A DNA stretch of 64,000 nt from Desulfuromonadales bacterium (GTDB lineage: Bacteria; Desulfobacterota; Desulfuromonadia; Desulfuromonadales; BM103). Positions 1-64,000 of this stretch are shown one piece after another (position 1 is the first letter of the stretch; each line of letters starts with the position of its first letter). The notes beneath the pieces were generated by a model. The model had not been told where the DNA came from. It made no database searches and saw nothing but the letters and a program-made list of their open reading frames with translations. The position numbers were made by a program, and so were the translations under genes. The stretch covers positions 1-64,000 of the forward strand of contig JAQYVZ010000011.1 in assembly GCA_030145205.1 (NCBI GenBank). Reading direction: 5' to 3'.

Positions 1-303
1 ATAGGCAAACAAAAAAATGAGAGAGGCTCGGTCCGACCCTGGCGTGTCGGCAGGTGAAGCGAAAACGTATACGCAAGTTATACGGTGCGGGGCGTAAAAG
101 GTGCATTGTTTGTGGGGGTATCGTGTTAACTAGCCGGAATCACATGGAACACTCATACAAATAAGGGTGTATGTGTGAAATATACGGTTTTGTCCTGTTT
201 GATAGGAATATGCCTACATTGCCTCCACAACCATATGGAATCACAACAGTTATCGGAAAAGTATAAAAAAATATGCGGCGCGGGGAGGAGGGCTGTCTTC
301 AGG
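1..303. other. Gene-free stretch downstream of lptG
   Basis: No convincing reading frame, RNA gene or strong terminator is visible here. The segment is comparatively A+T-rich next to the genes and holds a few short imperfect inverted repeats, none followed by a T-run in the direction of lptG. It may hold the promoter of a gene to the left of the window. Confidence 0.4.
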
Positions 304-1389
304 TCAGTTCTGTATTCTGAGAAAGAGCCAGGCGCCGACCAGGGCTAGCAGGATATTAGCGGACCAGGCCGCGATCCAGGGGGGCAAGATGGCCGCATAG
401 GCAAAGGCGGTGAAGGTGGCGTGAAGCAGAAAGTAGCCCATGAAAATCAGTAGGCTGATAATAAAGCCGAGAGAGAAGTTGGCCTGGCGACCGCGTTGCA
501 GTGCGAACGGGATTCCAAGCAGGATCATGATCAGGGGGGTTGCTGACTTTGCCAGGCGCACCTGGGCTTCAATCCGGTGGGCGTCGGCGGGATGGCCCTC
601 CCGAGTACGTTTGCCAATATGTCTGAACAGCTCAGTAAGCGTCATCTCTTCGGGGTTGCTCCACAACTCAACCAAATCGGAGGGGGTTCGCTTCAGGCTT
701 GCTATCATTGCCTCCTGTTTTTCAAATGATGTGACCTGACGAGTTTCAGGGGAAAATTGCCAGTGACGCACATCCTTCAGAGTCCAGTCGCCATTGTCCT
801 TATACTGGCCGTGGACGGCTTCGAATCGTTCTAGCAGTTGAAAGTCGGCATCGAACAAGAGTAGAGAAAGACCGGTGACCTCTCCTCGTTCAGGAAAGGC
901 GTCATCAATATTCAGAATGAAATCATCGCCCCGGAGGTAAATGTTCTTACTGCTGGTCTCAAGAGTTTCAGTGCCCTTGAGTTCAGTGGTTATCAGGTAG
1001 TGGGCTTCACGATTCGCCAGCGGTAGCAACCAGGCATTGCTCAGAAGTGCGACGCCACTCAAGACCAGGCCGCACAAGAACAGCGGTCTGCTGATCTGTA
1101 CAAAGCTGATCCCGCCGCCTGACAGGGCGGTGAGCTGGCTGGTTTTCGATAGTGAGCCGATGGTCGCAAATGCCCCCAACAGAATCGCCATCGGCAGGGT
1201 GTTGGAGAGAATTAGCGGCAGATTGTAGAGCGGGAAGAGCAGGTAGTGACTCAGCCGGGCGCCATGTTCGATGAAATCATCGACTTTTTCCAGAAAATCA
1301 ATGAGGCCGTAAAGACCGATCAGGGCAACCAGAATGACCAGGAAATGCCGGATGAAAATTGATGTGATATAGCGATTGAGCAGGTTCAT
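304..1389 (-). CDS. lptG: LPS export ABC transporter permease LptG
   Basis: 361-residue inner-membrane protein of the LptF/LptG (YjgP/YjgQ) family. With LptF and the ATPase LptB it extracts lipopolysaccharide from the inner membrane and passes it to the LptC-LptA bridge. Hydrophobic segments cluster at the N terminus (about residues 10-30, 55-75, 98-118) and the C terminus (three segments after about 290), with a large hydrophilic periplasmic domain between them, as the family requires. Its ATG lies one base after the lptF stop, so the pair is almost certainly translated from one mRNA. LptF and LptG are paralogues; I call this copy LptG because it is the distal gene and is slightly shorter. 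Confidence 0.9.
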   Translation of the reverse strand: MNLLNRYITSIFIRHFLVILVALIGLYGLIDFLEKVDDFIEHGARLSHYLLFPLYNLPLILSNTLPMAILLGAFATIGSLSKTSQLTALSGGGISFVQISRPLFLCGLVLSGVALLSNAWLLPLANREAHYLITTELKGTETLETSSKNIYLRGDDFILNIDDAFPERGEVTGLSLLLFDADFQLLERFEAVHGQYKDNGDWTLKDVRHWQFSPETRQVTSFEKQEAMIASLKRTPSDLVELWSNPEEMTLTELFRHIGKRTREGHPADAHRIEAQVRLAKSATPLIMILLGIPFALQRGRQANFSLGFIISLLIFMGYFLLHATFTAFAYAAILPPWIAAWSANILLALVGAWLFLRIQN

Positions 1390-1390
1390 A

Positions 1391-2557
1391 TCAAAAAGCG
1401 TCCGGTTTCGGTTTGGTCAGCAGGCGGTTGATCCAGGTGGCCAGGAGGTTCGGTTTCTCCTGAGAACTACGCTGTAGCAGAATGGCTCCACCCGCCAGCA
1501 TGATCAGGTGCAGTCCCCAGATGGCAAGCCAGGGCGAGGCATCGCCCTCGGCCACCAGGGTGTCCGCGAAGGAGATCATGAAATAGTAGCAGAGGTAGAT
1601 CAGCAGCCCCATAACGATGCCTCCACTACGCCCGGAACGGGAGGATTGGATGCCGAAGGGCAGGGCGAATAGAGCAAACAGCAGCGGCGCCAGGGGTGCA
1701 CTGAGGCGTTGGTGCAGTTCCGCTGAAAGGGCATGTCGTTTTTTAGGACTGGTCTCCTGTGTCAGTGCGGTCTGCAAGGCACCGGTCGACATCTCTTTCG
1801 GTTTAAAGCGTGATCGGGTCTTTGCCGCGGCATTCGCATCGAGCTGTGGATGGACATCGTACTGCTTGAAGCGGATGATCTGGTAGGCCCCGTCCGCCTT
1901 GCTGCCCTGACGGTGGATTGCACCGTCTGCGAGGTGGATAGTCACTGTCTGGTCTTCGTCGTTGGATGAGACGTGGCCCTTGTCGGCAATGATCAGGGTT
2001 TCCGTGTCGTCGCGCTGCTCAACAATAAACAGTTTATGAAACTGACCCGAGCGATTGTCGACATCACCCGCATAGAAGACCAGATTGTCGAACTGGTTCA
2101 TGAAAACCTGCGGTCGTAAGCCGATGCTCGCTTTTTGCCGGGTGATTTCAAAAACTTTGGTTTTGAAGGCGCGATATCCCCAAGGCTCTGCCCAGAGACC
2201 AGCGGCACCTGTCAGAATAGCAAACACCAGGGCAATGGAAAATACCGGCACTGCAATATTGGTCAGGCTGACTCCGGCGGCTTTCAGGGCGATGGTCTCA
2301 TTGTCGCCAGACATGCGGCTGAGGCCGATCATAATGCCCATCAGTAGTGCCAGGGGCAGTGAGATCCCCAGGAAGGAGGGCAGCAAGGTGCCGAACAGGA
2401 CCATGATGTCCCAGATTGACACGCCTTTGTTGATCACCAGATCCACCAACTTGACCAGACGGCCGAGAATCAGGACGAGCGTGAACACCAGCAGTGCGAG
2501 CAGAGCCGGTCCCAGAATTTCCTGGTAAAGATACCTGTTGATACGCGAGCGAGACAT
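1391..2557 (-). CDS. lptF: LPS export ABC transporter permease LptF
   Basis: 388-residue partner of LptG with the same layout: N-terminal membrane segments, a beta-rich periplasmic domain and C-terminal membrane segments. The protein opens with a short positively charged stretch before the first helix, typical of the family. I prefer this ATG to another in-frame ATG three codons upstream, because a TATACT box ends only a few bases before that upstream codon, so a transcript from it would begin inside or after it. No good ribosome-binding site precedes either start. The ATPase lptB is not in the window. The gene is divergent from rpsB. Confidence 0.9.
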   Translation of the reverse strand: MSRSRINRYLYQEILGPALLALLVFTLVLILGRLVKLVDLVINKGVSIWDIMVLFGTLLPSFLGISLPLALLMGIMIGLSRMSGDNETIALKAAGVSLTNIAVPVFSIALVFAILTGAAGLWAEPWGYRAFKTKVFEITRQKASIGLRPQVFMNQFDNLVFYAGDVDNRSGQFHKLFIVEQRDDTETLIIADKGHVSSNDEDQTVTIHLADGAIHRQGSKADGAYQIIRFKQYDVHPQLDANAAAKTRSRFKPKEMSTGALQTALTQETSPKKRHALSAELHQRLSAPLAPLLFALFALPFGIQSSRSGRSGGIVMGLLIYLCYYFMISFADTLVAEGDASPWLAIWGLHLIMLAGGAILLQRSSQEKPNLLATWINRLLTKPKPDAF

Positions 2558-2569
2558 GTTCGGCATACT

Positions 2570-2575
2570 AGTATA
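2570..2575 (-). promoter_or_regulatory. Candidate -10 box for lptF-lptG
   Basis: TATACT on the minus strand, 12 bases before the chosen lptF ATG. The matching -35 is weak (TTATTT or CTTATT at 16-17 bp). If it is used, the mRNA would have almost no leader. Confidence 0.35.
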
Positions 2576-2636
2576 GCCACGCCGGATTTGTAAATAAGGA
2601 ACAGCATCAAAGCGAGTGGTTGCATGAGAAATTCGC

Positions 2637-2665
2637 TTGCTTTAGACAATGGAGCGTGGTATAGA
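2637..2665 (+). promoter_or_regulatory. Promoter of rpsB-tsf operon
   Basis: TTGCTT, a 17-bp spacer, then TATAGA, a good sigma-70 match about 110 bp before the rpsB ATG. The distance leaves a leader of roughly 105 nt. Confidence 0.6.
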
Positions 2666-2707
2666 AATTTGTTTCCAAAACGCACGCCTTTCGACCCAGG
2701 CCTGGTG

Positions 2708-2723
2708 CCGGACAATCGTCCGG
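2708..2723 (+). promoter_or_regulatory. Hairpin in rpsB leader
   Basis: CCGGAC and GTCCGG form a perfect 6-bp stem with a four-base loop in the untranslated leader of rpsB. S2 is known to repress its own operon through a leader in several bacteria, so this may be part of such an element. I cannot match it to a defined S2-leader consensus by eye. Confidence 0.35.
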
Positions 2724-2776
2724 AAGGTTATGGGGATGACGAAGGCGGAGGCCAAACCATTTGAGGAGAATTTAGT

Positions 2777-3652
2777 ATGTCGCAGATCACCATGAAGCAA
2801 CTGTTGGAAGCCGGTGTCCACTTCGGTCACCAGACCCGCCGCTGGAACCCCAAGATGAAGCCTTATATCTTTGGGGCACGTAACGGCATCTACATTATCG
2901 ACCTGCAGAAAACTGTCCGCTATTTCCGTCAGGCGTACAGCTTTATCGAGGATACGGTCAAGCGTGGCGAGAAGGTCCTGTTTGTCGGGACCAAAAAGCA
3001 GGCGCAAGACTCGATCGCCGAAGAAGCGCTGCGTGCCGGCCAGTATTTTGTCAACAACCGTTGGCTGGGCGGCATGCTCACCAACTTCTCGACCATCAAG
3101 CGGAGCATCGATCGTCTCAAGAAGATCGAGGCGATGGCTGCAGATGGTACTTACGACCTGCTCACCAAAAAAGAGACGCTGCAGCTCGAGCGTGAGCGCG
3201 CCAAACTGGAAAGAAGCCTGGGCGGTATCAAGGACATGACCCGTCTGCCTGGAGCCATTTTCGTGATCGATCCGAAAAAAGAACTGATTGCTGTGCGTGA
3301 AGCCAGCAAACTTGGAGTTCCGGTTGTAGCGGTTGTTGATACCAACTGTGATCCTGATAATATCGATTACGTGATCCCGGGCAACGACGACGCGATTCGC
3401 GCGATTCGCCTGTTTGCTTCCAAAATGGCCGATGCCTGTGTGGACGGTGACGCAGCTCGTCAAGAAGCGCTGCGGGTTGACGCTGAAGGCGCCGACCAGG
3501 AAGAAGCAGTCGCCGAGGTCGAAGTTGTCGAGAGCGATGTAACGGTTATCGAGAAGACGGCTGCTCCGGTTGAGCCCGCTGCTCCGGCTGAGCCTGCTGC
3601 TCCGGCTGAGCCCGCTGCTCCGGCCGAGGCGGAGCCTACTGCTGAAGCCTAA
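2777..3652 (+). CDS. rpsB: 30S ribosomal protein S2
   Basis: S2 of the small ribosomal subunit. The N terminus has the family signature [15 protein letters not shown] and the motif FVGTKKQAQ follows near residue 70. A GAGGAG site precedes the ATG. The protein is 291 residues against about 240 in E. coli. The extra length is an acidic, Pro/Ala/Glu-rich tail encoded by 18-bp tandem repeats. The gene is first in the usual rpsB-tsf-pyrH-frr order, and a terminator-like hairpin lies between it and tsf. Confidence 0.97.
3560..3631 (+). repeat. 18-bp tandem repeat in rpsB tail
   Basis: Four consecutive 18-bp units, each a variant of gctgctccggctgagccc, encode a six-residue AAPAEP repeat at the C terminus of S2. 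Units differ at only a few positions, so the array probably arose by slippage and may vary in copy number between strains. Confidence 0.8.
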
Positions 3653-3676
3653 TCCAATAACTCTGAACCGGTATGA

Positions 3677-3703
3677 GGCGGCCTGCATTGCAGCCGCCTT
3701 TTT
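3677..3703 (+). terminator. Intrinsic terminator between rpsB and tsf
   Basis: GGCGGC and GCCGCC pair around a 10-base loop and are followed by five T. The genes are on the same strand with no strong promoter visible between them, so it probably lowers tsf expression relative to rpsB rather than ending the operon completely. Confidence 0.6.
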
Positions 3704-3764
3704 ACCGTTTCGCCCGAATACAACAATAAATCGAAGATAAGTACAGACATTCAAGGAGGTAGAA

Positions 3765-4676
3765 GTGTCCAATATTACCGCGAAGATGGTTGCAGAACTG
3801 CGTGCCAAGACTGGTGCCGGCATGATGGACTGTAAGAAGGCGCTGACAGAAACGAACGGCGACGCCGAGCAGGCAGTCGATCTGTTGCGCAAAAAAGGTC
3901 TGTCTGCTGCAGCTAAAAAGTCCGGCCGTGTGGCGGCCGAAGGCCTGGTTGCAACTGCCAATGACGGCAATCGCTGTGCTGTGGTCGAGGTTAACTCAGA
4001 AACAGATTTCGTGGCGAAGAACGAAGCCTTTCAGGCATTTGTCGCCGGAGTGGCTCAGGTTGTCCTGAGCGAAAACCCTGCTGACCTGGATGCCCTGATG
4101 GCACTGCCGTTCCCCGATACCGGCCGGACCGTTGCCGAGGAGCAGACCCACCAGATCGCCACTATTGGTGAGAACATCAGCGTGCGTCGTTTCGTCCTTT
4201 CTGCTGTTTCCGCTGGTTCGGTCGCTTCCTACGTGCATGGCACCGGCAAGATTGCCGTCAGCGTTGCTCTGCAGACCGAAAGTCAGGATGAAGCGGTCGA
4301 AACTCTGGCCCGTCAGATTGCTATGCATGTCGCTGCTGCCAACCCGCAGTACCTGAAACGTGATGAAATTCCTGCCGCGATTGTCGAAAAGGAAAAAGAG
4401 ATTATGCGCGCCAAGGCGATCGACAGCGGCAAGCCGGAGAATATTGTTGACAAGATCATCGAAGGCCAGATCAACAAGTTCTTCGGTGAAGTCTGCCTGC
4501 TTGAGCAGGTGTACGTGATCGACACCGACAAGAAGGTTGGCAAGGTTGTCGAGGCGCTGGCCAAGGAGCTGGGTTCTGAGATCACTCTGTCGGAGTTTGT
4601 GCGTTACCAGCTGGGCGAGGGCATTGAAAAACGCGAAGATGATTTCGCTGCTGAAGTCGCTTCCATGACGAACTAA
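3765..4676 (+). CDS. tsf: Elongation factor Ts
   Basis: Nucleotide-exchange factor that regenerates EF-Tu-GTP. The N-terminal UBA-like domain carries the signature LRAKTGAGMMDCKKAL, followed by the TDFVAKN motif. 303 residues, the long form with two full core subdomains. The start is GTG, supported by a full AAGGAGGT ribosome-binding site four bases upstream. It lies 21 bp before pyrH. Confidence 0.97.
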   Translation: MSNITAKMVAELRAKTGAGMMDCKKALTETNGDAEQAVDLLRKKGLSAAAKKSGRVAAEGLVATANDGNRCAVVEVNSETDFVAKNEAFQAFVAGVAQVVLSENPADLDALMALPFPDTGRTVAEEQTHQIATIGENISVRRFVLSAVSAGSVASYVHGTGKIAVSVALQTESQDEAVETLARQIAMHVAAANPQYLKRDEIPAAIVEKEKEIMRAKAIDSGKPENIVDKIIEGQINKFFGEVCLLEQVYVIDTDKKVGKVVEALAKELGSEITLSEFVRYQLGEGIEKREDDFAAEVASMTN

Positions 4677-5423
<747 letters not shown>

Positions 5424-5427
5424 AGCC

Positions 5428-5985
5428 ATGATTGATGAAGTGAAGTCCGAGGCCACAGCCGGGATGGAAAAATCGATCGATGCCCTCAAGCGTGACCTCG
5501 GCAAAGTTCGCACCGGCAGGGCCTCCCTGTCTTTGCTCGATGATATTCGAGTTGATTACTATGGTACTCCGACCCCGCTGAACCAGGTGGGAACCCTCGC
5601 TGTGCCGGAACCGCGTCTGATTACGATACAGCCTTGGGAAAAAAATATTATCTCGGAGATTGAGAGAGCGATTCTCAAGTCGGATCTCGGTCTGAACCCT
5701 TCATCGGATGGCCAACTGATCCGTCTGGCGTTCCCGCCTTTGACTGAAGAGCGCCGTAAAGAGATGGTCAAGCAGGTCAAACGGATGGGCGAGGATGCCA
5801 AGATTGGGGTGCGTAACGCGCGCCGCGATGCGAATGATACGCTCAAGCTGATGGAGAAAGAGAAAGAGATTTCCGAGGATGACCAGAAGCGCGGCACCAA
5901 GGATATTCAGGACCTGACCGACCAGTTTGTCAAGAAGGTTGATGAAGTGGTCGAATCGAAAGAGAAGGACCTGATGGAGATCTAG
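5428..5985 (+). CDS. frr: Ribosome recycling factor
   Basis: Splits post-termination ribosomes together with EF-G. 185 residues, the standard length, with the core motif KVRTGRASL and a long-helix C-terminal part rich in K and E. I start at the ATG preceded by AAAGGAG with a normal spacer; a TTG seven codons upstream would overlap pyrH and lacks a site. A ferredoxin gene follows. Confidence 0.96.
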
Positions 5986-6019
5986 CAGGAGGCGATATTC
6001 TCACACATGGAGGGTCCTC

Positions 6020-6178
6020 ATGAAGATAACGGATGAGTGCATTGCCTGCGGAACCTGTGTTGACAATTGTGGTATTGATGCGATTGTCGAAACAGATGAG
6101 ATTTACATGATCACTGGAGACTGTACCGACTGCGGAGCATGCGTCAGCAGTTGCCCGGTTGATGCCATCGTCGAATGA
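6020..6178 (+). CDS. Small 2[4Fe-4S] ferredoxin-like protein
   Basis: A 52-residue reading frame opens at an ATG after an AGGGTCC stretch and ends just before a strong terminator. It has two cysteine sets, C7-C10-C13-C17 and C35-C38-C41-C45, the CxxCxxCxxxC pattern of clostridial-type ferredoxins carrying two [4Fe-4S] clusters. The second set ends in Cys-Pro as usual; the first ends in Cys-Gly. It is a cytoplasmic electron carrier by homology, partner unknown. The position between frr and uppS and the terminator directly behind suggest it is the last gene of the rpsB-frr transcript. Confidence 0.85.
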   Translation: MKITDECIACGTCVDNCGIDAIVETDEIYMITGDCTDCGACVSSCPVDAIVE

Positions 6179-6185
6179 ACCAAAA

Positions 6186-6212
6186 GGGGCGCCGTGCGGC
6201 GCCCCTTTTTTT
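6186..6212 (+). terminator. Strong intrinsic terminator after ferredoxin gene
   Basis: GGGGCGCC and GGCGCCCC form a perfect 8-bp stem with a GTGC loop followed by seven T. It closes the rpsB-to-ferredoxin operon, so uppS and the genes behind it need their own promoter. Confidence 0.92.
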
Positions 6213-6260
6213 CTTGGCCGGCTGTTCTTGCCGTGCTGTTTATGATAAGTTTATCGCCTG

Positions 6261-7034
6261 ATGAAGAACCCGTCTGAACAGAACATTTCGCGCGTGCCCA
6301 ACCACCTTGCTATCATCATGGACGGCAATGGTCGTTGGGCCGAACAACGGCACCTGCCACGCATTATCGGTCATCGCAAAGGGGTGGAGGTCGTCCACTC
6401 TGTGGTGGATGAATGCCTTGCTCTCGGGACACGTTACTTGACGCTGTTTGCGTTCAGTTCCGAGAACTGGGGTCGTCCCCATGATGAGGTGGAGGCCCTG
6501 ATGGGGCTGCTCGGCCGCTTCCTGCAAAAGGAATTGTCCTCGTTGCACAAGCGTGGAATCCGTCTGAATGCCATCGGCGAGGTCAGTCGGTTGCCGCGCA
6601 ACATCAGGACAATTCTGAATGACATCATTGAGCAGACGGCCGGAAATGATTCCCTGGTTCTGACGCTGGCTCTTTCCTACGGCGCACGCAACGAAATGGT
6701 CCGGGTGGCGCAGGCGCTAGCAGCCAAAGCCGTTGCTGGCGAGCTTTCATCCGAAGATATCAGTGAAACAGACCTGGTCGCTGAACTGGACACCAGCGGT
6801 CTGCCCGATCCTGATTTCCTGATCCGAACCAGTGGCGAGATGCGGATCAGTAATTTTTTGCTGTGGCAGCTGGCTTACACCGAGCTGTATTTTACCGATG
6901 TTCTCTGGCCCGACTTCAGCGTGAAGCATCTTCGCGCAGCCGTTGCCGAGTATGGGCGCAGACACCGCCGTTTCGGTCTGACCGCTGCACAATTGAAGGC
7001 ACTTGAAGACCGATCTAAGGAGTGGGCCGATTAA
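6261..7034 (+). CDS. uppS: Undecaprenyl (isoprenyl) diphosphate synthase
   Basis: cis-Prenyltransferase that builds the C55 lipid carrier for peptidoglycan and LPS from FPP and IPP. HLAIIMDGNGRWA with catalytic Asp21, the FAFSSENW motif and the C-terminal RTSGEMRISNFL box are all present. 257 residues is normal. It opens a second cell-envelope operon, and its end contains a ribosome-binding site for cdsA and overlaps the probable cdsA start. Confidence 0.95.
   Translation: MKNPSEQNISRVPNHLAIIMDGNGRWAEQRHLPRIIGHRKGVEVVHSVVDECLALGTRYLTLFAFSSENWGRPHDEVEALMGLLGRFLQKELSSLHKRGIRLNAIGEVSRLPRNIRTILNDIIEQTAGNDSLVLTLALSYGARNEMVRVAQALAAKAVAGELSSEDISETDLVAELDTSGLPDPDFLIRTSGEMRISNFLLWQLAYTELYFTDVLWPDFSVKHLRAAVAEYGRRHRRFGLTAAQLKALEDRSKEWAD
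7016..7022 (+). promoter_or_regulatory. Ribosome-binding site that decides the cdsA start
   Basis: TAAGGAG inside the end of uppS, with exactly seven bases to an in-frame ATT and no in-frame ATG, GTG or TTG between. It is much better than anything in front of the upstream TTG at 7003, and so points to ATT as the start codon of cdsA. Confidence 0.55.
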
Positions 7035-7833
7035 ACAACGGATCCTGACTGCAGCGATCGCTCTGCCGCTGCTTATCATTCTGGTCATTTACGCCAGTCC
7101 CGCACTGTTCAGCGGGGTTGTCTGCGTGTTGTGTGCGCTTGCTCTGCATGAGTTCTATGCCATGGGGTTGCCCGCTGCTCGTCATGGAGAAGCTGGCCTG
7201 GCGGTTGCTGTCGGGACCTTGCTGACCGCTCTGGTCCTGTTCCGGGCGCCGCTTACCATGCTGTCCGGGGTCACGACGTTGCTGATGATCGGGCTGATGA
7301 TCGTTTTTCTGTTTCGTCATCAGGATATTGCTTCAGTCGGCCGTGATGTTGCGGTTGTCACACTCGGATTGATTTACGTTCCTTTGCTGCTGATGCATGT
7401 TGGCTTGTTGCGTGAGCTGCCATCGGGTCGTTTGTGGGTGTTCCTGGTACTCGTTCTGGTGATGGTCAGCGATTCCGCTGCTTATTTTGTGGGTCGCAGT
7501 CTGGGACGCCGCAAGCTCTATGAGCGGATCAGTCCCAAGAAAACCGTCGAAGGTGCCTTGGGTGGCCTGGCCGGCGGTATTCTTGGCTTGCTGCTGTACA
7601 AGTACCTGGCTTTTCCGGCCCTGAGCCTGATGGATGTTGTTCTGCTCGGACTCTGCGTCGGTGGCTTTAGTCAGGTGGGCGACTTGTTTGAATCGATGCT
7701 GAAGCGCAGCTTCGGTGTAAAGGATTCCGGCACGCTGATCCCCGGACATGGCGGCCTGCTGGATCGCTTGGATAGCCTGCTGTTTGCGTTCCCTTTGACT
7801 TATTATTATGTCATCTGGTTTTACGGAGGGTAA
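7030..7833 (+). CDS. cdsA: Phosphatidate cytidylyltransferase
   Basis: Makes CDP-diacylglycerol, the precursor of all phospholipids, in the inner membrane. The protein is almost wholly hydrophobic with about eight membrane segments, and the C-terminal CDP signature S-x-x-K-R-x4-K-D-x-G-x2-I-P-x-H-G-G-x2-D-R-x-D is matched at every position. The start is uncertain. An in-frame TTG at 7003 gives 276 residues; I prefer the ATT that overlaps the uppS stop (ATTAA), which has an ideal ribosome-binding site and gives the usual short (M)KQR N terminus. CDP-diacylglycerol feeds PssA, encoded about 9 kb downstream. Confidence 0.88.
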   Translation: MKQRILTAAIALPLLIILVIYASPALFSGVVCVLCALALHEFYAMGLPAARHGEAGLAVAVGTLLTALVLFRAPLTMLSGVTTLLMIGLMIVFLFRHQDIASVGRDVAVVTLGLIYVPLLLMHVGLLRELPSGRLWVFLVLVLVMVSDSAAYFVGRSLGRRKLYERISPKKTVEGALGGLAGGILGLLLYKYLAFPALSLMDVVLLGLCVGGFSQVGDLFESMLKRSFGVKDSGTLIPGHGGLLDRLDSLLFAFPLTYYYVIWFYGG

Positions 7834-7842
7834 TTGCCTGTC

Positions 7843-9015
7843 ATGAAGCGGCTTGCCGTCCTTGGCTCCACCGGCTCAATCGGTGTGAGTACACTTGAAA
7901 TCGCTGCGGCCCACCCGGACCGTTTCCAGATCGTTGCCCTGACCGCAGGTCGTAACCTGGAGCTATTGGCTGTTCAGGTCAAGCACTTTCGTCCTGTGGT
8001 CGTTGCCGTCCGGACTGAAGCGGATGCTTTGGAGCTGCGTCGTATCTTTGGAGAAACCTCCCTCGAGATTCTGTACGGAACCGATGGCTTGATCGCCTGC
8101 GCGACGGCAGGTGACGTCGATATGGTGGTCTCAGCGATTGTCGGAGCTGCGGGTCTGGAGCCGACACTGGCGGCAATTCAGGCCGGCAAGGATATCGCTC
8201 TCGCCAACAAAGAGACGCTCGTCGCAGCCGGACCTCTTGTCATGGCGGCCGTTCGCGATCACGGTGTTGCCTTGTTCCCGGTCGACAGTGAGCATTCCGC
8301 GATCTTCCAGTCATTGGAAGGGCACCGCATGCACGACGTGAGGCGGCTGATTCTGACCGCCTCGGGAGGGCCCTTTCGCACTGCGTCATTATCTGAGCTG
8401 ACTCAGGTGACCCCTGAAGACGCCCTGGTACATCCGAACTGGTCGATGGGACGCAAGATCACCATCGATTCGGCCACCATGATGAACAAGGGCTTGGAGG
8501 TGATCGAAGCCCGCTGGTTGTTTGATCTGCCAGCCGAGCAAATTGATGTGCATATCCACCCCGAGAGTATTGTGCACTCCATGGTTGAATATGTTGATGG
8601 GGCTGTCATCGCCCAGTTGGGCCTGCCCGATATGAAGACCCCCATCGCTTATGCTCTGTCCTATCCGGAACGACTGCCTCTTGACCTTCCGCCGCTAGAT
8701 CTCTGCCAGCTCGGTCAGCTGCATTTTCATGAACCGGATCTGCAGCGTTTTCGTTGTCTCGACCTAGCTTACCAGGCGCTGCGTACAGGAGGGACGGCTC
8801 CGGCGGTTATGAACGCTGCCAATGAAATCGCCGTGGATGCTTTTCTGGAGAGGCAGTTGAGTTTTCTCGCCATTGCAAACCTGATCGAAGAGGTTCTCTC
8901 CCGCCACGAAGTTCGTCCTTTGACCGATCTTGAGCAGGTGCTGGCTGCGGATGCCTGGTCACGTGATATGGCTCGACAGCTCGTTGCAGACCAAGATATG
9001 GAGTATTGTCAATGA
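7843..9015 (+). CDS. dxr: 1-deoxy-D-xylulose 5-phosphate reductoisomerase
   Basis: Second enzyme of the MEP isoprenoid pathway, producing MEP with NADPH. The N-terminal dinucleotide loop LGSTGSIG (residues 7-14), the metal/substrate motif SEHSAIFQ and the [10 protein letters not shown] segment are diagnostic. About 390 residues, normal. I use the ATG giving the classical [11 protein letters not shown] start; a TTG three codons upstream, directly after the cdsA stop, is the alternative, and the GGAGGG site sits awkwardly between both. It supplies precursors for the UppS reaction encoded upstream. Confidence 0.95.
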
Positions 9016-10334
9016 TTACAATTGCTGCCGGGATCATCATGCTGGGGATCCTGGTTTTTGTTCATGAACTGGGCCATTTCTGTATCGCCAAGCTGTGCGG
9101 TGTCAAGGTTCTCAAGTTTTCTCTCGGTTTCGGGCCGCGCCTGCTGGCGAAGCAATGGGGTGAAACGGAATATTGCCTCAGCGCCATTCCTCTGGGTGGT
9201 TATGTACAGATGCTTGGAGAGGGCAGCGGCGAGCAGGGTGAGGAGGCGGCGTTGAGTTCTGCAGAGGAGGCTCGCTCCTTTGCCAAACAGCCTGTTTCGC
9301 GGCGGATGGCGATCATCGCCGCCGGGCCGATCATGAACTTGCTGCTGCCGTTTCTGATCCTGCCCGCAGCGTACCTGATTGGTGTCAATCTGCCAGCTTA
9401 CCTCGATCAGCCGCCCTGTGTCGGCTATGTGATCCCTGACACGGAAGCCAGCGCAGCAGGTTTTCTGCGTGAGGACTGTATCGTCGATATCGGCGGCACG
9501 CCGGTGGGGAGCTGGACCGATACTGGACCGGCCCTAATCAATCGTGCTGGCGAAGAGTTGGTGTTCAAGATTGAGCGTGGTGGTGAGCAGCATGTCCTGT
9601 CGATGCCGGCTGACAACGGTGCCCTGGAAGGTTTGCAGGCGATCGGTTTGTTGCCGCGCCAAGATGCCGTGATTGGAGCTGTTTCGCCGCAAATGCCTGC
9701 GGCTGCAGCGGGGTTGCAGGCCGGCGACCGGATTCTTGCGATCGGCGAACGCGTCGTGTCCTCCTGGTACGATCTTCGGTCGATCATTCAGGAGGTCGGC
9801 GGAGACACTACTGCGTTTCGAGTCCTTCGCAACGAGCAGGTCATGACGTTCGAGATAACACCCTCGCATAAGAGCGATGCGGGCAGCTATTTGATCGGCA
9901 TCGCGCCTTTGCAGGAGACGCTGTTCAAGCGTTTCGCATTTGGGGAAGCTGTTACTGCGGGAGTTGACCGGACATTGGAGCTGATCGATCTGACCCTGGT
10001 GTTCATTCAGAAACTGTTTGCCGGGCATGTCTCCACCAGCAATATCGGTGGCCCCATCACGGTGGTTCAGATTGCCGGACAGGCGGCTCAGACCGACATG
10101 TCGAGCATCCTGAGTGTGTTGGCGTTTCTCAGCATCCAGTTGGGCATCCTGAACCTTCTGCCAATCCCGATCCTTGACGGTGGGCACCTGTTTTTCAACG
10201 TGTTTGAATTGATCTTCCGCAAGCCTCTGTCTATGCGGGCCAGGGAAATCGCTCAGCAAATTGGCCTGGTCATGCTGATTATGTTGATGGTGCTGGCATT
10301 TTATAACGATATCGTACGTATCCTCGGGAGCTAG
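9012..10334 (+). CDS. rseP: Site-2 intramembrane metalloprotease RseP
   Basis: Inner-membrane zinc protease that cleaves anti-sigma factors and remnant signal peptides inside the membrane. HELGH at residues 18-22 holds the zinc ligands and catalytic Glu, and LDGGH near residue 388 supplies the third ligand. Two PDZ domains lie between them (roughly residues 125-205 and 215-285). 440 residues. The ATG overlaps the dxr stop (ATGA), so translation is coupled. No rseA/rpoE pair is in the window, so the substrate is unknown. Confidence 0.95.
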
Positions 10335-10335
10335 T

Positions 10336-11025
10336 ATGGAACCACGGTTTTTGACGGTTCAGACGGCGACGCCGGGTGGGAGTGTTGCTTTGACAGCGGG
10401 CGATCAGCTGCTCGGTGAATTCTGTCTGAATACGCCCAGACCTGTCGGCGACTGGCTGCTGGATGGGGCGAATACGTTGCTGGAGAGCGCCGGACTGAAG
10501 CTTGCTGATCTGGATGCTTTTGGTATCGTTGCCGGACCGGGGGCGTTTACCGGTCTGCGAGTCGGGATGGCCACTATTAAAGGTCTGGCCATGGCGGTTG
10601 ACAAGCCGGTGGTGGCCGTTTCCTCGCTGGAGTGCCTGGCCTTGCAGGCGCCTTACTGTGCCATGCCGGTCTGTGCCATGCTGGATGCTCGCAAAAAGGA
10701 GGTCTACGTAGCACTCTACGCCCACCAGGGCACGGAAGTGCGTACCTTGGTTGATGAGAGAGTTGTCGCTCCGGAGGATTTTCTTGCGTATTGCCCTGAA
10801 GAGACACTGTTTATCGGCAATGGCGCGACTGCTTATCGGACCCTGCTCATGCGACAGATGGGTCCCAGGGCTCACTTCCTGTCGGGTCTCTACGACCTGC
10901 CGCGAGCGGCACTTGCCGCGCAACTTGTCTACCGAGGTTGGCAGGCGGGGGACGCCTGTTCAGCAGAGCAGATTCAGCCCCGGTATATTCGTCCCTCGGA
11001 GGCGGAGCTCAACATGCCGAAATGA
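10336..11025 (+). CDS. tsaB: tRNA threonylcarbamoyladenosine biosynthesis protein TsaB
   Basis: Partner of TsaD and TsaE in making t6A37 on ANN-decoding tRNAs. The N-terminal segment (L-x-V-x-T-A-T) and the central VAGPGAFTGLRVG motif are characteristic of TsaB, an inactive homologue of TsaD. 229 residues, normal. It starts one base after the rseP stop and so belongs to the uppS-rseP operon. The Sua5/YciO-family protein near 61 kb could supply the earlier step of the same pathway. Confidence 0.93.
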   Translation: MEPRFLTVQTATPGGSVALTAGDQLLGEFCLNTPRPVGDWLLDGANTLLESAGLKLADLDAFGIVAGPGAFTGLRVGMATIKGLAMAVDKPVVAVSSLECLALQAPYCAMPVCAMLDARKKEVYVALYAHQGTEVRTLVDERVVAPEDFLAYCPEETLFIGNGATAYRTLLMRQMGPRAHFLSGLYDLPRAALAAQLVYRGWQAGDACSAEQIQPRYIRPSEAELNMPK

Positions 11026-11048
11026 ACGAATTTTTCGGAATTCATTAG

Positions 11049-11077
11049 TTGACAATTCCGGCTCCAATTCGTTATTT
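11049..11077 (+). promoter_or_regulatory. Promoter of the DUF465 gene
   Basis: A perfect -35 TTGACA, 17-bp spacer and TTATTT (or TATTTT with 18 bp) directly upstream of the small gene. Confidence 0.55.
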
Positions 11078-11135
11078 TCTAAGGGAGGAAACCGGTTGGA
11101 CAGGTTGATATAAACCCCCAGCTCAGGAGGTGCAC

Positions 11136-11360
11136 ATGACAGAAACCGAGCAGACGTTGACCCAGCGGCTTTGTGAAGAGAATCCCCGCTTCAGAAAGCT
11201 GCACGAAGAACACACTTTGTTCGAGAAACAACTGCAAGAGCTGGACGATAGAGTCTATCTCACTGCTGAAGATGAACTCGACCGGAAAAAGCTTCAGAAG
11301 TTGAAACTTGCAGGCAAAGACGAAATGGAGAAAATTCTGCAAGAATATCGACCTGAATGA
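11136..11360 (+). CDS. DUF465 / YdcH-family small protein
   Basis: 74-residue, highly charged, all-helical protein with the DUF465 pattern: a FRKLHEEH segment, a loop with L-T-A-E-D-E, then a K/L-rich second helix ending near the C terminus. The family folds as a short coiled-coil hairpin; its function is not established. A strong AGGAGG site precedes the ATG, and a GTG two codons upstream is less well spaced. It is monocistronic, with its own promoter and an intrinsic terminator. Confidence 0.85.
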   Translation: MTETEQTLTQRLCEENPRFRKLHEEHTLFEKQLQELDDRVYLTAEDELDRKKLQKLKLAGKDEMEKILQEYRPE

Positions 11361-11421
11361 GCTGGTCTGATTGTATAGTTCAACGTTGCTGACGCGTAAA
11401 AGCGTGTCAATTGTGACTGAG

Positions 11422-11455
11422 GCGGGCATTTCCCTGTAAAGGAATGCCCGCTTTT
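11422..11455 (+). terminator. Intrinsic terminator of the DUF465 gene
   Basis: GCGGGCATTTCC pairs with GGAATGCCCGC (one bulged T) around a 7-base loop and is followed by TTTT. Confidence 0.8.
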
Positions 11456-11466
11456 CTATTTTTGGG

Positions 11467-11490
11467 CTTTACCGGCCCCCCCCGGTAAAG
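11467..11490 (+). promoter_or_regulatory. Inverted repeat with C6 loop upstream of ilvD
   Basis: CTTTACCGG and CCGGTAAAG are perfect 9-bp inverted arms separated by six C. It lies 12 bp after the terminator of the previous gene and 94 bp before ilvD, with no T-run, so it could be an operator or an mRNA 5' structure. Confidence 0.4.
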
Positions 11491-11518
11491 GTATATAGAA
11501 AAGATATGTTTTTTTCGA

Positions 11519-11533
11519 TGTAACGATGTTACA
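11519..11533 (+). promoter_or_regulatory. Palindromic operator candidate upstream of ilvD
   Basis: TGTAAC-GAT-GTTACA is a perfect 6-bp inverted repeat with a 3-bp centre, 51 bp before the ilvD ATG. Its size and symmetry fit a dimeric regulator, but I cannot name the family. Confidence 0.4.
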
Positions 11534-11584
11534 CTTTTTAACTTATCCGAACCACTCACATAAATCACGAAGGAGAGGGCGTCA

Positions 11585-13252
11585 ATGAGCCAGAAACGCA
11601 GTGATGCTATTACTCAGGGTTTCGAAAGAACACCGCATCGGGCGCTACTGAAAGGAACGGGAGTTCCACAGCAGCAGATGGATAAACCTTTCATCGGGAT
11701 CGCGTCCTCGTTTACCGATCTGATTCCCGGCCATACCGGGATGCGGGATCTGGAACGCTTTATCGAAAAAGGTGTGCACAGCGGCGGTGGCCACTCTTTC
11801 ATTTTTGGCATCCCGGGTGTCTGCGACGGCATTGCCATGGGCCACAAGGGGATGCACTACTCCCTGCCGACCCGTGAGCTGATTGCCGACATGGTAGAGT
11901 CGATCGCCGAGGCACATCGTCTCGACGGTCTGGTACTGCTGACCAACTGCGACAAGATCACTCCTGGTATGTTGATGGCGGCGGCGCGACTCGACATTCC
12001 TTGCATCGTCGTCACCGCTGGACCGATGATGACTGGGTCCGGCCGGGAAGGGCGACGTTACTCCTTTGTGACCGACACCTTCGAGGCGATGGCCCAGTTC
12101 AAGGCCGGCGTGATCGATGAAAAAGAACTGAAAGTCTGTGAAGACCACGCCTGCCCGACGGCCGGTTCCTGTCAGGGTCTGTTTACGGCCAACACCATGG
12201 CCATTTTGACCGAAACCCTTGGCATGAGCCTGATGCGCTGCGGGACCTCTCTGGCGGTCTCTTCGATGAAGAAGCGTCTTGCTTTTGCCAGCGGCGAGCG
12301 GATTGTCGACCTGGTTCGCGAACAAATCACTCCGCGCCAGATCCTGACCAAAGAAGCGTTCGAAAACGCTATCCGCGTCGACCTGGCCCTCGGTGGCTCG
12401 ACCAATACGGTTCTGCACCTCCTGTCAATTGCCCACGAAGCTGGAGTTGATCTACCTCTGGAGGACTTTGATCGTCTCGGTCGTGAAACGCCACAGCTCG
12501 CCTCGATGAACCCGGGCGGTATCCACTTCATGGAAGATCTGGATGCGGCCGGCGGTGTGCCGGCGGTGCTTTACCAGCTGCGCGACCAGATTGCAGATAA
12601 CCCGACCCTGACCGGTCCGTCGATCAAGGAGATTATCTCCTGCGTGAAGTCGGTGGATGACGAGGTGGTGCATGATGTCGCCAGCCCGGTGCGGGCTGAA
12701 GGCGGCTTGGCCGTACTGTTCGGCAACCTGGCACCGAAAGGGGCTGTGGTCAAACAGTCCGGTGTTTCTGAAAAAATGATGACCTTTGAGGGTCGCGCAC
12801 GTTGCTTTGACTCTGAGGAAGCGGCCATGGACGCCTTGATGGGCGGCCAGGTTGTGGCTGGCGACGTGGTCGTCATCCGTTACGAAGGGCCAAAAGGCGG
12901 CCCTGGTATGAGGGAGATGCTCGCCCCGACCGCTACCCTGATGGGTCTCGGTCTGGGCGACAGTGTCGCCTTGGTTACCGATGGGCGTTTCTCCGGCGGA
13001 ACCCGTGGCCCGTGTATTGGCCATATTTCACCGGAGGCCGCAGAAGGCGGACCGATTGCGCTGGTTCAGGATGGCGACAAGGTTCTTCTCGATATTCCAC
13101 AGCGTAAACTCGAACTGCTGGTGGATGAGGAAGAACTGGCGAAACGCCGGGCGAACTGGGTCGCTCCCGAACCGAAGATCAAAACCGGCTGGTTGGCGCG
13201 TTACGCCAAGGTCGTTACCTCCGCATATACGGGGGCGGTTTGCAAGGCTTGA
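11585..13252 (+). CDS. ilvD: Dihydroxy-acid dehydratase
   Basis: Iron-sulfur dehydratase of valine, isoleucine and leucine synthesis, converting dihydroxy acids to 2-keto acids. 555 residues. SFTDLIPGH near residue 42, CDGIAMGH at 80, NCDKITPG at 121 and CPTAGSCQG at 190 are the IlvD/Edd family blocks; C122 and C196 are clear cluster ligands. It is first in the ilvD-ilvB-ilvN group and is preceded by two inverted repeats and an AAGGAGAG ribosome-binding site. Confidence 0.97.
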
Positions 13253-13330
13253 TTGAAAAGCCTCTTGATTCGCTAACTTCACCATAACGGCTGATTGTGG
13301 TGACAACGATAGATTGCAGGGAGATAGCTT

Positions 13331-15025
13331 GTGAAACTGACTGGATCAAAAATTTTACTTGAATGTCTGGCGCTTGAAGGGGTCGAGACGATTTTCGGTT
13401 ACCCTGGCGGAACAGTCATCAATATCTACAATGACTTGATGGACTCTCCGGTCAAGCATGTTCTGACTCGTCATGAACAGGCGGCGGTACACGCCGCTGA
13501 CGGCTATGCCCGGGCCACTGGCAAGGTTGGCGTTGCCCTCGCGACCAGTGGCCCCGGTGCCACTAACACTATTACCGGTATTGCGACCGCATATATGGAC
13601 TCGATTCCGATGGTGGTGATCTCCGGTCAGGTGCCGACGCCGTTGATTGGTAATGATGCTTTTCAGGAAGCGGACATCATGGGCATCACCCGTCCGGTGA
13701 CTAAGCACAATTACCTGGTACGGGACGTTAAGGAACTTCCCAAGATCATCAAACAGGCCTTTTATATCGCCCGGACCGGTCGGCCCGGCCCGGTCGTGGT
13801 TGACCTGCCAAAAGATGTGCAGATGGACGAGGCCACCTTCGAGTATCCCGATAAGGTGGAGTTGCGCGGCTACAAGCCGAACTACAGTGGCAACCTGCGC
13901 ATGATCAAGAAGGCGGCCAGCATGATTCTGGCTGCGAAGAAGCCGGTCCTTTACGTAGGTGGCGGCGCCACACTTACCGACGCTCATGCTGAACTCATGG
14001 AGTTGGCTGAGTTGACCCAGGCGCCGGTGACCACCACCCTGATGGGTATGGCCAGCTTCCCGACGACGCATCCTTTGTCACTTGGTATGCTCGGCATGCA
14101 TGGCACCTATTATGCCAATATGGCGGTGACTAACTCCGACCTGTTAATCGCTTTGGGCGCACGTTTCGATGACCGGGTCACCGGCAAGATTGCGACCTTT
14201 GCTCCCAACGCCAAGATCATTCATGTTGATATCGACCCGACGTCGATCAAGAAAAACGTGCGGGTTGACCTGCCGATCGTTGGTGATTTGCGTGATGTTC
14301 TCAAAAAGCTTCTCAAACAGTTGGGTGAGAAGGAGAACGAGGTCAAGACGACTGTTGACGGACTGCAGCCATGGCACGACGAAATCACCGAATGGCGCGA
14401 GAAGCATCCGATGTCTTACAAGGCATCCAAGTCGGTGATCAAGCCGCAGTACGTCATTGAAAAGCTACGTGAGCTGTCAAACGACGATGCGATTGTCACC
14501 ACCGAAGTCGGCCAGCACCAGATGTGGGCCGCGCAGTTCTTCGATTTTATCCAGCCGCGGACCTTTCTGTCATCCGGTGGCCTCGGGACGATGGGCTACG
14601 GCCTGCCGGCGGCCCTGGGAGCCCAGGTGGCCTTCCCGAAGCGACAGGTGATCGACATCTCCGGTGACGGTTCTTTTCAGATGAACTCGCAAGAGTTGGC
14701 GACTCTGGTGCAGTATCGTTTGCCGGTCAAGATCGTCATCCTTAATAACAACTTCCTCGGCATGGTGCGCCAGTGGCAGCAGCTCTTCTTTGATAAGCGC
14801 TACAGCCAGACCTGCATGGAGCTGCCGATCGATTTTGTCAAGCTGGCCGAAGCCTACGGCGCGACCGGCCTACGGACCTCCAAGGTGGACGAGGTGGAGG
14901 ATGTCATCAAGAAGGCTTTCGAGACTGACGGCCCGGTTATCATGGAGTTTAAGGTGGCCCGTGAGGAGAACGTGCTGCCGATGGTCCCGGCCGGAGCCGG
15001 CCTGAATGAGATGGTTCTGGGCTAA
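13331..15025 (+). CDS. ilvB: Acetolactate synthase large subunit
   Basis: Thiamine-diphosphate enzyme condensing pyruvate with pyruvate or 2-ketobutyrate. Begins with GTG. The FGYPGG motif (about residue 23) and catalytic Glu in RHEQAA (about 47) mark the Pyr domain, and the TPP/Mg site [11 protein letters not shown] with downstream NNN lies near residue 450. 564 residues, normal for biosynthetic AHAS. The small subunit gene follows directly, so this is the anabolic form rather than catabolic AlsS. Confidence 0.96.
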
Positions 15026-15103
15026 TCGAGATCGTTCTCGCGTCTTGAGCACTTTGGCTAGAGTAAAATCAATCAACTCTTAGTGAGTTTTGGAGTAGAA
15101 AAA

Positions 15104-15598
15104 ATGAGACATACCATTTCGGTTCTCGTTGAAAATGAATTCGGCGTGTTGTCACGGGTTTCCGGCCTGTTTTCCGGGCGAGGTTTTAATATTGAGAGCC
15201 TGTCTGTGGCACCGGCCCTTGATCCGACCATTTCGCGGATGACGATTGTCACCTCGGGTGACGACAATGTTCTGGAGCAGATTGTCAAGCAGCTCAACAA
15301 GCTTATCGACACCATCAAGATCATCGATTTCACCGGCGAAGACTTTGTCGAGCGGGAAATGGCGTTGGTCAAGATTGCTTGTGAAGATCGCAACCGTGCG
15401 GAAATACTCAGGATTTGCGATATTTTTCGTGGCAAGGTCGTCGACGTGACTCCGAAGAGCTACACCATGGAAGTGACCGGCGCGCCGGCCAAGATCGACG
15501 CTGTCATGAACCTGCTACAGCCGCTCGGCGTCAAAGAACTGGTACGTACCGGGCCAGTGGTCATTGGTCGCGGTCCGAAGGGCTGGAAATCGGCATAA
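15104..15598 (+). CDS. ilvN: Acetolactate synthase small (regulatory) subunit
   Basis: 164-residue regulatory subunit that binds valine. The ACT domain at the N terminus (ISVLVENEFGVLSRVSGLF, then RGFNIESL) is followed by the IlvN C-terminal domain. I start at the ATG preceded by TGGAG; an upstream in-frame GTG has no good site. In Geobacter-type clusters ilvC normally follows; here a 139-bp non-coding gap and psd follow instead. Confidence 0.95.
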   Translation: MRHTISVLVENEFGVLSRVSGLFSGRGFNIESLSVAPALDPTISRMTIVTSGDDNVLEQIVKQLNKLIDTIKIIDFTGEDFVEREMALVKIACEDRNRAEILRICDIFRGKVVDVTPKSYTMEVTGAPAKIDAVMNLLQPLGVKELVRTGPVVIGRGPKGWKSA

Positions 15599-15627
15599 GG
15601 GCTGATATGCAGATTGCAGAATAATAG

Positions 15628-15656
15628 TTGGCCGGACACCGCTGTTGTGGTATAAG
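15628..15656 (+). promoter_or_regulatory. Promoter candidate of psd-pssA with embedded inverted repeat
   Basis: TTGGCC, 17-bp spacer, TATAAG. A perfect 7-bp inverted repeat (CGGACAC at 15633, GTGTCCG ending at 15662) spans the spacer and -10 region and could be an operator. Confidence 0.45.
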
Positions 15657-15680
15657 TGTCCGCCGTTTAACAATTAAATT

Positions 15681-15708
15681 ATGGAGGCAGCCTTCGGGTT
15701 GCCTCCAT
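15681..15708 (+). terminator. UUCG-capped hairpin between ilvN and psd
   Basis: A 12-bp stem (ATGGAGGCAGCC with GGTTGCCTCCAT, one G-U pair) closed by a C-UUCG-G tetraloop, the most stable common loop. Only GATTTCATC follows, not a clean T-run, so it may block RNA decay behind ilvN rather than terminate fully. Confidence 0.5.
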
Positions 15709-15737
15709 GATTTCATCAACAGGAAGCGACCCTGAAT

Positions 15738-16385
15738 TTGAAAAACAAGCATCAAGCGATTGCCGTGGAGGGTTATCCCTTCATCGGCTTTTTTGCCTTT
15801 TTGACATTGCTGTTTGGCGTGCTGGACTGGACGTTACTGGCTCTGCCGCTTTTGGCCCTGACCCTGTTCAGTATCTACTTCTTCCGTAACCCGGAGCGAC
15901 ACATTCCCGAAGGGGAACAGCTTATTGTTGCACCGGCCGACGGCAAAGTCATATTTGCCGGCAAGGTCACGGAAGAGCGCTACTTCGGCGGCGCTGAAGT
16001 CTTTAAAATCAGCATTTTCATGAACGTGTTTAACGTACATGTAAACCGCGCGCCGCTGAGCGGCAAGGTGGTTGAGCAGTTTTACAATCGCGGTCAGTTC
16101 CTCAATGCGTCTCTCGACAAGGCCAGTCTGCAGAATGAGCAGGCTGGAATGCTGATGGAGACGACTGACGGTCAGCGCATCCTGTGCGTGCAGATCGCAG
16201 GGTTGATTGCCCGTCGAATCGTGACTTATCCGGTTGTCGATGATATGCTGGAGCGTGGTTGTCGCTATGGCCTGATCCGGTTTGGTTCTCGTGTTGATCT
16301 TTATCTGCCTGTCGAGACCGATATCCGTGTGATGCTGGGCGATCATACCGTCGGAGGGGAAACCGTGATGGGAGTTTTGTCATGA
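15738..16385 (+). CDS. psd: Phosphatidylserine decarboxylase proenzyme
   Basis: Pyruvoyl-dependent membrane enzyme making phosphatidylethanolamine. 215 residues, the short form found in Geobacter relatives and archaea. Two hydrophobic N-terminal stretches are followed by VAPADGKV, VFNVHVNRAP and the self-cleavage site FGS at residues 182-184, where Ser184 would become the pyruvoyl group. The start is TTG with only a distant AGGAAG, so the exact N terminus is uncertain. The stop overlaps the pssA ATG, and the two enzymes catalyse consecutive steps. Confidence 0.93.
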   Translation: MKNKHQAIAVEGYPFIGFFAFLTLLFGVLDWTLLALPLLALTLFSIYFFRNPERHIPEGEQLIVAPADGKVIFAGKVTEERYFGGAEVFKISIFMNVFNVHVNRAPLSGKVVEQFYNRGQFLNASLDKASLQNEQAGMLMETTDGQRILCVQIAGLIARRIVTYPVVDDMLERGCRYGLIRFGSRVDLYLPVETDIRVMLGDHTVGGETVMGVLS

Positions 16386-17182
16386 GTGACAAAGAACAAT
16401 TACAAGACCGGCGTGAGGGTCTGCGTCGGGGCGTTTATATCCTACCGAACCTGATGACCACTGGTGGTTTATTCGCTGGTTTTTACGGAATTGTCGCGAC
16501 AACCAAAGGCGACTATCAAATCGCCGCCTGGTTTATCCTGATCTCGGCTGTTTTTGACACCCTTGATGGCAAGGTGGCTCGTCTGACCGGAACCTGTAGC
16601 AAGTTCGGGGTCGAATATGATTCCTTGGCGGACCTGGTGGCATTCGGGGTTGCTCCCGGACTTCTGATGTATTCCTGGGCTTTGACATCCTTCGGTAAAT
16701 TTGGTTGGCTGGCAGCTTTCCTCTATGTTGTTTGCGGCGCATTGCGCCTGGCGCGTTTCAACGTCCAGGTCGAAACTGTCGAGTCGAAGCGTTTTGTCGG
16801 TTTGCCTATTCCGGCCGCGGCCGGGATGGTGGCGTCCTGCGTTCTGCTGTTCTATCATTTGGGTGGTTCCGGTGATATCAAGAAGGTGTCGGTGCTTCTG
16901 CTGATCTACGTGCTCGCTTACCTGATGGTCAGCAATTTCAGTTACTACTCCTTCAAGGACCCGGAGCTGGTTAAACGGCAGCCGTTCAGCACCCTGGTGA
17001 TTGCCATTATCTTCATCATTGTGGTGGTCGCTCAACCGGAAATTATGCTGTTCCTGATGGCGTCGGCCTTCATGGTTTCCGGGCCGATCGGCGCTGTGCT
17101 GAAGCATTTTCGCAAGCCGGCTGCGAAGGTCACCGCCGCAGAGAACGATGCTGCAGCCGGGATGTATTCTGCAAAAAAATAA
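16382..17182 (+). CDS. pssA: CDP-diacylglycerol-serine O-phosphatidyltransferase
   Basis: Integral membrane enzyme that makes phosphatidylserine from CDP-diacylglycerol and serine; Psd then decarboxylates the product. The CDP-alcohol phosphotransferase signature D-G-x2-A-R-x8-G-x3-D-x3-D is complete around residues 60-84. 266 residues, with several hydrophobic segments. Translation is coupled to psd by an ATGA overlap. A promoter and T-box follow before leuA. Confidence 0.95.
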   Translation: MSDKEQLQDRREGLRRGVYILPNLMTTGGLFAGFYGIVATTKGDYQIAAWFILISAVFDTLDGKVARLTGTCSKFGVEYDSLADLVAFGVAPGLLMYSWALTSFGKFGWLAAFLYVVCGALRLARFNVQVETVESKRFVGLPIPAAAGMVASCVLLFYHLGGSGDIKKVSVLLLIYVLAYLMVSNFSYYSFKDPELVKRQPFSTLVIAIIFIIVVVAQPEIMLFLMASAFMVSGPIGAVLKHFRKPAAKVTAAENDAAAGMYSAKK

Positions 17183-17191
17183 GAGTTAAGC

Positions 17192-17220
17192 TTGACAAGC
17201 TTTCCGCTTTATTGTTTAAC
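17192..17220 (+). promoter_or_regulatory. Promoter of the T-box/leuA transcript
   Basis: TTGACA, 17-bp spacer, TTTAAC. It is placed so that transcription begins just before the first conserved T-box element. Confidence 0.65.
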
Positions 17221-17229
17221 TTGCCTAAA

Positions 17230-17477
17230 TTCTGAAAGCGTTGAAGAGGAGTAGTAGGGTCCCTCAAGCGTTCCAGAGAGCCGGTGGTTGCTGCAAACCG
17301 GTACGCTGAAACCTGAACTCGCCTCCGAGCTGTGGACGTGAACGGGCCTCTGGCCTGAGTAATTTCCACCGTGATCCTGCGAAAATGGAAACAATGAGGG
17401 CTCCGATCCATGGGGCCAAAACAGGGTGGTACCGCGAAGCGTAAGCTCTCGCCCCTGACCGGGGCGGGAGCTTTTTT
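17230..17477 (+). promoter_or_regulatory. T-box riboswitch, leucine (CUC specifier)
   Basis: tRNA-sensing leader that controls leuA by transcription attenuation. Seen directly: an AGTA element near 17250, the distal stem I block AGAGAGCCGGTGGTTGCTG at 17275-17293, a specifier loop containing GAA-CTC-GCC (17315-17323) and the T-box proper AGGGTGGTACCGCG at 17423-17436. The UGGU bulge in the last pairs with the ACCA 3' end of an uncharged tRNA. A strong terminator follows. CUC is read by tRNA-Leu(GAG), which is encoded at 63.3 kb in this window with A as discriminator base. leuA T-boxes are known in delta-proteobacteria. Confidence 0.93.
17445..17477 (+). terminator. T-box terminator
   Basis: GCTCTCGCCCC pairs with GGGGCGGGAGC (one G-U) around TGACC, followed by six T. 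Uncharged tRNA-Leu should stabilise the alternative antiterminator formed with the T-box sequence. Confidence 0.92.
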
Positions 17478-17519
17478 ATTTGTCTCATCCGCACAAACTT
17501 TATGGAAGGAGGTGGTCCC

Positions 17520-17629
17520 GTGGAAGGTGATCTAGATGGTCTACGAAATTGCAGTCTCGTACATGAACATTCCCTGTCCGGGCCACTCCGGACTCGATGT
17601 CCACTTCAGGACGGTTTGAGGAGAAAGCT

Positions 17630-17633
<4 letters not shown>
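17520..17633 (+). CDS. Leucine-rich upstream ORF coupled to leuA
   Basis: A GTG-started frame of 37 codons, preceded by a full AAGGAGGT at 17506-17513 with a 6-base spacer, a better site than that of leuA itself. Its TGA overlaps the leuA ATG (ATGA). Eight of 37 residues are Leu, spread along the peptide (residues 5, 8, 13, 19, 23, 29, 33, 37). It lies wholly after the T-box terminator, so it is made only on read-through transcripts. It contains a perfect 6-bp inverted repeat (GTCCGG, CCGGAC). No homologue is recognised. It may be a coupling or leader peptide, or a chance frame. Confidence 0.45.
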
Positions 17634-19171
<1,538 letters not shown>

Positions 19172-19217
19172 TTCCCCGGTCGCCTGGTGCGGCGCGAGGT
19201 TTTTCATTGCAAAACAG

Positions 19218-19250
19218 GCGGCAGATCGGTAATCTTCGGTCTGCCGCTTT
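19218..19250 (+). terminator. Hairpin between leuA and leuC
   Basis: GCGGCAGATC pairs with GGTCTGCCGC (one G-U) around a 10-base loop, followed by TTTC. A weak terminator or RNA-stabilising structure in the 137-bp leuA-leuC gap. Confidence 0.45.
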
Positions 19251-19308
19251 CATAAAACATCCAGGGCGCGGACCTGTTTAAGGTCACTGCCTGTTCAAGG
19301 AGAGATGC

Positions 19309-20589
19309 ATGGGACAGACCACAGCTGAGAAGATTTTTGCCGCGCACCTGCGCGACGAACCTTTTGCGGGCACCAAAGTGCTTGACCTGGACCGGGTGCT
19401 TTGCCACGAGATTACCACCCCGATCGCCATAGCCGATCTGCAGTGGCGCGAGAAGGACCGTGTGTTCGACAACACCAAGATCAAGGCGGTGATCGATCAC
19501 GTCACCCCGTCGAAAGACAGCAAGACCGCCCTGCAGGCGAAAATGCTGCGCGACTGGGCTCGTCGTCACGAGATCAAGGACTTCTTCGATGTTGGTCGTA
19601 ATGGTGTCTGTCATGCGCTCTTTCCCGAGAAGGGTTTCATTCGTCCCGGCTTTACGGCAATTATGGGCGACTCGCACACCTGCACCCACGGTGCTTTCGG
19701 CGCCTTTGCCGCTGGCGTCGGTACGACCGACCTTGAAGTCGGTATTCTGAAAGGCGTCTGTGCCTTCCGTGAGCCGAAGACGATCCGCGTTAACCTGACA
19801 GGTGCTTTGAGCAAAGGCGTCTTCGCCAAAGACGTGATCCTCTACGTCATCGGTCAGCTCGGTGTCAACGGCGCGACCGACTGCGTAATCGAGTTCCACG
19901 GCCCAGTCGTCGAGGCGATGAGCATGGACGCGCGCATGACGCTCTGCAATATGGCGATCGAGGCCGGTGGCACCTGCGGTATCTGCCAGCCGGACATGAC
20001 GACGGTGGAATACCTCTGGTCTTTCATCCAAGAGGAGTTCGCCAGCAAGGAGGCAGCCCTCGAAGCCTATCAGCAATGGTGCGCCGACGCCGACGCTGAC
20101 TACGTCAAGGTCCTCGATTTCGATGTCAGCACGCTGATCCCACAGGTCACCTACGACTACAAGCCGGATTGCGTCAAGTCGGCTGCAGAGCTGAGCGGCA
20201 CTCCGGTGGACCAGGTCTATATTGGCACTTGCACTAACGGTCGGATCGACGACCTGCGTGAAGCCGCCGCTATTCTGAAGGGCAATACCATTGCCGACAC
20301 GGTGCGCGGTATCGTTTCGCCGGCGACGCCTGATATCTTCAAGCAGGCGCTCGATGAAGGGCTAATCCAGATCTTTATGAATGCCGGTTACTGTGTCACC
20401 AACCCGACCTGCGGCGCCTGCCTCGGCATGAGCAATGGCGTCTTGTCGGAAGGGGAGGTTTGCGCCTCGACCAGCAACCGGAACTTCAACGGTCGCATGG
20501 GTAAAGGCGGCATGGTTCACCTGATGAGCCCGGCCACCGCTGCGGCAACGTCCATCACCGGCGTGATCACCGACGCCCGGACCCTGTAG
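19309..20589 (+). CDS. leuC: 3-isopropylmalate dehydratase large subunit
   Basis: Aconitase-superfamily [4Fe-4S] enzyme that isomerises 2- to 3-isopropylmalate with LeuD. 426 residues, the shorter LeuC/HacA type. The MGDSHTCTHGAFG block, GTCTNGR and the NPTCGACLG motif supply the three cluster cysteines. AAGGAG precedes the ATG. It is followed 11 bp later by leuD. Confidence 0.96.
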   Translation: MGQTTAEKIFAAHLRDEPFAGTKVLDLDRVLCHEITTPIAIADLQWREKDRVFDNTKIKAVIDHVTPSKDSKTALQAKMLRDWARRHEIKDFFDVGRNGVCHALFPEKGFIRPGFTAIMGDSHTCTHGAFGAFAAGVGTTDLEVGILKGVCAFREPKTIRVNLTGALSKGVFAKDVILYVIGQLGVNGATDCVIEFHGPVVEAMSMDARMTLCNMAIEAGGTCGICQPDMTTVEYLWSFIQEEFASKEAALEAYQQWCADADADYVKVLDFDVSTLIPQVTYDYKPDCVKSAAELSGTPVDQVYIGTCTNGRIDDLREAAAILKGNTIADTVRGIVSPATPDIFKQALDEGLIQIFMNAGYCVTNPTCGACLGMSNGVLSEGEVCASTSNRNFNGRMGKGGMVHLMSPATAAATSITGVITDARTL

Positions 20590-20600
20590 GAGGAGTTGAC

Positions 20601-21137
20601 ATGAAAAAAAGCTTTGGAGGCCCGGTGATCAGCCTTGACCGTGCCGATATCAATACCGACGAGATCATTCCCGCCAAGTACCTGACTGAGGCGACTAAAG
20701 AGGCATTGACACCCTACTGTCTCGAAGATCTCAAGCTGGAGGGCTTTGACCCGAAAGGTGAGAAGCTAGACAACGCCACGGTGATTATCACCCGTGAGAA
20801 CTTTGGCTGCGGCTCCTCGCGTGAACATGCTCCCTGGGTGCTGGAAGTCAACGACATCCACACGGTTATCGCCGAGAGCTATGCTCGCATCTTCCGTCAG
20901 AACATGTTTAACTGCGGCATGCTGGCGATCGAACTACCTAAAAGCGACATCGATCAGTTGATGCTGCTGGAAAAAGACTCTGCTGGAACGATGCAGATTG
21001 ACGTTAAACTCGACGAGCAGAGCATCAAAGCGACTGGCTCGGCTGGTGAAGCGACTTTCAGTTTTGAGATCAGCCCTTTTGACAAGGCTCTGGTCGAAGC
21101 AGGTGGCTGGGTCGAGTATGCGGATGCGCGTTACTAG
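20601..21137 (+). CDS. leuD: 3-isopropylmalate dehydratase small subunit
   Basis: Swivelling domain partner of LeuC. The motifs DINTDEIIPAKYL near the N terminus and NFGCGSSREHAPW around residue 69 are diagnostic of the short LeuD type. 178 residues. The AGGAGG site lies in the short gap after leuC. In related genomes leuB follows in the cluster; here a terminator ends the operon, so leuB must be elsewhere. Confidence 0.96.
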   Translation: MKKSFGGPVISLDRADINTDEIIPAKYLTEATKEALTPYCLEDLKLEGFDPKGEKLDNATVIITRENFGCGSSREHAPWVLEVNDIHTVIAESYARIFRQNMFNCGMLAIELPKSDIDQLMLLEKDSAGTMQIDVKLDEQSIKATGSAGEATFSFEISPFDKALVEAGGWVEYADARY

Positions 21138-21162
21138 AGATTGATTGTATAAATGAAGGAAA

Positions 21163-21193
21163 GGGCAGCCTGTAATAGGCTGCCCTTTTTTTT
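21163..21193 (+). terminator. Intrinsic terminator of the leu operon
   Basis: GGGCAGCCT and AGGCTGCCC form a perfect 9-bp stem with a 5-base loop followed by eight T. Confidence 0.93.
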
Positions 21194-21270
21194 GTAGATA
21201 ATCTCAACACGGAAGGGTCTTCTCTCCCCTGCGCTAAACGTTTTGCCTTGCTGGTTTTCATGAAATGGAA

Positions 21271-21299
21271 TTGCCATTAAGATTAATATCGACTAAGAT
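21271..21299 (+). promoter_or_regulatory. Promoter candidate of the TPR-like gene
   Basis: TTGCCA, 17-bp spacer, TAAGAT, in the A+T-rich gap behind leuD and about 115 bp before the next gene. Confidence 0.45.
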
Positions 21300-21412
21300 G
21301 ACTATTTAATGGCTTTTGTTGTTAATGAAGGTGGCCTCTGATAAAGGGAAAAGTGATCGACTGTCCAGAACAAGCTGTACTGATAGTCTTAGCCGTTGGG
21401 AGGTAGAACCCA

Positions 21413-21850
21413 TTGAACCCAATAACTAAAATCATCACCTATGCTCCGGCACTCCGCGCCTATATGAAAGGTGTTACGGAATTCAACTCGCGCAGTTACG
21501 AAAATGCCGTTGCATTGCTGGATAAATGTATGAAGCACCCCAGCTTCAATAATGAACTTGTCTATCAGCATTACGGGCAGGCCTTGTGTGCCCTCGGTCA
21601 ACTCAATGAAGGCCACAGTTATTTACTCAAGGCTTGTAACTTATACGATGCCTCTGGGTGGGCGTTGCTGGACCGGCACGAACTCGAGTTGGCACAAGAG
21701 ACTATTTCGACACTTCGAGAGATTTCCGAAAATACAGGGCTGGAAGTCAGTTCAGAGCTGCTGAATAAAACCCTGAAGATCGGCCCTGCAAAACGCAAAG
21801 AGGATCCAGAAACACGCAAAGAAGATTCAGAAACACAATGCCTCTCTTGA
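21413..21850 (+). CDS. Small TPR-like protein of unknown function
   Basis: 145 residues, TTG start with GGGAGG nine to ten bases upstream. The central part (about residues 15-90) reads as two helix-turn-helix tetratricopeptide-like units, including YENAVALLDKC and a Y-x-x-Y-G-Q-A-L-x-A-L-G-Q motif. The C-terminal 20 residues are charged and contain a short duplication (KEDPETRKEDSET). No signal peptide is visible, so it is probably a cytoplasmic scaffold-type protein. It stands alone between a terminator and a GFA-family gene. Confidence 0.6.
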   Translation: MNPITKIITYAPALRAYMKGVTEFNSRSYENAVALLDKCMKHPSFNNELVYQHYGQALCALGQLNEGHSYLLKACNLYDASGWALLDRHELELAQETISTLREISENTGLEVSSELLNKTLKIGPAKRKEDPETRKEDSETQCLS

Positions 21851-21906
21851 TATCGTGTTGATTTTTCCATCAAGTTATAATTCAGAACAATCCATGAAAG
21901 TCACCC

Positions 21907-22317
21907 ATGCCCGAAAAAACAACCGGCTCTTGCCTCTGTAAATCGGTCAAATACATTATCAACGAAGAGATCCAGTCGGTGGTGAACTGCCATTGCAACA
22001 CCTGCAAGAAGATTACCGGCGGCGCTTTTGAAACCATTGCCGTGATCAGGGAAAAAAGTCTGGAGATTGTCGAGGGGGAGGGCGCGCTAAGCACTTACCA
22101 GATTAGCGAAAATGCCAGAAAACATTTCTGTGGCAACTGCGGAACTCCTATCTACAACCTGCACAAGAAATACCCGGGGCGCTGCATGGTCCAGATCGGT
22201 TCCCTTGATCAGCCCGGCCTAGTTGCTCCCGCCGTTAATATCTTCTGTGAAAGCATCCTCCCCTGGGTCAGGGAGATCGGGGTGCTTACCTGTTTCGAGC
22301 GGCTTCCTGAGAAATGA
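21907..22317 (+). CDS. GFA-family (CENP-V/GFA fold) zinc protein
   Basis: 136-residue protein with the cysteine pattern of the GFA fold: C9-x-C11, C28-x-C30-x2-C33 and C75-x2-C78-G-T-P, binding one or two zinc ions. The family is named after a glutathione-dependent formaldehyde-activating enzyme, but most bacterial members have no proven activity, so I do not infer a reaction. There is no clear ribosome-binding site in front of the ATG. It has no obvious functional link to its neighbours. Confidence 0.85.
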   Translation: MPEKTTGSCLCKSVKYIINEEIQSVVNCHCNTCKKITGGAFETIAVIREKSLEIVEGEGALSTYQISENARKHFCGNCGTPIYNLHKKYPGRCMVQIGSLDQPGLVAPAVNIFCESILPWVREIGVLTCFERLPEK

Positions 22318-22358
22318 TCTCGCTGTCTATCATTTAATCCAAATAGTCTGATATTCTA

Positions 22359-22387
22359 TTGACAGTATACGATGTCTTGACTAGTAT
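22359..22387 (+). promoter_or_regulatory. Promoter of the DUF4920-PepSY pair
   Basis: TTGACA, 17-bp spacer, TAGTAT, a strong sigma-70 match about 39 bp before the next ATG. Confidence 0.7.
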
Positions 22388-22425
22388 GCGGACGTCAACA
22401 ATAACCAAAACGATAGGATATCCAG

Positions 22426-22896
22426 ATGAAAATCTTGACCTCTCTGGTCGGTATGAGCCTCGCCCTGACACTGTTTGCCACTTCGTTGTTTGCCGAAACT
22501 TACGGTGCAGGCCTGACCCTTAAGGAGACCACTCTGGTATCGGCCATTCTGGAGAACCCGGATGATTACGTCGGCAAGACCCTTCAGGTCAAGGGCCTGA
22601 TCGTCGATGTCTGTGCGACACGCGGCTGCTGGATGTACATTGCTGGCGACAAGCCGTTCCAGAAATTGCGCTTCAAAGTTACCGACGGCGACATGGTCTT
22701 CCCGATGACCGCACGCGGTAAGGAGGCTGCTGTCGAAGGGATCCTGCAGAAGTTCGTACTCACCAAGGAGCAGGTGCTCGCTCGCAAGAACCATCACGCC
22801 GAAGAGACCGGCGAGCCGTTTGATCCGGCCAGCGTGACCTCTGGGGAAACCTTCTTCCAGCTTCGTGGCTTGGGTGCAGAGATCGAGGACAAGTAG
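22426..22896 (+). CDS. DUF4920-family exported protein
   Basis: 156 residues with a signal peptide (about residues 1-23, cleavage after LFA). The mature part has an OB-fold-like stretch, YVGKTLQVKGLIVDVC, followed by C63-x4-C68-W-M, which is the DUF4920 hallmark; the two cysteines may bind a metal or form a disulfide. It would act in the periplasm. It is followed after 9 bp by a PepSY-type membrane protein under one good promoter, suggesting a joint envelope or metal-related role that I cannot specify. Confidence 0.75.
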   Translation: MKILTSLVGMSLALTLFATSLFAETYGAGLTLKETTLVSAILENPDDYVGKTLQVKGLIVDVCATRGCWMYIAGDKPFQKLRFKVTDGDMVFPMTARGKEAAVEGILQKFVLTKEQVLARKNHHAEETGEPFDPASVTSGETFFQLRGLGAEIEDK

Positions 22897-22905
22897 TCTC
22901 CCTCC

Positions 22906-23457
22906 ATGAGTCTGCGCAAGCTATCACATGCCCTGCACCGTGATGCCGGTTACCTCTGTATTGGCCTGACTCTGCTCTATGCGCTTTCCGGTATCGCGGT
23001 TAATCATCTTCGTGACTGGAATCCCAGTTACAAGGTGGTCCGTGTTACCAGCCAGGTCGCTCCGAGCAATTACCGGGGTGTTTTGAGTGAGGCGATGGTG
23101 TTCGACCTGTTGCGGCAGATCGGCGAGCCGACGACCTACGACAATATCTTCCAGTCAGACCCGACCAGCGTGATGGTGTTTGTCGAAGGACGCGTCATCG
23201 AATTTGACTTACCGAGCGGCCAGGTGCTGCATGAGCAGGTCGAACCACGCGCGTTTTGGCACGCGATCAACTATCTTCACCTCAATCACCCCAAAAAAGC
23301 CTGGACCTGGGTCGCCGATATCTACGCTGGCGGCCTGATCCTGCTCGCCTTGACCGGTTTGCTGCTCCTGCCGCGAGGCAAGATGCGGCGACGCTGCTTT
23401 ATCCTGACGATCGCCGGGTGTCTGATCCCGGTTTTCCCCTTGCTGTTCTATTATTGA
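22906..23457 (+). CDS. PepSY-associated membrane protein
   Basis: 183-residue inner-membrane protein. A membrane segment at about residues 15-35 is followed by a periplasmic domain, roughly residues 45-120, with the PepSY-like pattern ending in V-x-E-F-D-L-P-S-G, and then two membrane segments near the C terminus. His and Trp residues at the domain-membrane border (FWHAINYLHLNHP) are typical of PepSY_TM proteins of iron, heme and redox systems. Co-transcribed with the DUF4920 gene. Function unknown. Confidence 0.7.
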   Translation: MSLRKLSHALHRDAGYLCIGLTLLYALSGIAVNHLRDWNPSYKVVRVTSQVAPSNYRGVLSEAMVFDLLRQIGEPTTYDNIFQSDPTSVMVFVEGRVIEFDLPSGQVLHEQVEPRAFWHAINYLHLNHPKKAWTWVADIYAGGLILLALTGLLLLPRGKMRRRCFILTIAGCLIPVFPLLFYY

Positions 23458-23497
23458 TCCTGTAACAGTAAAAGCATGTCTGCTGAGTTTCTCTGTT

Positions 23498-23517
23498 AAC
23501 CCCGACTGCGGGGTTTT
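23498..23517 (+). terminator. Intrinsic terminator after the PepSY gene
   Basis: AACCCCG and CGGGGTT form a 7-bp stem with an ACTG loop, running into TTTT. Confidence 0.75.
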
Positions 23518-23550
23518 GGAATGAAGCTCTCCTGATCACGGTCGGTCGCC

Positions 23551-24060
23551 ATGAAAAAACGCTACATCTATGCCCTGATGTTCGGGGTCCCCGGATTCTT
23601 TATAGCCCTGTTGGTCGCCTTGGCGGTATTCGGCGCCGTGGCCGGCGGGATGTGGCTTTTCATGTTCGGTGATGATCCCTGGCCGGAAGCAGTCGTTCGG
23701 CTGATGCCGCTCTTTTTCGGAATCGTGTTGCTGGCGGTATGGACGCTGGTGGTGATTCAGGGTTTTCTCCTTGGGAAAAGACACGAAGCGGAAGCGGAGT
23801 TTAACCGGAAGCATCTGACGATTGCTGTCGTGCTGACCGTCGTGCCGATTCTACTGATACTGCTACAGCAGTGGAGTGTTGGCAATCTCGGGCCGAAATC
23901 GGACGGGGAACTCTGCAGTGATTTCTGCCTTGAGCGAGGTTATAATGGCAGCGGCATGCCGCCGCGCAACAGTGATGACCGCAGTTGTTACTGCCTTGAT
24001 GACAATGGTCATGAAATGATCCGGATACCGATTGTCGACATTCCTGTCGATAGCAAATAA
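23551..24060 (+). CDS. Unknown membrane protein with Cys-rich tail
   Basis: 169 residues. Three hydrophobic segments (about 8-37, 48-72 and 88-105) are followed by a hydrophilic C-terminal domain of about 60 residues containing four cysteines in two pairs (C-x3-C near residue 121 and C-x-C near residue 146), likely periplasmic and disulfide-bonded or metal-binding. I do not recognise the family. It lies between two terminators, so it is probably expressed on its own. Confidence 0.6.
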   Translation: MKKRYIYALMFGVPGFFIALLVALAVFGAVAGGMWLFMFGDDPWPEAVVRLMPLFFGIVLLAVWTLVVIQGFLLGKRHEAEAEFNRKHLTIAVVLTVVPILLILLQQWSVGNLGPKSDGELCSDFCLERGYNGSGMPPRNSDDRSCYCLDDNGHEMIRIPIVDIPVDSK

Positions 24061-24078
24061 TCGCTCAATCACAAATAC

Positions 24079-24110
24079 AAAAGCCACCGACATGCGTGTC
24101 GGTGGCTTTT
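24079..24110. terminator. Bidirectional terminator between convergent genes
   Basis: AAAAGCCACCGACA and its exact complement around TGCG give a 14-bp stem with T-runs on both strands, serving the gene to the left and thrC to the right. Confidence 0.93.
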
Positions 24111-24176
24111 ATCATGGCCAGCGCTTCCCCCTCAGGTTTCCTCAATTTGGGAAGGAGGGGCAATTTGACTTATCAA

Positions 24177-25565
24177 TCAGTCTACATGTTCCTCGACATA
24201 CGCCTTGATTGCGACTTCGTCCGCCTCGATGACCGAACAGCGGGCCGGTTTATCTTCAATACCGTCCAGACTGGCCGGGCGTTGGGGTTTCTGGCCAATC
24301 GCTTTTTCCACGGCTTGATCAAACTTGGCGGGATGGGCTGTTGCCAGGCAGATGACCGGAGCATCGTCCAACTGCAGGTCGCGGGCGGCGCAGACGCCGA
24401 CAGCGGTGTGCGGGTCAAGGGTGTAGCCGGTTTCGGCATGGAAGCTGCGGATGGTTTCAACGGTACGCTCATCGTTGACGGTTGCCGCGAGGAACTCATC
24501 TGCAATCCGATATTTCAAAGGCTGCGGGAACTGCAGGGCGCCGCTTTCTTGAAAGGTCGCCATGACGTTGCGTACCATGCCCGGGTTCTCGTCGTAGAGG
24601 TAGAACAGGTAGCGCTCGAAGTTGCTGGCGATCTGGATGTCCATCGAGGGTGAGTAGGTCGGGTTGACCTCGCTGATCGAGTAATCGCCAGCTGTGATGA
24701 AACGGCTCAGGATATCGTTGGCGTTGGTGGCCAGCACCAGACGACGGATCGGCAGGCCCATGCGCTTGGCAATATAGCCGGCAAAGATGTCGCCGAAGTT
24801 GCCGGTCGGTACGGAGAAGTAGACCTCGCGTTCGCCCGTTTCCTTGCTGACCTGGGCCCAGGCATAAAAGTAGTAGACCACCTGCGCCAGAACCCGCGCC
24901 CAGTTGATGGAATTGACCGCACCGAGCGCAAACTCCCGCTTGAACTCCAGATCATTGAAGATCTGCTTGACGATGCTCTGGCAGTCGTCGAAAGTGCCGT
25001 CCACTGCCAGGTTGAAGACGTTTTCTTCCGTGACTGTGGTCATCTGCAGTTCCTGAATCGGCGAGACCTTTTTGAGCGGATGCAGGATAAAGATGTTGAT
25101 GTTCTGTTTGCCACGCACGCCGTAAATGGCGGCGCTGCCGGTGTCGCCTGAAGTGGCGCCGATGATATTCATCTTCTCGCCGCGCTCGGCGAGAAGGTAC
25201 TCAAACAGGTTGCCGAGCAGTTGCAGGGCGACATCCTTAAAGGCGAGCGTCGGACCGTGGAAGAGCTCGAGGATATACACGCCATCTTTCTTCACCACTG
25301 GGGTCACAGCGGGATGGGTGAAGCTGGCGTAGGAGCGGTCAATCAGCTCTTTAAGGTCCGCGGCTGGGATGTCCGTCGCGTAACGGGAGATGATCTGGAA
25401 CGCCAGCTCAGGGTAGGTCAGGTCTGCCAGAGCGTCCAGCTCATGGTCCGCAAGCACCGGAATCTCTTCCGGTAGCAGCAGACCGCCATCTTCGGCCAGG
25501 CCCATCATGACGGCATCCTTAAACGGAATGCCACGAACTTCTCCACGGGTGCTCATGTATTTCAT
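24177..25565 (-). CDS. thrC: Threonine synthase
   Basis: PLP enzyme converting O-phosphohomoserine to threonine. 462 residues, the longer E. coli/yeast-type. STRGEVRGIPFKDAV at the N terminus, FHGPTLAFKD with the PLP-binding Lys near residue 110, and the phosphate loop GATSGDTGSAA are present. A GGAGAAG site precedes the ATG. An intrinsic terminator ends only 41 bp upstream of the start, so either the promoter overlaps it or expression depends on read-through. hom and thrB are not adjacent. Confidence 0.95.
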   Translation of the reverse strand: MKYMSTRGEVRGIPFKDAVMMGLAEDGGLLLPEEIPVLADHELDALADLTYPELAFQIISRYATDIPAADLKELIDRSYASFTHPAVTPVVKKDGVYILELFHGPTLAFKDVALQLLGNLFEYLLAERGEKMNIIGATSGDTGSAAIYGVRGKQNINIFILHPLKKVSPIQELQMTTVTEENVFNLAVDGTFDDCQSIVKQIFNDLEFKREFALGAVNSINWARVLAQVVYYFYAWAQVSKETGEREVYFSVPTGNFGDIFAGYIAKRMGLPIRRLVLATNANDILSRFITAGDYSISEVNPTYSPSMDIQIASNFERYLFYLYDENPGMVRNVMATFQESGALQFPQPLKYRIADEFLAATVNDERTVETIRSFHAETGYTLDPHTAVGVCAARDLQLDDAPVICLATAHPAKFDQAVEKAIGQKPQRPASLDGIEDKPARCSVIEADEVAIKAYVEEHVD

Positions 25566-25606
25566 TGATGTTCTTCTCCGGTTGTGGTGTGCCGGCGCAT
25601 CTTAGC

Positions 25607-25645
25607 AAAAAGGCCGTTAACCCTGCAAGGTTTAACGGCCTTTTT
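25607..25645. terminator. Terminator/attenuator directly upstream of thrC
   Basis: AAAAAGGCCGTTAA and TTAACGGCCTTTTT are perfect inverted arms with an 11-base centre; T-runs occur on both strands. On the minus strand it is the second terminator after maeB and lies immediately in front of thrC. A weak -35/-10 pair (TTGCAG, 18 bp, TAAGAT) overlaps it. Confidence 0.8.
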
Positions 25646-25719
25646 GAGTGATGCGTGACGAGTAACCCGTGGCGCGTGACAAGAAAGATCAGGATTAACA
25701 CCCGCCACACGTCACTAAT

Positions 25720-25745
25720 AAAAAAGCCGGGCTTCTCAGCCCGGC
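25720..25745 (-). terminator. Intrinsic terminator of maeB
   Basis: On the minus strand GCCGGGCT and AGCCCGGC form an 8-bp stem with a four-base loop, followed by six T, 8 bp after the maeB stop. Confidence 0.9.
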
Positions 25746-25753
25746 CTATTTAT

Positions 25754-28009
25754 TTATTCACTCTTTTGAGCGTCAACCACGGCGACCGCGGCCATGTTGA
25801 CGATGTCGGCGACGTCGTCACCACGCTGCAGCACGTGGACCGGTTTCTTCATGCCCATCAGGATCGGGCCGACCGCCTCGGCACCGCCCAGCTTGTTGAG
25901 CAGCTTGTAGGAGATGTTGCCCGACTGCAGGTCGGGAAAGATGAAGACGTTGGCATCGCCCTTGAGTTTGGAGAAGGGGTACTGCTTCTCAACCAGATCG
26001 GGATCGAGCGCGACGTTGGCCTGGATATCGCCGTCGATAATCAAGTCGGGGTCTGCGGCCTTGACCATGGCTGTAGCTTTTTGGACCTTGACGGTCAGTG
26101 GGTGCATGGCGCTACCGAAGTTGGAGAAGGAGAGCATCGCCACCCGCGGTTCGACATCGAAATGACGGGCCTGTTGGGCCGTCAGAATTGCGCATTCCGC
26201 CAGTTCTTCGGGGGTCGGTTCGATGGTCACCGTGGTGTCAGCGAAGAAGACCGCTTCTTTTTTTGTGACCATCATATACATGCCGTGCACCTTGGAGAGA
26301 CCTGGCTTGCGGCCGATAATCTCCAGGGCGGGGCGAATGGTTTCCGGATAGTGATGGTTGATGCCTGAGAGGAGGGCATCGGCGTCGCCCTGTTGCATCA
26401 TCATGGCGCCAAAGTAGTTGCGGTTACGTGTCATGGTCCGGTGCGCTTCGGCAAGAGTGACACCCTTACGCTGACGCATCTCGAAAAAGGCTTGGGTGTA
26501 CTGCTCGGCCATCTCGTTATTGCTCGGGTTAATAATGGTGACGCCCTCAAGGTCGAGGTTGAGTTCGGCGATCTTGGCGTGGATTTCTTCTTCTTCGCCA
26601 ATCAGGATCGGTTCGGCAATGCCTTCGTCAACGATGATCTGGGCGGCGCGCAGGATCTTCTCTTCATCACCTTCTGGGAAAACGATACGTTTCGGGTTGG
26701 CCTTGGCCTTGTTGATCAGAACGCGCATGATTTCTTTGGAACGACCCTGCAACGATTCCAGATGCTCGACGTATTTAGCCATATCTTCAATCGGACGGCG
26801 GGCTACACCTGAATCCATGGCAGCTTGCGCAACGGCCGGGGCAACATGCAGCAAAACGCGCGGATCAAAAGGCTTCGGAATGACGTACTCACGGCCGAAT
26901 GTGATTGCTTCACCGGCATAAGCCTTGCGTACCGAATCGGGCACGTCTTCCTTGGCCAGTTCGGCAAGCGCCTTGACCGCCGCCAGTTTCATCTCATCGT
27001 TGATCGCACTGGCGTGGGTATCGAGGGCACCGCGGAACAGGAAGGGGAAACAGAGCACGTTGTTGACCTGGTTGTTGTAGTCGGAACGGCCGGTGCCGAT
27101 TATGACGTCCCCACGCACCTCTTTGGCTTCAGGCGGGGTGATTTCAGGGTCGGGGTTGGCCATGGCGAAGACAATCGGGTCTTTGGCCATTGAGCGCAAC
27201 ATATCTTTTGTCAAAGCACCTTTGGCCGAGACCCCGAAGAAGATGTCGGCGCCTTTCATGGCGTCTTCAAGAGTGCGGGCTTCAGTGTCGGCAGCGAGAC
27301 GCTCTTTGTACTCATTCATGCCGTTCGTGCGCCCTTTGTAGATGACTCCTTTGGTGTCGCACAGGATGACATTGTTCGGGTCGATGCCCATGGTTATGGC
27401 GAGGTTGGCACAGGCGATGCCGGCGGCACCGGCACCGTTGACGACAATTTTGACGTCAGCGACATTTTTCTTGACGATTTCAAGAGCGTTGAGCATACCG
27501 GCGGCCGAGATGATTGCGGTACCGTGCTGGTCGTCGTGGAAGACCGGGATACTCATGATTTTTTTGAGCTCTTCCTCAATGTAGAAGCATTCCGGACCCT
27601 TGATGTCTTCAAGATTGATACCGCCGAAAGTCGGTTCAAGCAGTTTGACCGTGCGGATCAATTCGTCAGAGTCCTTGGTGTCTAATTCAATATCAAAGAC
27701 ATCAACGTCGGCAAAACTCTTGAACAGGACGCCTTTCCCTTCCATAACCGGTTTGCCAGCGAGGGCGCCAATGTCACCGAGGCCGAGAACCGCAGTGCCG
27801 TTGGACACCACCGCCACGAGGTTGCCTTTTGCGGTATACTCGTACGCGTCGTTCGGATTCTTTTCGATTTCCAGACAGGGCTCAGCGACACCCGGACTGT
27901 AGGCCAGTGACAGGTCGCGACTGGTTGCACAGGGCTTGGTGGTGATGACTTCGATTTTCCCCTTGCGGCCTGTGCTGTGATAGTCTAAAGCTTCCTGGCG
28001 TTTCGACAT
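25754..28009 (-). CDS. maeB: NADP-dependent malic enzyme with phosphotransacetylase-like domain
   Basis: 751-residue fusion. The N-terminal part (to about residue 410) is malic enzyme, oxidatively decarboxylating malate to pyruvate: SPGVAEPC, the metal site FHDDQHGTA and the dinucleotide loop NGAGAAGIA are clear. The rest (about 425-745) is a phosphate acetyl/butyryltransferase domain, thought to be regulatory and non-catalytic in this MaeB class. GGGAGG precedes the ATG. The 418-bp upstream gap holds a promoter with an operator-like palindrome. The product, pyruvate, also feeds IlvB. Confidence 0.95.
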
Positions 28010-28427
28010 GATTTTTTAACCTCCCTGGCTTCCTGCGCTGGAAACCGTGACTGATGACTTCACCCACAACAGGTGTGATGTGGTGTTTTATGATTTTTCT
28101 GACAGTAAAATATTTTAGTTAGAGTAAAAGCGTTGTAATGCCGTAGCAGGCATTCTGTCAAGGAAAATATTATCTTAAACCTGTTACAGTCAGATAGAAA
28201 GAGCAATCGTCGTATCAACAGCTCAGGACCGTGACAAGCATTTAGAGTATGTTAATCTTACCAAAAATAACAGTGTTTTCAGTGGAGTCAAGGCGGATCG
28301 CCTGTTGGTGCACTTGTCTGATCCGATGCGAACGTGGCGATCATCGACGTGTTGGGCGATTTTTGATATTTCTTGTGTGATAACACTTTGAAGATGTAGC
28401 TTTTGCCCGGGTATGGGAGTTGTTGTA
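28010..28427. promoter_or_regulatory. Divergent intergenic region maeB / phosphoesterase
   Basis: A 418-bp A+T-rich gap. It carries the maeB promoter candidate described separately and several short inverted repeats such as GTGT-GATA-ACAC near 28374. I see no reading frame worth calling and no known riboswitch signature. The length suggests more regulation than is visible. Confidence 0.4.
28132..28161 (-). promoter_or_regulatory. maeB promoter candidate with internal palindrome
   Basis: Minus-strand TTGACA, 18-bp spacer, TACAAC. A perfect 6-bp inverted repeat (AATGCC, GGCATT, 28137-28154) fills the spacer, an ideal place for a repressor. Confidence 0.4.
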
Positions 28428-28922
28428 ATGATTCATCGGATTGGTGTCCTGTCGGATACGCACCTGGCTGCGACCGGAGATGCGCTGGCTTTTTTGGCAG
28501 ACCTGGATGAAGGGGCGTTTGCAGGCGTGGAGATGATTTTGCACGCTGGGGATGTGGTCGAAGCGGATGTTCTCCAGGCGTTTACCCGCTGCCCGGTGTT
28601 GGCGGTGCGTGGCAATATGGATCCTGTTACGCCTAGCCTCCCGGGAAAGCGCGTGATAGAGGTCGGTAATGCCCGAATCGGTCTGATGCATGGCTGGGGT
28701 GCTTCCTATGATCTGGAAGACAGGTTGCTGAAAGAGTTCCATGGTGCCGATCTGGATGTTCTGATCTACGGTCACAGCCACCGACCGGTCTGCTATCAAC
28801 GCAACGGCATCCTGCTGTTCAATCCGGGCAGTGCCACCGACCGACGTAACATGCCGTACCACAGCGTCGGCATTCTTGAAATAGGTGCTGAAATTAATGG
28901 GAGTATTATTCGACTGGATTGA
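28428..28922 (+). CDS. YfcE/MJ0936-type metallophosphoesterase
   Basis: 164-residue calcineurin-like phosphoesterase, normal for the small YfcE family. Metal-ligand motifs run in order: D-T-H near residue 10, GD (HAGDVVE), GNMD, and the C-terminal GHSHRP followed by NPGSATDRR. Members hydrolyse phosphodiesters such as bis-pNPP; the physiological substrate is unknown. I choose the ATG with GGGAG eight bases upstream; an ATG five codons earlier is less likely. Confidence 0.9.
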   Translation: MIHRIGVLSDTHLAATGDALAFLADLDEGAFAGVEMILHAGDVVEADVLQAFTRCPVLAVRGNMDPVTPSLPGKRVIEVGNARIGLMHGWGASYDLEDRLLKEFHGADLDVLIYGHSHRPVCYQRNGILLFNPGSATDRRNMPYHSVGILEIGAEINGSIIRLD

Positions 28923-29238
28923 TGAGAGAGGCATTAAAAGTCATTATCTGCCGCGGATAAAATCTGATATTTAAGTCATAATCAGAGAATTATGGCCGCT
29001 GATGTACGCTGATTTTCGCTGATAAATCAAAAGCTGAAAATCAGGTTTTCGAATTCAAAGTCTTTTAACAAAAAAACAGGATTGTTGTTGTTGACTTAGA
29101 TTTTATCCGCGAAAATCAGCGTGCATCAGCGGCTAAAAAAGATTTTGACTTTGACTAACCATCAGATTTGATCAGATTGTATCTGCGGCTAAACAAACTT
29201 AAGTTTTGCTTTTGACATTGTTCATTTGAGGTGGATTT
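28923..29238. repeat. Composite repeat region before the HIT gene
   Basis: No gene. A complete palindromic element occupies the centre (28995-29133), and both flanks carry degenerate pieces of the same sequence: CGCGGATAAAATCT with nearby AAGTCA on the left (28952-28977), and a Gly-less, non-coding ATCTGCGGCTAA on the right (29181-29192). This suggests repeated insertion or decay of one repeat family at this site. Confidence 0.6.
28995..29133. repeat. Palindromic dispersed element, copy 1
   Basis: 139 bp with terminal inverted repeats of about 34 bp: the left arm begins GCCGCTGATG and reads into CGCTGATTTTCGC, and the right arm ends GCATCAGCGGC. The centre contains AAGTCTTTTAACA and TTGACTTAGATTT, which also occur in the second copy at 60690-60826. 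No transposase. It looks like a non-autonomous (MITE- or REP-type) element. Confidence 0.85.
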
Positions 29239-29727
29239 ATGAAAAGACTTTGGGCTCCCTGGCGGATGGAATATTTGCGGTCGATCGGTGCAGACGAGTG
29301 TGTTTTCTGTCTCGGTGATGACCCGGCAGAGGATCGGTCACGGCTGGTGCTGTTTCGTGGCGAGCACAGTTTTATCATCATGAATCGATACCCTTATTCG
29401 AACGGTCACCTCATGGTGGCACCCTACCGACATCTGGCCGATCCGGCTGGATTGGCGCCGGAAGAGGCGCTGGAAATGCACCGGCTAACCATTGCCTGCC
29501 AGACGACGCTACGTTCCTGTTGCGGCGCCCAGGGGTTCAATCTCGGCATGAATATCGGCGAAGCGGCCGGGGCCGGCATTGCTGAACATATTCATCAGCA
29601 CATTGTGCCACGTTGGTGCGGTGACACTAACTTTATGCCGATCTTCGCGGATGTGCGGGTCATTCCCGAGCACCTTGACGAAACCTGGCAGCAACTCAGC
29701 GAGTGCTTTGCACGGTTTTCGTTGTAA
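29239..29727 (+). CDS. HIT-family nucleotide hydrolase/transferase
   Basis: 162-residue protein of the histidine-triad superfamily, in the group annotated as Ap4A phosphorylase-like HIT proteins. The triad H117-x-H119-x-H121 lies in EHIHQHIVPRW, with the nucleotide-binding NMNIGEAAGAGI just before it. C21 and C24 plus a His near residue 65 could bind zinc, as in Fhit-like relatives. The cytoplasmic substrate is unproven. An ATG after TTGAGGTGG is the clear start. No partner gene is adjacent. Confidence 0.9.
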   Translation: MKRLWAPWRMEYLRSIGADECVFCLGDDPAEDRSRLVLFRGEHSFIIMNRYPYSNGHLMVAPYRHLADPAGLAPEEALEMHRLTIACQTTLRSCCGAQGFNLGMNIGEAAGAGIAEHIHQHIVPRWCGDTNFMPIFADVRVIPEHLDETWQQLSECFARFSL

Positions 29728-29867
29728 TCTCTTCTTAAAGGCCCTAGAATTAATCCGTTTATTGATATGTCTGTTGATTGAAACACTGTGTAGTGTGAGC
29801 ACAGGCTCGGTGATGGATGTCGGCTCCTGTTTTGTGTCTCGCGCTGTGCGTCTCCAAGGTTGCTTTT

Positions 29868-30467
29868 ATGTGGGAATTATTTGTTAAGGGCGGTTATCTG
29901 ATGTACCCGATCGCCCTCTGTTCGATTATCGCGCTCGCTATTTTTCTCGAACGTCTTTGGACCTATAATCGAGTGATCCGTGAGATTCGCTCCCTGGCTC
30001 ATCGGGTTGAGCCGCTGGCGGCGAAGGACCGACTCGATGAGGCAACGACAGCTTGCCATCAATCTGAGACACCAATCGCTGCCATTTTTCTGTCAGCGTT
30101 GCGCGCTGCCGGCCGTTCCCGTGAGCAGGTCAAGGCGGTCGTCGAAGAGACTGGGCGTCGTGAAGCTGTGCCACTGCAGCGGTTTCTGCCTTTGCTGTCG
30201 ACCATCGCTACCGTGGCTCCCTTGATGGGCCTGCTTGGTACGGTGCTCGGTATGATTCGCGCGTTCAACGTGATCGCCATGCAGGGGATGGGTACCCCGG
30301 CAACGCTTGGTGGTGGAATCTCCGAGGCATTGATTACTACAGCCTCTGGCATGACAGTCGCTATTCCGGTCATTCTGGCTCATCGTTATCTGTCCGGTCG
30401 TCTCGAGCGTTTGGTCATCGAGATGGAAGAATATTCTTTGCGTCTGGTTGATCTGCTGGGGGAGTAA
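29868..30467 (+). CDS. exbB: MotA/TolQ/ExbB proton-channel family protein
   Basis: 199-residue inner-membrane protein with three hydrophobic segments (about residues 10-30, 100-125 and 150-175). The central T-x-A-P-L-M-G-L-L-G-T-V-x-G-M-I-x-A-F signature is typical. Pairs with the next gene to convert proton motive force into motion of a TonB- or TolA-like partner. I start at the ATG giving MWELFVKGG; an in-frame ATG 17 codons upstream lacks a site. No tonB, tolA or tolB is in the window, so ExbB versus TolQ cannot be decided. Confidence 0.88.
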   Translation: MWELFVKGGYLMYPIALCSIIALAIFLERLWTYNRVIREIRSLAHRVEPLAAKDRLDEATTACHQSETPIAAIFLSALRAAGRSREQVKAVVEETGRREAVPLQRFLPLLSTIATVAPLMGLLGTVLGMIRAFNVIAMQGMGTPATLGGGISEALITTASGMTVAIPVILAHRYLSGRLERLVIEMEEYSLRLVDLLGE

Positions 30468-30887
30468 ATGTCGTTTCTGCGCAAACAACCAGATGTGCCG
30501 CGCGTCGATCTGACGCCGATGGTTGACGTGGTTTTCCTGTTGTTGATCTTCTTCATGATCTCCACGACCTTCATCGAGACACCGGGACTTTCGATCAATC
30601 TGCCGGAATCTTCGGCAGAGGCGATTGACCGCGCGCCGGAGGAGTTGAAAATCTTTCTCTCCCGTGAGGGGGATATCTATTACGGTGAACGACTGCTGTC
30701 GCTCCGTGAATTCGAGGCGTTGCTCGACGAAGGCCGCGAAGTTGCTGACCGGACGACCTTCCTGCTGATGGCCGATGAGAAGTCCGAGCACGGCCAAGTC
30801 GTGACCCTGATGGATATGGCCCGCGAGGCCGGCTACCTGAAGCTGGCAATTGCGACTGAACAGAAACCCTTAAAGGGTAAGGAATAG
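30468..30887 (+). CDS. exbD: ExbD/TolR family protein
   Basis: 139 residues with one N-terminal membrane helix (about 15-38). It contains the key [17 protein letters not shown] stretch, in which the Asp of MVD carries the proton, and a periplasmic ExbD/TolR domain after it. The ATG directly follows the exbB stop (TAAATG), so the stator pair is co-translated. The next gene, a phosphofructokinase, begins four bases later and is probably in the same transcript. Confidence 0.9.
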
Positions 30888-30891
30888 AGTG

Positions 30892-31980
30892 ATGAAACGA
30901 ACCATAGCAATTCTCACCGGCGGTGGCGACTGCCCTGGTTTGAATGCCGTCATTCGGGCGGTGGTGCGCAGTGCGGTGCTGCAGCATGACTGGCGGGTCA
31001 TCGGCATCGAGGACGGTTTTGACGGTTTGGTTGGTACACCGCGTTGGCGCGAGCTTGACCCGGCCGCGGTGCGCGGAATTCTGCCGCGCGGCGGTACGAT
31101 TCTGGGGACAAGCAATCGTGGCAATCCGCTCGCCTACCCGGTGACGAAAGATGGCGAATCCCGGCTTGTCGATGTGTCGGATGAAGTTGTCGAGAATTTT
31201 CACGCGCTTGGCGCCGACGCCCTGATCGCGGTAGGCGGCGACGGGACCCTGAAAATCGCTCGCACCCTGCAGGACAAGGGGATGCCAATGGTCGGTATCC
31301 CCAAAACGATTGATAACGATTTGCGCTGTACAGATGTGACCTTTGGTTATAATACGGCTGTCGGTGTCGTCACTGAAGCGCTCGATCGGCTGCATACAAC
31401 AGCCGAAAGTCATCATCGTGTGATGGTCGTCGAAGTGATGGGGCGCGATGCTGGCTGGATCGCGCTGGAATCAGGGCTGGCCGGTTCGGCTGATGTGATT
31501 CTTCTCCCGGAAATTCCTTTTCAACTCGATGCCGTCTTCGGTTCAATTCAACGCCGCCGTGAGCATGGCAGTCGGTTCTCCATCATCGTCGTCTCTGAAG
31601 GGGCTTTCCCGGCCGAAGGGCAGAAAGTTGTCCAGTTAAGTGCCGAGGCGAATTTGGGCGTAGAACGACTCGGTGGCATCGGTCAGTTTGTTGCTGGAGA
31701 GATTTCTCAGCAGCTCGGTATCGAAACCCGGGTCGTGGTGTTGGGTCATGTGCAGCGTGGTGGGACTCCATCCCCCTTTGACCGTATTCTCGGTTCCCGT
31801 TTCGGGATCAGGGCCGTCGATCTGATTGCTGCTGAAAAGTATGGTCGCATGGTGGCCCTGCGCGGTCGTCAGGTGGTCGATGTGGAAATCAGCGACGCTG
31901 TCGACAGCTTGAACTTGGTTGACCCTGATGGTGAGCTGGCTGGCGCAGCGGAAGCTTTGGGTATTTGCCTCGGTCGATAA
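30892..31980 (+). CDS. pfkA: 6-phosphofructokinase, mixed-signature group
   Basis: Phosphorylates fructose 6-phosphate in glycolysis. 362 residues. LTGGGDCPGLNAVIR opens the protein; the donor site is GGDGT (115-119) and the catalytic loop is PKTIDND (137-143), followed by MGRDAGW. GGDGT has Gly where PPi-using enzymes have Asp, as in ATP enzymes. PKTID has Lys, as in PPi enzymes and the mixed-substrate group III. On family precedent I expect ATP as donor, but it needs an assay. It follows exbD closely. Confidence 0.9.
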   Translation: MKRTIAILTGGGDCPGLNAVIRAVVRSAVLQHDWRVIGIEDGFDGLVGTPRWRELDPAAVRGILPRGGTILGTSNRGNPLAYPVTKDGESRLVDVSDEVVENFHALGADALIAVGGDGTLKIARTLQDKGMPMVGIPKTIDNDLRCTDVTFGYNTAVGVVTEALDRLHTTAESHHRVMVVEVMGRDAGWIALESGLAGSADVILLPEIPFQLDAVFGSIQRRREHGSRFSIIVVSEGAFPAEGQKVVQLSAEANLGVERLGGIGQFVAGEISQQLGIETRVVVLGHVQRGGTPSPFDRILGSRFGIRAVDLIAAEKYGRMVALRGRQVVDVEISDAVDSLNLVDPDGELAGAAEALGICLGR

Positions 31981-32099
31981 ACGATCATTTCAGTGGATCG
32001 GGACAGTGAATTGGATATTTTATGTTGTAAAAACGTACCTGCACGCAGACTCCTGGGAAAAGGTTTCTGTGAGCTCAATGCCGGATGATGGAGGGTTGT

Positions 32100-34121
32100 G
32101 TGAGTGATCTGACTGAAAATGTTGTGGGTGAGAACCGCGAGGGTGAAAAGCGCCGGGTCCTGATCTACACGATTGCAGGTATGGTCCTCGGTGTCATGGC
32201 GCCGCTGGGCTGGATTTTCTTGCATCTGATTCTATTCTGGAAGACGGGCGAAGGCCTGGTTGATCAGGTGGTTGATGATATTGTCCGCACCCCGCAACAG
32301 GTGGCTCTTTACCTCTACATGTGTCTTGGTACCGCTGGTGTTCTCGGGTTCTTCGGTTTTTTCATCGGTCGTTCCACACAGCAAATTCTCAATCGAGCGC
32401 GCAAGCTCGACCAGTTGAATCATGAGATCGACGAACAAAAAGCAGTTTTTGAGCGACGTTTTTGTGATCTTGACGGCAGCATCAAGAATTTCCACACGAT
32501 CAATACCGACCTGCAAAAATCGATCGATCGTGACGAGGTGATTCGGCTAGCGGCCAACGGTCTCCATGAAGTCATCGGTTTCGACCGTGTCAATATCCTG
32601 ATGATCGATGAGGCGAGGACGAAGATGACCTTCGCTGTTAGTCGGGGCGTGAAGGTCGAGGTGTCTGAGGGAGGCGTGTTCCTGCCGATGGATGAGCGGT
32701 CTGGCTGCATCTTCAAAGCCGTGCGCGACCGTCAGGTGATCCTGGTTGAGGATCTTCGTAATATGCCAAAGGATTACCGTTTGCAGCCGCCGTTCGACAC
32801 CATCCCGCAAATCCGCTCGCGCAGTTTTATTCTCTGTCCGATTGTGGTGCGCGACACTGCGATCGGATTACTGGCGGTCGACAATAAGTACAAGCACAGA
32901 CCGCTGGATGATACCGATGCTGATACCGTCAAACTGTTCGCTGACCAGGTGTCGGCGTCGCTGACCAAGATCAACCTGCTCGAGATGATGGGTGGACTGA
33001 CAGGGCAGCTGGATCAGACCTTCAGCGACTTCCTGCGTTACCGGGACGAACATGCCAATCTGATCCAGTCGTTGCTGGATGAGGCCCGGTCTACCAGCAA
33101 TGCGACCTCCGATATCTCCGGTGGCGCCGGGGTGATCCAGGAGGCGGTCGAGGCGACTCTCTCTTCGGTCGGCCAGATTTCAGTATCGATTGACCAAGTA
33201 TCCGGCAGCCTGAATCTTCTCAATGATTTCATCGAAAAATCGGTCTCGTCGATGACCGAGATTCGCTATACGGTCAATGCCGTTGAGGAGAGCGGCGAGC
33301 GCTCCTATGCCATGTCGGAGGCCGTTAAGGTCAAGGCGGAAGATGGTGTCAATGCGGTGAGCCAGGTTCTTGACGGTATGCAGGGGATTGAAAGTTCGGT
33401 CGTTCAGGCCGAAGAGGTAATTTCACGGCTGTCCGGCAAAAGCGCTGAGATCGGCAATATTACCTCGGTCATCACCGACATCACCCAGAAAACGAGCCTG
33501 CTGGCACTGAATGCAGCAATCATCGCTTCCCAGGCCGGCGAACATGGACGCTCCTTCGCGGTGGTCGCCGACGAAATTCGCGCCCTGGCTCAGGAATCTG
33601 CGACGTCAACCGAAGAGATCAACCGCATTATTGAAGAGATTCAGACTTTTGTTAAAACCAGCGTGGATCATATCGGTTCTACGCGCCAGATGGTTGATGA
33701 CAGTGTCGAGCAAGGTAAGGTGATGGCTGATTCCCTCCAGCAGATTTTTGACAGTTCCGTGTCGGCGATGGAGATGTCTAACGATATCCGCAAGTCGAAT
33801 GAGGAAATCTCAGGGGCGATCGACTCGGTGACCCGCTCGATCGAGGAACTGAACGAGATGTCGACTCAGGCATCGAATGCGTCGCGCGAAGAGTCCCAGG
33901 GCGCCAAGAGCATTGTCATTGCGGTTGAAAATGTCAAATCAATGACTGAAGATATGGTCGCTGCGACCCATAAGCAGGTAGAGAGTACCCGGCAGATCGA
34001 TACGGCTGTGGATCGGGTCGCCGACCTTGCCAACCGGATTTTCGACGAAATGGATGAGCGCCGGGTGGGGAGTCGCGAGGTCATCGACGATCTGCAGCGG
34101 GTCCAGCGAGGTGAAGCGTAG
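32100..34121 (+). CDS. Methyl-accepting chemotaxis protein with GAF domain
   Basis: 673-residue signal transducer. Two membrane helices (about residues 20-45 and 68-92) enclose only about 25 periplasmic residues, so sensing is probably cytoplasmic, through the GAF domain at about 150-300. The C-terminal signalling domain has the hairpin tip TSLLALNAAIIASQAGEHGRS followed by FAVVADEIRALA, with Ile and Ser-Gln where classical receptors have Glu and Ala-Arg. A GGAGGG site six bases upstream favours this GTG over an in-frame ATG five codons earlier. No che genes are adjacent, so it is an orphan receptor. Confidence 0.9.
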   Translation: MSDLTENVVGENREGEKRRVLIYTIAGMVLGVMAPLGWIFLHLILFWKTGEGLVDQVVDDIVRTPQQVALYLYMCLGTAGVLGFFGFFIGRSTQQILNRARKLDQLNHEIDEQKAVFERRFCDLDGSIKNFHTINTDLQKSIDRDEVIRLAANGLHEVIGFDRVNILMIDEARTKMTFAVSRGVKVEVSEGGVFLPMDERSGCIFKAVRDRQVILVEDLRNMPKDYRLQPPFDTIPQIRSRSFILCPIVVRDTAIGLLAVDNKYKHRPLDDTDADTVKLFADQVSASLTKINLLEMMGGLTGQLDQTFSDFLRYRDEHANLIQSLLDEARSTSNATSDISGGAGVIQEAVEATLSSVGQISVSIDQVSGSLNLLNDFIEKSVSSMTEIRYTVNAVEESGERSYAMSEAVKVKAEDGVNAVSQVLDGMQGIESSVVQAEEVISRLSGKSAEIGNITSVITDITQKTSLLALNAAIIASQAGEHGRSFAVVADEIRALAQESATSTEEINRIIEEIQTFVKTSVDHIGSTRQMVDDSVEQGKVMADSLQQIFDSSVSAMEMSNDIRKSNEEISGAIDSVTRSIEELNEMSTQASNASREESQGAKSIVIAVENVKSMTEDMVAATHKQVESTRQIDTAVDRVADLANRIFDEMDERRVGSREVIDDLQRVQRGEA

Positions 34122-34150
34122 GAGAACATTGAAAATTCACCAGAGACAAC

Positions 34151-34194
34151 AGCAATAAAAAACGGCCCGTGAAGCAGGGCCGTTTTTTATTGCT
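34151..34194. terminator. Bidirectional terminator, 18-bp perfect stem
   Basis: AGCAATAAAAAACGGCCC and its exact complement flank an 8-base loop. The A/T part gives T-runs on both strands, serving the chemoreceptor gene and the convergent cation-efflux gene. Confidence 0.95.
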
Positions 34195-34221
34195 ACAGGC
34201 TATATGTCGATAAACGTGTCT

Positions 34222-35184
34222 TCAGTCTCCAGTTTTTTCTGGCTTCAGCCACGTATGGTCTTCATCCCGGGCAGGACGAATCGCCTGGGTCGGACAGACA
34301 TCGCGGCCTGGGCAATCGTGCCGGCGGCAAGGCTCCACGTGGATCGTGACGTCAGTGCCGCTGATCCGGTCGGCAATTTTTTCTTCCAGATGTTCGGTGA
34401 TTTGGTGTGCCTCTTCAACGGAGAGGTGCTTGCAGACGGTCATGTGAAAATCGATCAGCTTCTGTGAACCAGCGCGCCGCGTGCGCAGGTTGTGGTAGCC
34501 AAACAGCTCGTGTTTATGATCGGCAATCAGTTGTTCGATCTGGTTCTGAATGTCGGCCGGGAGCTGCTCGTCGAGGATATCTCCCAGACCTTTTCGGAGC
34601 AGTTTGACGGCCTCGATAATAATGTAGATGGCGACCAGGAGCGACATGGCCGGATCGATCCAGGCGATGTCGGTCAGGGTCAGAATGATCAGCCCGGCCA
34701 GCAGGGCGAGGTTGGTGTAGACATCCATTGCAAAGTGCAGGGAATCAGCTTCCAGAGCGGAAGAATCGGTCTGTTTGGCGACCCGCTTCAGGTAACGGCT
34801 GATCAGCCAGGAGGCGACCAGACTGACTGTCATGACGGCGATACCGCCGACAGGTTTCGCCACTTGGGCACCCTGCATGATTCGCTGCACGGCTTCGTAG
34901 ATGATCCAGCCGCCGGAACCGGCAATGACCAGGGCCTGGAACAGGGTCGCCAGAGTTTCGAACTTGCCATGGCCGTAAGGGTGTTTATCATCTGCCGGTT
35001 GTTCGGCGTGGTGGATCGCGGCAAAGTTCACCCCGGACATCAGGATGTCGAGCAAGGAATCGACCGCAGAGGTCAGAACGGCAAGGCTGCCGGTCAGCAA
35101 GCCGGCCACCAGCTTGAGCAACGCCAGGGAGACGGCGGTCAGTACCGAAAAACGGGCTGCGGTAATTTTGGCTGAAGCAGGCAT
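34222..35184 (-). CDS. Cation diffusion facilitator (CDF) transporter
   Basis: 320-residue inner-membrane metal/proton antiporter of the FieF-like group, exporting Zn, Fe or similar divalent ions. Six hydrophobic segments come first. The metal site is D-S-L-L-D in helix 2 (about residues 42-46) and H-F-A-M-D in helix 5 (about 150-154), the DxxxD/HxxxD set of FieF; HPYGHGK follows helix 2. The cytoplasmic C-terminal domain ends in an unusual Cys/His tail, E-P-C-R-R-H-D-C-P-G-R-D-V-C-P, which could bind metal. Confidence 0.92.
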   Translation of the reverse strand: MPASAKITAARFSVLTAVSLALLKLVAGLLTGSLAVLTSAVDSLLDILMSGVNFAAIHHAEQPADDKHPYGHGKFETLATLFQALVIAGSGGWIIYEAVQRIMQGAQVAKPVGGIAVMTVSLVASWLISRYLKRVAKQTDSSALEADSLHFAMDVYTNLALLAGLIILTLTDIAWIDPAMSLLVAIYIIIEAVKLLRKGLGDILDEQLPADIQNQIEQLIADHKHELFGYHNLRTRRAGSQKLIDFHMTVCKHLSVEEAHQITEHLEEKIADRISGTDVTIHVEPCRRHDCPGRDVCPTQAIRPARDEDHTWLKPEKTGD

Positions 35185-35282
35185 ATCGTAACCGGTGCAT
35201 GATTAATGTCTGAAATCGAAACTGACCAACCTCGATAGAGCAGCACAGTGCGAGGTCTGGCTGGTTGCTTGCTTGCTGCAGA

Positions 35283-35792
35283 TCAGAGAGGAACTTCGTC
35301 CCGCCAGGCGAGAAACCCGTCGCCTTCGATCGCCCAGAAATCTTCAATCCGCTGTTGGTAGAAGTCGCGCTCTGCACAACAGGTCCGAATGATGTCCGCC
35401 TGTTCGGAGGTTACCAGGTCATGGCTGGCGAGGAAGCTGTAGAAGGCCGCAACTCCGTCGAGAATCAGGGCGAGCTCACCGATATTTGGCTCGAGGTTTT
35501 TAACAATATACCAGTGTCCCGCAAAGCGGCGCACATGGCTGCCGTCCAGCTGTAGCAGGTTGTCGCGACATTCGGCAATGACAAATTCGCGCAGAAAATA
35601 ATCGATGCCGTGACAGAAGCGGCCGATATCAGCGGGTTCCAGGTCGGTCTGCTGTGTCATGATCGAGAAAAACGTGCGTATCATGGTGATACAGAGCGCG
35701 TCGACCCGCATTTCGTCATCCAGAGAGGTGATGTCAAATTGCTCAGGGGTTACGCGGCTCAGATCGAGTGGATTTTGCGGGGTTTCAGTCAT
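35283..35792 (-). CDS. Unknown protein, 169 residues
   Basis: A hydrophilic, mostly helical protein without signal peptide or membrane segment. I do not recognise the family. The middle carries two Cys-containing helices (DIGRFCHGIDYFLREFVIAEC, interrupted here by residues omitted, and IIRTCCAERDF). The start is the ATG giving MTETPQNPLD, with GGAG about 10 bases upstream; an in-frame upstream extension of 25 codons looks non-coding. It faces mutS divergently and lies upstream of the CDF gene, with a 98-bp gap. Confidence 0.6.
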   Translation of the reverse strand: MTETPQNPLDLSRVTPEQFDITSLDDEMRVDALCITMIRTFFSIMTQQTDLEPADIGRFCHGIDYFLREFVIAECRDNLLQLDGSHVRRFAGHWYIVKNLEPNIGELALILDGVAAFYSFLASHDLVTSEQADIIRTCCAERDFYQQRIEDFWAIEGDGFLAWRDEVPL

Positions 35793-35881
35793 GAACGGCG
35801 GTCTCCATCTTATGGGGATGCAATCCACACTAAGATAATCGACTGTTCCGTGTGATGCAACCGGCAAACAGCGGTTTGTCT

Positions 35882-35924
35882 ATTTACAGATTTAGGGTCA
35901 TTTTGTTAACATAACATCTGTAAA
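35882..35924. promoter_or_regulatory. 9-bp inverted repeat in the mutS upstream region
   Basis: TTTACAGAT and ATCTGTAAA are perfect arms about 24 bp apart. TTTACA with TTAACA at 17 bp inside it could be a plus-strand promoter, so the repeat may be an operator. Confidence 0.35.
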
Positions 35925-35937
35925 GAGTGCTTTTGGT

Positions 35938-35964
35938 ACGGCCCTGCAACAGGGTCGTTTTTTT
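35938..35964 (+). terminator. Orphan terminator upstream of mutS
   Basis: ACGGCCCTG pairs with CAGGGTCGT (one G-U) around CAA and runs into seven T. There is no gene in front of it on this strand, so it ends either a short RNA or the leader of the mutS transcript. Confidence 0.75.
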
Positions 35965-36050
35965 AGAAGCAAAACCGGCTGCGCGATATGGGACTCTGCT
36001 GTTTTGTGACGCGCGTCCTGAACCCCGAGCCACGTACCTGATTGAGATCT

Positions 36051-38663
36051 ATGGCAAAAAGCACTCCCATGATGCGGCAGTACCTGGAAATCAAATCGGA
36101 TTACCCGGATGCGATCCTGTTTTTCCGCTTGGGCGATTTTTACGAAATGTTCATGGACGATGCCGTTGAGGCGTCGCGGATACTGGATATTACCCTGACG
36201 TCACGCAACAAGGGAGCTGCCGAAGAGGTTCCGTTGTGTGGCATCCCCTATCATAGCTGCCAACCCTATATTGCCAAACTGGTCCAGGCTGGACGCAAAG
36301 TGGCGATCTGCGAGCAGGTCGAAGATCCCAGACAGGCGAAGGGGATTGTCCGGCGCGAGGTCGTTCGTGTCGTGACGCCAGGCCTGGTGGTGGACACTGA
36401 CACCCTCGACCCGCGCAGCAATAACTACCTGCTGGCGCTGGGGCCGGCCGGTGATGAACGTTGGGGACTGGCATTTGTTGATATCACGACCGGTGAGTTC
36501 CGCACGACTGAACTGGAAGGGCTCGAACCTTTGTCCGGGGAGCTGGCCTCGCGTAACCCCACCGAGGTGCTGCTGCCTGAAGGGGAGCAGGGCGACCTGC
36601 TGGCGCGACAGCTCGATGCCACGCTTCGACCTCTGGTGGTCAACCGGGTCCCCGATTGGGTGTTTGCCGAGGACCGGGCCGGACAGTTGCTGAATACCTT
36701 CTTCCCCGCCGGTTCTCTGGAGGCGTTCGGGTGCAAAGGGCTACCCGGTGCCATCGGTGCCGCCGGTGCTCTGCTGCATTATCTGGAGGAGACCCAGAAG
36801 GGGACCTTGTCACACCTGCAGCCGTTGCAAACCTACCAGGCCCACGACTTCATGGTTCTGGACGATTTTACCCGGCGTAATCTTGAATTGACCGGAACGT
36901 TGCATGACGGTCGTCGCAAGGGGTCGCTGCTCGGTGTGATGGATCGCACAGTGACGGCCATGGGCGCGCGGAAGCTGCGGCACTGGATGACGCACCCGCT
37001 GATCGATCTGTTGGCGATTCAGGGTCGCCACGCTGCCGTTGAAGAACTGGTCGGCGCCAGCCTGCTGCGTGACGAGCTGCGTTCGCTGATTGACGGGATT
37101 TATGATCTTGAGCGACTCAATGCACGCATCGCTCTGGCGACGGCCAACGCCAAAGACCTGGTGGCGCTACGCAGTTCCTTGCAGAAGTTACCTGAGCTGC
37201 TCGAGCAGATGGGGGTGTGTGCCGACCCATTGCTTGCCCGCCTGCGGAGCGAAATCGATCCGTTGCCTGACCTGGTTACATTGGTCGATACCGCGATTGT
37301 CGATGACCCGCCGTTCGTGTTGCGAGAAGGCGGTCTGATCCGCGAAGGGTATCACGCGGAGTTGGATGAGTTGCGCTCGATCAGCCGTGAAGGCAAAGGC
37401 TGGATCGCACGACTGGAGCAGGAGGAGAAAGAGCGCACCGGTATTCCGTCTCTGAAGGTTCGTTTCAACAAGGTGTTTGGCTATTATATCGAAGTGACAC
37501 GCAGCCACCTGGATCGCGTACCCGAAGATTACGAGCGCAAGCAGACCCTTGCCAACGCGGAGCGCTATATTACCCCGGCGTTGAAGGAGTATGAGCAGAA
37601 GGTTCTGACGGCGGAAGAGCAGGTGGTGGTGATCGAGTACGATCTGTTTCAGACGGTCCGGGGCCAGGTTGCGTCCCAAGGCAGTCGCATTCAGGAGACC
37701 GCCGACCGGCTGGCCACTCTGGATATTCTGCTCGGTTTTGCTGAACTGGCCCATGAACGCAATTACTGCAGGCCGGTGATGGATGAATCGACCTCCCTCT
37801 CGATTGAAGAGGGGCGTCACCCTGTCATCGAAACCATGGACCTCGGCGAGCGCTTTGTACCGAATGACGTCGAGATGGATACCGCCGACAACCAGATTCT
37901 GGTGATCACAGGACCGAACATGGCGGGCAAATCAACCTTCATGCGCCAGGTAGCTCTGATCTGCCTGATGGCCCAGGTTGGCAGTATGGTGCCGGCCCGT
38001 TCGGCGCGGATCGGCCTGGTCGACCGCATCTTCACCCGGGTTGGTGCCAGCGACAATCTGGCGCGTGGTCAGTCGACCTTCATGGTGGAGATGACCGAAA
38101 CAGCTAAAATTCTCAACCATGCGACGGATCGCAGCCTGATCGTTTTGGATGAAATCGGCCGGGGAACCTCGACTTTCGACGGCATCAGCATCGCCTGGTC
38201 AGTCGCCGAATACCTGCACGATCATCCTTCGGTGGCGGCTCGCACTCTGTTTGCAACCCATTACCACGAGCTGACTGAGCTCGGTTTGACCCGCTCGCGC
38301 GTGAAAAATTATAATGTCGCGGTCAAAGAGTGGGACGACCAAATTATTTTTCTGCGTCGGATCGTGAAGGGTGGCGCCAGCCACTCCTATGGCATCCAGG
38401 TGGCGCGCCTGGCTGGCTTGCCACAGGACGTCATTGACCGTGCTAAAGAAGTGCTACGCAACCTTGAAAGTGGGGAATTTGAAGCGGGCTCGCCTCGCTT
38501 GGCTCGTTCCCTGCGCGTGTCAACTGCTGAAGAACAGCCACAGCTCGGACTGTTCGACCAGGCCGACGATTCTTTACGCAACCGCCTGTCCGAGGTCGAC
38601 GTGTCGGTGCTGACGCCTCTCGAAGCCTTGAACCTACTTGATGAATTGAAGAAACTGGCATAA
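36051..38663 (+). CDS. mutS: DNA mismatch repair protein MutS
   Basis: Recognises mismatches and starts repair with MutL. 870 residues. The N-terminal mismatch-binding motif [11 protein letters not shown] carries the Phe-x-Glu wedge (F-Y-E). The ATPase has Walker [10 protein letters not shown] near residue 624 and [12 protein letters not shown] as Walker B/signature, with TFMVEMTET between. I use the ATG giving MAKSTPMM; a TTG three codons upstream is less likely. No mutL is adjacent. The downstream amidase gene begins only 5 bp later. Confidence 0.97.
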
Positions 38664-38668
38664 ATGTG

Positions 38669-40447
38669 ATGCGCATATTTTTGAAACTTTCTGTTTGCCT
38701 GGTGCTGCTTTTTTTGGCACTGCCTGCTGTTGGTGCCTCCGGTCCGGAGGCGTCCTACCAGGAAGCGCGTGATGCCTATTACGCTTTGCAGAACTCGGCT
38801 CGCAAGCAGCTCTACCGGGACCAGTGGCAGAAAGTGCTGAGCCGGTTTGAACATGTGCAAGAGCGTTACCCCGATTCTGCGCGGGCTGATGATGCCCTGT
38901 TCATGCGAGCCAAGACCATGGCTCAGCTCTATAAAATCAGTCGTTTGAAAAAAGACGCCGCTGATGCCGTTGCCCTGTACCGCGACATGGGACTGCATCA
39001 TCCTGGTAGTTCTCTGACGGATGATGCCCTGCTGCATGCCGGCACGCTCCTGGAGGAGATTCTGGGGAAACGTTCGGAGGCCTGGCGCGTCTATCGACAG
39101 CTGGTCGACACCTACCCCGATGGGGACATGGCCGGCCAGGCCAAACGGCGTCTGAAACGCCTGGCAGCTTTTGCCCCCGCGCCGCCAAAGCAGACGGCTG
39201 TTATCAGCAGTCGCGCTGAGGAAAGTCCTGCGACTGTTGCAGCGAAAAGCTCTCCGGCGGTTAGCGGGAGAATTCAGCTTGCAGCCGTGCGCTTCTGGTC
39301 GAACCCTGGCTACACGCGCATTGTGCTCGACCTGTCGGGAGAAGGTGAGTTTACAACGCATTTTCTGCCCGCCGAGCCGGCGGAGGGTGCCCCGCCCCGC
39401 CTTTACCTCGATATCTCGGCAGCAGAACTCGGCCCGGGCATGTCCGCCCCGACGATTGTCGATGATGGTTTGCTGCAACAAGTCCGGACCGGCCAGCCGC
39501 GCGAAGGAACTGTGAGGGTCGTGCTCGACCTGGAGAGCGTGCATGACTACACGGTCTTCCCGCTGGGCGACCCTTTCCGGATTGTTGTTGATATTTCCGG
39601 CCGGAAAGAGGCCGCGTCGATTGCTGCTGCGCCGCAGTCACCACCGATCCCTGCCGCGCAGCCTTCGGCTTCCGTCGGCAAGGATGAGATTGCCAAGGTT
39701 CTGGAACAGGCTCCGCGCGATCAGGCGAAACTGCATATCCCAGAGGCCCCCGCTTCGTCACGTTTGCGCCGGATTGTTGTCGATGCCGGGCACGGCGGAC
39801 GAGACCCCGGTGCAGTCGGCCCCGGTGGAACCTATGAAAAAACGATCACGCTCGCGCTTGCCAAGCGGCTGGCCAAGAAACTGGAGGCATCGCTCGGCTG
39901 TGAAGTGATCCTGACCCGTAGTCGAGATGTCTACCTGCCGCTGGAGGAACGGACTGCGATTGCCAACAAGGTCGGCGCTGACCTGTTCATCTCCCTGCAC
40001 GCGAATGCCAACAAGAGCAGTAAACCATACGGGGTGGAAACCTATTACCTGAACTTTTCCAAGAACGACAAGGCTGCCGCTTTGGCTGCACGGGAAAACG
40101 GGACCTCGCTTAAGGAGGTCTCCGATCTCGAATTGATCCTGTTTGACTTGATGGCCAATGCCAAGATCAATGAATCGAGTCGACTGGCGGCTGAAATTCA
40201 GAAAGGCCTGGTCTCGGGACTGAGTCGCCATTACAGCAAGGTTAAGGATATGGGTGTCCGGCAAGGCCCCTTTTATGTTCTGCTGGGAGCAACCATGCCC
40301 TCGGTGCTGATCGAAGCGGCGTTCATCAGCAACCCTCGTGAAGAGAAACGCTTGATCAGCGGGACCTACCAGGAGCGGACCGCCGACGCGATTGCCAAGG
40401 CGGTCAGACACTATGCCGAAAACAACAAACTGGTTGCAGTCAAATAA
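38669..40447 (+). CDS. amiC: N-acetylmuramoyl-L-alanine amidase with TPR and AMIN domains
   Basis: Periplasmic peptidoglycan amidase that separates daughter cells. 592 residues with a signal peptide (about 1-23). A TPR-like region (about 28-165) is followed by a proline/alanine linker, an AMIN septum-targeting domain (about 205-310), a second linker, then Amidase_3 (about 367-585). Zinc-site residues are visible: His in DAGHGGRDPGA, Glu in YEKTITL, His in ISLHANAN and catalytic Glu in LIEAAFISN. E. coli AmiC lacks the TPR part. The start could also be the GTG one codon earlier. Confidence 0.93.
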   Translation: MRIFLKLSVCLVLLFLALPAVGASGPEASYQEARDAYYALQNSARKQLYRDQWQKVLSRFEHVQERYPDSARADDALFMRAKTMAQLYKISRLKKDAADAVALYRDMGLHHPGSSLTDDALLHAGTLLEEILGKRSEAWRVYRQLVDTYPDGDMAGQAKRRLKRLAAFAPAPPKQTAVISSRAEESPATVAAKSSPAVSGRIQLAAVRFWSNPGYTRIVLDLSGEGEFTTHFLPAEPAEGAPPRLYLDISAAELGPGMSAPTIVDDGLLQQVRTGQPREGTVRVVLDLESVHDYTVFPLGDPFRIVVDISGRKEAASIAAAPQSPPIPAAQPSASVGKDEIAKVLEQAPRDQAKLHIPEAPASSRLRRIVVDAGHGGRDPGAVGPGGTYEKTITLALAKRLAKKLEASLGCEVILTRSRDVYLPLEERTAIANKVGADLFISLHANANKSSKPYGVETYYLNFSKNDKAAALAARENGTSLKEVSDLELILFDLMANAKINESSRLAAEIQKGLVSGLSRHYSKVKDMGVRQGPFYVLLGATMPSVLIEAAFISNPREEKRLISGTYQERTADAIAKAVRHYAENNKLVAVK

Positions 40448-40451
40448 GTCG

Positions 40452-43139
40452 ATGTCACTATTAGACCCTGAAAATTTTTTCGCTACCGAACTGATGGTGG
40501 CCGGAGACAAGAGTTTCAACTCGCGGCGTGACAGCCTGCTTGAAACGGCTAAACGTTTTCTGGCCCATCACCGTGAGCAGTGTCAGGAGTTGCACAATCA
40601 GGGCGCGAGTGGTGCAGAGGTCGTTACTTGCATCACCGAAATGACCGACACCCTGATCCAGAGCTTGTATCAATGTCTGGTAGCAGATGCCGATTTCGGA
40701 CGTTATACCAGCTCGGCTGTAATCGCTCTCGGTGGTTACGGTCGGCGTGAATTGAATCCCTTGTCCGATGTCGACCTGATGTTTTTCTGCAGTGACAATG
40801 ACCGCGACCAGGCTGACCTGGTGGCTGAACGGATGCTCTACCTGCTGTGGGATCTTGGCCTTGATGTCGGCTACAGTGTGCGTACATCCCGTGATTGCCT
40901 CACCTTGGCGGGGCAGGATCTGACCATCCGGACGGCACTACTTGACGCGCGCCTGATTGTGGGCGATGAAGATCTTTACCGGGAGTTCGAACGTCAGGTC
41001 TTCCCCCAGATCATCGGTAAGAATACTCAGGCTTTTTTGAAAAAAAAGTTCGAAGAACACCAGACCCGGGTGACCAAGTTCGGTTCGACCGTTTACATGC
41101 TTGAACCGAACATCAAAGAAGGCGAAGGGGGTCTGCGTGATCTTCACACTGCGCTCTGGATGGCACGGGTCAAGTACAAGGCTGGGAACTTGCGCGACTT
41201 GGTCATCAAGGGTGTTTTGAGTGAGCAGGAGGTGGAAGATTTCAGGGAAGCGCTCAGCTATCTATGGCGGATTCGCAACGAACTGCATTACCTGTCGAAG
41301 CGTAAAAATGAACAGTTGCATTTCGATCAACAGGAGGCGATTGCCCGTTTTCTCGGTTACCGGGACACGCGTAAGGCCCAGGCTGTCGAGCAGTTCATGC
41401 AGGACTTTTACGCGCAAGCGACCCGAATCGAACATCTCTCGACGACCTTGATCAACCGTGTCTGGCAGTCGAGTGATGTTCCGTCCCGTATTTTTGGTTA
41501 CCTGTCGCGGCGGCCTGCCGGCGATGACTTTTTTATCTACCAGGGAGAGCTCAAGGCGTCTCGCAAGGCCTTGTTTCAGGATCGCCCCGAGGCGATGATG
41601 GAGGCCTTTTTAACGGCCAAGCGGCAGGGTGTTCATCTGAGCGGAGTACTCAAGGGCCAGATACGCGACAATCTGAATCTGGTCAACGATGCCTTTCGCC
41701 GTTCACGCAAGGTGTCCAAGATGTTTCTGGAGATTTTGCGTACGCCAGGAGGGATTTTTGAAACCTTGCAGGACATGCATCATCTTCAGTTCCTGAATCG
41801 TTATATTCCCGAGTTCAAACGCATCTTCTGCCAGGTCCAGCATGATGCCTACCATGTTTATACGGTCGACATTCACACTCTGTTTGCCATCGGCGAGATT
41901 GAAAAACTCTGGGAGGGGGGGTATGCCGAGGACAGGCCGCTGCTGACGAGCGTTGCTGATGATGTTGAAAAACGCGGGTTGCTGATGCTTGCGGTGCTGT
42001 TTCACGATATCGGTAAGGGTGAGGGCAAAGACCATAGCAACAAGGGCGCCGATATGGTTCCCAAGATCGCCAGGCGTCTGAATCTCAACCGTGAGGACAG
42101 CCAGCGGCTTGAGTTCCTGGTGCGTCAGCATCTCGACATGGTACATATCTCCCAACGGCGAGATCTGCATGATGATCGTTTGATACGTGACTTTGCACAG
42201 ACCATGGGGATGACAGAAAACCTGAAGATGCTCTACCTGCTGACATTCGCTGATCTCAGGGCGGTTGGCCCTGATGTCTGGAGCGAGTGGAAGGGGTTTT
42301 TGCTGCAGGAACTCTACGAAAAGACTTATGACGCCATGGAGCGTGGCAACTTTATGCGCGACATGCGCTCCGAGAGAGTCCGCAACCGCAAGCGCAAAGT
42401 CGTGGCCGCTCTTGCAGAGGAGTTCGGCGAACGGGTTGTCAAGGGTCACATGCGTACGATGGGGCTGCGCTACCTGCTCACGCACCGGTCGTGGGAGATT
42501 GCTCCACATGTGCGTCTGGAGCTACAGCGTGGTGCCAGCACTCTCGCGCTGGAAGTGAACCACAATGTCGAGAACGAATATACCAGCCTGACTATTTCGA
42601 CACTGGATGTCGTCGGTTTGTTCAGTATGATTACAGGCGTCCTTGCTGCCAACAGTGTGAATATCCTCGGCGCCCAGATTTATACACGGACTAACGGCAT
42701 GGCCCTGGACCTGCTCCATGTCAATCGCCCGCTCGGTGGCATTATCGACGATCCGGCGAAGTGGGATCGGGTGAGAGCCGAACTGTCCGGTGTCATTGAA
42801 GGCCGCATTCCGCTTGATGATCTGATCGAAAAACGCCAGCAGTCGAGTGGCCTGACTCTGAAGAAACTGCCGCAATACCCGAGCCGGATTGAGTTCGACA
42901 ACGAGATCTCCGTCGAACATACCGTGATTGATATTTTTGCCCATGACAAGGTGGGTCTGCTTTACTACATCAGCCGTACCCTTTCTGAGGTCGGTTTGTA
43001 CATTCACGTCGCCAAGATCTCCACCAAAGTCGACCAGGTGGCTGACACCTTCTATGTGAAGGACATCTTCGGCCAGAAGGTCCGTGACGACATCAAACTG
43101 GAAGAAGTCCGCAACAGGTTGCTGGAAGCAATCGACTAG
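40452..43139 (+). CDS. glnD: Bifunctional PII uridylyltransferase / uridylyl-removing enzyme
   Basis: Glutamine sensor of nitrogen control that modifies GlnB/GlnK. 895 residues. The nucleotidyltransferase domain has GGYGRRELNPLSDVDL near residue 95, the HD domain has HDIGKG near residue 520, and two C-terminal ACT domains (about 705-780 and 815-890) bind glutamine. The start has no good ribosome-binding site and sits 4 bp after the amidase stop, so translation may depend on coupling. No glnB or glnA is nearby. Confidence 0.96.
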   Translation: MSLLDPENFFATELMVAGDKSFNSRRDSLLETAKRFLAHHREQCQELHNQGASGAEVVTCITEMTDTLIQSLYQCLVADADFGRYTSSAVIALGGYGRRELNPLSDVDLMFFCSDNDRDQADLVAERMLYLLWDLGLDVGYSVRTSRDCLTLAGQDLTIRTALLDARLIVGDEDLYREFERQVFPQIIGKNTQAFLKKKFEEHQTRVTKFGSTVYMLEPNIKEGEGGLRDLHTALWMARVKYKAGNLRDLVIKGVLSEQEVEDFREALSYLWRIRNELHYLSKRKNEQLHFDQQEAIARFLGYRDTRKAQAVEQFMQDFYAQATRIEHLSTTLINRVWQSSDVPSRIFGYLSRRPAGDDFFIYQGELKASRKALFQDRPEAMMEAFLTAKRQGVHLSGVLKGQIRDNLNLVNDAFRRSRKVSKMFLEILRTPGGIFETLQDMHHLQFLNRYIPEFKRIFCQVQHDAYHVYTVDIHTLFAIGEIEKLWEGGYAEDRPLLTSVADDVEKRGLLMLAVLFHDIGKGEGKDHSNKGADMVPKIARRLNLNREDSQRLEFLVRQHLDMVHISQRRDLHDDRLIRDFAQTMGMTENLKMLYLLTFADLRAVGPDVWSEWKGFLLQELYEKTYDAMERGNFMRDMRSERVRNRKRKVVAALAEEFGERVVKGHMRTMGLRYLLTHRSWEIAPHVRLELQRGASTLALEVNHNVENEYTSLTISTLDVVGLFSMITGVLAANSVNILGAQIYTRTNGMALDLLHVNRPLGGIIDDPAKWDRVRAELSGVIEGRIPLDDLIEKRQQSSGLTLKKLPQYPSRIEFDNEISVEHTVIDIFAHDKVGLLYYISRTLSEVGLYIHVAKISTKVDQVADTFYVKDIFGQKVRDDIKLEEVRNRLLEAID

Positions 43140-43181
43140 GGATGGAGTGAGGGTTGCATGTTCAGAAACGAATCCTCCCTT

Positions 43182-43200
43182 CAATCTCTTCCCGCCAGGG
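43182..43200 (+). repeat. Degenerate copy of the CTCTCCCGCCAGGG repeat
   Basis: CAATCTCTTCCCGCCAGGG, nearly identical to the left part of the repeat at 46731-46755, in the glnD-xerD gap directly before xerD. Confidence 0.5.
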
Positions 43201-43210
43201 CCAATTAAGC

Positions 43211-44098
43211 ATGGATATCTATCTCGACCTGTTCATGAACTATATTGCCATCGAGCGTGGTCTGGCAAAGAACACGCTTGAGGCCTATGGACGAGACCTG
43301 CGTCGATACCTCGAGTTCCTGGCAAAGCAGGACATTGCTGCATTGGAACAGGTTACGTCTCCCGTCGTGGTGCGTTTTCTGGTGGCTCTCAAGCAGGCGG
43401 GATTGTCTTCTCGCAGCCAGTCGCGTGCTCTGGCAGCCGTACGAGTGTTTCATCGTTTCCTGCTGCGGGAAAAACATGTCTCTCAGGATCCGACCCGTCA
43501 GGTCGCGGTGCCACGCAGTATGTCGGCTCTGCCGCACACTCTGTCGCCGGTCGAAGTAGAACGTCTGCTGGCCAGTCCGAAAGGAGATGGCACTCTGGCC
43601 TGCCGTGACCGGGCGATGCTGGAAGTGCTGTATGCGACCGGACTGCGCGTGTCGGAACTGGTGTCCCTGAAGATCAGTGATCTGCAGCTTGACGTCGGTT
43701 ATCTGACGGCTTTCGGGAAACGCAGCAAGCAGCGGATTGTGCCGCTTGGCGAGATGGCTGTGCGTTCGCTCGGCCACTATCTCGATGCAGCGCGGCCGCA
43801 GCTCGATCGGCAGCGCAACTCGCCCTATGTTTTTCTGAATCGCTCCGGGGAGGGCTTGACACGCCAAGGCTTCTGGAAGATGATAAAGCGCCGCGCAACG
43901 GAGGCCGGGGTCGTCCGCAAGATCAGCCCTCACGTTCTGCGGCATTCGTTTGCCACACATCTGCTCGACAACGGGGCTGACCTGCGTTCAGTGCAGGCGA
44001 TGCTGGGGCATGCCGACATCTCGACCACGCAGATTTATACCCACGTAACCCGAGAGAGGCTGCGGAAGCTGCATGCGGAGCATCATCCGCGGGGATAA
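43211..44098 (+). CDS. xerD: Site-specific tyrosine recombinase XerD
   Basis: Resolves chromosome dimers at dif with XerC. 295 residues, matching E. coli XerD (298). The catalytic set is complete: R146 (TGLRVSEL), K170 (FGKRSKQR), H241 and R244 (HVLRHSFATH), H267 (LGHADI) and nucleophile Y276 (QIYTHV). An N-terminal SAM-like core-binding domain spans residues 1-90. I start at the ATG giving MDIYLDLF; a TTG 19 codons upstream would include the repeat. XerC versus XerD is judged on overall resemblance. Confidence 0.92.
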   Translation: MDIYLDLFMNYIAIERGLAKNTLEAYGRDLRRYLEFLAKQDIAALEQVTSPVVVRFLVALKQAGLSSRSQSRALAAVRVFHRFLLREKHVSQDPTRQVAVPRSMSALPHTLSPVEVERLLASPKGDGTLACRDRAMLEVLYATGLRVSELVSLKISDLQLDVGYLTAFGKRSKQRIVPLGEMAVRSLGHYLDAARPQLDRQRNSPYVFLNRSGEGLTRQGFWKMIKRRATEAGVVRKISPHVLRHSFATHLLDNGADLRSVQAMLGHADISTTQIYTHVTRERLRKLHAEHHPRG

Positions 44099-44121
44099 TG
44101 ATTAAATGATGGTTTGCGATT

Positions 44122-44215
44122 TTACCACGGAGTTCACGGCGAACACGGTGGGTTCAACCATATGATTTACTTACTGCCCTCCGCGTCTCCAGCGAGCAGT
44201 GCGAGCGGGTGGTAA
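44122..44215. repeat. ACCACGGAG-type dispersed intergenic repeat
   Basis: 94 bp with 7-bp terminal inverted repeats TTACCAC / GTGGTAA. The left part, ACCACGGAGTTCACGG and CGAACACGG, and the right part, CTCCGCGTCTCC followed by AGCGAGCAGTGCGAGCGGG, resemble a repeat I have seen scattered in many proteobacterial genomes. No gene in the 164-bp gap. Confidence 0.6.
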
Positions 44216-44262
44216 GGTTTTTTAAATAACTGTCCTTTCGGACGAAGGTTTAGGGTACTGAT

Positions 44263-45474
44263 ATGAAACAGATTATTTTGCTCGGTGACGGCATGGCCGA
44301 TGAGCCGATGGAGCAATTAGGTGGCCTGACTCCGCTGGAGAAGGCCAAAACGCCGAATATGGATGCTTTGGCCCAGGCTGGAGTCCTGGGGGTTGCCGAA
44401 ACGGTCCCTCAAGGTTTTCACCCAGGTTCCGATGTCGCCAACCTGTCGGTGTTCGGTTATGACCCCGCCAGCTGCTATTCCGGTCGCTCGCCACTGGAAG
44501 CGGCCAGTATGGGGGTCGAACTGGCTCCGGAAGACGTCGCCTTTCGACTCAACCTGGTGACGCTGGAGGTCCAGCATGGTGATATTTACATGCAGGATTT
44601 CTCAGCCGACCATATCTCCAGTGAAGAGGCTGCGGAGTTGATCGCCTGCCTTCAGGAGGAGTTGGGTAACGACGAGTTTCAGTTTTATCCGGGGGTTTCT
44701 TACCGTCATCTGATGGTGTGGCGTGGTGGCCGGGATCAGTTTCACCTGACGCCTCCCCACGATCTGACCGGACAGAGCATCCGCGATCATTTGCCGCGCA
44801 GCGCAGAGGCGAACCCGATCGTCCAGATCGTCAACTCTGCCCAGATGCTGTTTAACCGGCACCCGGTCAACCAGAAGCGTGTTGCGGCAGGGAAGCTGCC
44901 CGCCAACTCAATCTGGCTGTGGGGGCAGGGCCGTCGTCCGCAGATGCCCACCCTGCAGGAGCAGTATGGTTTGGAAGGCGCAGTCATTTCGGCGGTTGAC
45001 CTGATCAAAGGCATCGGCATTTACGCCGGTCTCGAGGTCATCAATGTGCCGGGCGCGACCGGCTATGTAGATACCAATTATCTCGGTAAGGCCGAAGCGG
45101 CTCTTAAGGCGCTGGAACAACTTGATTTTGTCTATGTGCATGTCGAGGCTCCGGATGAAGCTGGTCACGCCGGCAATCTGGAAGACAAGATCATGGCGAT
45201 CGAAAAGTTTGACCAGGATGTCGTTGGAACCATCCGCGAAGGAATCGGCCGGTTCGGTGATTACCGGATCGCTGTTCTGCCTGATCACCCGACCCCGCTG
45301 CGGCTGATGACGCACACGCGGGATGCCGTACCTTTTATTCTCTATGGCTCGGCTGGGGAGTTTGCCCCGGTGGGAGCTCCGACCGGCTACTCCGAGAAGG
45401 AAGCCCGCGCAACGGGTGTTGTCCTTGATCCGGGGCACCTTCTGATGAAGAGCCTGGTGAAGGGGACGATTTAG
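44263..45474 (+). CDS. apgM: Cofactor-independent phosphoglycerate mutase, archaeal type
   Basis: 403-residue alkaline-phosphatase-superfamily enzyme of COG3635, interconverting 3- and 2-phosphoglycerate with two metal ions. LLGDGMAD at the start and the phosphorylated-Ser motif GSDVANLSVFGYDP near residue 48 are diagnostic; the metal-binding HVEAPDEAGH lies near residue 290. Members of this family have also been proposed or shown to be homoserine kinases where thrB is missing. thrC is in the window, but thrB is not, so that alternative deserves mention. It follows the repeat without a clear promoter. Confidence 0.85.
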   Translation: MKQIILLGDGMADEPMEQLGGLTPLEKAKTPNMDALAQAGVLGVAETVPQGFHPGSDVANLSVFGYDPASCYSGRSPLEAASMGVELAPEDVAFRLNLVTLEVQHGDIYMQDFSADHISSEEAAELIACLQEELGNDEFQFYPGVSYRHLMVWRGGRDQFHLTPPHDLTGQSIRDHLPRSAEANPIVQIVNSAQMLFNRHPVNQKRVAAGKLPANSIWLWGQGRRPQMPTLQEQYGLEGAVISAVDLIKGIGIYAGLEVINVPGATGYVDTNYLGKAEAALKALEQLDFVYVHVEAPDEAGHAGNLEDKIMAIEKFDQDVVGTIREGIGRFGDYRIAVLPDHPTPLRLMTHTRDAVPFILYGSAGEFAPVGAPTGYSEKEARATGVVLDPGHLLMKSLVKGTI

Positions 45475-45499
45475 TCCCAATCAGCACGTAGCGAGTTTT

Positions 45500-45916
45500 A
45501 TGCCTTCTGTCGAATTCATCAAATTAGAACGTCCGGAGCGGGCGGTGATCCTGTGCGAGCTGGCGGAAGAGTTCTTCCAGAAAAATCAGCGGGTGGTGAT
45601 CGTCGTTCAGGATGACAATCAAGGTGTGACTCTGGATCGCTTCATGTGGACCTGGAGTAAAGGCTCGTTTGTCCCGCATGTCTACGACAATGGCGCCATT
45701 GATTGCATCGATGAGCCGGTTGTGATTACGACCCGCGAGGAAAATCGTAATGGTGCCCGGGTTTTGATCCAGGGGCGGCCCTGTCCAATTGGTTTTGTGC
45801 GTCAGTTTGAGCAGGTGATTGATTTCGCGGAGGTTTACGACGACGCCTTGGCGCAGCAGTCGCGGGATCGCTACAAAGTCTGCCGGGAAATGGGATTCCA
45901 TGTCAGTTTGCGTTAA
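45500..45916 (+). CDS. holC: DNA polymerase III chi subunit-like protein
   Basis: 138 residues. The order of features matches HolC: an early V-x-x-L-A-E-E-x-x-x-K-N-Q-R-V-x-I-x-x-x-D segment, a W-x-x-x-K-G-S-F-V-P-H motif near residue 54, and a C-terminal V-I-D-F-A-E-V-Y-D-D-A-L-A-Q-Q-S-R-D-R-Y-K helix. Chi links the clamp loader to SSB. The match is by eye and the identity is moderate. The gene overlaps rsmE and is in no other replication context; psi (holD) is not visible. Confidence 0.75.
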   Translation: MPSVEFIKLERPERAVILCELAEEFFQKNQRVVIVVQDDNQGVTLDRFMWTWSKGSFVPHVYDNGAIDCIDEPVVITTREENRNGARVLIQGRPCPIGFVRQFEQVIDFAEVYDDALAQQSRDRYKVCREMGFHVSLR

Positions 45917-46664
45917 CCGGGGTGGCCATGAGAGTCGGCTCCGGCTGGCATCAACCCCGACCCTTGAACAGGAAATCTGCCTTGCGCCAGAGTGCCTGGG
46001 GGCGCTTGCCGCCTGGCAGGCGCGTGTCGGTGAAATTCTGACGGTGGAAGGACCGGACCAAACGGCGTATCGGGTCAGACTGGTGGTCTTGACTGAGACC
46101 GAGGCACGCTGTGTTCCCTTTGAACGCCTTCGCCAGACCCCGGAAAGCACTCTTTCCATCGACATCTACCAGGCCCTGCCGGACAAGGAATGCTTTGAAC
46201 TGGTTCTGCAGAAGCTGACGGAGCTGGGGGTGTCCCGGATAGTCCCGATGCAGACGTCGCACTCTTTGTCGTTGGCTGAGCACGACGCCGGCCAGAAAAA
46301 ATCACACCGCTGGCCCGATATCCTGTTACGGGCTGCCCGTCAATGTCGCCGCGCCATGTTTCCTGAGCTCCACGAAATTGTCCCATTTGAAGAAGCTCTG
46401 CAGATGGCAGGCCAGGCTGAACTGGCCCTGATGCTGTATGAAGGGGAGGCGCGCTGGACTCTGGATGAGGGGGTCGGCAACTATAAACCGAACAGTGTCG
46501 CTCTGATGGTCGGTCCGGAAGGTGGTTTCAGCGAAGCGGAACGGGATGCCGCTCAGAGCGCAGGCGTTCTGCCGGTCAGCCTCGGCCCACGGATCCTGCG
46601 TACGGAGACCGCCGCGATTGTTGCTGCTGCCATCGTGCAGAACCGGGTTGGGGATCTACGTTAA
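45900..46664 (+). CDS. rsmE: 16S rRNA m3U1498 methyltransferase RsmE
   Basis: SPOUT-class SAM enzyme methylating U1498 of 16S rRNA. The C-terminal knot has the family set: LTELGVSRIVPMQT, LLRAARQCRR, MVGPEGGFSEAE and LGPRILRTETAA. 254 residues if the ATG inside holC is used (17-bp overlap). The N-terminal PUA-like domain lacks the usual M-R-R-F-F opening, so the start, or a small sequence change near it, is uncertain. Earlier in-frame codons look non-coding. Confidence 0.88.
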   Translation: MSVCVNRGGHESRLRLASTPTLEQEICLAPECLGALAAWQARVGEILTVEGPDQTAYRVRLVVLTETEARCVPFERLRQTPESTLSIDIYQALPDKECFELVLQKLTELGVSRIVPMQTSHSLSLAEHDAGQKKSHRWPDILLRAARQCRRAMFPELHEIVPFEEALQMAGQAELALMLYEGEARWTLDEGVGNYKPNSVALMVGPEGGFSEAERDAAQSAGVLPVSLGPRILRTETAAIVAAAIVQNRVGDLR

Positions 46665-46730
46665 TTATTCGCTTGTTTCTTTCTCCATTGAGGGGAGATG
46701 GTGACCAATTCAGGGACATCCCCCTCACCT

Positions 46731-46764
46731 CAATCCTCTCCCGCCAGGGGAGAGGAGGTTTTTT
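46731..46764 (+). repeat. CCTCTCCC-GCCAG-GGGAGAGG hairpin repeat
   Basis: Perfect 8-bp inverted arms (46735-46742 and 46748-46755) followed by AGG and six T, so it could also serve as the rsmE terminator. A related copy lies at 47958-47978 in opposite orientation and a degenerate one at 43182-43200. Confidence 0.7.
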
Positions 46765-46807
46765 GTGATTTTTTTAGCTCTTTTCTTTAAATAAATTTGG
46801 TTACTTT

Positions 46808-47572
46808 ATGATTCTCAAAAACCTTTGCATCATCCTGGTTGAACCTCGAGGACCCCGCAATGTCGGTTCGGTGGCCCGGGCTATGGCGAACTTCGGGCTG
46901 CACGACTTGCGCCTGGTGCAACCGCAAACCGACCACTTGCAGGAAGAAGCTCGGCAGATGGCGGTCAAGGCCGGCGGGATTCTCGAGAACGCCAAGCTCT
47001 TTCCCGATCTGCAGTCAGCACTTGAGGGCTGTCACTGTTCGTATGGGACCACCCGTCGACTTGGTAAATACCGGGTCGACATCCTCAATCCTGATGATGC
47101 TGCTCTGCAGTTACTGCCGTTGCTCGAAGGCGGCCGGATTGCGATGGTGTTTGGTCGGGAAGATAAGGGGCTGAAGACGGAGGAGGTCGATCTCTGTCAA
47201 CGCCTGATTACGATTCCCACCGATGACAATCTGCCATCCATGAACCTAGCTCAATCGGTCGGCATCTGTTTGTACGAAACATATCGTCAACTCGGGCGTT
47301 CGCAAGGCAAGACCACGGAAGTTAAAACGTTGGCTGACCTTGATGAGGTCGAGGCGATGTTTGAGCACATGCGGCACACCTTTTTGGATATTGATTACCT
47401 GAATCCGCAAAACCCGGAACACATCCTGCGGACCTATCGTCGCCTGCTCGGTCGGGCTGGACTGGACCCACGCGAAGTCAGAGCCTTGCGCGGCCTGCTC
47501 AGCAGTATTGACTGGGTTGCAAGTGAACAGCGTCGCCTGGCCGGTGAGGGGAGTGACGATGAAGATACCTAG
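46808..47572 (+). CDS. trmJ: tRNA (cytidine/uridine-2'-O-)-methyltransferase TrmJ-like
   Basis: SPOUT-class SAM enzyme, TrmH family group 1, methylating the ribose of nucleotide 32 in tRNA. VEPRGPRNVGSVARAMANFG near the N terminus, the knot motif MVFGREDKGL near residue 115 and IPTDDNLPSMNLAQSV are diagnostic. 254 residues; the C-terminal helical extension matches TrmJ dimerisation. Its end overlaps the next small gene by 14 bp. Confidence 0.92.
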   Translation: MILKNLCIILVEPRGPRNVGSVARAMANFGLHDLRLVQPQTDHLQEEARQMAVKAGGILENAKLFPDLQSALEGCHCSYGTTRRLGKYRVDILNPDDAALQLLPLLEGGRIAMVFGREDKGLKTEEVDLCQRLITIPTDDNLPSMNLAQSVGICLYETYRQLGRSQGKTTEVKTLADLDEVEAMFEHMRHTFLDIDYLNPQNPEHILRTYRRLLGRAGLDPREVRALRGLLSSIDWVASEQRRLAGEGSDDEDT

Positions 47573-47933
47573 GGAAGAACAGCTGCCGAACGGTCTGCTG
47601 ATTACATTTCTGGACGAAACCAACCGTTACTTTGGCGACTATCACAGGGTCTGCCTGCGGGTTGTCATGCGCGTTGACCTGCGGGTTGCAGCAGCGGCTT
47701 CTGAAGATACAGAGTTCTGGTCCGAGGTGCATGATGCTCTCGGTAACGACTTCAAGATCGAAAAGAGCCTGGTGCGAATGGGTGTGCCCGGCGCCGAGGT
47801 TGAAGCAACAGTCTCAGCCCTGACAGACGAATTCCTGACGGCCGCCAACGACTATATGGCCCGCCCCGATTATCCGAAGCGTCTCGCGCAGGTGGAGATG
47901 GATAAACACAAGAAGGTCGTCCGGTTTTTTTGA
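47559..47933 (+). CDS. Unknown small protein between trmJ and rlmD
   Basis: 124 residues, starting at an ATG within the end of trmJ behind GAGGGGAG. The sequence is mixed alpha/beta without signal peptide or membrane segment, with L-P-N-G-L-x-I-T-F-x-D-x-T-N-R-Y-F-G-D-Y near the start and a lysine-rich C terminus. I do not recognise a named family, though the composition and coupled position argue that it is real. Possibly linked to translation or RNA modification by context only. Confidence 0.65.
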   Translation: MKIPREEQLPNGLLITFLDETNRYFGDYHRVCLRVVMRVDLRVAAAASEDTEFWSEVHDALGNDFKIEKSLVRMGVPGAEVEATVSALTDEFLTAANDYMARPDYPKRLAQVEMDKHKKVVRFF

Positions 47934-47957
47934 AACAATCAGTTTTATTATAAAACC

Positions 47958-47978
47958 CCTCTCCCTTGGCGGGAGAGG
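47958..47978 (-). repeat. CCTCTCCC-TTGGC-GGGAGAGG hairpin repeat
   Basis: Perfect 8-bp arms with a 5-base loop in the gap before rlmD. Read on the minus strand it is the same motif (CCTCTCCCGCCAAGGGAGAGG) as the repeat at 46735-46755, differing only in the loop. Confidence 0.7.
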
Positions 47979-48001
47979 ACTTGAGATGGTCATCTGCTTT
48001 T

Positions 48002-49288
48002 ATGATTGAACTTCAGATTGAAAAATTGACCCATGGGGGTCGCGGCATGGGGCGTCTGGATGGCAAGGCGGTTTTCGTGCCTTTGACGTGTCCGGGAGAC
48101 CAGGTGCGGTGTCGGGTGACGCGCGACAAGGGCCGCTTTGCCGAAGCTGAACTGGTCGAAGTCCTTGAGGCGTCACCACAACGGCGCGTGCCTCCATGTC
48201 CTTTATTTGGCCAGTGCGGCGGTTGTCAGTGGCAGCACCTGCCTTACGCTCAGCAAGCTGAATGGAAAAGTCTGATTTTCGGGGAGCTGCTGACTCGCCA
48301 GCAGATTGCTTCAGTGGACCAGATTGGGCCGATTCTCGCAGCTCCGCATGAGTTCGCTTACCGCAACCGGGTTCAGTTTAAGTGCCACGCGACGGACTCT
48401 GGCGTCGTACTCGGTTTTTATCGGTCCGGCAGCCATTTCGTGGTCGACGCTGAACAGTGCATGCTGGTTGCCAATCCGATTCAGTCGACCCTTGTGTTCT
48501 TGCGCAAGGCGCTGACCTCCGTACCTGTGCAGGGGGCGATCCCTCAGATTGATGTCGGCTGCGATGCGGCTGGCGTGGTTGAGGTCATTCTGCATGCCTT
48601 GCCCGATGCCGCGGCAAAGCTGCGTCCCTGGTTATCCGAGACCGCGCAGCAGGGTGGATTCAACGCTTTTCTGCAGAGCGGTCGCAAACAGTCCTTGCAG
48701 ACGGTGCGCGAGACAGCAGTCATGTCGCACCAGGTCGGTAGTGACCCTGTGACTCTGCAGGCCGGACCGGGATGTTTTACCCAGGTAAACCCGGACCAGA
48801 ACAGCCGGATGGTTGATCATGTTCTGGCTCTGGCCGATCTGCAGGGGCAGGAGCGGGTCCTGGACCTGTTCTGTGGAATTGGCAACTTCAGCCTGCCGCT
48901 GGCTCGGCAGGCCGGCGAGGTGGTCGGTGTTGAGGATTATGCCCCCTCCATTGCGTCTGCTCGCAAAAATGCTACAAACAACGGAATTAACAATGCCCGG
49001 TTTTTTGCGGGAGACGCTCGGGGTGCTGCCCTGAAGCACCAGGGCGAGCGTCCCTTTGATCTGGTCGTTCTCGATCCGCCGCGGAGCGGCTGCTATGCTG
49101 TGATGAAGGAGCTGCAGCAGGTCAAGCCGGAGCGGGTCATCTATGTGTCCTGTGATCCGGCAACCCTGTCCAGAGATCTCCAGCTGATGGTTCGTAACGG
49201 CTATGCCGTCGTGCAGAGCCAGCCGATCGATTTGTTCCCTCAAACCTGGCATATCGAAAGCGTGTCTCTGCTGCAGAGACAGGGTTGA
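48002..49288 (+). CDS. rlmD: 23S rRNA m5U methyltransferase, RlmD/TrmA family
   Basis: SAM-dependent RNA m5U methyltransferase with an N-terminal TRAM domain (about 1-58), an iron-sulfur segment C-x5-C-x2-C (CPLFGQCGGC near residue 66, with a later Cys) and a Rossmann C-terminal domain. LDLFCGIGNFSLPLA is the SAM loop, DPPRSG follows, and the catalytic Cys is in YVSCDPATLSRD. 428 residues. Which uridine is methylated (U1939, U747 or tRNA U54) cannot be told from sequence alone. I use the ATG just after the repeat. Confidence 0.88.
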   Translation: MIELQIEKLTHGGRGMGRLDGKAVFVPLTCPGDQVRCRVTRDKGRFAEAELVEVLEASPQRRVPPCPLFGQCGGCQWQHLPYAQQAEWKSLIFGELLTRQQIASVDQIGPILAAPHEFAYRNRVQFKCHATDSGVVLGFYRSGSHFVVDAEQCMLVANPIQSTLVFLRKALTSVPVQGAIPQIDVGCDAAGVVEVILHALPDAAAKLRPWLSETAQQGGFNAFLQSGRKQSLQTVRETAVMSHQVGSDPVTLQAGPGCFTQVNPDQNSRMVDHVLALADLQGQERVLDLFCGIGNFSLPLARQAGEVVGVEDYAPSIASARKNATNNGINNARFFAGDARGAALKHQGERPFDLVVLDPPRSGCYAVMKELQQVKPERVIYVSCDPATLSRDLQLMVRNGYAVVQSQPIDLFPQTWHIESVSLLQRQG

Positions 49289-49302
49289 CACCGATTTTTT
49301 GC

Positions 49303-49331
49303 TTGCTTTTCGCGGCTGTTCCTGCTACATA
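49303..49331 (+). promoter_or_regulatory. Promoter of the rimP-nusA-infB operon
   Basis: TTGCTT, 17-bp spacer, TACATA. The same -35 hexamer and spacing occur in the rpsB promoter, which would fit co-regulation of translation genes. Confidence 0.55.
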
Positions 49332-49361
49332 TTTCGAACATCTTTTATGCTTTACAAAAAG

Positions 49362-49386
49362 GTGGGCTTCACGGCTCGCTTTTTTT
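49362..49386 (+). terminator. Leader hairpin with T-run upstream of rimP
   Basis: GTGGGC and GCTCGC pair (two G-U) around six bases, followed by seven T, 16 bp before the rimP ATG. A weak attenuator; a similar structure before rimP is common in other bacteria. Confidence 0.45.
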
Positions 49387-49401
49387 ATTGGTTAAAAATA
49401 C

Positions 49402-49887
49402 ATGGCGACCGATTTTTTGACGCAAATACAGGCAATGGTTGACCCGATTCTTGAAGATTTCGGACTCGAGTGTGTCGAGATCGAGTTTAAGCGGGAGACA
49501 CAAGGCCAGGTCCTGCGTATTTTTATTGATAAAGAAGGTGGTGTGAATCTCGACGACTGCGCTAGCGTCAGTCGGGAACTGGGAGCTGTCCTTGAGATAG
49601 ACGACCCGGTGCCCGGTGCCTATCGGCTCGAAGTTTCTTCGCCGGGACTTGATCGGCCGTTGAAAACACCCCGTGACTTTGAACGTTTTGCCGGACAGCC
49701 GGTCACGATCAAGATGGTGATAATGCTTGATCCTGACCAACGCGGTCACAGCAGAAAGACCTTTAAGGGGACTCTGCTGGGAATGGCGGACGACAGCGTG
49801 CGCGTTGAACAAAGCGACAAGAAAGGAGGGGAAGTTCTCCTCCCGTTAGCAGATATATCTAAGGCTCACCTAGAGCCCGAATTTTAA
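49402..49887 (+). CDS. rimP: Ribosome maturation factor RimP
   Basis: 30S assembly factor. 161 residues. The N-terminal domain reads VDPILEDFGLECVEIEF, followed by the strongly conserved YRLEVSSPGLDRPLK near residue 73 and an SH3-like C-terminal domain. First gene of the nusA-infB operon, the standard bacterial arrangement. Confidence 0.95.
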   Translation: MATDFLTQIQAMVDPILEDFGLECVEIEFKRETQGQVLRIFIDKEGGVNLDDCASVSRELGAVLEIDDPVPGAYRLEVSSPGLDRPLKTPRDFERFAGQPVTIKMVIMLDPDQRGHSRKTFKGTLLGMADDSVRVEQSDKKGGEVLLPLADISKAHLEPEF

Positions 49888-49941
49888 CCAAAGACAACGT
49901 CGGACGGCCATGGTTGGTCGTTCGTTATCCAGGGGGCTTGA

Positions 49942-51279
49942 ATGGATAATATCAACCTCAATCACATCATCGATCAGGTCGTCAAGGACAAGGGCATTGA
50001 TCGCGATGTCCTGGTCGAGGCTCTCGAGGCTGCAGTCCTGTCGGCGGCTAACAAGAAGTACCGCAACACCAGAGACCTTGAGGCCCATTTCAATGATGAA
50101 CTCGGCGAAGTAGAAGTCTTCGAGTTTGTGACGGTCGTTGAAGATGTGGAAAACTCTTACCAGGAGATCGACCTGGGGGAAGCGCGTGAAATTGACCCTG
50201 ACGTTGAAGTCAACGACTCCCTCGGCATGAAACTGGATGCGAGCAATTTCAGTCGAATTGCTGCCCAGACGGCCAAACAGGTTATTATCCAGAAGGTGCG
50301 TGAAGCCGAGCGTGAAGGTGTCTTCAACGAGTTCAAAGACCGTCTTGGTGAGCTGGTTAACGGGATTGTCCGTCGCTACGAGCGTGGTGATCTGATTATC
50401 GACCTGGGCAGGACTGAAGCCTTGCTGCCGCATCGTGAGCAGGTGCCGCGTGAAAACTATCGTCAGGGCGACCGGGTTCGAGCCTACATCTCAGATGTGC
50501 GGACTGCAACCAAGGGGCCGCAGGTTATCCTTTCGAGAACACATGAGGGGCTGATTGCCGAGCTCTTCAGGTTGGAAGTTCCCGAAATGGCTGAAGGGCT
50601 TGTTGAGATCAAAGCCGTGGCACGTGAACCGGGCAGCCGCGCCAAGATTGCCGTGGTGTCCCACGACCCCGACATCGATCCGATTGGCGCTTGTGTCGGC
50701 ATGCGTGGTTCTCGTGTTCAGAATGTGGTCTCGGAACTGCGTGGCGAAAAAATTGATATCATTTCCTGGACGCCGGACATCGCACGCTTTGCCTGTGCAG
50801 CCCTGGCTCCGGCCGACGTGACCCGAGTTTACGTCGATAATGAAGAAGAATCTCTGGAAATTATCGTCCCGGATGATCAGCTCTCCCTGGCGATTGGTAA
50901 GAAGGGGCAGAATGTTCGGTTGGCCGCCAGACTGGCTGGCTGGAAAATCGATATCATGAGTGAAACCCGCGCTGCCGAGGCGGAGCTCGATGAGCTGACT
51001 TCGACCGGTGAGGATGCTGCTGACGAGGCCGCCGAGGCCGCTGCGCCGACGTTGACTCGCGACTTGCCGGCCAAGGAAGCGATCGCGCTGGTTCAGGAGG
51101 CTGCAGATGTTGAAACGCTGCAGATCTGGATCGGCGGAGAGAGTCGCGTCACGGTGTTGCGCGCTTCTGAAGCACGTCAGGAGGAATTAGCTGCTGTCGA
51201 GACCTCTGAGGTTGTTGCTGAGGATGTCGAAGCTGCCGTTGATGATGACGAAGCCGCCGTTGAAGGCGACGAGGATTGA
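49942..51279 (+). CDS. nusA: Transcription termination/antitermination protein NusA
   Basis: RNA-polymerase elongation factor. 445 residues: N-terminal RNAP-binding domain (1-125), S1 (about 135-200), KH1 and KH2 (about 230-350, with GACVGMRGSRVQNVVSEL and LAIGKKGQNVRLAARL), then an acidic, Ala/Glu-rich tail instead of the E. coli acidic repeats. The last codons serve as ribosome-binding region for the next gene. Confidence 0.96.
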   Translation: MDNINLNHIIDQVVKDKGIDRDVLVEALEAAVLSAANKKYRNTRDLEAHFNDELGEVEVFEFVTVVEDVENSYQEIDLGEAREIDPDVEVNDSLGMKLDASNFSRIAAQTAKQVIIQKVREAEREGVFNEFKDRLGELVNGIVRRYERGDLIIDLGRTEALLPHREQVPRENYRQGDRVRAYISDVRTATKGPQVILSRTHEGLIAELFRLEVPEMAEGLVEIKAVAREPGSRAKIAVVSHDPDIDPIGACVGMRGSRVQNVVSELRGEKIDIISWTPDIARFACAALAPADVTRVYVDNEEESLEIIVPDDQLSLAIGKKGQNVRLAARLAGWKIDIMSETRAAEAELDELTSTGEDAADEAAEAAAPTLTRDLPAKEAIALVQEAADVETLQIWIGGESRVTVLRASEARQEELAAVETSEVVAEDVEAAVDDDEAAVEGDED

Positions 51280-51282
51280 CGT

Positions 51283-51873
51283 TTGGGCCGAGGTAAGGCG
51301 CAAAGGACTTGTCTGGCGTGTCGTCAGGTGATGGATCAGACCGAACTGGTTCGCTTCGTCTGTGCACCGGATGATCAGGTTCTGGTTGATTACCGACACC
51401 GTCTGCCCGGGCGCGGCGCATATGCCTGCCCCGAACGGAACTGTCTGGAACAGGTTGTTCAGAAACGCTTGTTCAATCGGGCATTTCGCAAGGAATGCCA
51501 TCCGGTCAGCATGGAAAACCTGGCCGATGCTCTGCGGAAGGCTTTATTGACGCGGATGACCAGCCTGTTGGGAATGGCGCGCAAGGCGGGGCTCTCTGTT
51601 TTCGGAAGTAGCGCCGTGTTGGCTGCGTTTGATCGGACAAATGCACCGCTGCTGGTTGTTTTTGCGGCAGACATTTCAGCTGGAGTGGCTGCGAAGGTTG
51701 ACCGCAAGGCGGGGCACCATGGGGCCGAACGTTTGACCCTGTTTGACAAAGAGGAACTCGGGCGGATACTGGGGCGGTCTGAATGCAGCGTGTTCGCATT
51801 GACTGACGAAGCGCTGGTCGAAGCTTTCCTGCTTGAATGGAAAAGGTATTGCCGGATTTTAGGGGAGAATTGA
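51283..51873 (+). CDS. YlxR (DUF448)-L7Ae fusion RNA-binding protein
   Basis: 196 residues beginning with TTG, with GAGGA seven bases upstream. The N-terminal half is DUF448/YlxR, recognised by R-T-C-L-A-C-R and the PGRGAYAC motif around residue 43; the C-terminal half (about 90-180) is an L7Ae/L30e-type domain ([14 protein letters not shown]). In Bacillus these are the separate proteins YlxR and YlxQ. The stop overlaps the infB ATG (TGATG). Confidence 0.88.
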
Positions 51874-54605
51874 TGTCAAAGATTCGTGTGTACGACTTGG
51901 CTAAGCAACTTGGCCTGGAAAACAAGGAACTGGTCGACAAGCTCGTTGAAGCGGGCGTCGAAGGCAAAACGCACATGAGCGTTCTGGACGAGGCGGATGT
52001 CCGCAAGTTCGAAGAGTTCAGCAGTGCGCCCAAGCCTGAAGTCGCTTCACCTGAGGTGGAAGTTCAGGAGAAACGTCTTGGCTCCGGCCTGATCCGCAGG
52101 CGCAGCAAGGTCAAGAAAGCTGATGTCGAAGCTCCGCCGGTTGAAGAACCGGTCGTGACTGAAGCTCCTGTGGCGGTTGAGGAAGCTCCGGCGGCCCCCG
52201 TGGAATCCCCTGTTGAGGAAGCTCCGGCGACTCCCCCCGAAAAAGCTGCAGAGCCGGTTGAAGATGTTGCCGCTGAGCCGCAGCCGGAAGTCGAGGACGC
52301 ATCGGTCACGAAGCCGGCTGCTGAAGAGATTGCTGAGGAGGCTGCGGATGTCGCCGTTCCCACAGCCGAGCCTGCTTCTGAATCTGAGGCGCAGCCGAAG
52401 GTTGAAGCGAAGGCTGCCCCTGCATCCGGGAAGAAGCCGGCGCCAAAAGCCAAGAGCTCGGGAACACAGGCGAAGATTCTCGGACGTGTAGAGTTGCCCA
52501 AACAAGCTCCGCCGCAAGCGCGGCGCAAGCCTGCCGCAGGTGCAGCTAAACGTCCCGACCGTCCCGACCGTCCCGCCCGTCCTGCCAGACCGCAGCGACC
52601 CAGCGTGCCTAATGTGGCGACTATTGCGCCGCCGCCGTCACCGGATGCTCTCGGTAAGGAGAGCCGCAACAAGAAAAAGAAGAAGGGCACCAAGGGCGAT
52701 TTTGCTGGCGGCGATGGCCGTCCCGCACGGCGTAAGGATAAGCGCGAAGTCTACGAGCCGGACCGCAACGAACGCTACCGCAAGGGACGCAAAGCCAACC
52801 GTCCGGCCAAGAAGACCGAAATCACGGTGTCCAAGGCGATCAAGCGTAAGATTCGTATCAGTGATGTGATCACTGTGGGCGAGCTGGCCAAGCGGATGGG
52901 CGTTAAGGCCAACGACCTGATCAAGGAGCTGATGGCCCAGGGCCAGATGGTCACCATCAATCATCCTCTCGATTTCGAGACAGCGGCTCTGCTCGCATCG
53001 GAGTTCCAGTACGAAGTCGAGAATGTCGCGTTCGATGAGGAAACCATCCTGGCGCACTCAGATATTGAGATCACCGAGGAGACTCCGGAGCAGTTGAAGG
53101 GGCGACCGCCGGTCGTCACCATCATGGGCCACGTTGACCATGGTAAAACCAGCCTGCTCGATGCGATCCGCGAAGCGAATGTCACGGAAGGTGAGGCTGG
53201 CGGGATTACCCAGCACATCGGTGCTTACGATGTGGACATAAACGGTCGCAAAATCACTTTCCTCGATACGCCTGGCCATGAGGCCTTTACTTCGATGCGT
53301 GCTCGCGGTGCCCAGGTGACTGACATCGTCATCCTGGTTGTTGCCGCTGACGACGGGGTGATGCCTCAGACCAAGGAAGCAGTCAACCACTCGCGGGATG
53401 CCGGTGTGCCAATGATCGTGGCTGTCAACAAGATTGACAAGCCGGGCGCCAACCCCGATCGCGTCAAGCAGGAGCTCTCTGAATTAGGTCTGCTTCCCGA
53501 AGATTGGGGCGGCGAAACCATCTTTGTCGAGGTCTCTGCGAAAGAGCACACTAATCTCGAGCAGCTGCTCGAGATGGTCCTGCTCCAGTCAGAAGTGATG
53601 GAATTGAAAGCAAATCCGGACAAGCTGGCCCAAGGAACCGTCGTGGAAGCACGTCTGGACCGTGGCCGCGGCCCGGTAACAACTGTTCTGGTGCAGCATG
53701 GCACCATGAAGGTCGGAGACCCGATCGTGGCCGGGCTGCACTATGGCCGGGTTCGTTCGATGGTTGACGACCGCGGCCAGGCTCTCGCCGAAGCCGGGCC
53801 TTCCGTGCCGGTCGAAGTGACCGGTCTGTCCGGTGTTCCTTCAGCTGGGGATTCTTTCCACGCCCTTGAAGATGAGAAGACGGCCAAGGATGTGGTCCAG
53901 CACCGTCAGCATAAGTCGCGTGAAGCGGAACTGGCCAAACACAGCAAGATCTCTCTTGATCAGCTCTATGCCCGCCTCCAGGAAGGGGACGTCAAAGAGC
54001 TTAAGATTATTATCAAGGCGGACGTGCAAGGATCGGTCGAAGCGGTTGCCGATACTCTGTCCAAACTGTCCACAGACGCTTGTCGTCTGTTAGTGACCCA
54101 CTCCGGGGTCGGCGGGATTACTGAAACTGACATCAGTCTGGCGACAGCGTCTGATGCGATCGTCCTCGGTTTCAACGTGCGGCCATCGCCGCAGGCCGCC
54201 GGTCTGGCCGAGCGAGAAGGCGTCGATATCCGCCTCTACAGCGTTATCTATGATGCCGTTAACGACATCAAGAGCGCTATGGAGGGTCTGCTGGAGCCGA
54301 CGCTGGTCGAAGAAGAACTTGGCCGGGCGGATGTTCGCGAGGCTTTCAATGTCACCAAGGTTGGCACTGTCGCCGGTTGTTATGTCACCAACGGTAAGTT
54401 CGTACGGAACGCCAACGCCCGCTTGCTGCGGGACGATGTGGTGATCTGGACCGGCAAACTTGGATCACTGCGGCGCTTCAAGGATGATGTCAAGGAAGTG
54501 ACCGTCGGTTATGAGTGCGGCATCGGGCTGGAAAATTACAACGATGTCAAACCGGGCGATGTGATCGAGGCTTACGAGATCAAGGAAGTCAAAACATCGC
54601 TTTAG
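51873..54605 (+). CDS. infB: Translation initiation factor IF-2
   Basis: GTPase that brings fMet-tRNA to the 30S subunit. 910 residues. An N-terminal IF2N helix domain ([21 protein letters not shown], split here for length) is followed by a long low-complexity Ala/Pro/Glu region and an Arg/Pro repeat, a second IF2N domain near residue 325, then the G domain: G1 GHVDHGKTS near 420, [15 protein letters not shown]; then domains II-IV. Alternative internal starts are likely but cannot be fixed by eye. Confidence 0.97.
52551..52594 (+). repeat. 9-bp repeat encoding Arg-Pro-Asp/Ala tract in infB
   Basis: Units of cgtcccgac and variants repeat about five times and encode [14 protein letters not shown] in the linker of IF-2. 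Slippage-prone low-complexity coding DNA. Confidence 0.7.
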
Positions 54606-54616
54606 ATACACGCAGG

Positions 54617-54645
54617 CGGCAAGAGGGTCAAACCTCTTGCCGTTT
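54617..54645 (+). terminator. Hairpin between infB and ylxP
   Basis: CGGCAAGAGG and CCTCTTGCCG form a perfect 10-bp stem with a 6-base loop and only TTTC behind. A partial terminator or decay barrier inside the operon. Confidence 0.5.
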
Positions 54646-54661
54646 CTCCATTTAGGCGACT

Positions 54662-54949
54662 ATGGTTGTCGGGGTCTTGAGACTCGAGATGCGCCTGCAT
54701 GGCGTGCAGAGCCTGAAGGGAAAGCGGGGCGTTGTTCAGAAACTGCTGGCACGCTGCCGTAATCGTTTTCCGGCGAGCTGTGCCGAGGTCGATCATCAGG
54801 ACCTCTGGCAACGGTCAACTCTTGGTTTTGCTGTATTAAGCACCAGCGAGCAGGTGGTCGATCCGATCTTGCAACGGATCGAAGATGAAGTGGCCGACAG
54901 CGGTCTTGTCGAACTTATCTCCTGCGAAGTTGAATACATACATTGCTGA
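54662..54949 (+). CDS. DUF503 / YlxP family protein
   Basis: 95-residue ferredoxin-like-fold protein. The VLRLEMRLHGVQSLKGKR segment and the later V-D-H-Q-D-L-W-Q-R-S-T-L-G-F-A-V-L-S are the DUF503 pattern. The family sits between infB and rbfA in many genomes, as here, and is thought to act in ribosome biogenesis; mechanism unknown. Confidence 0.9.
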   Translation: MVVGVLRLEMRLHGVQSLKGKRGVVQKLLARCRNRFPASCAEVDHQDLWQRSTLGFAVLSTSEQVVDPILQRIEDEVADSGLVELISCEVEYIHC

Positions 54950-54981
54950 ATAAATCAGCCGTAAGCTGGATTGAATAAATC

Positions 54982-55347
54982 ATGTCTCAACGTTCACGTC
55001 GCGTCAGCGAACTTATCCATCAAGAAATTTCAACGCTGCTGGTCAGCGGGCTCAAAGACCCTCGGGTCGGCTTTGTGACCATTACCGCGGTCGAGGTGGG
55101 CCCGGACTTGCGTCTGGCCCGAGTCTTTTACTCGGTGATCGGTGATGACCAAGCGCGTCGCGAGACCGAGGCCGGATTGAAAAGTTCCGTCTCGTTTATT
55201 CGTCAGCACTTGGGTGGTCGTCTGCGGCTGAAATATACCCCGGACCTGTTGTTCCAGTACGATGACTCCGTTGACTACGGCAGTCGTATTGAGGGATTGC
55301 TTCGGGAAATCAAGCAGGAAGACTCGGATGATTCAGAAAATACTTGA
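54982..55347 (+). CDS. rbfA: Ribosome-binding factor A
   Basis: 30S maturation factor acting on the 5' end of 16S rRNA. 121 residues, with RVSELIHQEIS at the start, LKDPRVGFVTIT near residue 22 and the KH-like core LRLKYTPDLLF. The last seven codons overlap the next gene, which points to translational coupling. Confidence 0.95.
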   Translation: MSQRSRRVSELIHQEISTLLVSGLKDPRVGFVTITAVEVGPDLRLARVFYSVIGDDQARRETEAGLKSSVSFIRQHLGGRLRLKYTPDLLFQYDDSVDYGSRIEGLLREIKQEDSDDSENT

Positions 55348-56278
55348 AGTTATTGAGGCGGGTCAGACCTTCCTGATCGCAGCCCATGAAAGTCCGGATG
55401 GCGACGCGCTGGCCTCGACCTTATCTCTGACTCTTGCGCTCGAAGGGCAGGGGAAGCAGGTGACGGCTTACAACTGCGACGGCGTCCCAGGGGATTACCG
55501 CTTCCTGCCCGGTTGTGACAAAATCGTCAACGACGTTGCTGCCGACAGCCAGTTCGATGTCGCTTTTGTCCTCGACGCCGGCGAGTTGTCGCGTGCCGGC
55601 AGCTGGATCAAAGAACGTTGCGCCACTCTGGTGAATATTGATCACCACCCGCACTCTGAAGATTTCGGCGATATTTACTTCGTTGATGATAAAGCCAGCG
55701 CCACCGGCGCCCTGATTTATCGCTTGATCAAGGCTGCTGGTTGGCCGATCAGCGAGGAAATTGCTATCAACTTGTACACGGCCGTGTTAGCCGATACCGG
55801 CTCATTCCGCTACTCTAACGCGGATGGTGAGGCCTTCCGGGTTGCTGGAGAAATGGTGGATCTCGGTGTTGACCCCTGGTCAATTTCTTCGGGTCTGTAT
55901 GAGAGCCAGGAGGAAGTGCGTCTGCGGTTGTTGGCTCTGGCGTTACCAACCCTGCGCGTTGCCGAATGCGGTACTTTCGCGTCAATCGCTGTGACCCTTG
56001 AGATGTATGAGCAGACGGGGGCTACCAGCGAGCATACGGATCGCTTCGTCAACTATCCGCGTTCGATTCGCGGTGTTGAAGTGGCGATCTTCTTCCGTCA
56101 GATCGAGGCTGCGCGCTTCAAGGTCGGCTTCCGTTCCAGCGGGACGGTTGATGTCGGGGCCTTAGCGCGCGAACTCGGTGGCGGCGGTCATCACAATGCT
56201 GCCGGAGGCATGGTAGACGGGACGCTCGCAGAGGCCCAGAACCACGTCTTTACCAAGGTTGGGCGCCTGTTGCGCTGA
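55328..56278 (+). CDS. nrnA: DHH-family phosphoesterase, NrnA-like
   Basis: 316-residue DHH/DHHA1 protein. The N-terminal metal motifs are HESPDGDALAS, LDAGE and NIDHHPHSE; the C-terminal DHHA1 domain has GGGGHHNAAGG. NrnA-type enzymes degrade short oligoribonucleotides to mononucleotides and dephosphorylate pAp. Placement between rbfA and truB is standard in this phylum. I start at the ATG inside rbfA, behind AGGAAG; the longer frame is unlikely. Confidence 0.92.
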   Translation: MIQKILEVIEAGQTFLIAAHESPDGDALASTLSLTLALEGQGKQVTAYNCDGVPGDYRFLPGCDKIVNDVAADSQFDVAFVLDAGELSRAGSWIKERCATLVNIDHHPHSEDFGDIYFVDDKASATGALIYRLIKAAGWPISEEIAINLYTAVLADTGSFRYSNADGEAFRVAGEMVDLGVDPWSISSGLYESQEEVRLRLLALALPTLRVAECGTFASIAVTLEMYEQTGATSEHTDRFVNYPRSIRGVEVAIFFRQIEAARFKVGFRSSGTVDVGALARELGGGGHHNAAGGMVDGTLAEAQNHVFTKVGRLLR

Positions 56279-56283
56279 CGCTG

Positions 56284-57192
56284 ATGGACGGTCTGCTGAT
56301 CATTGATAAACCCGCCGGGGTTACCTCCTTTGACGTCATCCGGCAGCTGCGACGCTGCTGCCGAACGCGCAAGATCGGCCATGCCGGAACGCTAGATCCT
56401 CTGGCGACCGGCGTTCTGCCAGTTGCGATCGGGCAGGCAACGCGGCTGATCGAGTATCTGATGGCCGGTGACAAGGTCTACCAGACCACGCTCCGGCTCG
56501 GTGTGACGACAGACACCCAGGATGCCGAAGGGCGTGTGGTGGCGGAGGCCGAATGGCAGGCTGTGACCCGCGCAGCGCTTGACCAGGTGTGTGCGGAGAT
56601 GACTGGACATATCAGCCAGGTCCCACCGATGTATTCGGCCATTAAACAGAATGGTCAGCCGCTCTACCGCTTGGCGCGGCAAGGGATTGAGGTCGAGCGG
56701 GCGGCACGCGAAGTGTGCATCGAGGCAATTGAGATCCTGCGCTTTGAACCACCGCTGATCGATCTGCGGGTCACGTGCAGCAAGGGGACCTATATCCGGA
56801 CCTTGTGTCACGATATCGGCTCCCGGCTTGGCTGTGGTGCCCATCTGACGGCTCTGCGCCGCTGTCGCAACGGCTTGTTCGATGAAACTGATAGTGTTAC
56901 GCTGGACGAGATTGTTCGCATGGCGGCAGCCGAAGAAGAATTGCCTCTGCTCAGCCCGGCGCAGGCTCTGGCCGACTGGCCCGAAATTGTGATCGAGGGC
57001 GAAATAGCGGCGCGACTCAAGGATGGAATCGCTCCGCCCTGCGCCGAGGTTTCAGGCCTGGCGGAGCCGGGTCGACGCGTCAAACTGATGGTCGGCGGAC
57101 AGCTGGCGGCCATTGCCGAAATTCCACGGCAGGAATGTGAAGGGGCCGGAGCGTCGCTGAAACTGCTCAAGGTGTTCCCGGCAGTCATTTGA
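56284..57192 (+). CDS. truB: tRNA pseudouridine-55 synthase
   Basis: Isomerises U55 in the T-loop of tRNAs. 302 residues. GLLIIDKPAGVTS at the start, KIGHAGTLDPLATGVLP with the catalytic Asp near residue 41, and the KGTYIRTLCHDIG motif are present; a short C-terminal PUA-like domain follows. It starts 5 bp after nrnA. Confidence 0.95.
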   Translation: MDGLLIIDKPAGVTSFDVIRQLRRCCRTRKIGHAGTLDPLATGVLPVAIGQATRLIEYLMAGDKVYQTTLRLGVTTDTQDAEGRVVAEAEWQAVTRAALDQVCAEMTGHISQVPPMYSAIKQNGQPLYRLARQGIEVERAAREVCIEAIEILRFEPPLIDLRVTCSKGTYIRTLCHDIGSRLGCGAHLTALRRCRNGLFDETDSVTLDEIVRMAAAEEELPLLSPAQALADWPEIVIEGEIAARLKDGIAPPCAEVSGLAEPGRRVKLMVGGQLAAIAEIPRQECEGAGASLKLLKVFPAVI

Positions 57193-57302
57193 TGCGAGAA
57201 AAACTTTACATAGTGATCCTTTTATGGTAAGTGATACTCCTTTAAAACAATCGAGCAAATCACTTTTATTTAACGCAATTATTTAAACAAGGAGGTGGCG
57301 CT

Positions 57303-57569
57303 TTGTTGGCCACGGAACGTAAGCAAGAAATCATCGAAAAATTCAAGACCCATGATGCGGATACGGGTTCTCCCGAAGTCCAGATTGCCCTGCTGTCGGA
57401 GCGAATTACCTATCTGACCGAGCATTTCCGCACCCACAAGAAAGATCATCATTCGCGGCGCGGCCTGCTGAAGATTGTTGGCCAGCGTAGACGCCTTCTC
57501 GATTATCTGAAAAGCAAGAATGTCGAGCGGTATCGTGTGGTGATCAAGGAACTAGGTATCCGTAGGTAA
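57303..57569 (+). CDS. rpsO: 30S ribosomal protein S15
   Basis: 88-residue S15, which binds the 16S central domain early in assembly. [27 protein letters not shown] and the C-terminal [13 protein letters not shown] are diagnostic. The start is TTG (a second TTG follows directly), with a full AAGGAGGT six bases upstream, unusual for an abundant protein. The 110-bp gap before it is A+T-rich and has a 7-bp inverted repeat (AAGTGAT, ATCACTT) that may belong to an S15 autoregulatory leader. Confidence 0.95.
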
Positions 57570-57577
57570 AAATGACG

Positions 57578-57608
57578 GGCAGCACGCTCCTGAGAAGGAT
57601 CTGCTGCC
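57578..57608 (+). promoter_or_regulatory. rpsO-pnp intergenic hairpin
   Basis: GGCAGCA and TGCTGCC pair, with an inner TCCT/AGGA helix, to give a long interrupted stem-loop. In E. coli an RNase III site in the same position controls pnp autoregulation; a like role here is an inference. Confidence 0.5.
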
Positions 57609-57758
57609 TTTCGTTTGTGAATGTCATGGCCGGGAGGTTGTCCGGAGAGAGGTTCTGAGCAGATTTGCATCAGGACTTGTCTCAGGCCATCCTCCTCTGC
57701 CATTTTAGGAAGCATGTTTTTTACAAGGGACCGGAAGGCCGGTCAGAAAGAGGACAGA

Positions 57759-59858
57759 ATGGCTTATCAAAAAGTCGAAATCGAGTTCAACGGTCAGCCG
57801 TTGACCATGGAGACGGGCAAGATGGCTCGTCAGGCTGATGGCGCCGTTGTCATTACTTACGGCGAGACCAAGGTGATTTGTACCGTTGTCTCGGCAAGAA
57901 AAATGCGTGAAGGGCAAGGTTTCTTCCCCCTGACCGTTAACTACCAGGAGAAATTCTACGCCGGCGGCAAGATTCCCGGATCTTTCTTCCGTCGCGAGCG
58001 GGGCACCACCGAGCGCGAGACGTTGATCTGTCGTTTGATCGACCGTCCGATGCGCCCGCTCTTCCCCAAGGGCTACATGTTTGAAACGCAGATCATGCCG
58101 ACCGTCATTTCGGCCGATATGGTCAACGATCCTGATACCATCGCCATGGTGGCCGCTTCGGCTGCCGTTGCTATCTCCGACATTCCCTTCGAAGGTCCGA
58201 TCGCCGCCGTGCGCGTCGGCCGTGTCGACGGGACTCTGATCGCCAACCCGACGATCGAGCAGCAGGAGCAGAGCGATCTCGAAATCGTGGTCTCCGGGTC
58301 GAAAGATGCGGTGATGATGGTTGAAGGTGAGTCTAACTTCTTGTCCGAAGCGGAAATGCTCGAAGCGATCTTCTTCGGTCACGAAGCGCTGCAACCTTTG
58401 ATCGAAGCACAGACTGAACTGGCCAAACTGGTCGGTCTGGAGAAGCGCGAGTTCATTGTTGCCGAGACCGATGCTGCGCTGGAAGCCAAGGTGGTCGAAC
58501 TGGCTGAAGCCAAGGTCTTGGAAGCGGTCAAGATCCAGACCAAGCAAGAGCGCTACGCGGCTCTTGGTGACAACCGTGCTGCCGTCAAAGAGCAGCTGGC
58601 TGAAGAGTTTGAGGGTCGTGAAGACGAGATCAGCGAAATCCTCGGCTCGATTGAGAAGCGGGTTGTGCGTCAGATGGTGACCAAGGATCGCGTCCGCATC
58701 GACGGTCGTGACATGAACACCATCCGCCAGATTACCTGCGAAACCGGTGTGCTGCCCCGCGCTCACGGCAGTGCGCTGTTTACCCGCGGTGAGACTCAGG
58801 CGCTGGTTGCTGCAACGCTCGGCACAAAGATGGACGAGCAGCGCATGGACAATGTACAGGGGATGGAGTTCAAGAAGTTCATGCTGCACTACAACTTTCC
58901 TCCGTTCTGCGTTGGTGAGACCAGCATGCGCCTCTTCCCGGGCCGTCGCGAAATCGGTCATGGTATGTTGGCCGAGCGTAGCGCCTCGAAGATCCTGCCG
59001 GCGCACGAAGACTTTCCGTACACGATCCGGATTGTCTCCGACATTCTGGAGTCGAACGGTTCCTCCTCGATGGCTTCGGTCTGCGGCGCCTCTCTGTCGC
59101 TGATGGATGCCGGCGTGCCGGTCAGCAAGGCCATCTCCGGGATTGCCATGGGTCTGATCAAGGAAGGCGACGACGTTGCCATCCTCTCTGACATCCTCGG
59201 TGACGAGGATCACCTCGGCGATATGGACTTCAAGGTGACCGGTTCTCCTGAAGGTATCACTGCCTTGCAGATGGACATCAAGATTTCCGGTGTCACCAGG
59301 GAGATCATGACGCAGGCGCTTGACCAAGCCAAAGAGGGCCGGATCCATATCCTCGGCGAAATGGCGAAAGCGCTTGATGCACCGCGCGAAGAGCTTTCTC
59401 CGTATGCACCGCGCATTACCAGCATCCGGGTCAAAACGGACCAGGTCCGCACCGTTATCGGTTCGGGCGGTAAAAACGTGCGTGGCATCATCGAAGCGAC
59501 CGGTTGCGCCATCGACATTCAGGACGACGGCACCATCAATATCGCTTCGACCGATGGTGATGCAGCCAAGCAGGCTATCAAGATGATCCGCGACCTGACC
59601 CAGGAAGCTGAAGTTGGCAAGCTTTACCAGGGTCTGGTCAAAAAGGTGATGGAGTTTGGCGCTTTCGTCGAAATCTTCCCCGGTACCGACGGTCTGGTCC
59701 ATATCTCCGAGCTGGACAAGGAGCGGGTCAAACAGGTCACTGATGTCCTCAACGAAGGGGACGAGGTGCTGGTGAAGTGCATCGGTGTTGACCGCCAGGG
59801 TAAGATCAAGCTGTCGCGCAAAGAGGCTCTTGGGCAAACCCTGCCTGAAGATGCCTGA
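57759..59858 (+). CDS. pnp: Polyribonucleotide nucleotidyltransferase (PNPase)
   Basis: Phosphorolytic 3'-5' exoribonuclease and core degradosome subunit. 699 residues: RNase PH domain 1 (1-140), helical domain, RNase PH domain 2 (about 310-540, with [12 protein letters not shown] beginning the KH domain near 565), and S1 (about 620-690, [15 protein letters not shown]). I use the ATG behind AGAGGA; the frame is open upstream but non-coding in composition. Confidence 0.97.
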
Positions 59859-59889
59859 TTCGACGGTTTGATCGTCTGTTGATCCTTTT

Positions 59890-59923
59890 CCAGGCGTTCT
59901 GTCCGTACGGGCAGAACGCCTGG
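59890..59923 (+). terminator. Long hairpin between pnp and dut
   Basis: CCAGGCGTTCTG and its exact complement enclose a further self-complementary TCCGTACGGG, giving a stem of about 16 bp, but no T-run follows. More likely an RNA 3'-end stabiliser or processing site than a simple terminator. Confidence 0.5.
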
Positions 59924-59945
59924 ATTCGTTTGGGAGCGTGACACT

Positions 59946-60416
59946 ATGTCTCAGACCATTTTGCGAGTGAAGAAACTGCGGGAAAATGCTATTCTCCCCA
60001 ACTACATGACGGAGCATGCTGCCGGGATGGACCTGCATGCGGCCCTTGAAGAGTCGCTGACGGTGGCTCCTGGCCAGCGGCTGCTGGTGCCGACCGGTCT
60101 GGCACTGGAGATCCCGCCCGGCTTCGAAGGGCAGATCCGGCCACGCTCGGGATTGGCCTTGAAAAAGGGGCTCTCCCTGCCGAACTCGCCCGGCACTATT
60201 GACGCAGATTACCGTGGCGAAGTTGGTATTATTGTCATTAATCACGGTTTGGAACCGGTTGTCTTCGAGCCGGGTGATCGCATCGCCCAGCTGGTAATTG
60301 CCCCGGTTGAACGGGTTACCTTGCTGGAGGTGGTTGATCTGGAAGAGACTCTGCGCGACAGCGGTGGTTTTGGCCATACCGGTTTTGGAAGAGGGAACCA
60401 TGCATCAGAGCGTTGA
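59946..60416 (+). CDS. dut: dUTP diphosphatase
   Basis: Trimeric dUTPase that keeps uracil out of DNA and supplies dUMP. 156 residues with all five motifs: [19 protein letters not shown], the [13 protein letters not shown] catalytic block, GDRIAQLV and the C-terminal [12 protein letters not shown] arm. Its end overlaps the next gene by 17 bp. Confidence 0.96.
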
Positions 60417-60672
60417 TCCGGATCTGTTGCTCGATTTCCCGTGCGATTACGTGTTCAAAGCATTCGGATCGGCCGATGAGGCTTTTGCGGAGGCGGTCAA
60501 GCAGGCTGTCGGCCGAGTGGTTTCGGTCGCAGCCGACGCCATGAAGTCACGGACCAGCTCCGGTGGTCGTTACCAGTCCATCAGCGTGTGCGTTCGCCTG
60601 CACAACAGTGATCAGCTCAAACAGGTCTACGCTGAGCTAAAAAAGATTGAAGGGTTGAAGTACCTTTTGTAA
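60400..60672 (+). CDS. DUF493 / YbeD-family protein
   Basis: 90-residue ferredoxin-like-fold protein. [14 protein letters not shown] opens it, [11 protein letters not shown] lies in the middle and the [18 protein letters not shown] helix ends it, which is the DUF493 pattern. Some E. coli-type members (YbeD) are linked to lipoate metabolism, but function is not established here. The ATG lies within dut behind AAGAGGG. Confidence 0.85.
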
Positions 60673-60689
60673 AATCAAAAACTTGATTA

Positions 60690-60826
60690 GCCGCTGATGC
60701 ACGCTGATTTTCGCCGATAAATCAAAGCATAAAAGCAAGAATTTGGGTTTTAAGTCTTTACAACAAAAATAAGGCATATCGTTTTTGACTTAGATTTATC
60801 TGCGCACATCGGCGTGCATCAGCGGC
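60690..60826. repeat. Palindromic dispersed element, copy 2
   Basis: 137 bp with the same terminal inverted repeats and central motifs as copy 1 at 28995-29133. Fills nearly the whole gap between the DUF493 gene and the Sua5/YciO gene. No coding capacity. Confidence 0.85.
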
Positions 60827-60864
60827 CAAATGATTTGAAGATTTTTCTTTTATTCAGGTGACCT

Positions 60865-61473
60865 ATGATCCTCCAAATTAATCCAGAAAATCCCCAGCCT
60901 CGCCTGATCTCACGGGTTGTCAGTGAGCTCAAGCAGGGTGCCTTGATCGCTTACCCGACCGACACCATCTACGGCCTTGGCTGCGACATCTTCAACAAAC
61001 GCGGCGTCAAGAACATCTACCAGATCAAACAGCGCGATCCACGTCAGCCATTCTCGTTTATCTGCGCCGATTTGTCCGATGTCGCCAATTATGCTCAGGT
61101 CAGCAACTTTGCCTTCAAGATCATGAAGCGGCATCTACCTGGTCCATACACCTTTGTCCTGGAGGCGACCCGCGTTGTTCCGGATAACCTGACGACCCGC
61201 CAGAAGACCGTCGGTATCCGTATCCCGCAAGATGAAATCGCCCTGGCGATCGTGCGTGAGCTCGGGCATCCCCTGGTGACAACCAGCGCCAACGAGTCGG
61301 GCAATGAACCGTTGCATGATCCGCAGGAGATCGATCAGGTTATGGGGCGGATGCTCGACCTGGTTGTCGATGGCGGCAATCGGCTCGGCGATCCGTCGAC
61401 GATCATCAGCCTGATCGACGATCGGGTTGAGGTGCTACGCGAAGGCAGCGGGGATATTTCGTGGATCGATTGA
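60865..61473 (+). CDS. Sua5/YciO/YrdC-family protein
   Basis: 202-residue L-threonylcarbamoyladenylate synthase-type domain. The KxR...SxN nucleotide-binding set can be seen as Y-P-T-D-T-I-Y-G-L-G, K-Q-R-D-P, then TTSANESGNE near residue 140. It resembles the YciO subgroup, whose members may have a different or weaker activity than TsaC. If it is the only such gene, it would provide the first step of t6A formation, with TsaB from 10.3 kb acting later. Confidence 0.88.
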   Translation: MILQINPENPQPRLISRVVSELKQGALIAYPTDTIYGLGCDIFNKRGVKNIYQIKQRDPRQPFSFICADLSDVANYAQVSNFAFKIMKRHLPGPYTFVLEATRVVPDNLTTRQKTVGIRIPQDEIALAIVRELGHPLVTTSANESGNEPLHDPQEIDQVMGRMLDLVVDGGNRLGDPSTIISLIDDRVEVLREGSGDISWID

Positions 61474-61877
61474 CCTGGCTGAAAACTCTTGCCGCCTGTT
61501 TGCTGTTGCTGGTCCTGTGTGGTTCCGCCTTTGCAGCTGACCCGGAACCACAAGCAACGTTCGGTGGGGTTGGTGTGCAGGTGGTGCCGACTGTTACAGG
61601 TCAACTGGTCGTTCTGAACGTCGTGCCGGACGGGCCTGCGGCCGCAGCCGGTGTGCACACCGGCGACCTGATCTACCAGGTCAACGCGTTCTCTCTGAAG
61701 GGGAGCGAGTTCGCCGACGTAGTCGCCAAGTACCTCTGGGGGCCGGTCGGCAGTGAAGTGACCCTGCATTACCTGCGGCCCGGTGTTGCGGGGGCTCATT
61801 CCGTTTTGTTGCGCCGTACCAATCTGGCGCCCCGGTTGACAGTCAGTCCTGCGGTTCAGGAGCAGGGCAAGGACTGA
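61461..61877 (+). CDS. Exported single-PDZ protein
   Basis: 138 residues starting at GTG inside the end of the previous gene (13-bp overlap). A signal peptide (about 1-25, ending SAFA) leads to a single PDZ domain (about 38-110) with G-V-G-V-Q-V and the carboxylate loop region A-G-V-H-T-G-D-L-I-Y-Q-V-N. No protease domain is attached, so it is a periplasmic adaptor or substrate-binding protein of unknown partner. The lipobox is imperfect, so I call it soluble. Confidence 0.75.
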   Translation: MDRLTWLKTLAACLLLLVLCGSAFAADPEPQATFGGVGVQVVPTVTGQLVVLNVVPDGPAAAAGVHTGDLIYQVNAFSLKGSEFADVVAKYLWGPVGSEVTLHYLRPGVAGAHSVLLRRTNLAPRLTVSPAVQEQGKD

Positions 61878-61913
61878 AACATTTCTGTGAGTTTTTTTCA
61901 AGAAGGCGCGAGT

Positions 61914-62342
61914 ATGGTCCAGACACGTGTCGAAATTGTTACTGAAGAGCAGATGAAGAAGGTGATTACGGTCGTTTTCCAGGGATACCGTCTGGTCAAT
62001 TCGGAATGGGAAGTCCCGGCGGCGAAAGAATCCTCGCGCGCCTGCGTTGAGAGCCTTCAGGAAGAGTATGCGCCGCTCGGCATCAATGTGGTTAGCAGGG
62101 AGGAGCCTGACACGGTACATGAGGTCAGTGGCTATGGCGATTTTCTGAACACTGTGCGGATTCGTTCACCGAAAGACAGTATCTCCAATATGTGCCTGGG
62201 GCATGTAATCGGGCAGAGCGCCAACTGTGATCTGGCGGAGGATATCCGGCGTGGCGTGAGCCGGGTGGCATTCGCTCCGGAGATGGTAGAGCCGGAGGGC
62301 AGCAACAAGATTGTCTGTCATGATTGCGGGTGTGGGTGCTAG
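61914..62342 (+). CDS. Unknown protein with Cys-rich C-terminal motif
   Basis: 142 residues, probably cytoplasmic. Most of it is a mixed alpha/beta domain without a recognised signature, and it ends C135-x2-C138-x-C140-x-C142 preceded by H136 and D137; other cysteines are at 44, 94 and 105. The tail resembles metal or Fe-S binding tails. The start is an ATG after a GAAGG site; a GTG nine codons earlier is possible. It follows the PDZ gene by 36 bp, but no shared function is apparent. Confidence 0.7.
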   Translation: MVQTRVEIVTEEQMKKVITVVFQGYRLVNSEWEVPAAKESSRACVESLQEEYAPLGINVVSREEPDTVHEVSGYGDFLNTVRIRSPKDSISNMCLGHVIGQSANCDLAEDIRRGVSRVAFAPEMVEPEGSNKIVCHDCGCGC

Positions 62343-62365
62343 CCGCCTGTTCGTCCGACAAACTG

Positions 62366-62683
62366 CTAGCTCTCGCTCAAAAACCTGACGTAATTCAACA
62401 GCGCTTCCATTTCCTGTGAACCGGCATCAAGGACTTCGCCCCCCTGGGCGTTGCGGATGCAGCGGTTGATCCGCTCCTTGATGGTTGCATCGTCAGACTG
62501 ACCGGTTTTATCCAGACCTTTACCATCCGGGTGACAGTTGTTACAACTGCGCTCCGCAGTGCCGAGTTCGTTTGATTCGAACAGGGTCTTGCCGAGCTCC
62601 AGGGTTGGGCCTTCAACTGCAACGGTCAGAGAGGGCAGGGCGAGAAAAAACAAGATTGTCAGCAGGAACATCCCCTTGTGCAT
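62366..62683 (-). CDS. Small monoheme c-type cytochrome
   Basis: 105 residues with a signal peptide (about 1-23) and one heme-binding C47-x2-C50-H51. M92 in GSQEMEALLNYV is the likely distal ligand, and an extra C75 lies between. Periplasmic electron carrier by type; donor and acceptor unknown. An AGGAGG precedes the ATG on the minus strand. It stands alone and converges with the gene to the left. Confidence 0.88.
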   Translation of the reverse strand: MHKGMFLLTILFFLALPSLTVAVEGPTLELGKTLFESNELGTAERSCNNCHPDGKGLDKTGQSDDATIKERINRCIRNAQGGEVLDAGSQEMEALLNYVRFLSES

Positions 62684-62828
62684 GCGGCCTCCTTGTGAGG
62701 TTGGTCGCGTCCCGGTCAGCAAGACATCAGGCAAGCTATGGTTTGTTCAAGGGTAAGGTCTAATTCAGGTTTTGACAAGTGAAATGCCGCCGGGCGTTTG
62801 GCCCAGGCGTGCTGAAAGTGAATAGACG

Positions 62829-63179
62829 ATGACTTTGATATTTCTGTTTTTTGTCATTTTTGGGGTTCTGTCCTGCCTGCCGGCCTGGTTTGCATCCAGA
62901 CGACGCCAACAGGCCAGCGGTTGGTCACTGCTTACCGTCGTGCCCGGTTTTTTGTGCTGGGTCGCTCTTGCCGGTCTCGGTGTCGGGCCGCAGAGCCTCT
63001 CCAATCTGGTTGTGGAACTCTTCGACCTGGTGCTCGGCTCGATCGTCCTTTACTACCTGAAAGTGTTTCTTCTCGACCGATTTAGTCCAAAGCCTGGACG
63101 CAATACGGCTTACGTGGTTGCAATTACCGTTGTCGTTGCGGTTCTCTTGCGACTGTTCATGCCGTTGTTGCCGGAGTAG
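62829..63179 (+). CDS. Unknown small membrane protein
   Basis: 116 residues with three or four hydrophobic segments (about 1-22, 32-52, 58-80 and 92-112) and an arginine-rich first loop (ASRRRQQ), which fits an inner-membrane protein with an inside-positive loop. No family is recognised. It is divergent from the cytochrome gene with a 145-bp gap and ends before a bidirectional terminator. Confidence 0.6.
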   Translation: MTLIFLFFVIFGVLSCLPAWFASRRRQQASGWSLLTVVPGFLCWVALAGLGVGPQSLSNLVVELFDLVLGSIVLYYLKVFLLDRFSPKPGRNTAYVVAITVVVAVLLRLFMPLLPE

Positions 63180-63207
63180 GCTGGGCGGAGACATCGATGG
63201 GAAAATA

Positions 63208-63243
63208 AAAAGGGCTGCATCCATTTAAGGTTGCAGCCCTTTT
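63208..63243. terminator. Bidirectional terminator before tRNA-Leu
   Basis: AAAAGGGCTGCA and its exact complement flank a 12-base loop, with T-runs on both strands. It ends the membrane-protein gene on the plus strand and tRNA-Leu on the minus strand. Confidence 0.9.
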
Positions 63244-63251
63244 CTATTAGT

Positions 63252-63338
63252 TGGTGCCGAAGGCGAGACTCGAACTCGCACGGCCGTTAAGCCACCGCCC
63301 CCTCAAGACGGCGTGTCTACCAGTTCCACCACTTCGGC
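63252..63338 (-). tRNA. tRNA-Leu (anticodon GAG)
   Basis: 87-nt class II tRNA with encoded CCA. The acceptor stem GCCGAAG/CTTCGGC, D-arm with GGTAGACA, anticodon stem CCGTC/GGCGG around loop TTGAGGG (anticodon GAG), a long variable arm and T-arm GCGAG-TTCGAGT-CTCGC all fold cleanly. The discriminator is A. It decodes CUC and CUU and is the expected ligand of the CUC T-box in front of leuA. Confidence 0.97.
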
Positions 63339-63350
63339 AAAAGGAGAATA

Positions 63351-63379
63351 TTTATACTGTGATGCATGTCTCCTGTCAA
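63351..63379 (-). promoter_or_regulatory. Promoter of tRNA-Leu
   Basis: On the minus strand TTGACA, 17-bp spacer, TATAAA, 12 bp before the tRNA 5' end: the best promoter in the window. Confidence 0.8.
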
Positions 63380-63389
63380 CAGAATTTAC

Positions 63390-63773
63390 TTATTTGGTTT
63401 CGGCCGGTGCGGCCGGTTGTGCGGCGTCGGTTTCAGCGGCCTGCTCAACAGGAGCGGGGGCTGCCGGCTGAACGTCAGCAGGTGTTGCCTGCTGGGTCTG
63501 AGCCGGTGCTGCCATCTGGCCCGGCATGATGCTTTCGGAGCCGGGCTGGCCCCAGAACATGGCGAGCGACAGGCTGGTCAGCATGAAGATGACAGCCGCG
63601 CCGGTGGTCATCTTGCCGACAAAAGTCTGGCCGCCTGATGCACCGAAGATTGTATGGCTGGCGCCAGCGCCGAAGGTTGCGCCGACTTCAGCGCCTTTGC
63701 CTCCCTGGATCAGAACGATGCCGATCAGGGCGAGACAAACCAGAAGATGCAGTACCAATAAAAATGTATTCAT
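63390..63773 (-). CDS. secG: Protein translocase subunit SecG
   Basis: Auxiliary subunit of the SecYEG channel. 127 residues. Two membrane helices (about 3-22 and 55-75) enclose the signature G-G-K-G-A-E-V-G-A-x-F-G-A-G. A Pro/Ala/Gln-rich tail of about 50 residues extends beyond the second helix. tpiA lies upstream on the same strand, the usual tpiA-secG order, and tRNA-Leu follows downstream. Confidence 0.93.
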   Translation of the reverse strand: MNTFLLVLHLLVCLALIGIVLIQGGKGAEVGATFGAGASHTIFGASGGQTFVGKMTTGAAVIFMLTSLSLAMFWGQPGSESIMPGQMAAPAQTQQATPADVQPAAPAPVEQAAETDAAQPAAPAETK

Positions 63774-63858
63774 AATGTGTCCTTACTTTATTCACGATTA
63801 ACAACGGCGCAATCTAGCACATTTCAAAAGGGATGAAAAGCCCTAATTGCACTGCTGT

Positions 63859-64000
<142 letters not shown>

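Follow-up and report, generated by a model that had tools for sequence, protein, structure and literature searches.

Short intergenic palindromes of a Desulfuromonadales bacterium as probable gene-less members of an insertion-element class that carries GxxExxY

How did two related palindromes come to lie between protein genes of a Desulfuromonadales bacterium, and what could have moved them? The window, which is the whole 64,000-nucleotide stretch analysed here, corresponds to contig C83 of a 3.72-Mb assembly in 317 contigs; among named loci, the best matches to its tsaC gene are from Desulfuromonadales. The two palindromes described in a first-pass annotation were present at 28995–29133 (copy 1) and 60690–60826 (copy 2), neither with an assigned strand; both are intergenic, are 80% identical to each other in a DNA search and share the internal block TTGACTTAGA-TTTAT, as had been claimed. 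Terminal inverted repeats were also found, but not at the proposed length of about 34 bp: with mismatches allowed, the arms cover 37 nt at 89% in copy 1 (28990–29026 and 29102–29138) and 64 nt at 75% in copy 2 (60671–60734 and 60782–60845), where the weaker pairing reaches out to about 60671–60845. The left arm of copy 1 consists of GCCGCTGATGTACGCTGATTTTCGC, a mismatched T and GATAAATC, and its right arm is the near-complement. Compared with dinucleotide shuffles, copies 1 and 2 folded with z values of -9.57 and -8.36 as RNA and -10.25 and -8.23 as DNA, respectively. According to our own ORF caller, both lie between co-directional genes, all on the forward strand. Copy 1 separates a metallophosphoesterase (Metallophos_2, 28428–28922) from a HIT-domain protein (29239–29727), two genes that adjoin in the 18 relatives examined, and copy 2 separates a DUF493 protein (60400–60672) from a TsaC-like protein of the Sua5/YciO/YrdC family (60865–61473). 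Copy 1 is moreover nested, which the first-pass annotation had not seen: a different, outer palindrome encloses it, with arms at 28950–28968 (forward strand) and 29171–29189 (reverse strand) that form an inverted repeat at 89%. Elsewhere in the window, a T-box leader (RF00230, 117.8 bits) was found at 17232–17459.

The family is not confined to the two window sites. A 21-base arm pattern with at most three mismatches gave 31 half-sites genome-wide (16 forward, 15 reverse), one of which, on C124, looks unrelated, and its reversed control gave none. Using a DNA search with copy 1, the arm pattern and ORF calls, we listed 18 element positions (six each on C51 and C169, two each on C83 and C126, one each on C280 and C72) with spans of 87–159 bp. 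The same ORF caller puts co-directional genes on either side of 16 of the 18; of the other two, one has convergent and one has divergent neighbours. On C51, where five copies stand in five successive gaps of a rmlD-rmlA-rmlC-EVE-AsmA-rubrerythrin run, five copies fall within 5.4 kb, which was matched by 0 of 20,000 random placements over the genome, the sole null used. Among the matches listed in the arm-pattern search, this genome was the richest in copies within the order. Since the copies are 70–80% alike, none of them is a recent jump. Nesting recurs as well: outer arms of the type GCCGCGATCARAATCTAT surround the inner element on C51, C72 and C169, were matched on C126 by the left outer arm alone, surround another palindrome on C99, and stand alone on C281 as a 108-bp palindrome.

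Several further observations were made on the same genome. In the copy at C169:43191-43340 (L012), about 23 bp of inserted sequence with TGCCTTGAGGCA interrupt the left arm, and the rmlD stop codon lies inside the arm of an inserted element (C51:111926-111933). Two more palindrome families, of the CCCTCACCCCAACCCTCTCC and AACGCTGAGTCGCAGAGGCACAGAG types, are present at L132:7899-8065, L132:14854-15010, L136:9916-10102, L136:13884-13942 and L136:2120-2232. RmlB (L132:15030-16148, equal to C51:113029-114147) contains the in-frame insert KSSPSPQPSSFRPCGSARGEGVL, which looks like a translated copy of a CCCTCACCC...GGGTGAGGG repeat.

Comparison with relatives suggests that both window copies were inserted. 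The gap between the phosphoesterase and HIT genes measures 316 bp here, compared with 61 bp in G001, a genome of the same genus, and at most 76 bp for 12 of the 18 relatives; among the longer gaps, that of L251 holds an unrelated strong palindrome (z -8.51). In the same gap of L249 and L258, CACAGAG-like and AAAGAAC-like stretches folded no better than shuffles (z -1.40 and -0.87), so they were set aside as look-alikes. Upstream of tsaC, the site of copy 2, no comparable inverted repeat was found within 300 bp in relatives (best score 10, window 23) in the 25 of 56 fetched tsaC loci that were compared. The C51 sites behave likewise: the rmlA-rmlC gap measures 204 bp here, whereas 8 of 9 relatives have -4 to 30 bp, and the rmlD-rmlA gap measures 178 bp here, with at most 103 bp in 9 of 10 relatives. 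G001 had no match to either arm pattern, and its intergenic sequence is too different to define an empty site; no shared direct repeat that would mark a target-site duplication was seen at the ends of the copies in our genome. The exception at both rml gaps is L198, with 213 and 521 bp, and its rmlD-rmlA gap contains a palindrome together with a GxxExxY gene.

A GxxExxY gene between such arms was first spotted in the long gaps of L206 and L198. GxxExxY is the NCBIfam name of a family (TIGR04256/PF13366) of the PD-(D/E)XK nuclease superfamily, whose record gives no function. In the order, phased-unit inverted repeats bracketed GxxExxY genes in 90 of 98 testable loci versus 1 of 25 housekeeping controls. 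In the first set, the best flank-flank inverted repeat score was at least 11 in 23 of 24 GxxExxY loci and in 1 of 25 RmlA/phosphoesterase controls, and shifted positions in the GxxExxY loci reached 11 in 8 of 96; among further loci, 67 of 74 reached it versus 8 of 222 shuffles. These loci comprise the best HMM matches and 80 hand-picked among the matches listed, rather than a random draw. Of the 110 fetched, 12 were dropped as truncated (6 of 30 in the first set, along with 5 of 30 S23 loci, and 6 of 80 in the second); six of them had earlier been scored with misplaced windows, and one of the six reached 11. The arm units are spaced by 8–10 bp, with a lag identity of 0.34–0.40 versus 0.23–0.27 at other lags. 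In 39 of 73 loci, one flank of the gene also contained a complete palindrome, so that adjacent gene-less elements may be the source of some of the flanking arms. At one end, the GxxExxY reading frames of L391, L350 and L392 extend into an arm, so that they encode PQISQIGAD or PQITQMDADY-like tails. Genes of another family, S23 (23S_rRNA_IVP, PF05635), were examined outside rRNA (L295-L324), and inverted repeats with 7–8 bp units enclosed the gene at 22 of the 25 loci that could be tested.

One GxxExxY subfamily has arms like those of the window family on either side of its gene, a gene that was not found in our genome. Across 73 of 95 loci, arm similarity followed protein identity (Mantel r 0.488, 0 of 2000 permutations), rising from 0.29 at less than 40% protein identity to 0.79 at more than 70%. 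The window-type double unit occurred on both sides in 6 of the 95 GxxExxY loci with at most two mismatches and in 12 with at most three (the set counts G026:C130 twice, as L272 and L400), versus 0 of 25 controls, 0 of 25 S23 loci and 1 of 96 shifted positions. The six loci are L293 itself and five whose proteins are 61–74% identical to it, sharing an AYxxxxTEQ/SEQ-type N-terminus; 16 proteins from other subfamilies are 33–52% identical to L293. Moreover, the window arms outscored every control and S23 flank in 13–24 of the 95 loci. They match the GxxExxY type of arm and not the S23 type. The arms of our copies consist of about three phased short units with an outer end of the TT(R)GCC/ACC type, as in the GxxExxY-bearing class. 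In G075, a gene-less 126-bp element adjoins a gene-bearing 464-bp element, and their right ends are identical at 42 of 49 positions. Among the matches listed, G022, G075 and G095 have an element and a GxxExxY gene no more than about 100 bp apart. Arms resembling other families of our genome flank GxxExxY genes as well, namely GGACGCTGATAAAATCTGAT at L376 and, at L361 in genome G014, arms that resemble the stretch 29157–29193, which includes the outer right arm of copy 1.

Based on these comparisons, the window elements probably belong to an insertion-element class whose full versions carry GxxExxY; they would be its MITE-like, gene-less form, with the nuclease as the putative mover. The earlier proposal of a MITE-like, non-autonomous element without a transposase gene agrees with what was found: the elements are short and multicopy, have terminal inverted repeats and no coding capacity, and occupy sites that are empty in relatives by gap length. 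A related autonomous element in the same genome, another feature of MITEs, was not found. MITEs, ERIC and RUP are similarly short, non-autonomous, intergenic and bounded by inverted repeats (PMC2229807), and differ in that the partner gene here is no known transposase. Similar repeats had also been suggested to occur in other bacteria, and this was borne out: CGCNGATNNNCGCNGATNNNCGC was present in 40 of 136 genomes of the order (reversed pattern 0), and, with GCC in front, 21 of 394 genomes across the phylum had it (reversed pattern 1). A dense cluster at G022:C7:142000-159500 (L206) surrounds capsule-type genes, and its 17.5 kb hold 27 right-arm matches, or 33 with one more mismatch allowed. 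No window element was found on plasmids or phages by blastn at E <= 0.01.

PF13366 was detected in 82 of 134 genomes of the order. It occurred in 31 of 40 element-bearing genomes versus 51 of 96 others (Fisher P 0.006), a test that joins two genome draws of the order differing by two genomes (136 and 134), and in 13 of 14 element-rich genomes. The strongest fact against the nuclease as mover is that GxxExxY is absent from our own genome: neither PF13366 nor PF05635 was matched in a profile search at E <= 0.001. PF13366 was also absent from G001, and gene-bearing relatives of the window element were found in other genomes only. Under the mover model, the gene would have been lost from our genome, or the assembly is incomplete; with no nuclease detectable, the copies are probably stranded.

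This absence bears on the strongest rival, in which the palindromes and GxxExxY form one class, with a host or element factor as the mover and the nuclease, perhaps one that serves in defence or as a toxin, as a passenger. The co-occurrence of arms and gene leaves room for it, and the nuclease could be such a passenger. The gene-less copies are abundant in a genome that lacks the gene, and S23 genes, which encode a four-helix bundle, lie between comparable phased repeats (22/25), so that two unrelated genes share one architecture. Weak profile matches to the candidate defence families PDC-M36A (E 0.0005–0.012) and to Cas4 models (E 0.001–0.02) point the same way. Against a passenger, the arm sequence follows the nuclease subfamily, which indicates cognate recognition or tight co-inheritance, although co-inheritance alone would also suffice. 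We judge the passenger rather unlikely, and infer movement by the nuclease from its co-inheritance with the arms together with the arm specificity.

In 27 aligned GxxExxY proteins, G27, G29, E32, Y35, D71, E81, K83, Q95, Y99, N112, F113 and R122 are kept, and the fixed residues form an E..D..ExK..QxxxY pattern. The likeness of the family to RecB/Cas4 nucleases is weakly backed, by the Cas4 models (E 0.001–0.02) and by a Pfam Cas4 match (E 0.031) below the cut-off. A profile search of the PDB gave two unconvincing matches, with E values of 0.039 and 1.4. As a phage gene, GxxExxY was rejected when one protein gave no match to a phage collection, and four single-protein scans, which are sensitive to close relatives only, found none in viral contigs. 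In open-licence literature, no paper on the repeat words or on a link between GxxExxY and repeats was found, and one paper mentioning GxxExxY only names a neighbouring gene (PMC8934634).

Among known systems, REP/REPIN sequences with their RAYT transposases are alike in being intergenic, multicopy and palindromic without a gene of their own, and on this view the window elements would have been moved in trans by a Y1 transposase (RAYT or TIRYT). REP stems of E. coli have conserved mismatches that are needed by TnpA-REP (PMC8266576), and a conserved stem mismatch, as in group 2 REPs with their mismatch or bulge, was found here at position 26 in 14 of 14 intact copies. Y1_Tnp is also common in the order (116/134 genomes). 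The window family differs, however, in its length of 87–159 bp, its 10-bp phased units and the absence of an associated Y1 transposase; inspection by eye of the flanks of 15 of our copies revealed neither GTAG nor CGTC as a tag common to the hairpins. A REP-type transposase with matching ends, which the first-pass annotation had proposed to search for, did not emerge. The sole Y1_Tnp of our genome (L131:1462-2094, equal to C124:7365-7697) is flanked by GGGACACTTAAAAACAAGTGTCCC, and because its bordering GGGACACTT repeats differ from the window arms, a RAYT/REPIN origin was rejected. In nine genomes compared by eye (G015, G026, G027, G060, G075, G084, G087, G101 and G102), Y1 and element matches shared no contig among the matches listed. 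Movement by a Y1 transposase is thus very improbable. The Y1 gene of our genome resembles a TIRtron, and the GGGGACAC-type repeat beside it agrees with GGGGWSAS, the consensus of TIRtrons, with which the window element does not agree. TIRtrons contain a gene between inverted repeats and carry Y1 transposases, and CGTC-tagged REPs are reported as a palindromic family without an associated transposase (PMC3733652).

Two other groups invite comparison. Geobacter and Pelobacter multicopy nucleotide sequences are palindromic intergenic families of related bacteria with no mover reported (PMC2700814, PMC2996986, PMC3543383), and in G. bemidjiensis multiple sequences are given for 31% of the intergenic regions concerned; they were compared with the window family by their description. 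The 23S rRNA intervening sequences with an S23 ORF have one small ORF between terminal inverted repeats and are called selfish (PMC4990558). S23 genes in the order likewise lie between phased inverted repeats, while the window elements stand between protein genes, have no ORF and belong to a genome without PF05635.

The anatomy of the arms bears on how such elements would be recognised, and on whether they are functional RNAs. Each arm consists of three CGCNGAT units at 10-bp spacing, and the flanks of 15 of our copies read TTRGCCGC...GCGGCYAA. We analysed the 14 copies with both arms intact, which are related and thus not independent events, leaving out C51:110723, C169:43191, C72:6497 and C126:1336, in each of which one arm is interrupted, short of a unit or absent. 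At the variable base of unit 1 (position 6), the arms matched in 12 of 14 copies (4.3 expected on re-pairing; 0/20,000), and at that of unit 2 (position 16) in 10 of 14 (5.4 expected, P 0.006). At that of unit 3 (position 26), they matched in 0 of 14 (4.0 expected, P 0.007), and the interrupted copy C169:43191 also has T against G there by eye. Considering that the outer arms covary and that position 26 is never matched, the pattern suggests that the elements act as hairpins, folded so that the third unit keeps a constant mismatch. Like E. coli REP, the Coxiella 23S rRNA intervening sequence is reported to have a fixed mismatch. In other genomes, the heptamers are kept and the spacer bases of the two arms are often unlike, so pairing of the spacers is no general rule.

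A cis-acting hairpin kept by selection, such as an mRNA stabiliser, processing site or terminator whose spread is secondary, would agree with the strong folding, with the covariation at positions 6 and 16 and with the 16 of 18 copies between co-directional genes. However, the hairpin is missing at the same gaps in relatives, and no Rfam family reached the gathering threshold for the element, the sub-threshold matches being chance-like miRNA models. The excess of G-U that would point to selection at the RNA level was not found among the mismatches of 13 oriented copies (7 G-U, 5 A-C, 26 other). By eye, no T-run follows the stem in our copies, where the right arm continues with YAA, unlike an intrinsic terminator. 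A functional RNA therefore hardly seems credible. Least probable of all is that hairpin-templated mutation (quasipalindrome correction), rather than selection or a recombinase, keeps the arms alike; it would fit the better match within than across copies at positions 6 and 16, but should erase the mismatch at position 26 in the same stem (0/14, about 4 expected, P 0.007) and leaves the spread unexplained.

For the preferred reading, a GxxExxY-carrying class with gene-less members, we propose the following course. The class would have terminal inverted repeats at its boundaries, each built of about three short units with the core C-R-C-N-R-A-K (here CGCNGAT) at 8–10 bp spacing, and its full versions would carry GxxExxY as their single gene. 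The nuclease would recognise its cognate arms, which at that stage would probably be single-stranded or extruded as a hairpin, in keeping with paired outer arms and a mismatched third unit, and would cause insertion or copying at gene-gene junctions, with the gene-less copies being moved in trans. In mRNA, RNase III should cut the long stem, and if so, insertion inside operons would be tolerable. Such processing of the window elements is suggested by analogy, as tolerance through RNase III is reported for 23S rRNA intervening sequences.

GxxExxY elements also occur outside the order. The L293 protein had matches in 8 of 72,556 plasmid records, and the arms beat 200 shuffles in three of the eight loci (Bacteroides, Bernardetia and Sphingomonas); those in Treponema were marginal (5 of 200 shuffles), and the remaining four loci had no arms by the same test. 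The element of Sphingomonas parapaucimobilis separates fabD from fabG. In S. paeninsulae, these genes are neighbours without an element, separated by about 35 bp, which is close to the sum of the sequence outside the repeats in the filled site. On a plasmid of Fusobacteria bacterium ZRK30 (L405), a GxxExxY gene has, by eye, a direct rather than inverted flanking repeat ending in AATCCGTGTACC.

Many genomes of environmental bacteria are full of short intergenic palindromes without a known mover. We tentatively extend the reading to them, with appreciably less confidence than for the window elements: GxxExxY proteins may be the mobility enzymes of an element class unrelated to DDE, HUH/Y1, tyrosine or serine recombinases, in which a small RecB/Cas4-like PD-(D/E)XK nuclease would act on hairpins of its own phased-unit arms and place element copies at gene-gene junctions of operons, RNase III would cut the copies from the message, the CGCNGAT, CACAGAG, CACGAAG and CAGGAT palindromes would be gene-less progeny, and S23 elements, including the 23S rRNA intervening sequences, would be a parallel branch. 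The finding would thereby give the unexplained intergenic repeats of bacteria a candidate mover that is open to test, and PF13366/TIGR04256, an annotated family without a function, a hypothesis for one. It also suggests that the 23S rRNA intervening sequences may be one case of a wider, operon-tolerated insertion of hairpins.
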